The position numbers and the translations under genes are program-made. 50,692 nucleotides of DNA from assembly GCA_027067775.1 (NCBI GenBank), contig JAMOVK010000042.1:1-50692 (forward strand). The letters are read 5' to 3'. The notes beneath the pieces were generated by a model. The model ran no database searches. It was not told where the DNA came from and saw only the letters and a program-made list of their open reading frames with translations. Shown in pieces: positions 1-50,692 of this stretch. Position 1 is the stretch's first letter, and each line of letters begins with the position of its first letter. This DNA comes from Deltaproteobacteria bacterium. GTDB lineage: Bacteria; Desulfobacterota; Dissulfuribacteria; Dissulfuribacterales; QOAL01.

Positions 1-1
1 A

Positions 2-625
2 GCTCGTGCTTTTGGCAAAGATGACCATAAAAGGGATGAAAAAAGGCTCTTGGCTCAGGCCCTTGGCCTTGCAAAGATATATCGCATTCAAGGTCCTATT
101 GCCCTCCAAAAGGCTGCCGCGAGAATCGACCACGATTTTTTGCGTTATGGAGCCATACTTGTGGCTGAGGGCTACAGTGAAATATCACTTTTAAATGCAC
201 TCCAGAGAGAGTACATGAAAGAAATCGATACCGTTTCTTCGCAGATACAGCTTTTGAAAACCCTTGCCAGACTTGCCCCGGCTCTTGGAATGGCTGGGAC
301 TGTTATAAGTCTTATGCAGGTTATGCAGCATTTGGGGTCAACGGCAAACCTTGGCCCTTCCCTTGGCCTTGCTCTAAGCTCCACGCTTTACGGAATTCTT
401 CTTGCTAACCTCTTGTTTTTGCCCGCAAGCATTAAGTTGCAGCAGTATTTTTCAAAACGTTCCTCACTTATGAGGCTAATCATGGATGCCCTTATTGGCA
501 TGCAGAAGGCAGAGCATCCATTGAGGATCGCTGAGAGACTCAATTCTTACGAACTTTACTGCAAGATAAAGGAAGAGGAGAAGGCGGGTACTAAGCTTGT
601 GAGGCTGAAAAGGCGTGTTGCCTGA
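2..625 (+). CDS. motA: MotA/TolQ/ExbB-type proton channel protein, 5' truncated by window edge
   Basis: Frame is open from base 2 through the listed start (50, TTG) to the stop at 625; motif LKTLARLAPALGMAGTVISLMQVMQHLG...GPSLGLALSSTLYGILLANLLFLP is typical of MotA; followed by a MotB-like gene. Confidence 0.85.
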   Translation, partial: ARAFGKDDHKRDEKRLLAQALGLAKIYRIQGPIALQKAAARIDHDFLRYGAILVAEGYSEISLLNALQREYMKEIDTVSSQIQLLKTLARLAPALGMAGTVISLMQVMQHLGSTANLGPSLGLALSSTLYGILLANLLFLPASIKLQQYFSKRSSLMRLIMDALIGMQKAEHPLRIAERLNSYELYCKIKEEEKAGTKLVRLKRRVA

Positions 626-651
626 TGTTGCTTGCCTGCAAGGAGGGAGCT

Positions 652-1293
652 ATGGGGCCGCCATTTCATTACACCCTTTCAAAGTCAGGATCTGATGATC
701 CATTTAACAGCCATCTGTCAGACAACTCGTCTTGGATCATAAGCCTAAGCGACTTGATGTCTTTGCTCCTGATTTTTTTCTTGGTATGGACCACTGTAAA
801 GATTCATAGGCTTCAGGAGCAGGTTGATGGTCAGGATGGTACGTCTCATAAAGAGGCGCATCTTAGAGACATATCCCATCTCAAGGGAATGCTTTTCCAC
901 TTCAATCCTGTTGAAACCACCGATGGCAGCGTATTAATGGTCCTTGACAACGAGATAACCTTTGATTCGGGCTCCAATCGTCTTTCCTCGGATGGCAAGA
1001 AAATGCTTTACTCCATTGCCAAAGTGCTTAAGGATTCCAGCCATTACAGGTTAAAGGTTCTTGGGCACAGTGACAAAACCACTGTTTCTCCAAAAAGCAG
1101 ATATAGCTCCAACATGGAACTGTCGTTTCAAAGGGCTGTTGCGGTTGCAAACGAGCTGGTAGACCAGGGTGTAGCCCCGGAAAAGGTGTGGGTCCAAGGA
1201 CTAGGTGATTTGTATCCTTTAAAAGATAATGGAGTGTTGGCAAATAACAAATTTAATCGCAGGGTGGAACTGATAATAGAGCCTACTTCCTAG
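652..1293 (+). CDS. motB: MotB-like flagellar motor protein with OmpA-type C-terminus
   Basis: One N-terminal TM segment with Asp (SWIISLSDLMSLLLIFFLVW) and an OmpA-like C-terminus (VLGHSDKT...NMELSFQRAVAVANELV...NRRVELIIEP). Start moved from 625 to ATG 652 because AAGGAGGG lies at 640-647. Confidence 0.85.
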   Translation: MGPPFHYTLSKSGSDDPFNSHLSDNSSWIISLSDLMSLLLIFFLVWTTVKIHRLQEQVDGQDGTSHKEAHLRDISHLKGMLFHFNPVETTDGSVLMVLDNEITFDSGSNRLSSDGKKMLYSIAKVLKDSSHYRLKVLGHSDKTTVSPKSRYSSNMELSFQRAVAVANELVDQGVAPEKVWVQGLGDLYPLKDNGVLANNKFNRRVELIIEPTS

Positions 1294-1532
1294 GCGGTCA
1301 TACATAGGAGGGGCCCTGACGGTTTTCTTCATTTTTTTGCTTACCGCTGGCATGAAAAGCCCTAAATGCTCCTCGCTTTTTGTTTTGTTCATTTTCTAAA
1401 CCCCGATTTTTATTAGATAAATGGATTGTATCAAGCCTGTTTGCATATCCTGTTCCAGGTACTTGTTATATATATTTATAAAGTTTTCCCTAATTGCTTA
1501 ATATCAATTAATAATTTTTGATAACTAAGCTC

Positions 1533-1561
1533 TTGACATAATCGTAAAATGAGTGAATAAT
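1533..1561 (+). promoter_or_regulatory. Candidate sigma70 promoter for acs (TTGACA-N17-AATAAT)
   Basis: TTGACA at 1533-1538, 17-bp spacer, AATAAT at 1556-1561, upstream of the gene at 1619; a second TTGACA lies at 1572-1577. Confidence 0.6.
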
Positions 1562-1618
1562 CCTTCAGTTTTTGACATATTCTTATAAAGAAAAAATCTA
1601 TAAAGGGAGAGTAGAGTC

Positions 1619-3610
1619 ATGAGTGACAGTACAAAAACCATTGAAAGTCTTCTTTCTGAACAGCGTGTTTTTCGTCCTTCACGAAAGGCCCAGATGACTG
1701 CTCATGTCAAAAGCATGAAGGAATATAGGGAGCATTACAAAAGGGCAATGGAGGATCCTGCATCCTTTTGGGGAAAGAGAGCAGAAGAGCTCATCTCGTG
1801 GGATAGGAAGTGGAGAACAGTAGTTAGAGCAGATTTTCACAAACCCAAGATAGAATGGTTTATTGGCGGCAAGCTGAATGCCTCCTACAACTGTTTGGAT
1901 CGTCACCTTACAGATGGCAGGCGTAACAAGGCGGCCATTATCTGGCAAGGCGAACCTGATGAGGACGTAAAGGTCTATACCTATCAGATGCTTCATACGG
2001 AGGTATGCCGTTTTGCCAACGTTCTTAAAAAGCATGGCGTTAAAAAAGGGGACAGGGTCTCCATATATCTGCCAATGATTCCCGAGCTGCCCATAGCAAT
2101 GCTGGCCTGTGCCAGGATTGGTGCAATGCACAGTGTGGTTTTTGCAGGTTTTAGTGCCCTGAGCCTCCAGAACAGGATTCAGGACTGCCAGGCCAAGGTT
2201 CTTATTACTTCAGATGCAGTTTTGAGGGCCGGAAAGACCATTCCCCTCAAGCCAAATGCAGACGAGGCCCTCAAGGAATGTCCTACAGTTGAAAAGTGCA
2301 TAGTTGCTAAGCGTGCGGGTAATAAGATAGACATGAAAAAGGGCAGAGACTTGTGGTGGCACGAAGAAATGGCTGCCGAGGATATTGACGACAAGTGTGA
2401 TCCGGTATCTATGGGTGCTGAAGACATTCTGTTTATTCTTTACACAAGCGGGAGCACCGGCAAGCCAAAGGGTGTCATTCATACGACTGGAGGCTATCTT
2501 ACCTATGCTGCCCATACCACCCAGTGGGTGTTTGACATGAAGGATGAAGATGTGTACTGGTGTACGGCAGATATCGGTTGGATTACTGGTCATACTTATA
2601 TCGTCTACGGTCCCCTTGCCCTTGGAGCAACATCTTTGATGTTTGAGGGTGTGCCCACTTATCCTGCTCCTGACCGTTTTTGGCAGATAGTGGAAAAATT
2701 TAAGGTCAACACCTTTTACACAGCGCCTACTGTTATACGTGCATTAATGAGAGAAGGAACAGAGTGGACAGAAAAACATGATCTTTCAAGCCTGAAGCTT
2801 CTTGGAACTGTTGGAGAGCCCATCAATCCGGAGGCATGGATGTGGTATCATCAGTACATAGGAAAGGGAAAGTTGCCTATTGTAGATACATGGTGGCAGA
2901 CAGAGACAGGCGGTATTCTCATTTCTCCTCTGCCATTTGCAACTCCGCTCAAGCCTGGTTCTGCAACACTTCCACTTCCCGGTGTGGATGCGGATATATT
3001 TAGGGAGGATGGAAGCCGCGCCTCTGTCAACGAGGGAGGACACCTGGTTATAAAAAGGGCATGGCCAGGAATGCTTAGAGGAGTTTTTGGAGATCCAGAA
3101 CGTTTTAAAAAGACCTATTTTGAACGTTTCCCCGGAGTTTATGATGCAGGTGATGGAGCTAGAAGGGATGAGGATGGTTACTTCTGGATCATGGGTCGCC
3201 TGGATGACGTCATTAATGTTTCCGGACACCGGATGGGAACTGCCGAGATTGAATCGGCTCTGGTGGCGCATCCTGCAGTGGCCGAGGCTGCAGTGGTAGG
3301 AATGCCTCATCCGGTCAAGGGTCAGGCCATATATGCCTTCGTTACCCTCAAGGCAGGCGTAAAAGAGAGCGAAAAACTCATTAAGGAACTGCGTAGCTGG
3401 GTCAGAAAGGAGATTGGACCTATAGCCACTCCAGAGGTCATCCAATTTGCTCCAGGTCTTCCAAAGACCAGAAGCGGCAAGATAATGAGAAGGATACTGA
3501 GAAAAATAGCTGCAGGGGATTACAAGGACTTTGGTGATACATCCACCCTTGCCGATCCTTCTGTGGTAGATGATCTCATCAAGGCAAGAAAGGCCATGAT
3601 GAAGGACTGA
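1619..3610 (+). CDS. acs: Acetyl-CoA synthetase (AMP-forming)
   Basis: 663 aa; [30 protein letters not shown], and C-terminal [11 protein letters not shown] acetylatable-lysine motif. Confidence 0.97.
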
Positions 3611-3647
3611 TAAAAGAGTTTACATTTTCATTTAATTAAGTTGCTAA

Positions 3648-3685
3648 AAAGGCCCCCATAAATGTATATGCGGGGCCTTTGTTTT
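3648..3685 (+). terminator. Rho-independent terminator after acs
   Basis: AAAGGCCCC (3648-3656) / GGGGCCTTT (3672-3680) followed by GTTTT. Confidence 0.8.
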
Positions 3686-3703
3686 CCTTACAGGTAGGTT
3701 CTT

Positions 3704-5635
3704 ATGACAAACCAAGACAAAAAAGATGTCCATTCAGTAACTCCACAGGTAATAATAGACTTTTTAAAAAACACCATTCCTTTCAATGAACTTGATGAAG
3801 ACTCCCTTATGAAGGTGGCCCAAAACTGCACAATAGATTTTTTCCCAAAGGGCACCATGATTTTCAAACAGGATGAGACAGAAGTAGAATACCTGTATAT
3901 CATACAAAAAGGTGGAGTGAAGATATATCTAAAAGACGAAGAGGGAATGGTTACCCTAAAGGATTTTAGAGGCGAAGGGTCGTATATCGGCGCCCTTCCA
4001 ATTATACAAGGAACCAGGGCAAACCTGAACGTTGAGACGGTTGAAGATACCTTCTGTTTTCTATTGAAAAAGGAGATCTTTCTTGAACTGATAGAAGACA
4101 ATCCCAAATTTGCCCAATACTACCTGAAAAGCTTTTCTGAAAAATTTCTTCGTACTGCCTATCAGGAGCTTAGGCAGCACAGGGTGGCTCCCAGAACAGA
4201 GGGAACCCTGTACATGTTCAGTGTTCATGTGGGAGATTTGGTAAAAAGTGAACCCAAGACCATAGCGGCTACAGATTCTATACAGCTTGCTGCCACCAGA
4301 ATGGCTGAATATCATATTGGCTCCCTGCTTGTTACAGACGAACAGGGAGAGGTGATTGGAATAGTGACTGATAAGGATCTCAGGACCAAAGTGGTCGCTC
4401 AAGGCAGACCAGTGTCAGAGCCTGTAGCAAATATTATGGCCAGCCCCGTTGAGAAGATAAGCAGTCACAAGGTCTGTTTTGATGCCCTTCTCACCATGAT
4501 GACAAAACAGATACACCACTTGGCTGTAGAGAGACAGAATAAGATAATAGGGGTGATAACTTCTCATGACATAATGGTCCTTCAGGGAAGCTCACCACTT
4601 TATCTTTTTAGGGAAATAGTCAGCCAACGTAGTATAGATGGTCTCTATCCCCTGTCTCAAAAGGTGCCTTTAATAGTTCGAACCCTGATAGAGGAAGGGG
4701 CAAAGCCAAACAACATAACAAGGATGATTACCATTCTAAACGATCATATCCTGGATAAGCTGTTAAGCCTGATGATTGAAAAATATGGCACTCCTCCCGT
4801 ACCATTTTGTTGGCTTTTAATGGGTAGTGAGGGGAGAAAGGAGCAGACCTTCAGGACCGATCAGGACAATGCCATCTTATATCAGGATCCGGAAAACCCA
4901 CGAAAAAAGGAAGAGGCCCAGGAATACTTTTCTGCATTTGGCAAGGAGGCCATAGAACACCTGGTAAAATGTGGTTACCCTCGCTGTCCTGGTGACATTA
5001 TGGCATCCAATCCCAAATGGTGTCAGCCTTATTCGGTCTGGGAGTCATACTTTGATGAATGGATTTTGAGACCAGAGCCTAAACAGGTAATGCATGCTGC
5101 CATATTTTTTGACTTCAGGCCAGGATTTGGCAAGCTTGATCTTGGAGTCAGACTGAGAGACCATCTTACTGATATTGCCAAAAGACAGGAAATATTTCTC
5201 CTTCACCTTGCAAAGAACTGTTTGGAGAGCAGGCCTCCACTGACCTTTTTTAGAAATTTCATTGTTGAAAAGGATGGCGAGCACAAAAACAGGCTGGATA
5301 TAAAAAAGCGAGGGCTTGTTCCGTTTGTGGACTTTGCAAGGCTTTTGTCTCTGAAATTTGGTATCAAAGAGACAAATACTGTGGAGAGACTAAGGCTATT
5401 ATACGAAGCCGAGCATATCTCAAAAGAGCTGTACACAGAGACGGTAGAAGCCTATGAATTCCAGATGCAGATACGCTTTGTGCATCAGCTTCGAATGATG
5501 GAGGAAGGACTTCAGCCAGATAACTACATAAATCCCTCTGATCTGACAGATCTGGAAAAACAGACTCTAAAAGAGGCCTTTGCGGTCATCTCAAGGCTCC
5601 AGGCAATTATAAAGGACATGTTTCCTCTTATATAA
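3704..5635 (+). CDS. cNMP-binding/CBS-domain protein with DUF294 nucleotidyltransferase-like domain
   Basis: N-terminal cyclic-nucleotide-binding-like fold (GTMIFKQDETEVEYLYIIQKGGVKIYL), CBS pair (GSLLVTDEQGEVIGIVTDKDLR...), GSEGRKEQTFRTDQDNAILY nucleotidyltransferase motif. Confidence 0.9.
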   Translation: MTNQDKKDVHSVTPQVIIDFLKNTIPFNELDEDSLMKVAQNCTIDFFPKGTMIFKQDETEVEYLYIIQKGGVKIYLKDEEGMVTLKDFRGEGSYIGALPIIQGTRANLNVETVEDTFCFLLKKEIFLELIEDNPKFAQYYLKSFSEKFLRTAYQELRQHRVAPRTEGTLYMFSVHVGDLVKSEPKTIAATDSIQLAATRMAEYHIGSLLVTDEQGEVIGIVTDKDLRTKVVAQGRPVSEPVANIMASPVEKISSHKVCFDALLTMMTKQIHHLAVERQNKIIGVITSHDIMVLQGSSPLYLFREIVSQRSIDGLYPLSQKVPLIVRTLIEEGAKPNNITRMITILNDHILDKLLSLMIEKYGTPPVPFCWLLMGSEGRKEQTFRTDQDNAILYQDPENPRKKEEAQEYFSAFGKEAIEHLVKCGYPRCPGDIMASNPKWCQPYSVWESYFDEWILRPEPKQVMHAAIFFDFRPGFGKLDLGVRLRDHLTDIAKRQEIFLLHLAKNCLESRPPLTFFRNFIVEKDGEHKNRLDIKKRGLVPFVDFARLLSLKFGIKETNTVERLRLLYEAEHISKELYTETVEAYEFQMQIRFVHQLRMMEEGLQPDNYINPSDLTDLEKQTLKEAFAVISRLQAIIKDMFPLI

Positions 5636-5649
5636 ACTGGGTAAATTCC

Positions 5650-6366
5650 ATGGGTCTGCTCCAGCTCTTAACCACTTTTTTTAAGAAAAAGAGACATCCT
5701 GTTCTTGAAGATAACCATTTTTACTTTCAGGACTTTGATCAGGACAGGCCCTTGAATGAGTACGAGTTTGTTGTTTATGACTCAGAACTTACCGGACTTA
5801 ACCCCAGAAAGGATGAGATTGTTTCCCTAGGGGCAGTAAGAATTAGGGACCTTAAAATAATCCCTCAGGAAAATTTTTACTGTTTTGTAAAGCCAAGGGG
5901 GGACCTTCCAAAGGATAGTACACTTATACATCGAATAACACCCGAGCAGATACAAAATGCTCCTCCAATTCAGGAGGTACTTGAGGATTTTGTAAGGTTC
6001 TGCAACGGTGGTCTTATTGTAGGCCACTACATTGATTTGGACATGGCCTTTATTAACAAGGTTACAAAGCGTTATCTTGGAGGCCCCCTTGCCAATCCCT
6101 GTATAGACACCCTTAGGCTTGCCCAGCTTTATAAGGAAGAAGAGTGGGGTAATTATTATGACCAGTTTAACTACAATGTGTCCTACAACTTGGCTGATTT
6201 GGCAGCAGAGTATGGTCTGCCAGAATTCGAAGAACATGATGCCCTTGGAGATGCCTTCCAGACTGCCTACCTGTTTCTGTTCCTGATTAGAAAACTCAAA
6301 AAAGGCGGAATCACTACTTTAAAAGAACTGTATCTGGCAGGTAGGAGCTGGCGCTGGCTGTTCTAG
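5650..6366 (+). CDS. 3'-5' exonuclease, DnaQ/PolC epsilon-like
   Basis: FVVYDSELTGLNPRKDEIVSLGAVRI; GGLIVGHYIDLDMAFINK; EEHDALGDAFQTAYLF exonuclease motifs (first motif D-S-E rather than D-x-E with T). Confidence 0.85.
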   Translation: MGLLQLLTTFFKKKRHPVLEDNHFYFQDFDQDRPLNEYEFVVYDSELTGLNPRKDEIVSLGAVRIRDLKIIPQENFYCFVKPRGDLPKDSTLIHRITPEQIQNAPPIQEVLEDFVRFCNGGLIVGHYIDLDMAFINKVTKRYLGGPLANPCIDTLRLAQLYKEEEWGNYYDQFNYNVSYNLADLAAEYGLPEFEEHDALGDAFQTAYLFLFLIRKLKKGGITTLKELYLAGRSWRWLF

Positions 6367-6693
6367 AAAAATAATTTGTTGATTTTCACTTTTCCCCTGT
6401 ACTTTTTAAAAAGGGCCCTAGCTTTAAAAACCTATTTTTAGGGAAGCACCTGCAAGCAGCCCGTGCTAACCTTTCTCAAATGCTGACTTCCTTTTTCCAT
6501 CTGTAAAAAATCTATTCAGCGATTCCTGCCTTTTCTTGCAAACTCATGAAACCCAGACATCCTGTTTTTTTTAATTTTTCAAGTTAAGACCGTGGATTCA
6601 ACTTTTTAATGCATAAACGTCTTTCGTATTTTTTCTTTAAATTCAGCTAGTTGTAATTGCAGGATTAGTCATGATTCTAAAATGGGGCAAATT

Positions 6694-6721
6694 TAAAGTT
6701 AGGAATTTGGACCGCCGATAA
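6694..6721 (+). promoter_or_regulatory. Sigma28 (FliA)-type promoter for flagellin
   Basis: TAAA (6694-6697), 16-nt spacer, GCCGATAA (6714-6721); matches TAAA-N15-GCCGATAA with one extra spacer base; about 155 nt upstream of the flagellin ATG. Confidence 0.85.
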
Positions 6722-6876
6722 CAATAACAAATCGGCTGAGATAAGGAGGTAAAAAACAGGTAAAACTCTTTTATTGAAATTTATAACAGCAGAAAGAATA
6801 ACCAAAAAGATTAACCAATTAGAAAAAGATTATTAGGCAAGGATAGCCAAAAAAACAGATCAAGGAGGATTTAACC

Positions 6877-8388
6877 ATGGCACTTGTAGTAAATACCAAT
6901 GTTTCATCTTTAAATGCCCAGAGAAATCTCGCTGGGACCAACAAACTTCTTACCCGTTCACTTCAGAGGCTTTCTTCAGGTCTGCGGATCAACAGCGCCA
7001 AGGATGATGCTGCCGGGCTGGCAATATCTGACCGCATGAATTCCCAGATCAGGGGTCTCAATCAGGCGGTTAGAAATGCCAATGACGGTATCTCGCTCGC
7101 TCAGACGGCAGAAGGTGCGCTTCAGGAGTCTACCAACATTCTTCAGCGTATGCGTGAGCTGGCAGTCCAGTCTGCAAACGATACAAACACAGCTTCTGAC
7201 AGGGCCAGCCTTCAGAAAGAGGTGGCTCAGCTTCAGTCCGAGTTGAACCGTATTGCAAACACAACAGCTTTCAATGGAAAGGTTTTGCTTGACGGCTCTT
7301 TTGGAACTGCCAAGTTTCACGTAGGTGCAGAGGCCTTCCAATCCATCAATGTTACCATGGGTGACATGAGGGCTACCGCTATCGGTACCAACCGACTCAC
7401 AAACGAATATGTTACCGGCTCCATAGCGGAAGCTGCAGGCAGTACTGACAATAATGCAGCTGCAGGCAGTTTGACTGTCAGGGGCGCCCTTGGTGAAGCC
7501 ACTGTTAACTATGGCGATCATGCCACTGCGCGTACCATTGCTTCTGCAGTCAACAATGCAGCAGATACCACAGGAGTTACTGCAAAGGCGGTGACTTACG
7601 CAAAGATTGACAACGTGCAGCACTCAAGCGGTACTATCTCCATGACCCTCTTTGGTCAAAATGAAACCGAAGGAGTCACCATTAGTGCCAACCTCGACAG
7701 CGGTTCCGATCTGACCGAACTGGCCAAGGCAATAAATGACGTTGCCGGAAAGACCGGAATCACTGCACGTCTTAGTGATGACAAGAGCGCCATCCTGCTC
7801 GAGAACAGCGAAGGCTACGATATCACTGTAACCTCTTTGGCCGGTTCTGACGATTTTGACCTCACTGGTGTGAAAGAGCCTGGTTCTCATGCAACAGGGG
7901 CCGATTTCTTCACTGCCAGCTCCGAAGTAGGGGCTGGACAGACGGTCTCTGCCGGTGGTTCGGGTACGGTCGGCGGCTCTATCATCTTCGATTCATCAAA
8001 ATCCTATACGGTTACGGCTGGTACAGATGATTCTGTATTTGATGACACAGACGCACACGGTTCTGATCTGAAAGACGTTGGAAGCATTGATATCGGATCC
8101 CGTGAAGGGGCCAATCTTGCAATAAACAGAATAGATAGTGCGCTTGCTGCCATTGATGACCTCAGAGCCGATCTTGGTGCAATCCAGAACAGGTTCGAGT
8201 CTACCATTGCCAATCTGATGAATGTTGCCGAGAACATTACTGCAGCCAAGTCCCGCATTGTTGATGCCGACTTCGCAGCAGAGACAGCCAACCTTACCAA
8301 GGCACAGATCCTGCAGCAGGCTGGTACTGCAATGCTCGCTCAGGCAAACACATTGCCACAGGCAGCGCTTACACTACTCCAGGGCTAA
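6877..8388 (+). CDS. fliC: Flagellin
   Basis: [54 protein letters not shown] and C-terminal [40 protein letters not shown]...LLQG. Confidence 0.98.
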
Positions 8389-8400
8389 TCTGACACAAAG

Positions 8401-8431
8401 GAGGCGGCATTTGGCCGCCTCTACTTAATTT
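8401..8431 (+). terminator. Hairpin after flagellin (probable terminator/attenuator)
   Basis: GAGGCGGC (8401-8408) / GCCGCCTC (8414-8421), 5-nt loop, followed by a modest T-rich stretch (TACTTAATTTTC). Confidence 0.7.
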
Positions 8432-8469
8432 TCACTTTAAATTTTTCAATTTAAGACAGGGGGCTCAAA

Positions 8470-9891
8470 ATGGGCATAGGCGTATCAGGATTGATGTCAG
8501 GCCTTGATACGGATTCCATCATATCTCAGTTGATGGATCTTGAAAGACGGCCAATAGTGCAGCTTCAGCAGAAAGAGGCCGGTTATCAGGCAAAGATTAC
8601 CGCCCTAGGGCTGGTAAAAGGCGCCATGTCTGAGCTGAAATCAGCTGTAGAGACCCTAAAAAATTCTGATGATTTCGTCTCTTATTCTGCTACCAGTAGC
8701 AACCCCGAGATACTTACCGTTTCTGCTGACGACCAGGTTCAGCCTGGTTCTTACAGTATAACGGTTTCACAACTTGCCTCTGCCCAACAGGTGAGAAGTG
8801 AGGCATTTTCCTCGTCAGATGCAACGGTGGGCACAGGAACGCTTACCATTAAAGTGGGTAATGGGGAGTCGGTGGATATAGAAATTACCAGTGAAAATAA
8901 TACCCTTTCAGGCATTGCATCTGCCATCAATGAATCCGAGGCAGGAGTCACGGCAGGCGTGATAAATGATGGAAACGGGAATTATTATCTCACTCTCCAA
9001 TCCAAGGAAACAGGCGCTGCCAATACTATCAGTCTCACCATGGCAGACGATGACGGAGACAATACCGACTCATCAGGTCTTTCTTCCCTTTATACCGATC
9101 CGTCTGCAGGAACACTTACAGAAACTCAGGCAGCAAAAAACGCCCAGCTTACTGTAAACGGTATAGCTGTAGAAAGATCGTCCAATAAAATAGACGATCT
9201 TATTGAGGGCATGACCCTTAGCCTTAAGGCGGCAGATTCTGCCAAGACAGTAAGTGTAACTAGCTCCAAAAATTATTCAGGCCTGACCAAAAAGATGAAC
9301 ACCTTTGTAGAGAAGTACAATGCCCTTGTTGATGTGCTGAAGGAACAGGCCGGTTACAATGCCGCTACAAAGCAGGGTGGAACTTTGTTGGGAGACAGCA
9401 CTGTTAGCAGGATTGGTTCCGGTCTTTCAAGGATGTTTTATGAGACAATGGACGGAATTGACAGCTCGGTAAATAGTTTTAGCAAGCTGGGAATAGAGAT
9501 GGATGATAGTGGTCATTTGACTGTTGATTCGTCCAGATTAAGTAAAGCCATGGAGGCTTACCCGGATGATGTAGTAAAGTTTTTTACATCGGATGATGCA
9601 GTTAACCAGGGAATAGCAGTAAGAGTCGAAAATTTTCTTGATGGCTATTTAAAAAGTTCCACCGGTATACTTTCTGCCAAGACTGACGGGCTTCAAAAGT
9701 CCATAGACAGGATTGAGGATCAGATTGAACGGATAAATGGCAGGCTGGCAAAGCGGGAACAAAACCTGCGCCACCAGTTCAACACCCTTGAGGATCTGTT
9801 GGCACAGTTCCAGCAGACCTCTGGCCAGCTTGATCAGCAACTTACAGCCATTAAAAACCTAAATGCCCAGATTTCAAAAAGCAGGGGATAA
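8470..9891 (+). CDS. fliD: Flagellar hook-associated protein 2 (filament cap)
   Basis: MGIGVSGLMSGLDTDSIISQLMDLERRPIVQLQQKEAGYQAKITALG N-terminus and C-terminal coiled coil; directly between fliC and fliS. Confidence 0.95.
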   Translation: MGIGVSGLMSGLDTDSIISQLMDLERRPIVQLQQKEAGYQAKITALGLVKGAMSELKSAVETLKNSDDFVSYSATSSNPEILTVSADDQVQPGSYSITVSQLASAQQVRSEAFSSSDATVGTGTLTIKVGNGESVDIEITSENNTLSGIASAINESEAGVTAGVINDGNGNYYLTLQSKETGAANTISLTMADDDGDNTDSSGLSSLYTDPSAGTLTETQAAKNAQLTVNGIAVERSSNKIDDLIEGMTLSLKAADSAKTVSVTSSKNYSGLTKKMNTFVEKYNALVDVLKEQAGYNAATKQGGTLLGDSTVSRIGSGLSRMFYETMDGIDSSVNSFSKLGIEMDDSGHLTVDSSRLSKAMEAYPDDVVKFFTSDDAVNQGIAVRVENFLDGYLKSSTGILSAKTDGLQKSIDRIEDQIERINGRLAKREQNLRHQFNTLEDLLAQFQQTSGQLDQQLTAIKNLNAQISKSRG

Positions 9892-9895
9892 GTCA

Positions 9896-10342
9896 ATGTA
9901 TTCAAACCTTAAAAAAGGATATTTCAAATATCAGCAGACAGATGTTTTAACCCTTTCCAATGTTGAAATTATAGACCGGTTGCTCAAGGCAATGTGTTCA
10001 GATATTGAACGGGCAGCCGATGCCATGGAAAGGGGAGATGTTGCCATTAAGGGAGAGCGCATAAGCAGGGCTATCGCCATTGCAGGAGAATTGCAGGCTT
10101 CTCTGAATTTTGAAGAAGGTGGGGAAATGGCTGACAGGCTCAATTCCCTCTATGATTATATGATTCGTGAACTTTTGATGGCCAATCTTAAAAACGATAA
10201 GAAAAGGCTGGAAGGTGTAAAAGAAGTGCTTATGCCCTTGATTGAAGCATGGCAGCAGGTGGTGTTGCAATACAAGAGTCATCCACCTGTTGACAAGGCT
10301 GCTCATGTTGAGCCTGTCAAGCAAGTGCAGACAGCCCTATGA
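9896..10342 (+). CDS. fliS: Flagellar export chaperone FliS
   Basis: YKKGYFKYQQTD-like N-terminus, LYDYMIRELLMANLKND; start set to ATG 9896 (SD-like AGGGG upstream) rather than 9863, which overlaps fliD. Confidence 0.9.
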   Translation: MYSNLKKGYFKYQQTDVLTLSNVEIIDRLLKAMCSDIERAADAMERGDVAIKGERISRAIAIAGELQASLNFEEGGEMADRLNSLYDYMIRELLMANLKNDKKRLEGVKEVLMPLIEAWQQVVLQYKSHPPVDKAAHVEPVKQVQTAL

Positions 10343-10355
10343 GAGGTAGCTGATT

Positions 10356-10676
10356 ATGTTGATGGCATGCAAAGGCCTGGAGCAGACCCTTAAAGAGATT
10401 ACGAGAAGCATTGTAGATGGAGATATGTCTGCAATGTCTGAATTGCTTGCCAAAAGACAGGCCCTAATGAAGAAGATTCAGGCCGCCAGTCCTTCTGTTT
10501 CCGAGGCTAGGGAGATAGCAGAGGTTCTGGGTTCTGTTATATCACTTGAACAGCTGGTAACAGGACTAGCCAGAGAAAAGAAAAAAGAGATCATGGAAGA
10601 GATGAAAGATATAAAAAGCCGTAAAAAGGCCTATACAGCCTACGGCAATCAAAGCCTTAAAGGAGTAAGGTCATGA
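10356..10676 (+). CDS. Small helical flagellar protein, FliT/FlgN-like chaperone position
   Basis: 106 aa helical protein between fliS and a FlaG-family gene; context-based call. Confidence 0.5.
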   Translation: MLMACKGLEQTLKEITRSIVDGDMSAMSELLAKRQALMKKIQAASPSVSEAREIAEVLGSVISLEQLVTGLAREKKKEIMEEMKDIKSRKKAYTAYGNQSLKGVRS

Positions 10677-11065
10677 TTAGTGAAATAGGAGTTAAGCAGA
10701 TTGGTTATCCTGTCTTTGATCCTTCGCAGCAGGATACTGGAAAACAGCTACTGCAGACTGTCAGGGCGCCTGACAAGTCAACCAGGCCCTATGGCCCTAA
10801 CACTAAAGAAGGTACGGATTACAACAAGAGCGATCAGGAAAACGAAATCTCAAATGAGCTTTTTCAGGCCTTCAAGAATGAGTTTGACCTAATAAATAAC
10901 GTAGAACTCAAGTTCAACAAGGACGATAAGACTGGCCAGACGTATATAAAGATAGTTGACAAAGAGACAGGAGACGTGATCAGAGAAATTCCTCCAGAAG
11001 AGGTGAGAAAACTTGCTGAAAAACTGGATGAGATGGTTGGGATTTTGTTTGATAAAAAGGTCTGA
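10673..11065 (+). CDS. flaG: FlaG family protein
   Basis: C-terminal LKFNKDDKTGQTYIKIVDKETGDVIREIPPEEVRKLAEKLDEMVGILFDKKV is characteristic of FlaG. Confidence 0.85.
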   Translation: MISEIGVKQIGYPVFDPSQQDTGKQLLQTVRAPDKSTRPYGPNTKEGTDYNKSDQENEISNELFQAFKNEFDLINNVELKFNKDDKTGQTYIKIVDKETGDVIREIPPEEVRKLAEKLDEMVGILFDKKV

Positions 11066-11075
11066 AAGGCCTTTA

Positions 11076-11252
11076 TCAAAGGAATTTTTTGTTTAGAAAC
11101 TCGCACTCTTTTGGAGAAAGATCGAATTTTATCTCAGCTTCAAGGATAAGCTCTTTTCTTGATTTTTCCGGATGTTCTTTGATCATTTCCGAGAACCATT
11201 TGACAGCCTTTCTTAACTTTTCACCTTCTGGAAGCAGTTCTTCTGTAGTCAT
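11076..11252 (-). CDS. Small conserved-looking protein, 58 aa, downstream of the candidate selenoprotein
   Basis: Absent from the ORF track (under 60 aa). Reverse complement from ATG (11250-11252) to TGA (11076-11078): MTTEELLPEGEKLRKAVKWFSEMIKEHPEKSRKELILEAEIKFDLSPKECEFLNKKFL; starts 17 bp after the stop of the upstream gene. Confidence 0.7.
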   Translation of the reverse strand: MTTEELLPEGEKLRKAVKWFSEMIKEHPEKSRKELILEAEIKFDLSPKECEFLNKKFL

Positions 11253-11269
11253 AAATTATACCATCCTTT

Positions 11270-11740
11270 TTATTCTATATTGTATTCTTCCATGATGTTT
11301 TCTAGATACTCTGTGGTCTTCCCTATAACAAAAATGCATTCCGTGCGTCTACTCGAAGGATCCTTGTAAAAGGACCTTACCTGTTTGGGATCTTTCCAGT
11401 CTACTCTGGCAATATCCTTGCAGTCCATTCCACCGTATTGTGCTGTTATATCTTGAAATGCCTTAACCATTTTGCTGGCCAGTTTCCACATGAGCTTGTG
11501 GTCCCTTTTTGAAGGTTTATCTTTTCCCATAAAAAAACCAAGAACACCAAGTGCTCCAGCTAAAGTTCCGCATGTACTCCCTGTACTGCCAAGACCTCCT
11601 CCAAACGGGGCAAGGGCCCTTATTACTCCTAATGCCCCGATTCCATGTTTTTCTGCAACTGCAGAAAATACAGCCTGGCTTCAGTGAAAACCCTCTTTGA
11701 ACAAAAGCTGGGCTCTTTGTGCCGTAGTTGAATCCTTCAT
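11270..11740 (-). CDS. Putative selenoprotein of the C_GCAxxG_C_C redox family (Sec at codon 20, TGA at 11681-11683)
   Basis: Reverse-complement translation: MKDSTTAQRAQLLFKEGFH[U]SQAVFSAVAEKHGIGALGVIRALAPFGGGLGSTGSTCGTLAGALGVLGFFMGKDKPSKRDHKLMWKLASKMVKAFQDITAQYGGMDCKDIARVDWKDPKQVRSFYKDPSSRRTECIFVIGKTTEYLENIMEEYNIE. SD AAGGAGGT just upstream of ATG 11738-11740. Remaining family cysteines intact (TCGTLAG, MDC, TEC). Confidence 0.85.
11649..11668 (-). promoter_or_regulatory. Candidate bacterial SECIS element
   Basis: On the coding strand: TGA, 20 nt, then loop AGTT within stem TTTTCTGC/GCAGAAAA (8 perfect bp). Distance and a G among the first two loop bases fit the general bacterial SECIS pattern. 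Confidence 0.75.
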
Positions 11741-11769
11741 GAAACCTCCTTGGAATTTCAGTTAAAATC

Positions 11770-11788
11770 TAATAGCCTCTCTCTATTA
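11770..11788. promoter_or_regulatory. Inverted repeat, possible operator or promoter region of the candidate selenoprotein operon
   Basis: TAATAG-N7-CTATTA (11770-11775/11783-11788), about 30 bp upstream of the minus-strand start; lies between divergent genes. Confidence 0.35.
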
Positions 11789-11820
11789 ATACAAGCTACT
11801 TTTGGGTTCGGTGCAAAATT

Positions 11821-12648
11821 ATGAGGCAAAAGAAAAAAGGATGCCGAAGATATTGGATTTTGGCATGGGCTGCTTTTTTACTCGTTGTTTCTGGTTGTTC
11901 ATTGTTTCAAAAGGGCCAGAAGACCATCATTCCTCCTGTTGAAAGGAGCGGCAACATTTTGCAAGACCTACTAGATAGGGCCATGCAGCTTGATTGCATT
12001 TCCATTGAAGGCCGTCTGAAGTTGAGCCTGAATGGGAAAGACCATCCGTCTGTAAAGATAAGGGTGTGGTTGATTTCAAAAAGGAACGGATCCTTTGTCA
12101 GAATAAAGGGATTTGCTCCCCTTGGTGTTACTGTTTTTGATTTTCTTGCAAAGAAAGATATGGCATGGGTCTATCTGCCAAGATATGGCAAGGTATACAG
12201 GGGAGAGATTTTTTTTACTAGTTACGGAAATATAGACGTCAAGACAGCCATCAGAATTGTTGAACTTATTGTAAATCCATGGTCTCCGGCTAGATACTGT
12301 CATCTTGAAGAGGTTATGTGTAATGCGAACATCTCGAATCTTTTGTGTTTCAAGGCCAGATTTCTTAACAACATCGTCTTTTTTGAATATCTGAAGGATC
12401 TTTCTCCACACAGGTTCTACTCTGAAGCATTTCAAATATTTTTCAAACATGAAGGTGACTCTGTCTATCCCAAAAGGATTGATTTTTATCTTGAAAAAGG
12501 TGCTATTAAAGGAAGATTTGTTGTATCCAAGGTCGGTTTTTCTCCTTTGGATGAAAATGGTCCTCTTTTTGACGAATCCTTCTTTTTGAAGATGCTTACA
12601 ATCCTAAAGATGTCTTCACACCAGTTTAGCTTCAAGAAGCCCTCTTAG
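11821..12648 (+). CDS. Predicted outer-membrane-type lipoprotein (LolB/DUF4292-like)
   Basis: Signal peptide with lipobox LLVVSGCSLF; SIEGRLKLSLNGKDHPSVKIRVWLISKRNGSFVRIKGFAPLGVTVFDFLAKKDMAWVYLP resembles LolA/LolB-like folds. Confidence 0.65.
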   Translation: MRQKKKGCRRYWILAWAAFLLVVSGCSLFQKGQKTIIPPVERSGNILQDLLDRAMQLDCISIEGRLKLSLNGKDHPSVKIRVWLISKRNGSFVRIKGFAPLGVTVFDFLAKKDMAWVYLPRYGKVYRGEIFFTSYGNIDVKTAIRIVELIVNPWSPARYCHLEEVMCNANISNLLCFKARFLNNIVFFEYLKDLSPHRFYSEAFQIFFKHEGDSVYPKRIDFYLEKGAIKGRFVVSKVGFSPLDENGPLFDESFFLKMLTILKMSSHQFSFKKPS

Positions 12649-13281
12649 CGAGTTGCCAACAAATATTCTTTTGGCATTTAAAAGGTCATCGGTGGTCAAG
12701 ATGGTTTCCACGGCCTTTCGGGTGTCAAGAAGGTGTTGTCTCAATGTCCCTGGCAAAAGTCCGCAGGCAAGGGCAGGAGTTTCAAGGATCCCCTTGTCTT
12801 TATCTAGGAAAAGATTTGTTATTGTTCCCTGCGTGAGTTCTCCATGTTCGTTAAGAAAGATGGTCTCGAAGGTTCCCGCTTTTTTCAGCCTTTTTCGTTC
12901 CAGATCAAAAAGCCTTCTTTTGTTTGTTTTGTGATACAGAAAAGTATCACAGCTTTTAACCCGTTGGGGTGAGATGTCGATTTTGACAGGCAGATCGGGT
13001 GTTGGTGGAAACTTTTGGCAAGAGATAGCCAGTTTGCCGCGCCCGTCAAGAGTGATGCGGATTTTTTGGATTGTTTCACCTTTTTCTAGAAGCTTATACC
13101 CTGTTTGATAGAGTTCCTCTTCAAGTTTTTGTCTATCAAAAGGTATGCGAAAATCGTTTGCAGATTTTGACATCCTTGCAATATGATAGCCCAAAAGGTT
13201 AAATCCCTTTTCCCGTTCTGAAAAGTCCTCCCACTTCCATGCAAGGGTTTCTATAAGGAAAAATTTTTTAACCTCGTTCAT
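12616..13281 (-). CDS. pabC: Aminotransferase class IV / 4-amino-4-deoxychorismate lyase-like
   Basis: ETIFLNEHGELTQGTITNLFLDKDKGILETPALACGLLPGTLRQHLL is the class IV motif; adjacent to pabB. Confidence 0.85.
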   Translation of the reverse strand: MNEVKKFFLIETLAWKWEDFSEREKGFNLLGYHIARMSKSANDFRIPFDRQKLEEELYQTGYKLLEKGETIQKIRITLDGRGKLAISCQKFPPTPDLPVKIDISPQRVKSCDTFLYHKTNKRRLFDLERKRLKKAGTFETIFLNEHGELTQGTITNLFLDKDKGILETPALACGLLPGTLRQHLLDTRKAVETILTTDDLLNAKRIFVGNSLRGLLEAKLV

Positions 13282-13283
13282 TG

Positions 13284-14522
13284 CTAACAGGTTTTCATGG
13301 TGAGAAATTTAGCTTTCAGTATAGTTTCATCATATTCTTCATCTGGTTTTGAGCCAATGGTGATACCAGCACCTATTCCGATCTGTCCAACATTTTTCTC
13401 AATAGTTACAGTGCGTATTGCCACGTTAAATATTGCACTGTTATCCGGACAGATGTAACCTATGGCTCCAGTGTAAATGCCACGAGGCGAGTTTTCCAGT
13501 TCTGCAATGATTTCCATGGATCTTATCTTTGGAGCACCTGTTATAGAACCGCATGGAAATAGGGCCTTGAAGATTTCAGACCATGATGTGTCCTTGTTGA
13601 GCCTTCCCTGAACGGTAGATGTCATCTGGTACAGGGTCTCATACCTTTCAACACAAAAAAGTTCGGGCACCTGTACTGTGCCTGTCTGGCAGATTTTGCC
13701 AAGGTCGTTTCTTAAAAGATCCACAATCATAACATTTTCTGCCCGATTTTTTTCATCCTTTCCAAGCATGGAGGCAAACAAGAGGTCTTCTTTTTGATTT
13801 TTGCCTCTTGGAGCCGTACCTTTCATGGGCTTTGACCATATGTGGTCCTTCTGACGGGCAAAAAAGAGCTCGGGAGAAACAGAAAGGACATGGAGGTCTT
13901 TGTGGGGCCTGACAAATGCTCCATAGGCTGTGTGTTGTCTTCTTCTCAGGAGGCAAAAGAGACGGAAGGCATCAGTCTCAAAGTCAAATCTGCCCCTGAT
14001 GGTATAGTTGATCTGATACGTGTCCCCAGATTTGATGTACGAGTGGATCGTATTTATGTCGCGAATGAATTCCTGCTTAGAAGTGTCAAAATCTAAAGTG
14101 ATGGGATACGGTTTGTTTTTTGCCTTCTTATTCAACCAAAGCTCTAAACAATTTTGGGGTAGCTCAATGGGTTTTTTATACAGACCAAACCATGCCAAAG
14201 GGACAGAGAGTCTGATGTCTGAGGCCAGATTATGAAGTTTAGGAATCATAAGGTAACCAGCCTCATATGCCAACCAGCCAGCTACATAAAGTCCCATGCT
14301 CAGGCCATTTTCTATTTCTTCAAAAAGCTGTTGAAGATGTTCAGGACTTGACGGATGATCAAGTGTCAGGGTCTTGACCGGTTCATGGAACAAAAGACAA
14401 TGAATCGAGTCCCCGCATGCCGGAGTCCTGCCAATCCAGAGAAACAGGCCGGTATCACCCGATAGTCTTTGAAAAATTTCACTGTATAGTTTCATGCACC
14501 GTCTTTTAATGTCAGGAATCAA
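13284..14522 (-). CDS. pabB: Aminodeoxychorismate synthase component I
   Basis: Chorismate-binding motifs: SGDTYQINYTIRGRFDFE, SPELFFARQ, KPMKGTAPRG, LRNDLGKIC, FPCGSITGAPKIRSMEII, GIYTGAIGYICPDNSAIFNVAIRT, GIGAGITIGSKPDEEYDETILKAKFL. Confidence 0.93.
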   Translation of the reverse strand: MIPDIKRRCMKLYSEIFQRLSGDTGLFLWIGRTPACGDSIHCLLFHEPVKTLTLDHPSSPEHLQQLFEEIENGLSMGLYVAGWLAYEAGYLMIPKLHNLASDIRLSVPLAWFGLYKKPIELPQNCLELWLNKKAKNKPYPITLDFDTSKQEFIRDINTIHSYIKSGDTYQINYTIRGRFDFETDAFRLFCLLRRRQHTAYGAFVRPHKDLHVLSVSPELFFARQKDHIWSKPMKGTAPRGKNQKEDLLFASMLGKDEKNRAENVMIVDLLRNDLGKICQTGTVQVPELFCVERYETLYQMTSTVQGRLNKDTSWSEIFKALFPCGSITGAPKIRSMEIIAELENSPRGIYTGAIGYICPDNSAIFNVAIRTVTIEKNVGQIGIGAGITIGSKPDEEYDETILKAKFLTMKTC

Positions 14523-14609
14523 AAGGTTGCAGCCACTTTTACCCCAATTTTAACGGTTGACAAGGTGTGAACATATCTTTATTACTTTTTATTGTTATTG
14601 TATAGAGAC

Positions 14610-14684
14610 GGGCGGTTAACTCAGCGGGAGAGTGCCACCTTCACACGGTGGAAGTCACTGGTTCGATCCCAGTACCGCCCACCA
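14610..14684 (+). tRNA. tRNA-Val (anticodon CAC)
   Basis: 75 nt cloverleaf: acceptor GGGCGGT/ACCGCCC, anticodon stem-loop CCACC-TTCACAC-GGTGG, T-arm CTGGTTCGATCCCAG, encoded CCA. Confidence 0.95.
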
Positions 14685-14756
14685 GTTTTTCGTCTCTCTT
14701 TTTTTTCTCCTCCTTGCTGTTGCCTTATTGAGGTCGTTGTTCTAATTTCTTCTGCC

Positions 14757-16262
14757 ATGTCAAAGGCAAGATCTATAATGTTTCAGGGAACAGGCTCTGG
14801 TGTGGGCAAATCTGTTGTGGTCGCTGCTATGTGCAGGCTTCTTGCCAGAAGAGGGATCAGGGTGGCCCCATTTAAGGCCCAGAACATGGCCCTAAATTCC
14901 TTTGTTACCGCAGATGGCAAAGAGATGGGACGTGCCCAGGTGTTTCAGGCAGAGGCCTGCGGCCTTCTGCCAGATGTACGGATGAATCCGGTTCTTTTAA
15001 AACCATCCTCAGATGCCAGAAGCCAGGTGATTCTGATGGGGAGGCCATGCGAGCATCTTGGTGCGCGAGACTATTACAGGCGTAGTCAGGAACATTGGCA
15101 GGTGGTAAGGGATGCCTACGACAGCCTTGCCGGCGAGTTTGATGTGATAGTGATGGAGGGAGCCGGGAGCCCGGCCGAGATCAATCTCAGAGAAACCGAC
15201 ATAGTCAACATGAAGATGGCAGATTATGCCACGGCTTCAGTGGTTGTGGTTGCTGACATAGACAGGGGCGGTGTGTTTGCAAGCCTGAAGGGAACCTATG
15301 ACCTTGTTGAAAACAGGTATCGTCATCTTATAAAGGCCTTTATCATAAACAAGTTCAGGGGAGATGTCAGGCTGCTTGAGCCAGGAATAAACATGTTCGC
15401 AACCATAGTGCCCGTTCCTGTTTTCGGAGTCCTGCCCTGGTTTCATGACATACATGTAGATGAAGAAGACGGGGTGTTTGTCAAGAAAATAGAGTCAAAA
15501 AAGGGAGTAGATCACAGTGGCTTGAAGGTGGTGATAGCAGGGCTTCCACGGATAAGCAACTTTACTGACTTTTCTCCCTTTGGCTTGGAGCCTGATGTGG
15601 ACGTGGTCCTCTGCAGTGATCCAGAGGAACTGGTTGATGCAGATATACTCATAATTCCTGGTACAAAAGCTACAACATCAGATCTGGAGTTTATGAAAGA
15701 GCGGGGCTGGGAAGACCAGATTGCAAGTTTTATAAAAAGGGGAGGGGTGGTTGCAGGCATATGCGGTGGATTTCAGATGCTTGGTTCCACCATCTCAGAC
15801 AGGCTTGGAAGCGATGGGAAACCGGGAGAGTATTCCGGCTTTGGTCTTTTGCCACTGTCCACCGAAATGGTGGAAAAGAAGGCTCTAAGACAACTGAGTG
15901 TCAGGGTTGAATGTGAGTTGCTTTCACATGAGCCCATGACTATTAACGGATACGAAATTCACATGGGACGAAGCAGACTAGAAGGGCCTGCAAAAGATAT
16001 TTACTCTATTGGTCATGAAGGTGAGGAGATCTTTCTTTTTCATAAGAGGTTTGGCATACTTGGCACCTATATCCACGGCATATTTGATAACGATGATTTC
16101 AGGCGGACCTTTTTGAATCTTGCCAGGAAGCGCAAGGGCCTAAAGCCGTTGCCAGTTTCTTTCTCCTACAGGCAGTTCAGGACTGAACACTTTGATAGGC
16201 TGGCAGACTGGCTTGAATCAAACTCCAAAGTGGATGAACTGTTGAGACTGATTGATGTTTGA
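14757..16262 (+). CDS. cobQ: Cobyric acid synthase
   Basis: SIMFQGTGSGVGKSVVVAAMCRLLARRGIRVAPFKAQNMALNSFVT; GGVVAGICGGFQMLG amidotransferase motif. Start set at ATG 14757, as the listed ORF start at 14592 runs through the tRNA. Confidence 0.95.
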   Translation: MSKARSIMFQGTGSGVGKSVVVAAMCRLLARRGIRVAPFKAQNMALNSFVTADGKEMGRAQVFQAEACGLLPDVRMNPVLLKPSSDARSQVILMGRPCEHLGARDYYRRSQEHWQVVRDAYDSLAGEFDVIVMEGAGSPAEINLRETDIVNMKMADYATASVVVVADIDRGGVFASLKGTYDLVENRYRHLIKAFIINKFRGDVRLLEPGINMFATIVPVPVFGVLPWFHDIHVDEEDGVFVKKIESKKGVDHSGLKVVIAGLPRISNFTDFSPFGLEPDVDVVLCSDPEELVDADILIIPGTKATTSDLEFMKERGWEDQIASFIKRGGVVAGICGGFQMLGSTISDRLGSDGKPGEYSGFGLLPLSTEMVEKKALRQLSVRVECELLSHEPMTINGYEIHMGRSRLEGPAKDIYSIGHEGEEIFLFHKRFGILGTYIHGIFDNDDFRRTFLNLARKRKGLKPLPVSFSYRQFRTEHFDRLADWLESNSKVDELLRLIDV

Positions 16263-17223
16263 GCCTTATCTCTTTAAACCCCATTCTTTGCTTGTCCTTT
16301 ATGGCGGTGTTTTGGCCGATGTTGTTTTTGGAGACAGAAATCATCCGTGGCATCCTATAAGGTTGATGGGAGCGGCGATCTCTTTTTGTGAAAAGATGTC
16401 TGCAGCCTCTCGCTTGGATCCGATGGTATATGGAGCAGGCATGAGCATTGGCCTTACAACATTCACCTTTCTGGGCGTTTTTGCTTTATCCTCTTTTTTA
16501 AGATCTGTCTCGCTTTTGCTTTTTCTCCTTTTTTCTTGTGGATGCATCTACTTTGGGCTGTGTCTGAGGTGTCTTGCAGGTGAGGCTGCCAAGGTCTTGA
16601 CTCCCCTTGGTAAAGGCGAGATGGAAATTGCAAGAAAACGCCTTTCAATGCTTGTTAGCAGGGATACGACAGACATGGATGAAACCGCTATCTGTCGTTC
16701 GTTAATAGAGACGGTGTCGGAGAACTTTGTAGATGGTGTTTGTTCTCCATTTTTCTATGCACTGCTGGGTGGCCCGGCCATGTGCATGGCATTTAAGATG
16801 GTGAGCACCCTCGACTCCATGGTGGGTTATCAGAACAAGAAATACGAAAGCCTAGGAAAGGCTGCTGCACGCATGGATGATGCGCTCAACTTTATCCCAG
16901 CAAGACTTTCCGTCTTTATCATCTCTGTTGCAGGCCTTTTGGTTAAGGGAAGCCCTCCATCAGAAGTTGTCAGGGGGGCAGTTAGGGACGCGCGCCTTCA
17001 CAAAAGCCCAAATTCCGGTTTTCCCGAGTCTGCCTTTGCCCATGTTCTTGGCGTCAGTCTTGGCGGCCCTGTGGTTTATCAGGGTGCTTTGTACAGGTTC
17101 TCCTACATTAACAAGGAAGGAAGGCCACCGGGCCTTGATGATGTAAGATCTTCAATCAAGTTGCTGTACGTAAGTGCCGGAGTCTTTTATATCTTGCCTC
17201 TGCTCTTGGTGACCTTTGCATGA
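16255..17223 (+). CDS. cobD: Adenosylcobinamide-phosphate synthase
   Basis: LADVVFGDRNHPWHPIRLMG, RDTTDMDETAICRSLIETVSENFVDGVCSPFFYALLGGP, KMVSTLDSMVGYQNKKYESLGKAAARMDD are CbiB/CobD motifs. Confidence 0.95.
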   Translation: MFEPYLFKPHSLLVLYGGVLADVVFGDRNHPWHPIRLMGAAISFCEKMSAASRLDPMVYGAGMSIGLTTFTFLGVFALSSFLRSVSLLLFLLFSCGCIYFGLCLRCLAGEAAKVLTPLGKGEMEIARKRLSMLVSRDTTDMDETAICRSLIETVSENFVDGVCSPFFYALLGGPAMCMAFKMVSTLDSMVGYQNKKYESLGKAAARMDDALNFIPARLSVFIISVAGLLVKGSPPSEVVRGAVRDARLHKSPNSGFPESAFAHVLGVSLGGPVVYQGALYRFSYINKEGRPPGLDDVRSSIKLLYVSAGVFYILPLLLVTFA

Positions 17224-18902
17224 CTGGGAACAGGCCACTGTTTTGGGCATTTTTATTCTTTTTGGCATGTTTTTTCACGGCCTCTTTCTACCTTGCCAGC
17301 CACCGTTCCCTCTGTGAAACCCTCGAGGCAGAGTCAGCCCTGATTGCAAAGGCCTTTTATGAAGGCAGGGCGCATCTTATCAATCAGTTGAACGGCAAGG
17401 AGGACCTTGACAAACCGCCTGGTTTTTACTGGCTGATCAGTGGCCTTTACCGTGTAAGCCCAAGCTGGGAGGTGGCGGCTCGTTTACCTTCCATTGGTTC
17501 TTTGGTCCTGTTTTTCTTTCTTTTTTGGAAGCTTTCGCAGTATCTCAGGCTAGACAAAGGGTTTCTGGCCCTTTGGTGCCTTGTCTTTGTCTTTTGTCCC
17601 AAAATTTTCTGGATGTCACAGATAGCCAGAATGGATCTGCTATTTTCTTCTTTATGTTTCCTATCTATCTATTTTTTCATAAGAATTGTTTCGTCTGTTG
17701 GAAAAGATGCCGAAGTAGATCCAGGCAAGCTAAACAAAAACTTTCTTACTGCTTTTTTTCTTACTGCCGGCCTGTCGGTCATGGTAAAGGGTCCCGTTGG
17801 GGCCGTTTTGATATTTGGAACCGTTGGCATCTTTTTAATCGTCAGCAAAAGGTTTTACCTTATAAGGGAAATTTTTCTATCCCCCTATATGCTGGTTTTT
17901 TTGGCAGTATGCCTTCCTTGGTATGTATATGTTATCCTTAAGACGGATTTCAGGTTCTTTTACCGCTTTATCCTGGAAGAAAATCTTTCTCGTTTTTCTT
18001 CTTTGCTGCCAGGTGGCTCATTCAAGGAGTTTAATCACTCTCCGCCCACAAGATATCTGGTGTATCTGCTAACAGGCTTCTTCCCGTGGTCTTTAATGGT
18101 TCCGCTTTGGTGTTATACAACTGTAAAAGGCTGGCGTAGTATCCGTCCTGAAATAAAAGTCCTGTTTGTTTACTTCTGGTTTGTTTTAGTCTTTTTTTCC
18201 CTGGCGACCTCAAAAAGAAGCGACTACATACTTCCCTTGTATCCGGCTGCATCGTTTTTATGTGCAAATTTTTTAATGGCCCCACAGAATAAAGGACTTT
18301 TCACCTATGCTCTCAAGGGCATCTCATGCCTTCTTGTTACCCTTTTTCTCTGCCTTTTCTTGACTGGAGTATATATACACTTTCTAGATTACAGTCTTTT
18401 GCTTTCTGTTATGAAGGCTCAAGAGGATGTTGCTGCTTTCATTTTGTCGACTCTAACCAGTCAGTATTTACTTTTTCTTTTACTTTTTTTTATTTTTCTT
18501 GGTCCGATATTGATCAACAGGACCAGGGGCAAGCAGCTTCTCCCTTTTTTTATGGCAGCAGCAGCTTCTTTCTTTCTGGTTACGGGTATGTTTACTCTGC
18601 CTGCAATCTATAAGGGCAAGGATGTGCGTCCCTTCTGCAAAAAGGTGATCAGGATTGTCGGCTCCAGTCCATTGTATTATGCAGGTTTTTGGGATGAGGA
18701 ATGCACCTTTTATCTGGATAGAACTATTAATAAGCTGGATATGGACAAGGTTAACAGCATTATGAACAATTCCTCAAAAAAAGTTTTTTTTATTGTGGAT
18801 AAAAAGCGTCTTAAACTTATGAAGAAAAAAGGGATTCGGTTTTCCATTATCTTCAAGGACAATTCTTTGGTGCTTAGACCCTTATTTCTTGTATCGAGAT
18901 AA
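17220..18902 (+). CDS. ArnT-like/GT39-type glycosyltransferase, multi-pass membrane protein
   Basis: Multiple TM segments; E-A-E-S-A motif then NGKEDLDKPPGFYWLIS typical of ArnT/PMT-like transferases. Confidence 0.85.
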   Translation: MTGNRPLFWAFLFFLACFFTASFYLASHRSLCETLEAESALIAKAFYEGRAHLINQLNGKEDLDKPPGFYWLISGLYRVSPSWEVAARLPSIGSLVLFFFLFWKLSQYLRLDKGFLALWCLVFVFCPKIFWMSQIARMDLLFSSLCFLSIYFFIRIVSSVGKDAEVDPGKLNKNFLTAFFLTAGLSVMVKGPVGAVLIFGTVGIFLIVSKRFYLIREIFLSPYMLVFLAVCLPWYVYVILKTDFRFFYRFILEENLSRFSSLLPGGSFKEFNHSPPTRYLVYLLTGFFPWSLMVPLWCYTTVKGWRSIRPEIKVLFVYFWFVLVFFSLATSKRSDYILPLYPAASFLCANFLMAPQNKGLFTYALKGISCLLVTLFLCLFLTGVYIHFLDYSLLLSVMKAQEDVAAFILSTLTSQYLLFLLLFFIFLGPILINRTRGKQLLPFFMAAAASFFLVTGMFTLPAIYKGKDVRPFCKKVIRIVGSSPLYYAGFWDEECTFYLDRTINKLDMDKVNSIMNNSSKKVFFIVDKKRLKLMKKKGIRFSIIFKDNSLVLRPLFLVSR

Positions 18903-19000
18903 AATACTGCTCAAAATTCTTGTAAATCGCTCTTCTCTGTTCATCTTTCCCCTTATATTGCCGATAAAAAGAAAAAAATGTTTTACCTTCAAAAGGCCTT

Positions 19001-19876
19001 ATGGAAAGTCAACTATGTAAGAGTGATATTGCGCAGAAGGTTCATGAGATAAGATATTTTCCTGTGCCAAACAGTATTGTATTGAGTCTTTTTCGCACTA
19101 TCACCCAGAAAAACTGCACCTTTGATGAAATAAGCACGATAGTTGAGCCAGATGCATCGTTGTGTGCTCAGTTGCTCAGGGTGGCCAACAGTGCCTACTT
19201 CGGTTTCAGGGGCAAGGTGAATACCATTGAGAAGGCGGTCATGCTTATTGGGGTGGATGAGGTAAGAAACCTCTCTCTTGCCATCTGTCTGGTGAATCAG
19301 TTCAGAAATGTAGTCTTGGCAAAAGGTTTTGATATTAAGCGTTTTTGGGTCCATAACCTGATGACAGCATCCTGTGCCCAAGAGATATGCAAGGACAAGC
19401 AGTTTTTGGATAAAAACGAGCTTTATCTCATGGGGCTTTTGCATGATATTGGACGCCTTGCAATGGCTCAGTTGATGCCAGACGAGTTCAATTATATCGA
19501 AGTAAAAGCCAGAAGACTCGGCGTACATCCCTGGGCTGTGGAACAAAAACTTGGCATGACTCATACAGAGGTTGGGTACCTGCTTGCAAGCAGGTGGGGT
19601 CTTTCTGATCAGATGGCACAGGTGTTGGAGTTCCATCACAGTCCCATGTTGTCCAAAGGCTTTTCACGGGAATGCGCTGTAGTTGCTGTTGCTGCTCATA
19701 TTGCAAAAATGGTGGAAGCATCAAGCGGTGTGGGCCCAGAGCCTGTCTTACCTGATACAAAGGTCTTTCTTCTTGCAGGTATTGAGCTTAATCAAATGGA
19801 TCTTTTTTATGAAAAGGCGATGAATCTGAAGGATGAGATAGATAACCTTGCGAACATAATAGTAGGGCAGTCCTGA
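19001..19876 (+). CDS. HDOD domain protein
   Basis: IVEPDASLCAQLLRVANSAYFGFRGKVNTIEKAVMLIGVDEVRNL; LMGLLHDIGRLAM; EFHHSP. Confidence 0.92.
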   Translation: MESQLCKSDIAQKVHEIRYFPVPNSIVLSLFRTITQKNCTFDEISTIVEPDASLCAQLLRVANSAYFGFRGKVNTIEKAVMLIGVDEVRNLSLAICLVNQFRNVVLAKGFDIKRFWVHNLMTASCAQEICKDKQFLDKNELYLMGLLHDIGRLAMAQLMPDEFNYIEVKARRLGVHPWAVEQKLGMTHTEVGYLLASRWGLSDQMAQVLEFHHSPMLSKGFSRECAVVAVAAHIAKMVEASSGVGPEPVLPDTKVFLLAGIELNQMDLFYEKAMNLKDEIDNLANIIVGQS

Positions 19877-19877
19877 A

Positions 19878-22046
19878 ATGTCTGATTTTCACAGTTATCA
19901 AGAACCAATCAATATGGATGAAATTAAGGATAGCATCCTTGATATGGACCAGGACAGGCTCGTTCACATGCGTGCTCTTGGAATTGTGCTTCGACTCATG
20001 GAGGTTCCTTCCAAGATTGCAAACAAAGAAGAACTCTACTCCCAGATTGTAAAGATAGTGGCTGAAGAGATAGGTTGTGAAAATGTCTCTCTTCTCATTT
20101 ATAAGCCAGAAAAGGAGATACTGGAACTTGCAGCAGCCATTGGAATCAGCCAGTTGGTGGATGAAGATACCAAAGAGCTTGATAGGAAGTTCAATAAGGG
20201 ACTCTTTTTTAAAAAAGGAAAGAGCATTGCCTGGGAAGTCTTTGATTCCCAGCAGCCTGTATTTATAAGCGACAGTTCCGAAATGGAGATTCCTCTAGTA
20301 GAAAATGCCAAGCAGGTTCCCAGATCCTTGGCCTGTCTGCCAATCTCTTCCAAGGGTATTTTAAACCTGAGCTCTTCAAGGGCAATGGAGTTTACAAACA
20401 GCCTTAAGAGGAATCTTATTATAATTGCTCAGGTTATAGCTCATCTGATCCAGGGTTATAGAGAGAAAGACGTACTGGCAGAAGGGCATTTTTACATCCA
20501 AAATATTGTCGAAAGTAACAACAGGACCAAGGAAGAGGCTTTTCAGGATGGTATGCCAGTGGATTATCTTATGGCTGCCATGGAAAATGCCCCACAGGGG
20601 ATATGTCTTTTGTCATCAGATGGTGGCTTCATACATGCCAACAAGTCTTTATGTGAATTGTTTCAGTGTGACAATGACTTTCTCAAAGAAAAGGGGCTTG
20701 GCCGTTATTTTATGGATGCCTCGGTTTTTCTTGAATTTACTAAAACCGTAAAGGGAGACGTCTTTAAAAAGATATCCCAGGTGCGCCTCATCAGACCAGA
20801 CGGTACAACATTTCTGGCTGATTTTTTTTATCATCCCGTAAAATCAAAAAAAGGTCATAAAATAGGCGGCATAGTCTTTATCCATGACCTGTCAGATCAC
20901 CTTCATGACTCTGAGCAACGGATAAGGGAGGAAAAGCTGAGGGCGCTTGGTTCCATGGCAGCAGGCATTGCCCATGACTTCAACAACCTTCTCATGGCTA
21001 TACTTGGCAATGTGGAACTGTTGCAGATGGAGCTTCAGGGAACAAAACATGAACAGCGTCTCAAAAACATTGAAAAGTGTGTAAACGATGGCGCCCAGAC
21101 CATTAAGAGAATCCAGGCCTTTGTAAAGGGTCATTCCGGTAAACATGTACCGGCTGAAAAGTCTATCGAAACCGCTGTAATTATAGAGGAGGCGGTCCAG
21201 TTTACCAGGCCTCTTTGGAAGGACGAATGTGAAAAAAGAGGAATTTATATCAGTGTAGAAACCCATCTTGACAGGAAACTTACTGCCAACATGGCTGCCT
21301 ATGAGTTGAGAGAGGTATTGATTAACCTCATTATAAATGCCATAGACGCTATGCCTGCAGGGGGCAAGATCATTATCAAATCTTACAAGAAGGACGAGCA
21401 TGCCATAATTGAGGTTAGGGATACTGGTACCGGCATGGATGAGGACGTACTTCCCCACATCTTTGATCCATATTTCTCTACCAAGCAGAGCGGAAGTTCC
21501 GGACTTGGCCTGAGTATAGTCTATGGTCTGATCTCAAATGTGGGAGGTAAGATTGATGTTGAATCTCAGAAAGGCTGTGGCAGTACGTTCATAATCTCTC
21601 TTCCACGTTCCCACGCCAGGAAAAAGGAGAGCAAGAATCAAGATTGTCATGAGCGGGTTGGAAATCAAAAACTCAGGATCATGGCGATAGACGACGAACC
21701 GCAGATAGTCGAGCTTATAGGTCTGATGCTTGGAAGCCTTGGTCATCATGTCACAAGTTTCGCAGATCCAAAGGAGGCCCTTGCCAAGATCAAAGAGGAG
21801 CATTTTGATTTGGTACTTACAGATTTGGGAATGCCTGGGATTAGTGGCTGGGAGATAGCTTCGGCAATTCGTTCGTTATCCCCAAAGACTTTTGTTGTCA
21901 TGATGACAGGATGGGGTGCATCTTTCAAGGAAGAAGATCTCAAAGACAAGGGAATAGATGCCTTGCTGACAAAACCATTCAGATTAAACGATATTTTAGA
22001 GGTGATTTCCAGACTATTTAACAAGTGCTTTAGGCAGTCTAAATAG
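19878..22046 (+). CDS. Hybrid sensor histidine kinase (GAF-like, PAS, HisKA, HATPase, REC)
   Basis: LGSMAAGIAHDFNNLLMAILGNVELL (H box), NLIINAIDAMP (N box), GTGMDEDVLPHIFDPYFSTK, GLGLSIVYG, then a receiver: IMAIDDEPQIVELI...DLVLTDLGMPGISGWE...VVMMTGW...LLTKPF. Confidence 0.95.
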   Translation: MSDFHSYQEPINMDEIKDSILDMDQDRLVHMRALGIVLRLMEVPSKIANKEELYSQIVKIVAEEIGCENVSLLIYKPEKEILELAAAIGISQLVDEDTKELDRKFNKGLFFKKGKSIAWEVFDSQQPVFISDSSEMEIPLVENAKQVPRSLACLPISSKGILNLSSSRAMEFTNSLKRNLIIIAQVIAHLIQGYREKDVLAEGHFYIQNIVESNNRTKEEAFQDGMPVDYLMAAMENAPQGICLLSSDGGFIHANKSLCELFQCDNDFLKEKGLGRYFMDASVFLEFTKTVKGDVFKKISQVRLIRPDGTTFLADFFYHPVKSKKGHKIGGIVFIHDLSDHLHDSEQRIREEKLRALGSMAAGIAHDFNNLLMAILGNVELLQMELQGTKHEQRLKNIEKCVNDGAQTIKRIQAFVKGHSGKHVPAEKSIETAVIIEEAVQFTRPLWKDECEKRGIYISVETHLDRKLTANMAAYELREVLINLIINAIDAMPAGGKIIIKSYKKDEHAIIEVRDTGTGMDEDVLPHIFDPYFSTKQSGSSGLGLSIVYGLISNVGGKIDVESQKGCGSTFIISLPRSHARKKESKNQDCHERVGNQKLRIMAIDDEPQIVELIGLMLGSLGHHVTSFADPKEALAKIKEEHFDLVLTDLGMPGISGWEIASAIRSLSPKTFVVMMTGWGASFKEEDLKDKGIDALLTKPFRLNDILEVISRLFNKCFRQSK

Positions 22047-22088
22047 TATCTAAAAGCTTTCCCTAAGTTCTCATCAACAAGAGCCGCC

Positions 22089-22577
22089 CTATTTTTTTTC
22101 TTCCTCCTTGGCTTCCTTGGTGCCGTTTTCCAGATTTTGCCAAAGCTGGAATAATAGATCCTTTAGCTGGGCAATTTCAGCTTCGCTTAGGCCTTTTACC
22201 GCTATGTTATGTACTTCGCTCCCCTTTTGCAGAAGCACTTCCTGGAGTTCGCGTCCTTTGGGTGTGAGAAATATATGAAATGCCCTTCTGTCAGAGGGAA
22301 CCCTGCGCCTTTCTATTAATCCAGCCTCTTCCAGCCTGTCCAATGTCCTGACAAGGGTGGGGCTTTCTATATAGAGACGGTGGGCCAATTGGGTCTGTGT
22401 TAGGCCTTCTTCTTCAAAAAGCTTAGTTAATACACAGAACTGCGCACCGGTAAGGTTAAAGTTTTCTAGCTTATAATCTAGCAGCTTTAAAAATGCCTTT
22501 ACAAGGCGATTGGCAATAAATCCAAGACAGTTATCCACGCTGAACGAGAACTGTGACACCTCTTTTTTCTTATCCAT
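22089..22577 (-). CDS. MarR family transcriptional regulator
   Basis: EEGLTQTQLAHRLYIESPTLVRTLDRLEEAGLIERRRVPSDRRAFHIFLTPKGREL. Confidence 0.93.
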   Translation of the reverse strand: MDKKKEVSQFSFSVDNCLGFIANRLVKAFLKLLDYKLENFNLTGAQFCVLTKLFEEEGLTQTQLAHRLYIESPTLVRTLDRLEEAGLIERRRVPSDRRAFHIFLTPKGRELQEVLLQKGSEVHNIAVKGLSEAEIAQLKDLLFQLWQNLENGTKEAKEEEKK

Positions 22578-22586
22578 CTCTTTCTC

Positions 22587-23267
22587 CTATCTAGTTGCAA
22601 GTTTTATTATCTCCTCTACTACCTCATCGGCAGTCATGTTACTTGAATCAATAATTTTGGCATCTTTAGCCGGTCGAAGGGGAGCAATGGGTCTTTCAAT
22701 GTCTGCTTTATCACGTTTTTTGATTTGTTGCAATATAATATCAAATGAAATTATGTTATCTTGCTTTGCAAGCTGTCTCTGTCGCCTTCTGGCCCTTTCT
22801 TCAGGTGAGGCCGTAAGAAATATCTTCAAATCGGCATCAGGAAATACCACCGTACCCATATCCCGTCCTTCGGCAACAGTGTCTGAACCCGAGGCAATCT
22901 TTTTCTGAATAAGCGAAAGCTTATCCCTAACAGCCTGTATTCTAGAGATCTGCGAGGCTGCTTTATCCATTTCCGGAGTTCTGATCTGCCTTGATACGTC
23001 CTTTGCATTAAGAAAGACACGCCCTTGATAAAATTCAATAACAAGGTCTTTCAGGGCGTCTGAGACCCTATCTTCATCATCCAGAGATATGTGGCACTCC
23101 TTCATAAACAGGGCACAGGCCCTGTACATTGCCCCTGTGTCCAGATACAAAAAATTAAGTCTTTTTGCCACCTTTTTACTAATGGTGCTTTTTCCAGCCC
23201 CGGCCGGTCCATCTATAGTAATAATCAACTTACGACTTCCCCCATTGGCAAAAATCCAGCGGTGCAA
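22587..23267 (-). CDS. cmk: Cytidylate kinase
   Basis: LIITIDGPAGAGKSTISKKVAKRLNFLYLDTGAMYRA; VAEGRDMGTVVFPDADLKIFLTASPEERARRR. Confidence 0.95.
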   Translation of the reverse strand: MHRWIFANGGSRKLIITIDGPAGAGKSTISKKVAKRLNFLYLDTGAMYRACALFMKECHISLDDEDRVSDALKDLVIEFYQGRVFLNAKDVSRQIRTPEMDKAASQISRIQAVRDKLSLIQKKIASGSDTVAEGRDMGTVVFPDADLKIFLTASPEERARRRQRQLAKQDNIISFDIILQQIKKRDKADIERPIAPLRPAKDAKIIDSSNMTADEVVEEIIKLATR

Positions 23268-23406
23268 GAATATACTCCTTTTTTAACAAGACTCAAGATA
23301 AAAAGGTTAATAATTTAACTTAAAATGTATCAACAGGAAAAAATTGAAAAAACTTAAAAGAATTGTCTAGCCAAGAAAATCTGTGGAGAATTTGAGGGAA
23401 TATCAC

Positions 23407-23437
23407 GGCGATATGGCGATTTTGGAGCCATATCGCC
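23407..23437. terminator. Strong intergenic hairpin downstream of the flavodoxin-like gene
   Basis: GGCGATATGGC (23407-23417) / GCCATATCGCC (23427-23437), 11 perfect bp and 9-nt loop; no clear U-tract on either strand. Confidence 0.45.
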
Positions 23438-23455
23438 TGCTATTTGTAAGAATTG

Positions 23456-23944
23456 TTATAATGGTAGGTCAAGGCTGTTCAGTAGTTTTATAAGTCTGTC
23501 TATGTCTTCATCATTAGGATGACCCTTGGCCATCTCCGCGTCCTTGACCCATTCTGGTACAGGTTCCTTTTGGCGTGCTTCCTCCAAAATCTGTTCAGGG
23601 ACTTCTCCCAGACAGTCGAAAACTCCAACTATCTTTGCTCTTTTTGCTAGTTTTTTGGCTTTGTTGATGGCATTTTTAACTGTTTCGGATTCTGGCTTAG
23701 ATGCATGGGTGGCAAAGAGAAACAGCTCCTTTTCATCAATAAACTTTTTCAAATACTCCTGAGCAGCCATGTCAGGTTCGCCGTCCTCTATTCTGAAGCC
23801 AACAGCCACAAAGGTGTAGTCATTTGGGTCTGGGGCCTGATCTATTGGATAGATCTCTTTTTCTCCGGGAAGATAATCATAGATTGCCTGTGCAAGTTTT
23901 TTTGTATTACCTGTTTTTGATGAATAAACCACTAAATTTTTCAT
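23456..23944 (-). CDS. Flavodoxin family protein
   Basis: MKNLVVYSSKTGNTKKLAQAIYDYLPGEKEIYPI; start taken at internal ATG 23944 rather than 23956. Confidence 0.85.
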   Translation of the reverse strand: MKNLVVYSSKTGNTKKLAQAIYDYLPGEKEIYPIDQAPDPNDYTFVAVGFRIEDGEPDMAAQEYLKKFIDEKELFLFATHASKPESETVKNAINKAKKLAKRAKIVGVFDCLGEVPEQILEEARQKEPVPEWVKDAEMAKGHPNDEDIDRLIKLLNSLDLPL

Positions 23945-24174
23945 GGTTGCCTCCAAATTTTTTATATTCTTGGGTCTGTCTTGTGAGATGTTGTCTTATA
24001 GATTTGTCCCATCCTTTATTAAAATAGGTATAGAAACAACAGATTCAATAAGGAGGAACGAATCAACCGCCTTTCACAGTGTGATGCTTCTTGAAATGCG
24101 CTCTTTTGTTGAAAATAGTTTGTCCATGACTTAATGTCTTTTTAAATGATGGATGTGTAAATCCGGAGGCACTG

Positions 24175-24786
24175 GTGAATCTAGAACAGTTTTGGAGCAG
24201 CCCAGAATATATCTTCTATGCGGTAGTTTGTGTTTGTCTGGTTGTAGTTAGCATCTGTTTTGTCATGCTGGTTGCGGCTGTTCGTACCACTTTAAAGAAA
24301 GTGGACCGGAGTTTGACCCTTGTAGACAAGCGTATTCACCAGCTCGAACCTATATTGGATGGGGCTGCAAGAATAGAAGACAATTTGAACGAGATAATGC
24401 GCGAAGGACAGGTATATCTTGAGAGGCTACAGCATGAGGCAGGAAAGGTGATGGCCGAGATTACCGATACCCTTGGTCGTTTGAAATCGCTGGAGGAAAT
24501 TCTAGAGACCAGGCTCGAGCAGGACGTTCCTCCCATTCTTAATGAAACAAAACAGCTGGTTAATGGAATAAATGAAATAACCCATGATGTGCAGGAGAAG
24601 ATAAAGGCAGCAGATGAGCTCTTTCAGGCAGTAGATGAGGCTGGTCATACCGTGCGCATGGTAACTGGTATTATAAAAGGTGGCCTTACAGGCCTTGCAG
24701 TGCAGGTAGCCAGTCTAGCTGTTGGAATGAAGGCGTCGATAGAATATGTAACTGAAAATATACACAAAGGAGGTGATAATAAATGA
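24175..24786 (+). CDS. DUF948-like single-pass membrane protein with coiled coil
   Basis: N-terminal TM (IFYAVVCVCLVVVSICFVMLVAAV), long helical region; GTG start; overlaps a YtxH-like gene. Confidence 0.65.
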   Translation: MNLEQFWSSPEYIFYAVVCVCLVVVSICFVMLVAAVRTTLKKVDRSLTLVDKRIHQLEPILDGAARIEDNLNEIMREGQVYLERLQHEAGKVMAEITDTLGRLKSLEEILETRLEQDVPPILNETKQLVNGINEITHDVQEKIKAADELFQAVDEAGHTVRMVTGIIKGGLTGLAVQVASLAVGMKASIEYVTENIHKGGDNK

Positions 24787-25130
24787 GCAACGGACGTTAT
24801 TCTGCAGGCGGTGTAGCCCTTGCATTTTTATTGGGCAGTGCTGTAGGTGCCGGGTTGGCCTTGTTGGTTGCTCCAAAGTCTGGTCCTGAGACAAGGGAAC
24901 TTTTGAAGGAGCAGGCAAACGTGGCCAAAGATGAGGCTCTTAAGGTGGCAGACGAAGTAAAAGAAAAGGCCTCAGAGCTCCTTGAAAAGAGCAAAGAGGT
25001 GGTGGAGGCAAAAAAGTCGGTTTTGGAATCCGCACTTGAAGCAGGCAAAGAGGCAATGGAACAAGAAAAAGAGAGGCTTCTTACCAAGATACACTTTGAG
25101 GATAAGAAACAAGGGGCAAATGAAGCCTAG
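24783..25130 (+). CDS. YtxH domain-containing protein
   Basis: GGVALAFLLGSAVGAGLALLVAPKSGPETRELLKEQ is the YtxH (gas vesicle protein-like) motif. Confidence 0.88.
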   Translation: MSNGRYSAGGVALAFLLGSAVGAGLALLVAPKSGPETRELLKEQANVAKDEALKVADEVKEKASELLEKSKEVVEAKKSVLESALEAGKEAMEQEKERLLTKIHFEDKKQGANEA

Positions 25131-25159
25131 GCGTTGTCAATATCTGGGTTAGTTCAAGT

Positions 25160-25209
25160 AAAAAACGAGTTGGGAGCCTGCCAGTCTGGCAAGGCCCCGA
25201 TCGTTTTTT
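25160..25209. terminator. Terminator-like hairpin between convergent genes
   Basis: AAAAAACGA (25160-25168) ... TCGTTTTTT (25201-25209), with nested GGG/CCC and TGCCAG/CTGGCA complementarity. Confidence 0.65.
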
Positions 25210-25238
25210 AGGATTGATGAGTTTCAAGGATGTGTAAC

Positions 25239-26063
25239 TTATTGTAGAGGTATGGCACTTGTCCAGCCAAGTTTTTCTCGTAAGATGGTAAAGTAGTCTC
25301 TATGGGGAGACTTTATTAGCTTCAGATAACCTTTGTGTCTTGAGATACTGATCCTGTAGCCTTTATGTAGGGGCATTCCAACTTGTCCATCTATGTCAAG
25401 GCATACCTCCTCTTGGATCTGGTTAACCTCAACCGTGATAGTGGAAGAACCAGAAAGTATAAGCGGCCTTGCGCTTAGCGCAAAAGGGCATATGGGTGTA
25501 AGTACTATGACTTCAAGCCCTGGATGGATAATTGGGCCACCTGCAGAAAGGTTGTATCCTGTAGAACCGGTAGCGCTTGAAACAATGAGACCGTCTCCCC
25601 GATAAGTTGTAAGAAAGTTACCATCTGCCCAGGTATTTATACTTATGATTTTTGATAGAGCGCCTTTTGTGATCACTGCCTCATTTAATGCTGTATACTC
25701 TTTGACGACTTTGCCATCTTCATTGAATACCTGTACCCTTAGCACCATTCTTCTGTCTAGTTCAAAGTTACCTTTTACCAGACGTTCGAGGGCCTCGTTC
25801 ATCTCATCAGTATGTACTTCAGTAAGAAAGCCAAGTCCTCCTGCATTTATTCCCAGAAGGGGAAGCTGCTTTTCAAAGGCCTTTGCTGCTACATGGAGCA
25901 ATGTGCCGTCTCCCCCGACTACTATTACTGCCTGATCTCCAGGGGTGATGGAGCCTTGGGAGACTTTTACCTCATGTTTTTCGAGAAACTGCTTTACCTC
26001 TTGGGCAACCTGAGCAGCCCGCTCAGAATCCTGTTTTACAGTAAGATTTACACATTCGAGCAT
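25239..26063 (-). CDS. nadK: NAD kinase
   Basis: VVGGDGTLLHVAAKAFEKQLPLLGINAGGLGFLTEV; YRGDGLIVSSATGSTGYNLSAGGPIIHP. Confidence 0.95.
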   Translation of the reverse strand: MLECVNLTVKQDSERAAQVAQEVKQFLEKHEVKVSQGSITPGDQAVIVVGGDGTLLHVAAKAFEKQLPLLGINAGGLGFLTEVHTDEMNEALERLVKGNFELDRRMVLRVQVFNEDGKVVKEYTALNEAVITKGALSKIISINTWADGNFLTTYRGDGLIVSSATGSTGYNLSAGGPIIHPGLEVIVLTPICPFALSARPLILSGSSTITVEVNQIQEEVCLDIDGQVGMPLHKGYRISISRHKGYLKLIKSPHRDYFTILREKLGWTSAIPLQ

Positions 26064-26066
26064 TTG

Positions 26067-28724
26067 TCATGGACCCACAATAACAAGCACATAAGCATGT
26101 GAATTGAAATAGCGTTTTGCAGCCAAAACCACATCCTGTGGACTCACCTTCTGGACAAGCTGAGGATATCTGTCAGAAAAATCATAACCAAGCCCTAGAA
26201 GTTCGTTAATAGCCATGTCCATGGCCTTCGATCCTGGTGTCTGGAGGGATATCTGGTGTCTGCCAATAAGCCAGTTCTTGGCCCGCTCCACTTCTGCAGC
26301 CTCCGGGGCTTCTTCCTGTATCCTATACAGTTCCCTCCACATTCCCTTTTGGGCCTTTTGTTTTTTTTCTGGTGAACATGCTATGTATGTGGCTATAAAA
26401 CCATAATCAACACCAAAGTTGATAAAGGAAGTCACGGCATAGGCTAGTGATTCCTTGTCCCGGAGTTCTTTAAAGAGTCTTCCACCCTGTCCGGCAAGTA
26501 TAGCATTTAGGACTTCCAGAGGAAACCTGTCATTGCTAGATAGAGAGGTACCCATGAATCCAAGCACTATGTGTTCCTGCTGCTTATCCCTATAGATGTT
26601 TATCACCTTAGGAGATGTTAGGGCTTGGGGATCGGGTGGAGACGGAAGAAAGCCCTTGGCCTGGTTTTGCCAGTTCTTTAATAGAATGGACAACTCGCTT
26701 TTTAACTGATTAGTATCAAAGTCTCCAACTACGGCAATGACCGCCCTGTCCGGCACCGCATAGTCCTGGTAAAGGGACATAAGGTCATCCTTTGAAAACC
26801 GCATAACATTTTCAGGTGTGCCAAGCACATTCATCGAGTAAGGATGCGGTGAGAATAGCTGTTTTCTGAACTCTCTTACTGCTACAGATACCATATTGTC
26901 ATCCTGGCGTTTAATGGCAGCGAGGATTTGAGGCTTGAGCTTTTCAACCTCTCTTTCAGGAAAGGTGGGGGAAAGCAATATCTCAGTAAGAATTGCCAGT
27001 CCCTTTCTAAAGGTCTCACTTGTAAATCTGCCTTTCAGGCCAAAGGAGTTTTGGCCTGAAAAACCGTTAATATGGGCCCCCATGCCGTCTATGATTTCGG
27101 AAATGGCCTGGGCGCTGTGAAGACTGGTGCCCTTTGTCCATGCCTTGCCCAGCATGTTGAATATCCCATTGTTGGCCTTATTCTCGTATCTGAGTCCTCC
27201 AGGCATGACAATTCTGATTCCTACAGTTGGCAGGTCATGGCTCTCAAGGCAAAGCAGGGTGATTCCATTCCCAATGGTAAACCGCTGAACCCTGCCTTTT
27301 GTGCCTGTTTCAGCCATGGAAATCAGGCTGGCTGATTCCTTGTTTGATGCTTGATCCAAGGCATTTTTCAGATCTTGATCACTGAAGGTGACATTTGAGT
27401 CTTCCGGAAAGACAATGGAGACGTTTATTTTTAATGGATTTAAATACCTTTGAGCCACATCCATGATATCTTTTGGTGTTACCTCTTTGACTTTTTTGAG
27501 ATACTCCATTTCTTTGGCTGCATCTCCTGCCAAGATCTGGAATATCCCAAGTTTTCTGGCCTCTCCCTCCATGGTTTCCTGGCTATAAAGAAAATCGGTT
27601 ACAAGCTGGGTTTTGGCTTTGGTCAAGTCTTTTGGAGACACCTCTTGTTTTTTTAGCTTGTCCAGCTCTCTAAAGAGACTGACAAGCACTTTCTGCAGAT
27701 TGTGAGGATCAATATCTGCGGTTATCTCGAAAAGGCCAGGACCAGCAGGAGTAAAGGCTGATGCATCAATGGAATGAACAAGTTGCAACTGGTTTTTTAG
27801 CCTGGAGACAAGAAGGGAACTTTCTCCGTCAGACAGCAAAGAAGATAGCAGATCCAGGGCCGGGACATCTTGTCCGGTAAAACTGGGAAGGCCAGAAAAG
27901 GAAAGGGCCAGGTAACCTTCGTTGCAATCCATGGATGTCTTTATGATTCTTGGCCCTTTTTGTGGAGGCTCTTCAGGAAATGACTGCTTTAAGCATTCCT
28001 TTTTATCTTCCTTACCAAAAAACTGTTCGATCTTTGCCAATGCATCCTTGGCATTGACATCCCCTGTTACTATAACAGCCATGTTGCAGGGCCTGTAATG
28101 TTTTGCCATGTAGGCAAGGATGTCTTGTCTTGTAAAGGAGGAGACAGTCTCTTCGTAACCGATAATTGGGCGCCTGTAGGGATAAACCTGATAAGAGATC
28201 CTCATCAGGTTTTCAAAAAGCCTCGTGTGCGGATTGTCGAGGCGCATCTTCATCTCTTCAAGCACGACCTTTTTTTCCCTTTCAAGCTCTTCCGGGTCGA
28301 ATTTTGAGTGAAAGACCGCATCTTCCAATATGTCCAGGGCAGTAGTCAGATGCCGTGACGGAACAACACAGTGATATACCGTATAATCATAAGATGTGTA
28401 GGCATTTATGGTCCCACCTAAAGCCTCTACTGTGGCGGCTAATTCCCCAGGTTTTCTCTTATCCGTGCCTTTGAAGATCATGTGTTCAATAAGATGGGTT
28501 ATGCCTGCCTGTTCTTCTGTCTCGTATGCGCTGCCTGCCTTTACCCATACCTGTACAGCTACTACCGGAGCCCTGTGGCTTTCTTTAACCACCCCCGTCA
28601 GGCCATTGGTTAAGACTTTTGTGAACAGCCCTGTCATTTCTGAAGCTGCCTGGGTCATGCCTGCACTAAAGATGAAGATGGAACCAATGCTGAGTAGCAA
28701 GATCAGAAGGGGTATTCTGTTCAT
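26067..28724 (-). CDS. Insulinase-like (M16) zinc protease, two-domain, secreted
   Basis: Signal-like N-terminus; HLIEHMIFKGTDKR (HxxEH); 885 aa with a second M16-like half. Confidence 0.93.
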   Translation of the reverse strand: MNRIPLLILLLSIGSIFIFSAGMTQAASEMTGLFTKVLTNGLTGVVKESHRAPVVAVQVWVKAGSAYETEEQAGITHLIEHMIFKGTDKRKPGELAATVEALGGTINAYTSYDYTVYHCVVPSRHLTTALDILEDAVFHSKFDPEELEREKKVVLEEMKMRLDNPHTRLFENLMRISYQVYPYRRPIIGYEETVSSFTRQDILAYMAKHYRPCNMAVIVTGDVNAKDALAKIEQFFGKEDKKECLKQSFPEEPPQKGPRIIKTSMDCNEGYLALSFSGLPSFTGQDVPALDLLSSLLSDGESSLLVSRLKNQLQLVHSIDASAFTPAGPGLFEITADIDPHNLQKVLVSLFRELDKLKKQEVSPKDLTKAKTQLVTDFLYSQETMEGEARKLGIFQILAGDAAKEMEYLKKVKEVTPKDIMDVAQRYLNPLKINVSIVFPEDSNVTFSDQDLKNALDQASNKESASLISMAETGTKGRVQRFTIGNGITLLCLESHDLPTVGIRIVMPGGLRYENKANNGIFNMLGKAWTKGTSLHSAQAISEIIDGMGAHINGFSGQNSFGLKGRFTSETFRKGLAILTEILLSPTFPEREVEKLKPQILAAIKRQDDNMVSVAVREFRKQLFSPHPYSMNVLGTPENVMRFSKDDLMSLYQDYAVPDRAVIAVVGDFDTNQLKSELSILLKNWQNQAKGFLPSPPDPQALTSPKVINIYRDKQQEHIVLGFMGTSLSSNDRFPLEVLNAILAGQGGRLFKELRDKESLAYAVTSFINFGVDYGFIATYIACSPEKKQKAQKGMWRELYRIQEEAPEAAEVERAKNWLIGRHQISLQTPGSKAMDMAINELLGLGYDFSDRYPQLVQKVSPQDVVLAAKRYFNSHAYVLVIVGP

Positions 28725-28765
28725 GGGAGCTTCTCCTATAAATTAAAAAGTTGTTTTCGACCGAC

Positions 28766-28798
28766 TTGGTAATTTGGTAATATTGGTAATAATGGTTT
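28766..28798. repeat. Short tandem direct repeat TTGGTAAT x3 (plus degenerate fourth)
   Basis: TTGGTAAT at 28766-28773, 28774-28781 and 28783-28790, then AATGGTTT at 28791-28798, in the divergent intergenic region. Confidence 0.7.
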
Positions 28799-28995
28799 TT
28801 TAAGATTACAGATTCCTTGAAAATTTGCCACTGAATGGTCATTCAACTAATCCTTGACACAGTGCGTGAATTTTGGTACGTACGAATTCAATTTGGAAAA
28901 AATATTAATAACTTTAATGTTCTCTTCATGCAATGCTAATCCTTATTAACCTGTGCAATCATTATTAACCATCATGTTGAGGAGGGGAGCGTCCT

Positions 28996-30345
28996 ATGAG
29001 CGACGGTTTGTTTAAGGAAAAGGTAAGGAACTTTTTCAAGATCCTTTGCCAGACTGAATGGAATGCAACGGCTGCTGGCCTTATAGTTGCGCTTTTAAGC
29101 ATACTTATAATGGCTTGGTGGAGGCCCTGGGGAGCAGTCGGAGCCATTAGGAACTGGGGGGAATGGATACTTTACGGTGTGGGCATTTTTGATGCCCGGC
29201 CTGCCTCCGTTGTTGTCAGCTCGGGTTCTGTAATTGGAATCGGTTTTCTAGCCGGGGCATTTATATCCGCTTGTCTTGGAAATGACTTTTCCTTCAAATT
29301 TCCTCCTCCTTGGGAATTGGTAAAGGCAATAATAGCTGGAATCCTTATGGGAATTGGTTCTGCCTTTGCTGGAGGCTGCAATGTTGGCGGGATGTACAAC
29401 GCCATTGGAAACCTTGCAGCCAACGGATTTACCATGTGGTTAGGTTTGGTTGTGGGAGTAGTTCTCGGGCTTAAATACATATACTGGGAGATGGAACACA
29501 TAACATGGGGCACATCTGGAGGGAAGAATTTCGATTTCCCATATGGTCTCAAGATTCTAGTTGGCATTGTCGCATTGGTTGTCCTTATTTGGGGTGCTTA
29601 TTATTACTCAGGACAGAGTGATAATTATGTCAACTCACTAAGTGGCATCCTTCTTATCTCTGCCGGGCTTGGTTATACTATGCAGAGGGGGCGCTGGTGC
29701 ATGGTGCAGGCCTTTAGGGAGCCCCATATGACTGGGGACTGCACCCTTGCCAAGTCTGTTGCCTTGAGCATCCTGGTGCTAGCAATTGGTGCGGCAGTTC
29801 TAAAGTATGCTGTTCCGCAGCGGGGTTCTGCTGTGGCTGTTCAATCCATACTCAGTGAAGTGATAGACGAGATTGATCCGGATGAGGTTGATGACGAGGA
29901 ACTGGCCGATACCCTGGAGGATGTTATAGATGCGGCTGACCAGGCAGTGATAGCTGCAAGGCGTACCCTTGATCCGGTAAACTATGTCCGTGGAACCTTT
30001 GGCTGGGGTGGTGTCCTTGGAGGTTTTTTGTTCGGACTTGGAGCCATGTTTGCAGGTGGTTGCGGTTCTGGAACCTTGTGGCGCGTAGGCGAGGGGCAGA
30101 TGAAACTTTGGCTGGTGGTGCCTTTCTTTGGGATATCCAATGCCCTTATGACAAAATGGTTTCGGGCAATCCACATGGAAGGAGTTGGTCCCACCCATGA
30201 GGGATCGAAGCTGGGCATTCATCTTTATCTGCCAGACGCCCTTGGCTACGGTGGCACTATAGCCCTGGTAATGATCGCCATGGCACTTTGGTACATCATA
30301 GTTGATTGGAACGAGGACTCTAACAAGCTTATTGTAGAAATGTAA
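28996..30345 (+). CDS. yedE: YeeE/YedE family sulfur-compound transporter (two-repeat)
   Basis: IIAGILMGIGSAFAGGCNVGGMYNAIGNLAANGFTMWLGLVVG and FGLGAMFAGGCGSGTLWRVGEGQMKLWLVVPFFG: paired G-GC-G motifs of the YeeE/YedE family. Confidence 0.92.
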   Translation: MSDGLFKEKVRNFFKILCQTEWNATAAGLIVALLSILIMAWWRPWGAVGAIRNWGEWILYGVGIFDARPASVVVSSGSVIGIGFLAGAFISACLGNDFSFKFPPPWELVKAIIAGILMGIGSAFAGGCNVGGMYNAIGNLAANGFTMWLGLVVGVVLGLKYIYWEMEHITWGTSGGKNFDFPYGLKILVGIVALVVLIWGAYYYSGQSDNYVNSLSGILLISAGLGYTMQRGRWCMVQAFREPHMTGDCTLAKSVALSILVLAIGAAVLKYAVPQRGSAVAVQSILSEVIDEIDPDEVDDEELADTLEDVIDAADQAVIAARRTLDPVNYVRGTFGWGGVLGGFLFGLGAMFAGGCGSGTLWRVGEGQMKLWLVVPFFGISNALMTKWFRAIHMEGVGPTHEGSKLGIHLYLPDALGYGGTIALVMIAMALWYIIVDWNEDSNKLIVEM

Positions 30346-30391
30346 TTTCAGTTATGACTGAATTAAAATTATTATAGAAAAAGGAGGAAAC

Positions 30392-30649
30392 ATGAGCGAC
30401 ATCAAGATTGCCCCTGAAGGCTTAGAGGTAGCACGTACATTGGATGCTAAGGGATTAAGCTGTCCAATGCCCCTGCTGAGAACAAAAAAGGAGATAGAGA
30501 AGATCAACTCCGGTGAAATCCTTGAGGTCCTTGGAACAGATCCCGGTTCAAGGAACGATATTCCCGGGTGGTGTGCAAGGGCAGGGCATGAGTACCTTGG
30601 AGAGAGAGAAGACGAGGGTTTCATCCGTTTTTACGTAAGGAAGAAGTAA
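30392..30649 (+). CDS. tusA: TusA/SirA family sulfurtransferase
   Basis: LDAKGLSCPMPLLRTKKEIEKINSGEILEVLGTDPGSRNDIPGWCARAGHEYLG: CPxP motif. Confidence 0.95.
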   Translation: MSDIKIAPEGLEVARTLDAKGLSCPMPLLRTKKEIEKINSGEILEVLGTDPGSRNDIPGWCARAGHEYLGEREDEGFIRFYVRKK

Positions 30650-30705
30650 AAAATACTAACTAGTTTTCTTCAAGAGCTTATTGGAGAAAGGGAGGTTTTA
30701 AACCT

Positions 30706-31038
30706 ATGGCTACTGATCCTAATAAACTTGGTATCTTTGTTACTTCTCCCCAGTATATGAGGCATGTCATCGGCGTCGCCGCTGCTGCCAAGAGGGCTGG
30801 GAAGAAGGTTATGGTATTTTTCACGTTTAAGTCAGTGCATCTGACAAAACATCCGGATTTTGTCAAACTGGCCAATCTGTGTGAAGTGGAAGATCTGGCT
30901 ATTTGTGCAGATAGCTACACCTGTGAAGGTTACGATGTAGAAAAGGATGTTCCAAAGGGATTGATTCCTCGTCAGATGAGAACGCAGGCCTATCATGGTG
31001 CCATTATTGACGAGTGTGGAAAGTATCTGGTCCTTTAA
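30706..31038 (+). CDS. DsrE-like family protein
   Basis: KLGIFVTSPQYMRHVIGVAAAAKRAGKKVMVFFTFKSVHLTK...FVKLANLCEVEDLAICADSYTCEGY; small DsrE-like alpha/beta pattern, adjacent to tusA. Confidence 0.8.
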   Translation: MATDPNKLGIFVTSPQYMRHVIGVAAAAKRAGKKVMVFFTFKSVHLTKHPDFVKLANLCEVEDLAICADSYTCEGYDVEKDVPKGLIPRQMRTQAYHGAIIDECGKYLVL

Positions 31039-31055
31039 ACAGGAGGCTTAAAATT

Positions 31056-31397
31056 ATGGAATCCAAAAAGTGTTATTTTTTGATGCAAAATAGGATGTAT
31101 GCAGGAGATGCAGTACGTTCTGCCTTGGGTCTTGCCGTTGAGAATCACTATGCTTACCCGGTTTTCATGTATAATGAATATCCCCGTTTTTCCGATTATG
31201 TAAAGGAAAACATAGATTGGATAAGAGATATGGAAGGGGATGTCTTGGCTGTGGATGGAGAAGATGTCGAAGGTGTTGAACTGACGAAAATCACTCTAGA
31301 AGAGCTTGGCGAGAAGTTGAGAGAGGCCGATCTTATCATACCTTACGGACTGCCAAAGCAGAGCAAGACTCCACCACCGGCATGTTCAGAAGAGTAA
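31056..31397 (+). CDS. Conserved hypothetical in yedE-tusA cluster, possibly DsrE/DsrF-like fold
   Basis: MESKKCYFLMQNRMYAGDAVRSALGLAVENHYAYPVFMYNEYPRF...; start reset from 31014 to ATG 31056 with AGGAGG upstream. Confidence 0.7.
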   Translation: MESKKCYFLMQNRMYAGDAVRSALGLAVENHYAYPVFMYNEYPRFSDYVKENIDWIRDMEGDVLAVDGEDVEGVELTKITLEELGEKLREADLIIPYGLPKQSKTPPPACSEE

Positions 31398-31415
31398 GAG
31401 GGGGAGGATAAGAAG

Positions 31416-31607
31416 ATGAGCGAAGAAAAAAAGATGAAAATATTGCACGTTTACAGGTCCGAGCCCAACGACGAAACCAATAAACTGGTAGAGATATTGA
31501 GCCGTGACAGGGATGCCATGGAATTCAAACTCTATGTCAACGATCCCAACTATGATACGTTAGTTCAAATGATCTTTGATGCAGACCAGACAGTTAGTTG
31601 GTGGTAA
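31416..31607 (+). CDS. Small conserved hypothetical in yedE-tusA cluster (possibly TusB/DsrH-like)
   Basis: 63 aa MSEEKKMKILHVYRSEPNDETNKLVEILSRDRDAMEFKLYVNDPNYDTLVQMIFDADQTVSWW; GGGGAGG-type SD region upstream; last gene before a strong terminator. Confidence 0.65.
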   Translation: MSEEKKMKILHVYRSEPNDETNKLVEILSRDRDAMEFKLYVNDPNYDTLVQMIFDADQTVSWW

Positions 31608-31637
31608 TAAGGTCTAAATAATCAAAACTAGAAAAAG

Positions 31638-31678
31638 AAAGGCCCCAGTTGATTTGCAAATTGGCTGGGGCCTTTTAT
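31638..31678 (+). terminator. Rho-independent terminator ending the yedE-tusA-dsrE-like cluster
   Basis: AAAGGCCCCAG ... CTGGGGCCTTTTAT, 11-bp GC-rich stem followed by T-rich sequence. Confidence 0.85.
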
Positions 31679-31712
31679 ATTGCCTTAACAACATTTAAAA
31701 GGGGTTTGTTAA

Positions 31713-32978
31713 GTGGTTAGAAAATTTGTTCTGATAATCTTTTCTTTTCTGTTTTTTTATAGCCTGTCTCTTTCCCTGGTCTGGGCCAAGATTTTTATAG
31801 ATATAAATTCTCCTTTTTTTGAAAAAATTCCAATAGCAATTGAACAGCCAAGGCTGTCTGCGATAACTTATGAAAATAGGCAAATTTCTAGCAAGATCGT
31901 AAAATTTTTATCCAAGGATCTGTTATATCAGGGTTTTTTTTCCGTGTTTAATTCAATGTCGGAAACGGAAGATGAAAAAATCGACTACAAGGTCGTCTCC
32001 GACTTTTCCAGAAAGGGAAAGTCGGTCACAGTGGTAATGAGACTTTATGACCTTACAAACGGCTCTATGATTGTTGGCAGGCGTTACATCGGTTCCGCTT
32101 CTGACATTAGAAAGATGGCTCACCGCTTTGCAAACGAGATAGTGCTTGCCATCACCGGTCGTCCAGGCCTGACCTTGTCACGTTTTGTTTTTGTATCGGA
32201 AAATCCATCAGGGCGTGAAATCTATTCTGCAGATTTTGATGGCTCTGGCATCCGGCAAGAAACTCATCTTCATACTATTGTCATGTCTCCTCGTTATTCT
32301 CCTGATGGCCATTTTATTGCGTTTACCTCTTTCAGCACCGGAAGGCCTTGTCTCTATCTAAAGGATCTTGCCAGTGGTCTGATTAAAAAGATGGCATGCT
32401 TCCAGGGAGTTAATATGTCGCCGGCCTGGCATCCTTCCGGAAAGCGTCTTGCAGTTACTCTAAGCAAGGCAGGCAGTCCGGATATATACATGATAGATCT
32501 TGCAGGACGTATCCTGAAACGGCTGACAAGAGGGCCTGGAATCAATGTTTCGCCTTCTTTTTCTCCCGATGGGCAAAAGCTGGTCTTTGTGTCAGACAGG
32601 GCAGGGGGACCGCAACTGTACATTTTGAACCTTGTCTCTGGCAAGATCACAAGGCTTACCTATTCAGGAAGTTACAATACGGATCCCCAGTGGTCACCAG
32701 TAGGCGATAGGATTGTATATGTTAGTCGTATATCAGGACGATTCCAGATATTTACCATCTCACCAGAGGGGGGAGATCCGGTTCAGCTTACCTTTGAAGG
32801 CAACAATGAAAATCCGTCTTGGTCACCAGATGGAAGGCAAATACTCTTTTGTTCCAATAGGATTGGTGGTAATAAGCATCTGTTTGTAATGCAGGCCAAC
32901 GGTCAGGACCAGAGACTTGTTGTTCAATTTGGTCATCGCGATTATTTTCCATTTTGGGGTCCTAACACCTTTAAGTAG
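31713..32978 (+). CDS. tolB: Tol-Pal system beta-propeller protein TolB
   Basis: Repeated SPDG propeller motifs: SPRYSPDGHFIAFTS, SPAWHPSGKRLAVTLSKAGSPDIYMIDL, SPSFSPDGQKLVFVSDRAGGPQLYIL. Confidence 0.92.
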   Translation: MVRKFVLIIFSFLFFYSLSLSLVWAKIFIDINSPFFEKIPIAIEQPRLSAITYENRQISSKIVKFLSKDLLYQGFFSVFNSMSETEDEKIDYKVVSDFSRKGKSVTVVMRLYDLTNGSMIVGRRYIGSASDIRKMAHRFANEIVLAITGRPGLTLSRFVFVSENPSGREIYSADFDGSGIRQETHLHTIVMSPRYSPDGHFIAFTSFSTGRPCLYLKDLASGLIKKMACFQGVNMSPAWHPSGKRLAVTLSKAGSPDIYMIDLAGRILKRLTRGPGINVSPSFSPDGQKLVFVSDRAGGPQLYILNLVSGKITRLTYSGSYNTDPQWSPVGDRIVYVSRISGRFQIFTISPEGGDPVQLTFEGNNENPSWSPDGRQILFCSNRIGGNKHLFVMQANGQDQRLVVQFGHRDYFPFWGPNTFK

Positions 32979-32990
32979 AGGTTTTTTATT

Positions 32991-33824
32991 ATGACAAAGA
33001 GCTTTTCTAGAAAATACCGCAACCTTTTTTATGGGATAACCTTGATGATTCTGTTTTCTGGCTGTGCCCCCCAGGCTCAGATAGATATGCTAGAACGCAA
33101 TGTGTCAGGGCTTCAAATAGAGACTCATCGAATCGGCGAAGAGGTACGGAATATGAAGCGTCAGATGACAGAGCTTCAGGGCCAGGCTGAACAAGGAAGC
33201 CGCAAGTCCATTGCAAGACTTAACGCCAGGATAGATAATCTTGAAAGTGAGCTAATGAGGCTAAATGGCCTTGTTGATCAGATTAAATATAACCAGGAAA
33301 GAGAAGAGGCTGAACTTGCTCAACTTAAACAGGACATACAAAATGTCGTTGATAAGGCCAACAGATCCGCATCTGCTGTGGGCACGGTTACTACCACACA
33401 AAAGAGCCAGGAAGTAAAGAAGACTACTGTAGAAAAGGCCCCGGTTGTAGAAAAAACTCAGGATCTTTACCAGGAGGGGTTAGAGCTGTTCCGATTGAAA
33501 AAATATCAGGAAGCCAAAAAGGCCTTTAGGGACTTTATAAAGCAGCATCCAAATTCTTCCATGGTTGCAAATGCACATTTTTGGATAGGAGAATGCGAGT
33601 ACAGGCAATCCAGGTATGAGGAGGCCATTCTGGAATACAACAAGGTAATAAGCAAGTTTCCCAAGAGTAACAAGGTACCTGATGCATTGCTCAAGCAGGG
33701 GTTTGCCTTTGCAAAACTTGGAGACAAGGAAAGTGCAAGGATTCTTTTGCAAAAGCTTGTAAAAAAATACCCCCATACTCCTCAGGCAAAGGCAGCCAAA
33801 AGGCAGTTAAGGCTTCTGAGGTGA
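32991..33824 (+). CDS. cpoB: Tol-Pal associated TPR protein CpoB/YbgF-like lipoprotein
   Basis: Lipobox-like SGCAPQ, coiled coil, then TPRs: QDLYQEGLELFRLKKYQEAKKAFRDFIKQHPNSSMVANAHFWIGECEYRQSRYEEAILEYNKVI. Confidence 0.9.
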   Translation: MTKSFSRKYRNLFYGITLMILFSGCAPQAQIDMLERNVSGLQIETHRIGEEVRNMKRQMTELQGQAEQGSRKSIARLNARIDNLESELMRLNGLVDQIKYNQEREEAELAQLKQDIQNVVDKANRSASAVGTVTTTQKSQEVKKTTVEKAPVVEKTQDLYQEGLELFRLKKYQEAKKAFRDFIKQHPNSSMVANAHFWIGECEYRQSRYEEAILEYNKVISKFPKSNKVPDALLKQGFAFAKLGDKESARILLQKLVKKYPHTPQAKAAKRQLRLLR

Positions 33825-33848
33825 AGTTGAACTGTTGATAACAACAGT

Positions 33849-35057
33849 GTGGTGCCGTGTATGGTGTTTATCTCAGAGAAATCAAAAAAGTCAACAAGGT
33901 CATTCTTTATGAGGTTCATTTTTGCAGGACTGTTGTCTGTCCTGGTGACGACCACAGTTTTAGGAAATGGTGTTAGTGCCTCAACTATTAAGATAGGCGC
34001 CCTCCTTGACCTTTCTGGACCTTTCAGTTCCTTTGGAACTGTAGCGTATAAATCCATAAGGTTTGCAGTTGAAAATATAAACCTCCAAGGTGGAATCAGG
34101 GGATGCTCCCTTGAGATCATGGTATTTGATACCATGTCAGATGAAAATAGGCTTGTAGAAGGTGCTAGCCAGTTAAGGGAACAGGGAGTCATTGCACTGA
34201 TAGGTCCTTCTGCAGCCAAGAATTGCTTGTTGCTAAGAAGATTTGCCGAAAACAAGGGAATTCCCCTGATGTTGATTAGCGGTACAAGTCCTGTTTTGAC
34301 ATTTTCTGGCATAAAGACCAGATGGACCTTTTCAACAACTCTTAACTTTTCTTCTGAGCTCAAGGCCCTGTTTTCTGTCTTTCAGAAAAGGCGCTATCAG
34401 AATTTGGGCGTGCTGGTCCAGGTGGACAATTTCTATAAGGAATTATTTCTTTGGATAAGGGGATATGCCCCTGAATATGGTCTTAGAATTGGATGTGCTC
34501 AGGGCTTTAATCCCAATTCAACAGATATTTCGAGAAAAATCAGTTACATCAACCGGTGCGATCCAGACATAGCCCTTATCTGGGCAAATAGCCAGGCCAA
34601 GGACATGGTCCAAGGTGTACTAGCCTCAGTTGAAGTGCCTGTTGCCCTGTCTCATTCTTTGTATGACAAAGAAATGGTTTATGGGGTAAATGCCACCAAC
34701 TTACTCATGTTCATTGCCATCCCTCGCGCTTTAGCCCCTTATGGTCTAAAAAGGTCCCTATCTTTTGAAGCCAAAAATTTTTTGAGCAGTTGGGGGCAGG
34801 ATTTGGAAACAATGAATTTTGACCTGCAACTCCATGCAGCCCAGGCATGGGATGGCATTATGGTTTTGGCCAGAGCCTTGAGGGCAGGAGGACGAAAGGG
34901 ACGTTCTCAACTCAGATACGCTCTTGAACATTCTGTCAAGGCATACTTTGGTGTGGTCGGAAAAATTTCGTATGATAAAAGGGATCATTCCTTTATTGTT
35001 CCCTCTTCGTTGCAGGTTTTGCGTTTTTTTGGCGGGCACTGGGGTCTTGCAAGATAG
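33849..35057 (+). CDS. Periplasmic ligand-binding protein (Leu/Ile/Val-binding type)
   Basis: IKIGALLDLSGPFSSFGTVAYKSIRFAVENINLQGGIRG; ALIGPSAAKNCL; no permease or ATPase genes adjacent. Confidence 0.88.
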   Translation: MVPCMVFISEKSKKSTRSFFMRFIFAGLLSVLVTTTVLGNGVSASTIKIGALLDLSGPFSSFGTVAYKSIRFAVENINLQGGIRGCSLEIMVFDTMSDENRLVEGASQLREQGVIALIGPSAAKNCLLLRRFAENKGIPLMLISGTSPVLTFSGIKTRWTFSTTLNFSSELKALFSVFQKRRYQNLGVLVQVDNFYKELFLWIRGYAPEYGLRIGCAQGFNPNSTDISRKISYINRCDPDIALIWANSQAKDMVQGVLASVEVPVALSHSLYDKEMVYGVNATNLLMFIAIPRALAPYGLKRSLSFEAKNFLSSWGQDLETMNFDLQLHAAQAWDGIMVLARALRAGGRKGRSQLRYALEHSVKAYFGVVGKISYDKRDHSFIVPSSLQVLRFFGGHWGLAR

Positions 35058-35065
35058 AAATTTTG

Positions 35066-35869
35066 TTACACTGTTCTTGCAATGGTTAATGCAGCAATGC
35101 CCCTTGCCCCATGATTTTTTAGCGTCCGTGCCAATTCGTTTAATGTGCTGCCTGAAGTCATAACATCATCAATCAATAAAAAGTTTTTAGACCCGTCCAA
35201 TTTTTTTATTTTAAAAACACCTCTGACGTTTTTCTTTCTTTCTGACAGGCTGAGGCTGGTTTGAGGAGGATTGTCGATATCTCTTTCAACAAGGTCTAGG
35301 CAGATTGGTACATGATCAAACAGGCCCTTTGCTATTAAAAGAGATTGATTGAAAAGTCTCCTTTTCAGCCTTTTGGGATGAAGAGGAACAGGGATAATGC
35401 AGGTTTTGTGCAAAAGGCCGTCAGATCCAAAGGGGATATCTTCCATCAGCCGTATAAGATGTGGTTTTGAAAGTTTTAGCAGCGCATTGAGACACGAGCT
35501 GTCACCATGATATTTTAATCTTTTTACAAGTGTTGCAATTGGATCACTGTAGATAAAAAAGGATCGAATCCAATCGAGGCTGTTTTTATTTTTTATACAA
35601 AGCGAACACAAATGGTTGGGAGAGTTCTTTGATGAAAATGGTACTCCGCATTTCAGGCAAATTGCTCCATCAATAGGTTCTACATGTGCCATGCAGCTAT
35701 TGCACAGGGGAAGATCGGATGGGATCGGAAGGGGCGATCCACAGGCCGGACAGGATCTTGGGAATAAAAAATCAAGGAGCAGGCCTGAAAGGAATTTTGT
35801 CTTTTCAGACCCGACCCTTTTTGAATTTTTTATGTTATTAGTCCATGGATTCAACAATGCTTTTTGCAA
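35066..35869 (-). CDS. ComF family phosphoribosyltransferase-like protein
   Basis: N-terminal Cys pairs (CPACGSPLP...CNSC...CLKCGVPF...CSLC), PRTase motif [22 protein letters not shown]. Confidence 0.92.
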
Positions 35870-37061
35870 ATTCTGAACATTTTACCCTGGTTGCCTCTGG
35901 AATCTGTCTTGCCAGGTCATATGTGACCCTCTTTTTAGCAATAGCATTTTCAATGCCTTTGTAAATAAGATCCCTTGCCTCTGTCCAGCCCAGATATTCA
36001 AGCATCATGGCCCCGGAAAGGATGAGGGAACCAGGGTTTACCTTGTCCTGTCCCGCATATTTTGGTGCGGTTCCATGTGTTGCTTCAAAAAGTGCGGTTC
36101 CATCTCCAATATTTGCTCCAGGAGCCATGCCAAGGCCTCCCACCTGGGCGGCAAGGGCATCAGACATGTAATCACCGTTGAGGTTTGGCATGGCAAGCAC
36201 ACTGTATTCAGACGGCCTTAGCAGCACCTGCTGGAACATGGCATCGGCTATTCTGTCCTTTATTACTATCTTGCCAGAAGGTACCTTGCCCTCAAATTCA
36301 TCCCACACTCTTGCCTCAGAGATGGTTTCTTGGGCAAACTCTTTTTCTGCCAGTTCGTATCCCCAGTTTCTAAAGGCCCCTTCTGTATACTTCATTATGT
36401 TGCCTTTGTGTACAAGGGTGACAGAATCCCTGTTATTTTCTATGGCGTACTTGATGGCCTTTCTTACCAGACGAAAGGTGCCTGTACGGCTTATCGGCTT
36501 TATTCCAATGCCGGAATCTGGTCTGATTTTGGCGCCAAGTTCATCTTCAAGAAAATCAATGACCTTTTTGGCCTCAGGGCTTTCTGCTGGCCATTCGATA
36601 CCGGCGTAAACGTCTTCTGTATTTTCCCTGAAAATGACCATATTTACTAGCTCAGGGCGTTTAACAGGGCTTGGCACGCCTTTGAAATATCTGACAGGCC
36701 TAACGCAGGCGTACAGGTCAAGTACCTGCCTTAATGTTACATTTAGGCTCCTTATGCCTTCGCCAATCGGGGTGGTAAGCGGTCCTTTTATGGCAACCAC
36801 ATACTCTGAGATGGCATCAAGAGTGGCCTTTGGCAGATACTGTCCTGTTTTCTCTTTGGCCTTCTCTCCAGCATATATTTCTTTCCAGACTATAGAGCGA
36901 CTTCCTTCGTAGGCCTTTTCTACTGCTGCATCCAAGACAAGTTTGGTTGCGCGCCAGATGTCAGGTCCTATGCCGTCCCCTTCTATAAATGGAATGATTG
37001 GATTGTTTGGAACATTTATACTGCCATCTGGATTTATAGTGATCTTTTCCCCTGTTGTCAT
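35838..37061 (-). CDS. icd: Isocitrate dehydrogenase (NADP-type)
   Basis: [111 protein letters not shown]. Confidence 0.96.
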
Positions 37062-37250
37062 ATATGTTTCCTCCTTGCATGAAATGGATGGTTACAGTGG
37101 TTACGCTTTAGGTTTGATAGTGTTATTTTGGAAGTTTCTATAAGGCCGACACTCTAACGTATTTCAGAAAAGTTTTGTAGCGATTTTTGGTTGCATTTTG
37201 TTTGAAGTTAAGAAAAATTTTTTATTTTTGCATAAAATAGTGGAGGATCT

Positions 37251-38210
37251 ATGCCTACATTAGTGGTTAATCAGGGTGCCATTGGAGATTTGCTTTTATC
37301 TTTACCTGCTCTTAGGCTGTTAAAGAAACATGTTGGAGATTTTACCCTTGCTGGAGAGCCTGAAAGGTGTTTATTCCTCAAGGCAAGTGGAGAGGTCCCA
37401 TCCGTATTCCCTGCCAATTCTGCCGCATTTGCCCAGCTTTATTCAGGATCCATCCCTCCACATCTGGAATATTTTGATGACATCTGGTGGTTTACCAGAA
37501 GGAGGGGGCTTATTCCAACAATTCTGATGATGCCGGATTCCCCCAAGCAGACACGGGTTATTTTTACCGTAGATGAAGGGCCTAACGAGACCAGCTGTTC
37601 GGTATTTCAGTTTGAACAGCTAAAAAGCATGTTGGGAAACCCTAATGAAAAACTTACGGAGTTTACCCATCCCCTTGTTCATTCAAAATCCTGCAACGAA
37701 CGTACGGGGTTTCATCTGGCAGTTCATCCGGGGAGCGGAAGTCACAGGAAAAATTTTTCTCTTGCGCTATTTTTAAGCACCACCGAACGTCTCCTCAACG
37801 CCTTTGAAACCATTGACTGCTGTTTTATATTGGGACCGGCTGAAAAGTCCATTTTCAAAGATGTTGACCAATTTGCCAGAAAGTGGTCTGGAAGGGTAAA
37901 GATAGCAACGGGTTTTGACCTTCTCTCTCTGGCGCAACTGCTTGGCCAGGTAAAGGTTTTTTGGGGAAACGATTCTGGCATTGCCCATCTTTCAGCCTGG
38001 TGTGGGGCAGAGACATTTATAAATTTCGGCCCCACAAATCCAGGTTTGTGGAGCCCAATTTGTGGAAATGTTAATGTATTTCAGTCCGGGGCCTCTTGCA
38101 GCCCCTGTGGTGAACGGTTTAGACGTTGCGAGGAACTTATATGCCTTGATCAATTGGACACAGCCAAGGTTTTTGAGAATCTTGCCTCCAGTCTCAAAAA
38201 GGCTTTTTAG
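37251..38210 (+). CDS. Glycosyltransferase family 9 (heptosyltransferase-like)
   Basis: VNQGAIGDLLLSLPALRLLK; LAVHPGSGSHRKNFSLALF; FWGNDSGIAHLSAWCGAETFINFGPTNPGLWSPI. Confidence 0.9.
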   Translation: MPTLVVNQGAIGDLLLSLPALRLLKKHVGDFTLAGEPERCLFLKASGEVPSVFPANSAAFAQLYSGSIPPHLEYFDDIWWFTRRRGLIPTILMMPDSPKQTRVIFTVDEGPNETSCSVFQFEQLKSMLGNPNEKLTEFTHPLVHSKSCNERTGFHLAVHPGSGSHRKNFSLALFLSTTERLLNAFETIDCCFILGPAEKSIFKDVDQFARKWSGRVKIATGFDLLSLAQLLGQVKVFWGNDSGIAHLSAWCGAETFINFGPTNPGLWSPICGNVNVFQSGASCSPCGERFRRCEELICLDQLDTAKVFENLASSLKKAF

Positions 38211-38596
38211 ATCTTGCCCAGTCGTTCCAACTGCTGTTTGCATTCCAGGCAATAAACCGCCCAAGGTCTGACTTTTAGTCTTTCGATGCATATCCAGTCT
38301 TCACACTCCAGGCACTTTCCATATTCACCGTGGTCAATTTTCCAGAGTGCCTGATTTATTGCTTCAAGTTCTTTCTTTCTGGCCTCCATTACGCCTAAAA
38401 TTATCTCTTCCTGGAGGTCTATTTGGGCCAGGTCTTCTTCGTCATTTACATCATTGATCAACGAGTGGTATTCTTCACTGACTCTTGATTTCAAGTCCTT
38501 TCTTATTTCTTCCCATATCTCGTCCTTTTTTTTCAATAGAATCTTCTTAAATTCCTGGATTTCTTCCGGTTTCAATGGTCGTCTTGTCTTGGCCAT
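38207..38596 (-). CDS. DksA/TraR-type C4 zinc-finger protein
   Basis: Helical coiled coil then YGKCLECEDWICIERLKVRPWAVYCLECKQQLE. Confidence 0.92.
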   Translation of the reverse strand: MAKTRRPLKPEEIQEFKKILLKKKDEIWEEIRKDLKSRVSEEYHSLINDVNDEEDLAQIDLQEEIILGVMEARKKELEAINQALWKIDHGEYGKCLECEDWICIERLKVRPWAVYCLECKQQLERLGKI

Positions 38597-38698
38597 AATT
38601 TCCTCCTATATTTTCTTTGAAACAAGCTAAATGCTTTTTGTCCACGGTCAAGACAAAAGCGTCTTTAAAATATTCTTTTTTTTGATAAAATAAAGTTT

Positions 38699-39250
38699 AT
38701 GGCGAAATATTTATATCTTACATCTTTTTGGTTGTTGGTCTTTATGATAAATCAATTTATCGGGGAGGCTGCTATGGCATTTGAGCTCAGATCCCAGGCC
38801 TTTGAAAATGGAGGGGAAATACCGGTGAAGTATACCTGCGAAGGTCAGGACATATCACCACCCCTGGAATGGGATGGTGTGCCAAAAGGCACAAAAAGTC
38901 TTGCTCTTATTGTGGATGATCCAGATGCTCCTGATCCTGCCCGTCCGCAGATGACGTGGGTACATTGGATTCTTTTCAACATTCCCCCAGATATGGATCA
39001 CTTACCAGAAGGCGTAAGTCCATCTCAGCTTCCTGACTCTGTAGGGTTAGGTCTCAACGATTGGAAAAAGACTGGATATGGAGGGCCATGTCCGCCAATA
39101 GGCCGGCACAGATATTTTTTTAAACTGTATGCTCTAGATACCATGCTGAATGACCTTCATTTACCAACCAAGGCACAACTTGAACAGGCAATGACTGGTC
39201 ATGTTCTTGATAAGGCAGTTCTTATTGGTACCTATGAAAAAAGAAAATAG
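38699..39250 (+). CDS. YbhB/YbcL family PEBP-like protein
   Basis: IPVKYTCEGQDISPPLEWDGVPKGTKSLALIVDDPDAPDP...WVHWILFNIPPD...YGGPCPPIGRHRYFFKLYALD. Confidence 0.93.
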   Translation: MAKYLYLTSFWLLVFMINQFIGEAAMAFELRSQAFENGGEIPVKYTCEGQDISPPLEWDGVPKGTKSLALIVDDPDAPDPARPQMTWVHWILFNIPPDMDHLPEGVSPSQLPDSVGLGLNDWKKTGYGGPCPPIGRHRYFFKLYALDTMLNDLHLPTKAQLEQAMTGHVLDKAVLIGTYEKRK

Positions 39251-39364
39251 CATCTTTTTTCTCTCTATCTTGTAAGCCCGGTGATAAGTGCATATTTTTA
39301 ATGGAAAACACTAGTATATTGTTTTGCAAGACGTTTCTGCCATTATAAGGCCTAGGAGGTTTTT

Positions 39365-39853
39365 ATGGATAAAGGCAAGTTCGGCAGGTTGGACAGATTA
39401 GTCAAGGAAAAACGTCATGATCCTTACCAGTCAAGAGAGAAATTTCCTGAACCCACTGTTTGCACTAGCTGCGGAGTGGTCTATACAGGAGGACGCTGGG
39501 TATGGATGGAGGAAAAACCTGAAAAGGCCAATAAGGCTGTCTGCCCCGCCTGTAGGAGGATCAGGGAGAAAATGCCAGCAGGCACCATCGAGCTCAGTGG
39601 CAGGTTTTTAAAAAGCCACGGCAAAGAGATCCTGAATCTGGTGCGAAATGAGGAAAAGGCAGAAAAAAGCGAACATCCCCTTGAGCGAATAATGGAGATT
39701 AGCCAGGGTGACAACAAGATAACCATCTTAACCACTGGTGTTCATCTGGCAAAAAGGATTGGAGAGGCTGTTAGGCGTTCCTATCAGGGTGAATACAGCC
39801 TGGATTACGGAGATGGTGAAAAGACCATCAGGATTAAATGGCACAGGGACTAG
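39365..39853 (+). CDS. Zinc-ribbon protein of the BCAM0308 type
   Basis: VCTSCGVVYTGGRWVW...CPACRRIREKMPAGTIELSGRFL...EILNLVRNEE. Confidence 0.7.
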   Translation: MDKGKFGRLDRLVKEKRHDPYQSREKFPEPTVCTSCGVVYTGGRWVWMEEKPEKANKAVCPACRRIREKMPAGTIELSGRFLKSHGKEILNLVRNEEKAEKSEHPLERIMEISQGDNKITILTTGVHLAKRIGEAVRRSYQGEYSLDYGDGEKTIRIKWHRD

Positions 39854-40730
39854 ATCTATTACAAATATCTAGGATGGCACCGGCAAGGCCGTCCACCACC
39901 AGGGCGGCCTTTTTGTAATCAAGGGTGGCAGGGGTGTCAGAAGGTCGGTGATAGTTGGGATTTCTGTAAAAGGCGGTGTCTGTCACCATCAGGGCTTGAT
40001 AGCCAAGTTTTTGAAAGGCCCAATGATCAGAAAAGTCAATGCCGATCATTATTGCTGGTGCATTTAGTGATTCTACCGGAACAGTGGTATGTTTTTGAAA
40101 AAGTTCTTTAAACTCAAAGGTGAAATTTCTGGATTTCAGATTACCGACCATTGCTATAAAATTTCCTTTGTCTGGATAGATCCTGTTCATCAAAGGAAAC
40201 GGGTATTTTTGGCTGCCTGGCCTATCGGTGAAGTATCCAACCATTTCAAGACATATCATACCCTTGAGGCCCTGCCCTATCTGACTTAGATATTTTGCAT
40301 ATCTATAACTCCCCATTTTTTTTGTGCGGAAAACTGGAGGTTCTTCCATACAAAATGCGGCATACACCACGTTTTTAAGAGAGAACCGGGCAAGGATTCT
40401 GGCAATTTCCAAAAGTGCTGCAATACCACTGGCGTTGTCATCTGCCCCAGGAGTTGTAGAAACCGTGTCGTAGTGGGCACCAACAACCAGGATGTCCTGT
40501 CTGCGTCTTGCAAGAGGGTCTTCATGTGGTCCTGCGATGACATTATGATACTCCAATCCTTTGTATATCACCGGTTGAAGGGAGACCTTCATGCCAATGT
40601 CTTCAAAGGAGGCAGTGATGAATTTCCTTGTCTGGCCCAGTTTTTCAGGTTTGCCTATGGGGCGTGGACCGATATCCAAGGCTAGTTTTTTAACTATGTT
40701 TTCAATGTTCCTAGGGTTTGACCGTTTCAT
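39834..40730 (-). CDS. M28 family metallopeptidase
   Basis: DILVVGAHYDTVSTTPGADDNASGIAALLEIARIL; CMEEPP; IGIDFSDHWAFQKLGYQALMVTDTAFYRNPNYHRPSDTPATLDY. Confidence 0.92.
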   Translation of the reverse strand: MKRSNPRNIENIVKKLALDIGPRPIGKPEKLGQTRKFITASFEDIGMKVSLQPVIYKGLEYHNVIAGPHEDPLARRRQDILVVGAHYDTVSTTPGADDNASGIAALLEIARILARFSLKNVVYAAFCMEEPPVFRTKKMGSYRYAKYLSQIGQGLKGMICLEMVGYFTDRPGSQKYPFPLMNRIYPDKGNFIAMVGNLKSRNFTFEFKELFQKHTTVPVESLNAPAIMIGIDFSDHWAFQKLGYQALMVTDTAFYRNPNYHRPSDTPATLDYKKAALVVDGLAGAILDICNRSSPCAI

Positions 40731-40810
40731 TTTTTATCATTGGGGTATATAATTTGCTTGTAATTATAGCGGAGAATTGTCTATTAAATCAAAGGATAAA
40801 CCAAAAGGCC

Positions 40811-41791
40811 ATGACTACCAAAAGGATTTTGCTTGTCGACGACGACGAAAATATCTTGACCGTTCTTAAAATGCGTTTGGAACTTATGGGGCTAAATGTC
40901 ACTGCCTGTGATAATCCCATAAAGGCCTTGGATCTTTTCAAAGATGGGGAGTTCGATCTAGTTCTTACTGATCAAAGAATGGATGGTTTGAAAGGGGTGG
41001 AGCTTCTTTCAAAGATTAAGGAAATGGCACCCTTTACACCGGTAATCATAATGACAGCCTATGGGAAGGTAGATGATGCGGTGGTGTCCATGAAAAAAGG
41101 TGCCTTTTCATATCTTGAAAAACCTGTGGATGCCAATGAGCTCAAGGATATTATCCAGAGAGCGGTTGAGATAAGTAACATTGAAAGAAGAGTCAGTATT
41201 GAAAGGGAGTTGTGGGGCAAGGTCATATCCAGGATAGGTGCCGGACTTATTATAATAGATCTTGAAGGCAATATACAGTGGGCCAACAAGTCTGCCTGGG
41301 AGTTGATGAATCTTATTGATCAGCTTGGAACGCCCAAGCTTCCCTTTGGACAAGAATTTATTGAGGATCTGGCCAGCAAGAATAGCAAAGGCAATTTTGA
41401 ATACTATGATGACAGTAGAGACAAATGGTTCCTGTTGTCTTCTGCCAAAAGGCCAGGGGGTACAGAGATTGCCGTTCTTATCCTTGATATTACAGAACTC
41501 AAGCAGGCACAGAAGGCGCTTCTAGAACAGCAGCGCCTTGAAGGAATAGTTGAGATGGCAGGAGCTGTTGCCCACGAATTCAGCCAGCCCCTGCAGGCAA
41601 TACTCTTAAACTGTGAACTTTTGCGTTCAGCCAGCTCATTTTCTGACAGGAAGTCTCTGGCCCGATTGGAGAAACAGGTCGAGTATCTTGGTGAACTGGT
41701 TCACAAGCTTACGGATATAACCCGTTATGCCAAAAAAGAGTACCCGGGTACTGAAGGCATTGTGGATATTCAAAAGGCAGCAGAGGGCTAA
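40811..41791 (+). CDS. Response regulator with PAS-like and HisKA domains, no ATPase domain
   Basis: RILLVDDDENILTVLK...DLVLTDQRMDGLKG...VIIMTAYGK...SYLEKPVD; then PAS-like; VEMAGAVAHEFSQPLQAILLNCELL. Start reset from 40718 to ATG 40811. Stop reached before any N/G box. Confidence 0.88.
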   Translation: MTTKRILLVDDDENILTVLKMRLELMGLNVTACDNPIKALDLFKDGEFDLVLTDQRMDGLKGVELLSKIKEMAPFTPVIIMTAYGKVDDAVVSMKKGAFSYLEKPVDANELKDIIQRAVEISNIERRVSIERELWGKVISRIGAGLIIIDLEGNIQWANKSAWELMNLIDQLGTPKLPFGQEFIEDLASKNSKGNFEYYDDSRDKWFLLSSAKRPGGTEIAVLILDITELKQAQKALLEQQRLEGIVEMAGAVAHEFSQPLQAILLNCELLRSASSFSDRKSLARLEKQVEYLGELVHKLTDITRYAKKEYPGTEGIVDIQKAAEG

Positions 41792-41796
41792 CTGTG

Positions 41797-42699
41797 CTAC
41801 AACATTCCCATTGATATGGCCTCTGCAATCTCTGCAAGTTTCTTAATATGGTCTTGCAGCATCTCTATCTTTTCCTGGCCTAGACCTAGGTAGTTTGCTA
41901 TTGCCGAGTCGTTGCAATGTGGTGCGGCGAGTAGTCCCAGTCCAAGTTCATGACTTAGTTTGTCTGCCAACTGAATGATTGCACCATCTTTGTTGAAATG
42001 GGGATGACCAGGCGGAAGGTGATGACTTGCTATAACCCGAGAATAAATCGGAGGCAGATCCCAGTTTTTTACAAGCCAGGCACCTATGATATTGTGGGGA
42101 AATCCGTATTTTCTTTCGGCAGAAATCAGAGAGGATCCGTTTTCGTTTGCATATACCAATATTTGGTTCCATTCTTTAGGGAAACATGTATCCATTACTG
42201 CACGTCCTAGGTCATGGAGTAGGCCGCAGGTAAAATAGACATCGGTTTCTTCGAGCTCCATTTCATTGGCAAGTATTCTGCTTATCATAGCTGTTGCTAT
42301 AGAGTGTTCCCAAAATTTCTGTCGATCAAAACCGGTCTTGGATTTTCGTCCCTTAAACACGCTGGAAATGGAAAGGCTAAGGGCAAGGCTTCTAACCTCT
42401 GAAAAACCAAGAAAGACTATAGCCCTGTGCACGGTAGTTATCTCGCTTGCGGGATAGTAGGCAGCACAGTTTGCGACCTTGAGAAGCTGAGACGAAAGGG
42501 ATGGATCATGCATTATTACCTGTTCCAAGCGTCTTATGTCCCTGGGGTTTTCAGCCACAATAGTAAGTACTTCCTGGGCTGCAGCTGGCAATGGAGGAAT
42601 TTTTTTTATTTTAGATATGATACTTTTTTTTCTTCGTTGTGTATCTAGGTCTATGATGGCAACATTTTTTTTCATTTTTTGTGTGAAAAGTTTTTCCAT
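41797..42699 (-). CDS. HDOD domain protein
   Basis: IPPLPAAAQEVLTIVAENPRDIRRLEQVIMHDPSLSSQLLKVANCAAY; CGLLHDLGRAVMD; ASHHLPPGHP. Confidence 0.92.
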   Translation of the reverse strand: MEKLFTQKMKKNVAIIDLDTQRRKKSIISKIKKIPPLPAAAQEVLTIVAENPRDIRRLEQVIMHDPSLSSQLLKVANCAAYYPASEITTVHRAIVFLGFSEVRSLALSLSISSVFKGRKSKTGFDRQKFWEHSIATAMISRILANEMELEETDVYFTCGLLHDLGRAVMDTCFPKEWNQILVYANENGSSLISAERKYGFPHNIIGAWLVKNWDLPPIYSRVIASHHLPPGHPHFNKDGAIIQLADKLSHELGLGLLAAPHCNDSAIANYLGLGQEKIEMLQDHIKKLAEIAEAISMGML

Positions 42700-42839
42700 T
42701 TTTTGAAAAAATTTCCTCTTAGTCTGTTTTATCGGTTGGAAAGCCTGGGTTATTTACAATTTCTTGTAAAAATAATCTGTTTAGAGGTGGCAATTATTTT
42801 GCATGGATTATTGGTAAGTTTAAAAAGGTGGGTGCAGTC

Positions 42840-43124
42840 ATGAATTCGATAGCAGCTAAAAGAGAGCTTCCAGTAACCGCAATAACCAAGAACAAACGCA
42901 TCAAGCTTCAGGTCCAGAAAGAGTATTATGAAAGCAAGATAAACTGTTTAATGGACATGGATATGCCCATCAAGCTTATACTCCTTGCTTGTTGGGACGC
43001 CCCTGTAGAACGTGAAAATCTTACGTCCAAGAGGGGTCAACAGAGGTTCATTAAACGGTGCCTGAAATATTACAAAAAGAAACTGAAAGAGATTCAGAAA
43101 GAAGAAAAGCGGCTGAAAAACTAG
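42840..43124 (+). CDS. Small basic hypothetical protein
   Basis: MNSIAAKRELPVTAITKNKRIKLQVQKEYYESKINCLMDMDMPIKLILLACWDAPVERENLTSKRGQQRFIKRCLKYYKKKLKEIQKEEKRLKN; flanked by intergenic DNA, coding-like composition. Confidence 0.55.
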   Translation: MNSIAAKRELPVTAITKNKRIKLQVQKEYYESKINCLMDMDMPIKLILLACWDAPVERENLTSKRGQQRFIKRCLKYYKKKLKEIQKEEKRLKN

Positions 43125-43187
43125 CTGTTAACCTTGGATACTCTCAAAAAATTTTATCTTGAACTGTCAAAAATTTAAAAAATTTTT

Positions 43188-43790
43188 CTATACCCTGCCT
43201 TTGCTCACTCCCTTGCCTATGGCACCAGCTACCAGGTGAGCAGTGCGTAAGGGTTCTGGTATGTTTCCATTTATGCAAAAAAAACGCACCACCTTCTCGG
43301 TCTCGTTTCTGTCTATTCCAACTCTCTGTACATAACAGTTCATGCACGGTTCCATTGGGCCCAGGGCTTCTATGTTTTGCCATTTCTTTGTTCCATCAGG
43401 TATCTTGGTTAACAGGGCCCTTTTGATAGCTGGATAGTCAGGCCTTTTTCTTGAAATCACAAGAACAGGTCTATTCAATTCTTTATGCACCTTTTGGACA
43501 TCTACAACATTGAACCCGCCAAGGCAGATGCCTTGTAGCATGATGAGGTTACAGTGTTCATAAAATTTCGAATGCTTGACAAGTTGCACTATTTTATAGG
43601 CTGCATCCAGCCCATCCTTTTCTACATCTCCAACAATGATTCCGTCTAGTCTATGAGAGGCGTAGACTGTACCAACTATGGAGACCTTTCCTTTATGGTT
43701 GCGATTAAAGGGACAGTCATCAAACCCGATGCAGTTGACAAGTCTTGGCCTGTTGCTGTTTGGCATGCTTGTTCTTATTCTATTACCCAC
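43188..43790 (-). CDS. DUF99 family protein
   Basis: VNCIGFDDCPFNRNHKGKVSIVGTVYASHRLDGIIVGDVEKDGLDAAYKIVQLVKHSKFYEHCNLIMLQGICLGGFNVVD. Confidence 0.85.
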   Translation of the reverse strand: MGNRIRTSMPNSNRPRLVNCIGFDDCPFNRNHKGKVSIVGTVYASHRLDGIIVGDVEKDGLDAAYKIVQLVKHSKFYEHCNLIMLQGICLGGFNVVDVQKVHKELNRPVLVISRKRPDYPAIKRALLTKIPDGTKKWQNIEALGPMEPCMNCYVQRVGIDRNETEKVVRFFCINGNIPEPLRTAHLVAGAIGKGVSKGRV

Positions 43791-44227
43791 ACAGCACAGT
43801 CCTTGGCATAATGGACGATTTTGTTAGAGATGCTTCCAAAAAGAAACTCTTCTGCCTTTGACATGCCTCTTCTGCCGACGACAATGGTTCCATATCCTTT
43901 TTTTTGTTGATAATCCATGATGGCCTGGGCGATGCTGAAGTCTTCTATTTCTATCAGTTCTTTTTTCAACGTCTTTTCTTCCAAGCCTTTTTTGATGAGG
44001 AGATTGTAAAGGTCGTCAAGAACATCGATGGCCTCATTTTTTTCCTGTCTCTTTTTTGATTTCCATGCCTCTTCACTTGGGAACAGATCTCTTTCAGCAT
44101 AGCGTATTACATAAAGAAGGGTTACATGGAAATCTGGAGAAGAGCCTATTATTTCACCAACATATTCCACCGCTCTTCTAGCGTTTTCAGATGCATCCAC
44201 CGCAACCAGAATCTTCTTATAGTTCAT
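43775..44227 (-). CDS. Universal stress protein (UspA family)
   Basis: KILVAVDASENARRAVEYVGEII; GTIVVGRRGMSKAEEFLFGSISNKIVHYAKDCAVWVIE. Confidence 0.95.
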   Translation of the reverse strand: MNYKKILVAVDASENARRAVEYVGEIIGSSPDFHVTLLYVIRYAERDLFPSEEAWKSKKRQEKNEAIDVLDDLYNLLIKKGLEEKTLKKELIEIEDFSIAQAIMDYQQKKGYGTIVVGRRGMSKAEEFLFGSISNKIVHYAKDCAVWVIE

Positions 44228-45209
44228 TGTTTGCCTCCTTTTTTATTAGTCCTATACAGGGTTCAAGGTCTTGGAGGAATTCGTCTACGGTTTCGTAAAA
44301 GATTTCAGCCTGTTGGGAAAAGTGCATAAAAACCAGGTTTAGTTCTTCTGGTATGTAGGGAAAGAGTTTTTTCAGGTTGACTATGCGATTTTTATAAAGA
44401 AGAGAAAAGTCCTTGTCCTCCAAAGTTATATCCACTTGATCTTGATCAAGCAGTTGATCCAGATTTGTTCCCGTATAAATCTGTTTGCCTGCCAGGAATA
44501 TAAGCAGGCTTCCAAGACCAAATATGTCAAGACCAAACGGATTTTCTTCAAATTCATAGGCATAGTCAAAGTCTATCCACACATATTGGCCACTTTGGTA
44601 TTCTCTCCAGAGATGATCACGCCGTATGTCACCGTGTATCTCCTTGTGATCGTGTAAAAACTTTATGGCACGACACGAGTCAATGAATTTCTCCAATATG
44701 CCTGGAAAGTCATGGAAGAAGTAATCCTTATGGCCCTTTTGAATCTCAAAGACATGGTGATCAAGCCGTTTGCCACTGACTATATCCAGGATCCTGACAA
44801 TGTTACCCTTGGAATCTGGAACCGATATTCCCTGCATGAATCTTTTGTCTCCACGGACCAATTCCAGTATTCTTGCCTCTTTCCTGGGGCTTCTATAGCA
44901 AGGAATGGCAAGATCACCGAGTTTGAGATCAAATTTTTCATAAAATACAAGTTTAAGGATTTTCCGTTGTCCGGATTCCAAATGTATACACCTTTTGACC
45001 CAGTATTTCGGATCTTCTATTCCAAAACTTCTTTCAGCCTCATCACGAAGCACAAGGTAATGTTGTCCCTGGAGTTTGATGACATCTCCGTAGGAGATTT
45101 TCATGAACTCTGTCGTGTCGGTAAAGATTCGACCGTATTCCCCGATAGACAGATTTGGCCTTAGTTTCTTAACAAGTTTTTCAACCTCTTTTGACATTTT
45201 CCATCCCAT
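44217..45209 (-). CDS. Protein kinase-like / phosphotransferase-like protein
   Basis: KFLHDHKEIHGDIRRDHLWREYQSGQYVWIDFDYAYEFEENPFGLDIFGLGSLLIFLAGKQIY resembles the HxDxxxxH/N and DFD catalytic motifs of kinase-like folds. Confidence 0.75.
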   Translation of the reverse strand: MGWKMSKEVEKLVKKLRPNLSIGEYGRIFTDTTEFMKISYGDVIKLQGQHYLVLRDEAERSFGIEDPKYWVKRCIHLESGQRKILKLVFYEKFDLKLGDLAIPCYRSPRKEARILELVRGDKRFMQGISVPDSKGNIVRILDIVSGKRLDHHVFEIQKGHKDYFFHDFPGILEKFIDSCRAIKFLHDHKEIHGDIRRDHLWREYQSGQYVWIDFDYAYEFEENPFGLDIFGLGSLLIFLAGKQIYTGTNLDQLLDQDQVDITLEDKDFSLLYKNRIVNLKKLFPYIPEELNLVFMHFSQQAEIFYETVDEFLQDLEPCIGLIKKEANNEL

Positions 45210-45500
45210 TTTTTTAGAGATTTAATGAAAAGATAAGTACTAAAATGTCTCGGGGAAGCTATTTTTTATAGGTTGAAAGGCATAATTGGTTATTTATTTT
45301 TACTGATAGAGGCGAGCCAGTTTGGATTTCTGCAAGGCCGAGCCCAGAAACTCTTGGCCATGCTTTCCTGTCTGCGAAAGCCACCTCCTCCAATCTGCAT
45401 TCCTTTGTGGAATAAAAAACAACATGCAAGAAATCACTTTCTAAATGATATTCTTTTGTGTAAAAAGGCCAAGACAGACCCTTAAAGATCAAAAGGAACG

Positions 45501-46979
45501 ATGAAGATGACTTTGAAGATATACAATACACTGACCAGAAGGAAAGAGACTTTTATCTCCCTAGAAGAAGGAAGACTGGGTATCTATGTATGTGGAATAA
45601 CTGCCTATGACAGGTGCCATATAGGCCATGCAAGAAGCGCGGTTGTCTTTGACGTTATAGTCAGGTTTTTGAGAAAGAGCGGGTTTGATGTGACTTTTGT
45701 CCGTAATTTTACAGACATAGATGACAAGATAATTAACAGGGCAAGGGAAGAGGGTATTTCAACTGAAGAACTTGCTGAAAGAGAGATAGCTCACTTTTAT
45801 GAGGACATGGATGCCCTTGGGGTTAAAAGAGCGGATATCGAACCCAGGGCCACGCAACACATGACAGAGATTATCGCCCTGATAGAGCGTCTTATAGGAA
45901 AGGGGTATGCCTACGAGTCTGGTGGAGACGTCTATTTTTCCGTAAGGAAGTTTCCAGACTATGGAAAACTCTCTGGTCGGGATCTGGAACAGTTAATGGC
46001 AGGAGCGCGTATCATGCCAGGCGAGAAAAAGGTCGATCCTCTTGACTTTACCCTGTGGAAAGGGGCAAAGCCTGGTGAGCCAAGCTGGAAAAGTCCATGG
46101 GGAAAGGGGCGCCCAGGTTGGCATATAGAGTGTTCGGCCATGAGCATGAAGTATCTGGGCGAGACCTTTGATATCCATGGCGGCGGCCTGGACTTGGCCT
46201 TTCCTCATCATGAAAACGAGATAGCCCAGTCCGAGGCTGCCACTGGCAAACAGTTTGTTCGATACTGGGTGCACAACGGTTTTGTAACCATAAAGGGAGA
46301 AAAGATGTCCAAGTCCCTTGGAAATTTCATTACCATTAAGGATATCCTTTCCCACTATCATCCTGAAGCCCTCAGGCTCTTTCTTTTGTCAAAACACTAC
46401 AGAAGCCCCCTGGACTATTCTGCAGAAAGTCTAAGGGAAGCCACATCTGCCCTTGACAGATGTTACAAGGCCCTTTTCGAGGCGGAAGAGATAATTTCTA
46501 CTCCTGTTAAGAAACAAAGACCCCTGCCAGACCATGTCAAGGAGTCCGAAGCCTTTATAAAAGGTCTTGGAGAAAGGATACAAGAGGCCATGTCAGACGA
46601 CTTTAATACCGCAAAGGCCCTGGGACATCTTTTTGACGCAGTTAGAAGTCTTAACAGAATAATAGAGGCCAGCAGAAAGAGGCCCTCGGCTCTTTACAGG
46701 GAGGTCCTTGAAGGGACGATGAAAGAAATGGTTGGGGCATCAAAGCTGTTTGGCATTGTTTCTCAAAGACCAGCTGACTACATAGAAAAGAGAAATTTGG
46801 CTGCTCTTGAGGCATCTGGTCTCTCCCTCTTAACACTTAAGTCCCTTATTGAGGAACGGAATCAGGCAAGAAAAGAAAAGGACTGGACAAAGGCTGATGA
46901 GATCAGGGATAGTCTTGCCCAAAAGGGGATAGTGTTGAAAGACACCCCTTCCGGGACTAAATGGTCAGCGGATTTCTGA
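45501..46979 (+). CDS. cysS: Cysteinyl-tRNA synthetase
   Basis: YVCGITAYDRCHIGHARSAVVFDVIVRFL; GWHIECSAMSMKYLGETFDIHGGGLDLAFPHHENEIAQSEAATGK; KMSKSLGNF. Confidence 0.97.
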   Translation: MKMTLKIYNTLTRRKETFISLEEGRLGIYVCGITAYDRCHIGHARSAVVFDVIVRFLRKSGFDVTFVRNFTDIDDKIINRAREEGISTEELAEREIAHFYEDMDALGVKRADIEPRATQHMTEIIALIERLIGKGYAYESGGDVYFSVRKFPDYGKLSGRDLEQLMAGARIMPGEKKVDPLDFTLWKGAKPGEPSWKSPWGKGRPGWHIECSAMSMKYLGETFDIHGGGLDLAFPHHENEIAQSEAATGKQFVRYWVHNGFVTIKGEKMSKSLGNFITIKDILSHYHPEALRLFLLSKHYRSPLDYSAESLREATSALDRCYKALFEAEEIISTPVKKQRPLPDHVKESEAFIKGLGERIQEAMSDDFNTAKALGHLFDAVRSLNRIIEASRKRPSALYREVLEGTMKEMVGASKLFGIVSQRPADYIEKRNLAALEASGLSLLTLKSLIEERNQARKEKDWTKADEIRDSLAQKGIVLKDTPSGTKWSADF

Positions 46980-46980
46980 T

Positions 46981-48225
46981 TTGACTATACTGCAAAACAT
47001 GATCTCCTTTAACAAGGCCAGAGATATAGTTTCTAACATAGGGCAACTTGGTTCTGAGAGGATTAGTGCGTCAAAGGCTGTTGACAGGGTGCTTGATGAA
47101 GATGTCTTTTGTCTTGTGGACTCGCCACCCATAAACTCCTCTTTAAAAGACGGTTTCGCACTAAGGGCAGAAGATATTTCAGGTGCATCATCTGAGTCTC
47201 CTGTCTGTCTTGTTGTATCTGGAACCCTTTGGGCAGGTCAGAAAGACATGCTAGAGGTGAGAAAGGGGCAGTCGGTCCGTATAATGACAGGAGCAAGGAT
47301 CCCAAAGGGAGCAGATGCAGTTCTTCCCCAAGAGTTTGCCTCGCTTCAAGCTGACCATAGGCTTTTGTGTCTTGCGCCTACGTCCGTTGGCAGGAATATA
47401 CTTAAGAAAGGGGCAGATGTTAAAAAGGGGGAACCCCTTTTAGAAAAAGGAACTTTTCTGACTCCTCCCTTGGTTGGTCTTCTCTCAGGGGCAGGGGTTT
47501 CCTCAGTGAGGGTTGTCAAAAGGCCTACAGTTGCCATAGTGGCAACAGGTAGCGAGCTTGCAGAGGAGGGCAAAATAGACGAGTCTGAAAAGATCTTTCC
47601 CTCTAACCGGGCAACTATTTATTCCTGGCTCAGACGTTATGGCATCGAGGCCGAGGCCCTTCTCTGCAAAGATGACCCTGTTGTTCTTCGTGAGCTTCTT
47701 GATTCATGTCTGGCACGCTTTGATGTGGTAATAACCAGTGGGGGCGTCCTTGATGGCCAAAGAGACCTGGTGGTTTCTACGTTTCAGGAACTAGGAGTGG
47801 AATTTCTCTTTCAAAGGGTAAAAATGGGGCCTGGAAAGGGTGTATGCATGGGAGTAAAGGACAAAAGGCTTGTCTTCAATCTGCCAGGAGGACCACCTTC
47901 AAATTATGTGGCCTTTATGTTTATTGCCCTGTCGGCCATTTTGCGCCTTATGGGACAAAGGGATAAGTTTCCCTCTACCATAAAGGCAACTGTAGAATGT
48001 GATGTAAAGGGAAGGGAAGACTGGACCCAGCTTTTGCTTGCCCGAACAAGGCTACAGAGAGAAGGCTTTTTCACAACGCCTGTGTTTGAAGACAGCAGAC
48101 TCAAGCGCATTGCCTTTAGTGATTCAGCAATCATAATTCCAGAAGGAGTTCGTCATGTCAGGGCAGGACAGGAAACCCACGTAGCCCTTTTTGAGATGCC
48201 ACGGATCTTTTTGAACGCTGTATAA
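46981..48225 (+). CDS. moeA: Molybdopterin molybdotransferase
   Basis: DSPPINSSLKDGFALRAEDI; VRIMTGARIPKGADAVLPQE; VAIVATGSELAEEG; DVVITSGGVLDGQRDLV; VFNLPGGPPSNYVAF. Start at TTG 46981 or ATG 46999 uncertain. Confidence 0.93.
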   Translation: MTILQNMISFNKARDIVSNIGQLGSERISASKAVDRVLDEDVFCLVDSPPINSSLKDGFALRAEDISGASSESPVCLVVSGTLWAGQKDMLEVRKGQSVRIMTGARIPKGADAVLPQEFASLQADHRLLCLAPTSVGRNILKKGADVKKGEPLLEKGTFLTPPLVGLLSGAGVSSVRVVKRPTVAIVATGSELAEEGKIDESEKIFPSNRATIYSWLRRYGIEAEALLCKDDPVVLRELLDSCLARFDVVITSGGVLDGQRDLVVSTFQELGVEFLFQRVKMGPGKGVCMGVKDKRLVFNLPGGPPSNYVAFMFIALSAILRLMGQRDKFPSTIKATVECDVKGREDWTQLLLARTRLQREGFFTTPVFEDSRLKRIAFSDSAIIIPEGVRHVRAGQETHVALFEMPRIFLNAV

Positions 48226-48247
48226 CAGGTAGGCCTTTAAACCTTTA

Positions 48248-49051
48248 CTATCTTTCTGGTACTGCAACAGGACATTCAAATGGTTGAAGTGCAAGGGTAC
48301 CACTTATTCCATTTACACTGAACTCCATGTTTATTCTTATATTTGGATTAGGCGTTTCCTGGCCTTGGGCAAAGGCCTGGTGAAAGTCCGCCTTTATGGT
48401 TCCGACCTTTTCGCTTTTTACAAGACCAGGATCCCAGGTTCCCCCCAGGGAGGGGCCTGTAAATTTCCACACATCATAAGTAGCCTCATCTGAACTACTG
48501 GTTGCCGTATACCAGATGCTGTTGCCGTTTGAATCGTAAACATACCAGACTAGTGAGGGAAGGTCTTGGCCAGAGGCTCCTGGAAAATGGAAATGCGCTA
48601 CACCCTGCCCCTGTTTTGAGATATCCCACCACAGGGAGCCTGTGCATGATTTTGAAGAAAATTTTGTCAGATGGAGCGAACCTGTTTGTCTTTGGACTTC
48701 ATAGCTCATTGTAATAAAGTCTGGGTTGGAAAAGTCCAGGTTGATGGTGCCAGCAGCATCTCCTCTGACCTGTGTATTGTCCCACGGTTGTCCAAAGGAA
48801 GGACCAGTAAAGTTGTATAGGGTTGCCTGAAGCCTGTTGTTTTCCACTGTGCCAATAAACGTTAGCCATTGTGGCGCACCCCTGTCATCGTACAGATACC
48901 ATGATCCACAGACTCCATTGCTTCCTTGGGTAAAATCCAGAAATATTCCTGTGCCAGGCTTACTCGTATCCCACCACATGCCAGTAAAATCTGCCAGACA
49001 GGCAACGGGAACCATCAAAAAAGCGATTAATAATATGATTGATCTTTGCAT
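48248..49051 (-). CDS. Secreted protein with two copies of a Trp-rich GxWW...PGxG domain
   Basis: Signal peptide MQRSIILLIAFLMVPVACLADF; repeats FTGMWWDTSKPGTGIFLDF.../CTGSLWWDISKQGQGVAHFHF..., each ending FTGPSxGxxWD...VGTI. Confidence 0.8.
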   Translation of the reverse strand: MQRSIILLIAFLMVPVACLADFTGMWWDTSKPGTGIFLDFTQGSNGVCGSWYLYDDRGAPQWLTFIGTVENNRLQATLYNFTGPSFGQPWDNTQVRGDAAGTINLDFSNPDFITMSYEVQRQTGSLHLTKFSSKSCTGSLWWDISKQGQGVAHFHFPGASGQDLPSLVWYVYDSNGNSIWYTATSSSDEATYDVWKFTGPSLGGTWDPGLVKSEKVGTIKADFHQAFAQGQETPNPNIRINMEFSVNGISGTLALQPFECPVAVPER

Positions 49052-49114
49052 CTAAAACTCCTTTTGCTCAATACATGTCTTCTTTTTTATTATCGAGACA
49101 AACAAGGGCCGGGA

Positions 49115-50692
49115 TTAAAAATCGAATCGCTGCAGATGAAGCACTGTGTCGCCAACTGTGCAGGTGGCATGGGAGTCATCTGTAAATGTTATGGTAATTG
49201 AACCACCTTGACCTGCAATAAGGTTGGGCAACCTATAGGGGCAACCAGGACATTGGCCGTTCTCCCAACCATCAAGAATGTCACTGTATGTGGATGCACC
49301 ATTTTCAAACAGTCCCTCCGATGTCCACCATCTGGCACTTCCATCAGCCCTGTAATTGTACCACACCATTGCCATTTTGCCGCCACTGGCATCCATAAAG
49401 AACCCCATGCCGTCATAGGCCGGATCATACCACCAACCAGTAAGATGTCTTGGGTCTTCAGGGCCCGGGGCAAAATCTGCCATGAAAGGCTTCAAGGTCT
49501 CTGTAACCACAATGTTTCCTATTGTGGCAGTGAATGTGATAGATTGTGCTGGAAACTCGTTTAGGATCACCACTATGGTTCCAACTATCTCAGGTGTTGG
49601 AGGAGCGTATGGCTGTCCCCAGGGCCAACCTTTCCAGGAATAGAGACTTCCTGTAAAACTGTCTTTTGATACGGTTCCACCTGCTGAATACCAGGTGCTT
49701 CTGCCCAACTGATCATATACAAACCATGTGAGAAATATCTTATCTCCTTTAATCTCAGTGGCAAAACCAGTGCCTGGTTTTTCCGGATTATACCACCAAC
49801 CACTGAACGGGTGAGTCATGTTGGGAAGTTCCGCATAATAGACTGCCTTTTCGTCATCCTCTTTGGCCGACCAGAGGATCGCCTTTCCATTAAAGTCAAG
49901 CGAATATATCTTGTCAAAGCACCTGTCTGTAAGCCGTTCAATCACTGAACCATTCCACATGTATATATCCTGGCAAGAGCTACTCTTTTTGATCCATACA
50001 ATTCTACCATTTCTAAGCACAGGAGCCCTGTCTTCGTCGTCATTATCAGTGATCTGGATGTTTGCACCACTGCCATTCCAATAGAATATCTCAAAGTCGT
50101 CACCATCGTTCTCTGTCCAGGCTATGGCTCCGTTATGGAGACTGGGCTCAAGGTCGTCACCATCGGTATCTGTTAGTTTGTATTCCTTTTGGCCATCCCA
50201 GTAAAACAGGTCAAAGTTATCTCCGTCATGTTCTCCAACCCATGCCAAGGTTTGTTTATATAAGGAAGGTTGCTTGTCATCGTAGTCATTATCTGTAATC
50301 TGAATCTTTTCACCTGGTATGCGAAGGAATATTTCAGTGTCTTTGTGTAGGAAGTTTTCGCTGTCCTTTTCAACAAAGGCAATGTTGTCCTGGTAGATGG
50401 AAATGGTATCTACTACATCGTCTTCTTTTTCATGAATGGATGTGCCGTCCCATACCTGGATATCATCACTGTCATCAATCCACGCAAGTTTATTGCCGCT
50501 GGCTGAAAGTACCGTAACCTCCTTGTCATCTGAGATCTTTTGTCCAGCATTTATAGGATTGGATGTGGACCATACGTATATTCCCTCATCGTAATGACTC
50601 CAAAAGGCATAGTCTTCACCAAGGGCTACAGTAAAAAATTCATCCTTGGACTTTGTCTGGGCAAGCTGGATCATGTCCAGTTCAGCCCTTGC
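49115..50692 (-). CDS. Repeat protein: propeller-like N-terminal repeats plus two GWWY...PGxG domains; 5' end outside window
   Basis: Frame is open past the listed start (50674) to the window edge. Repeats TDTDGDDLEPSLHNGAIAWTENDGDDFEIFYWNGSGANIQITDNDDEDRAPVLRNGRIVWI, then FSGWWYNPEKPGTGFATE and LTGWWYDPAYDGMGFFMDA. Confidence 0.8.
   Translation of the reverse strand, partial: ARAELDMIQLAQTKSKDEFFTVALGEDYAFWSHYDEGIYVWSTSNPINAGQKISDDKEVTVLSASGNKLAWIDDSDDIQVWDGTSIHEKEDDVVDTISIYQDNIAFVEKDSENFLHKDTEIFLRIPGEKIQITDNDYDDKQPSLYKQTLAWVGEHDGDNFDLFYWDGQKEYKLTDTDGDDLEPSLHNGAIAWTENDGDDFEIFYWNGSGANIQITDNDDEDRAPVLRNGRIVWIKKSSSCQDIYMWNGSVIERLTDRCFDKIYSLDFNGKAILWSAKEDDEKAVYYAELPNMTHPFSGWWYNPEKPGTGFATEIKGDKIFLTWFVYDQLGRSTWYSAGGTVSKDSFTGSLYSWKGWPWGQPYAPPTPEIVGTIVVILNEFPAQSITFTATIGNIVVTETLKPFMADFAPGPEDPRHLTGWWYDPAYDGMGFFMDASGGKMAMVWYNYRADGSARWWTSEGLFENGASTYSDILDGWENGQCPGCPYRLPNLIAGQGGSITITFTDDSHATCTVGDTVLHLQRFDF

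Follow-up and report, generated by a model that had tools for sequence, protein, structure and literature searches.

A predicted selenoprotein gene of the C_GCAxxG_C_C family, cut short by standard ORF calling, in the genome of a member of the Dissulfuribacterales

Introduction

Selenocysteine (Sec)-containing members of the C_GCAxxG_C_C family (PF09719/TIGR01909) have been recognised since 2007-2008 (reviews PMC9312934, PMC13188914). The Sec form of PF09719 is one entry in the 2022 selenoproteome review (PMC9312934), the 2026 review (PMC13188914) distinguishes a 'form 1' from a 'form 2', and the NCBI name of TIGR01909 is 'C-GCAxxG-C-C family (seleno)protein'. Repeated exchange between Sec and Cys is known for bacterial selenoproteins in general (PMC13188914). 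The same review describes the bacterial SECIS (bSECIS) element as a hairpin with a loop of 3-9 nt, a stem of 4-16 bp, a G among the first two loop nucleotides, a spacing of 16-37 nt from the UGA and a minimum free energy of at most -7.5.

Here, we analyse contig JAMOVK010000042.1 (50,692 nt, hereafter the window), from the genome of an anaerobic bacterium of the Deltaproteobacteria (Dissulfuribacterales; QOAL01). An earlier note, made from the sequence alone, had proposed that a gene in this window encodes a selenoprotein.

Results

The ORF listing of the window contains only an 86-aa C-terminal ORF of the gene. On the minus strand, the same frame extends through one in-frame TGA to give 156 residues, with the predicted Sec at position 20 (U20), a start ATG at 11738-11740 and a stop TAA at 11270-11272. 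The features of the gene are as follows:

11270..11740, minus strand: predicted selenoprotein gene, C_GCAxxG_C_C family (PF09719/TIGR01909), from its translation, profile scores and an alignment with 30 homologues
11744..11751, minus strand: Shine-Dalgarno sequence AAGGAGGT of the gene, from the sequence
11681..11683, minus strand: in-frame TGA, predicted to be read as Sec, at the first invariant Cys column, from the alignment and the TGA in gene-bearing congeners
11649..11668, minus strand: putative SECIS hairpin TTTTCTGC-AGTT-GCAGAAAA, from its fold, frozen synonymous sites and enrichment in TGA members

With U read as C, the protein scored 79.9 bits against PF09719 (cut-off 27, E 2.1e-22) and 51.2 bits against TIGR01909 (cut-off 47.4), in both cases above the curated cut-off. 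The Cys/Sec columns invariant in 17 aligned members, namely 20 (Sec), 57, 107 and 135, are all present, which together with these scores places it in the family. A whole-genome search found no other PF09719 copy in the genome. The sequence reads as the earlier note had it, with a full frame of 156 residues crossing a single TGA and preceded by an ATG and a Shine-Dalgarno sequence, and its proposal that the TGA occupies the family's first conserved Cys was borne out by the alignment, where this column is invariably Cys or Sec. An in-frame TGA aligned with the Cys of homologues is what is expected of a selenoprotein. Standard ORF calling thus shortens the gene, and restoring its full 156 residues is a useful correction of the annotation.

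The assembly (2.42 Mb, 99.97% complete) encodes the machinery that a bacterial selenoprotein requires. It contains one copy of selA (612 bits), one selB over its cut-off (381 bits), one selD over its cut-off (362 bits) and a tRNA-Sec gene (selC; 74.9 bits, anticodon TCA, confirmed by ARAGORN). The four genes that the earlier note had proposed to look for are, therefore, all present in the same genome. The selD gene has an in-frame TGA of its own (locus L019, about 1530-1532, context AAG-U-AAK), at the active-site position where SelD enzymes carry Cys or Sec. On this basis, SelD of this genome is probably a selenoprotein too, a prediction independent of that for the gene described here.

We then compared the gene with its counterparts in 60 relatives, 46 of which contain the PF09719 family. 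TGA occupies the Sec column in all eight gene-bearing genomes of the genus (the window's own and seven others), in G010 and G016, which belong to another genus of the same family, and in G055, elsewhere in the phylum. The codon at this column is TGC or TGT in 20 relatives. At this position, Cys is found in G014 and G018, congeners of G010 and G016, and genus g3 contains both Sec and Cys versions. With selA present in 56 of the 60 relatives, a Cys form is not simply a sign that the use of Sec has been lost. A tree of Sec and Cys forms required eight changes by parsimony, at least two of them forced by well-supported branches. Repeated exchange of Sec and Cys among these relatives is therefore likely on this tree, the number of switches beyond two not being forced by it.

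A phylum-wide search of 297 genomes retrieved many further TGA members, with TGA at the same column spread over several families elsewhere in the phylum. When 20 further stretches from this search were inspected, 18 had the TGA on the same column, within the motif G-x-x-U-A/S-E/Q; L085, with its TGA elsewhere, and L096 fall outside this count. Among genome contigs, just one distant named relative was found, and searches of viral contigs and plasmids retrieved no relatives.

Two variants of this family stood apart in these data. In L085 (G168), also of PF09719, the usual Sec column is occupied by Cys, and an in-frame TGA occurs about 17 codons later, where the alignment column is variable. An 8-bp hairpin follows this TGA directly, closer than SECIS spacing, and the TGA may reflect an error or have some other explanation. 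L099 and L100 (G044 and G047, of the same order) are tandem fusions, in which two C_GCAxxG_C_C domains share one frame, with TGA at the Sec column in the first domain and Cys in the second.

The hairpin downstream of the TGA agrees with the bSECIS description on every count, having a 4-nt loop (AGUU), an 8-bp stem, a spacing of 20 nt and an energy of -10.3 kcal/mol over 36 nt. The earlier note had described a perfect 8-bp stem and an AGTT loop whose G is as expected of bacterial SECIS elements, and this stands, but the stem begins 12 nt after the TGA and it is the apical loop that begins at 20 nt. Of the 1,849 TGA triplets counted over the two strands of the window, this one alone has, at SECIS distance, a perfect 8-bp stem whose first two loop nucleotides include a G. 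The 56-nt stretch had a folding z-score of -2.85, and an equally good fold arose in 4 of 200 shuffles. In a protein-preserving control, 12% of synonymous recodings yielded an equally stable hairpin; energy alone is, thus, not significant, and the case for a SECIS element rests on conservation instead. Neither in the window nor at the locus did a search with Rfam yield a SECIS family.

Two lines of conservation bear on this element. Under the same geometric criteria, a hairpin of -6 kcal/mol or lower with a loop G was present in 24 of 29 TGA members, whereas among Cys members the count was 6 of 44 (Fisher p 3e-9, an optimistic value because near relatives were counted separately). Among six congeners, for three of which protein identity to the window's protein was 57-73%, the five consecutive codons F25-A29, which lie in the hairpin, are identical, and outside the hairpin region a codon was retained at only one of 57 shared residues (p 6e-6 for the entire stretch after the TGA). 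Of the nucleotides, 17 consecutive ones are invariant in the six congeners. The hairpins of G005/G003 and G010/G016 have other stem and loop sequences, but a stem and a loop G are retained. Judged by the contrast between TGA and Cys members and by the frozen codons, the hairpin is a selected element.

Directly downstream of the gene lies a small ORF on the same strand:

11076..11252, minus strand: 58-codon ORF (MTTEELLPEGEKLRKAVKWFSEM...)

No Pfam or NCBIfam match was found for its 58-residue product. Homologues were found in 43 of the 49 genomes of the order, at 53-100% identity. The ORF adjoins the selenoprotein gene in its own genus and in genus g5, and it is encoded on other contigs than the selenoprotein gene in most remaining genomes of the order. 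It is a probable operon partner of the selenoprotein gene in the window's own and nearby genera.

Discussion

The conserved TGA, the hairpin and the Sec machinery point to a selenoprotein gene rather than a pseudogene. We are highly confident that this is a functional gene decoded by ordinary SelB/SECIS recoding, with the insertion of Sec itself deduced from these features. SelB carrying Sec-tRNA(Sec) would bind the mRNA hairpin just downstream of the UGA, and the ribosome would place Sec at residue 20, in lieu of the first conserved Cys of the family. In bacteria, a SECIS element and its SelB may be matched in a species-specific way. The predicted product, of 156 residues, would have four invariant chalcogen residues: Sec20, Cys57, Cys107 and Cys135.

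A pseudogene or a sequencing error would instead imply that the TGA is a true nonsense codon or a miscalled TGC/TGT, and that the product is no more than an 86-aa fragment, if there is any. That the ORF listing shows only the C-terminal ORF, and that the energy of the hairpin is unexceptional under synonymous recoding, agrees with this view. However, the TGA and the frame downstream of it are conserved. Its presence in seven further genomes of the genus shows that the TGA is not a base-calling error, and in all eight the downstream gene is otherwise intact. None of the three outcomes by which the earlier note would have been refuted (missing Sec machinery, homologues without Cys or Sec at this column, a miscalled TGC/TGT) was observed. 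Frozen codons confined to the hairpin and the complete Sec machinery in the genome also argue against decay, and we consider this explanation very improbable. Even less probable is a reassignment of TGA to another amino acid, or its suppression and readthrough without selenium, although for such decoding an intact frame with an internal TGA would be enough. Against it, 11 of the 37 long ORFs of the window end in TGA (some of these ORFs being spurious antisense ones), the TGA coincides with an invariant Cys and has the SECIS hairpin downstream of it, and tRNA-Sec and SelB are encoded in the genome.

For a protein so decoded, the four invariant residues most likely form a redox-active site, made up of a thiol/selenol pair or of ligands to a metal centre, the redox role being suggested by cysteine conservation. 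The model that AlphaFold produced from the sequence alone was of too low quality to bear on this (pLDDT 48). A functional variant of the selenoprotein reading, which we regard as possible if rather unlikely, is that the chief role of Sec is to ligate an iron or iron-sulfur centre rather than to take part in thiol exchange. The first two Cys columns of the family resemble part of split-Soret cytochrome c: a profile of 17 homologues matched this protein (PDB 1h21, E 2.7e-5, profile positions 14-77), with Cys57 on its GTICGAL motif and Cys20 near its GFGCG. A novel iron centre was reported for split-Soret cytochrome c, according to the title of Abreu et al. as cited in PMC5701242. The match to 1h21 is, however, weak and spans only half of the protein.

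A more specific proposal, in which the four Cys of the family bind an iron or iron-sulfur centre in the manner of split-Soret cytochrome c and Sec here takes the place of one Cys ligand, is somewhat more doubtful still. If true, the repeated Sec/Cys exchange would constitute a natural series for testing the effect of selenium on such a centre. In Desulfococcus biacutus, a PF09719 protein was induced during growth on acetone (PMC4103992). The profile match, the reported iron centre and the acetone induction are functional leads only. Independently of the chemistry involved, the occurrence of closely related Sec and Cys versions in a single bacterial family, and of both in genus g3, offers a clean comparison of the contribution of selenium.

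With Sec forms of PF09719 already catalogued and TIGR01909 named a '(seleno)protein' family, the gene adds a member to a known selenoprotein family and is not new in kind; the doubt about novelty voiced in the earlier note was, thus, well placed. Several related systems differ from it in definable ways. The DVU_1555 family C-GCAxxG-C-C protein (NF045669) gave a full-length match (E 2.9e-22), but membership is ruled out by a score of 78.9 bits against a cut-off of 103. The HUGP/GUXX-star fusion (NF045501) is also a selenoprotein, with a related N-terminal domain (residues 7-129, E 3.9e-12), but this assignment is ruled out as well: the score of 46.2 bits is below the cut-off of 325, and the C-terminal GUXX-star domain is absent from the window's protein, which ends at residue 156. 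Split-Soret cytochrome c, distantly matched across the first two Cys columns, is a c-type cytochrome, whereas the translation of the window's gene lacks the heme-binding CxxCH motif, which rules out that identity.

The closest described systems are the Sec forms 1 and 2 of PF09719 (MGD8741185.1, WP_012158890.1; PMC9312934, PMC13188914). The window's protein belongs to the same family, above both curated cut-offs, but it represents another lineage and sequence. The motif of forms 1 and 2 is printed as '-' in the reviews, without the Sec column, so the likeness holds at the family level. Compared with these forms, the gene described here adds to PF09719 a genus-wide and well-supported predicted Sec form, by a mechanism that is not new.
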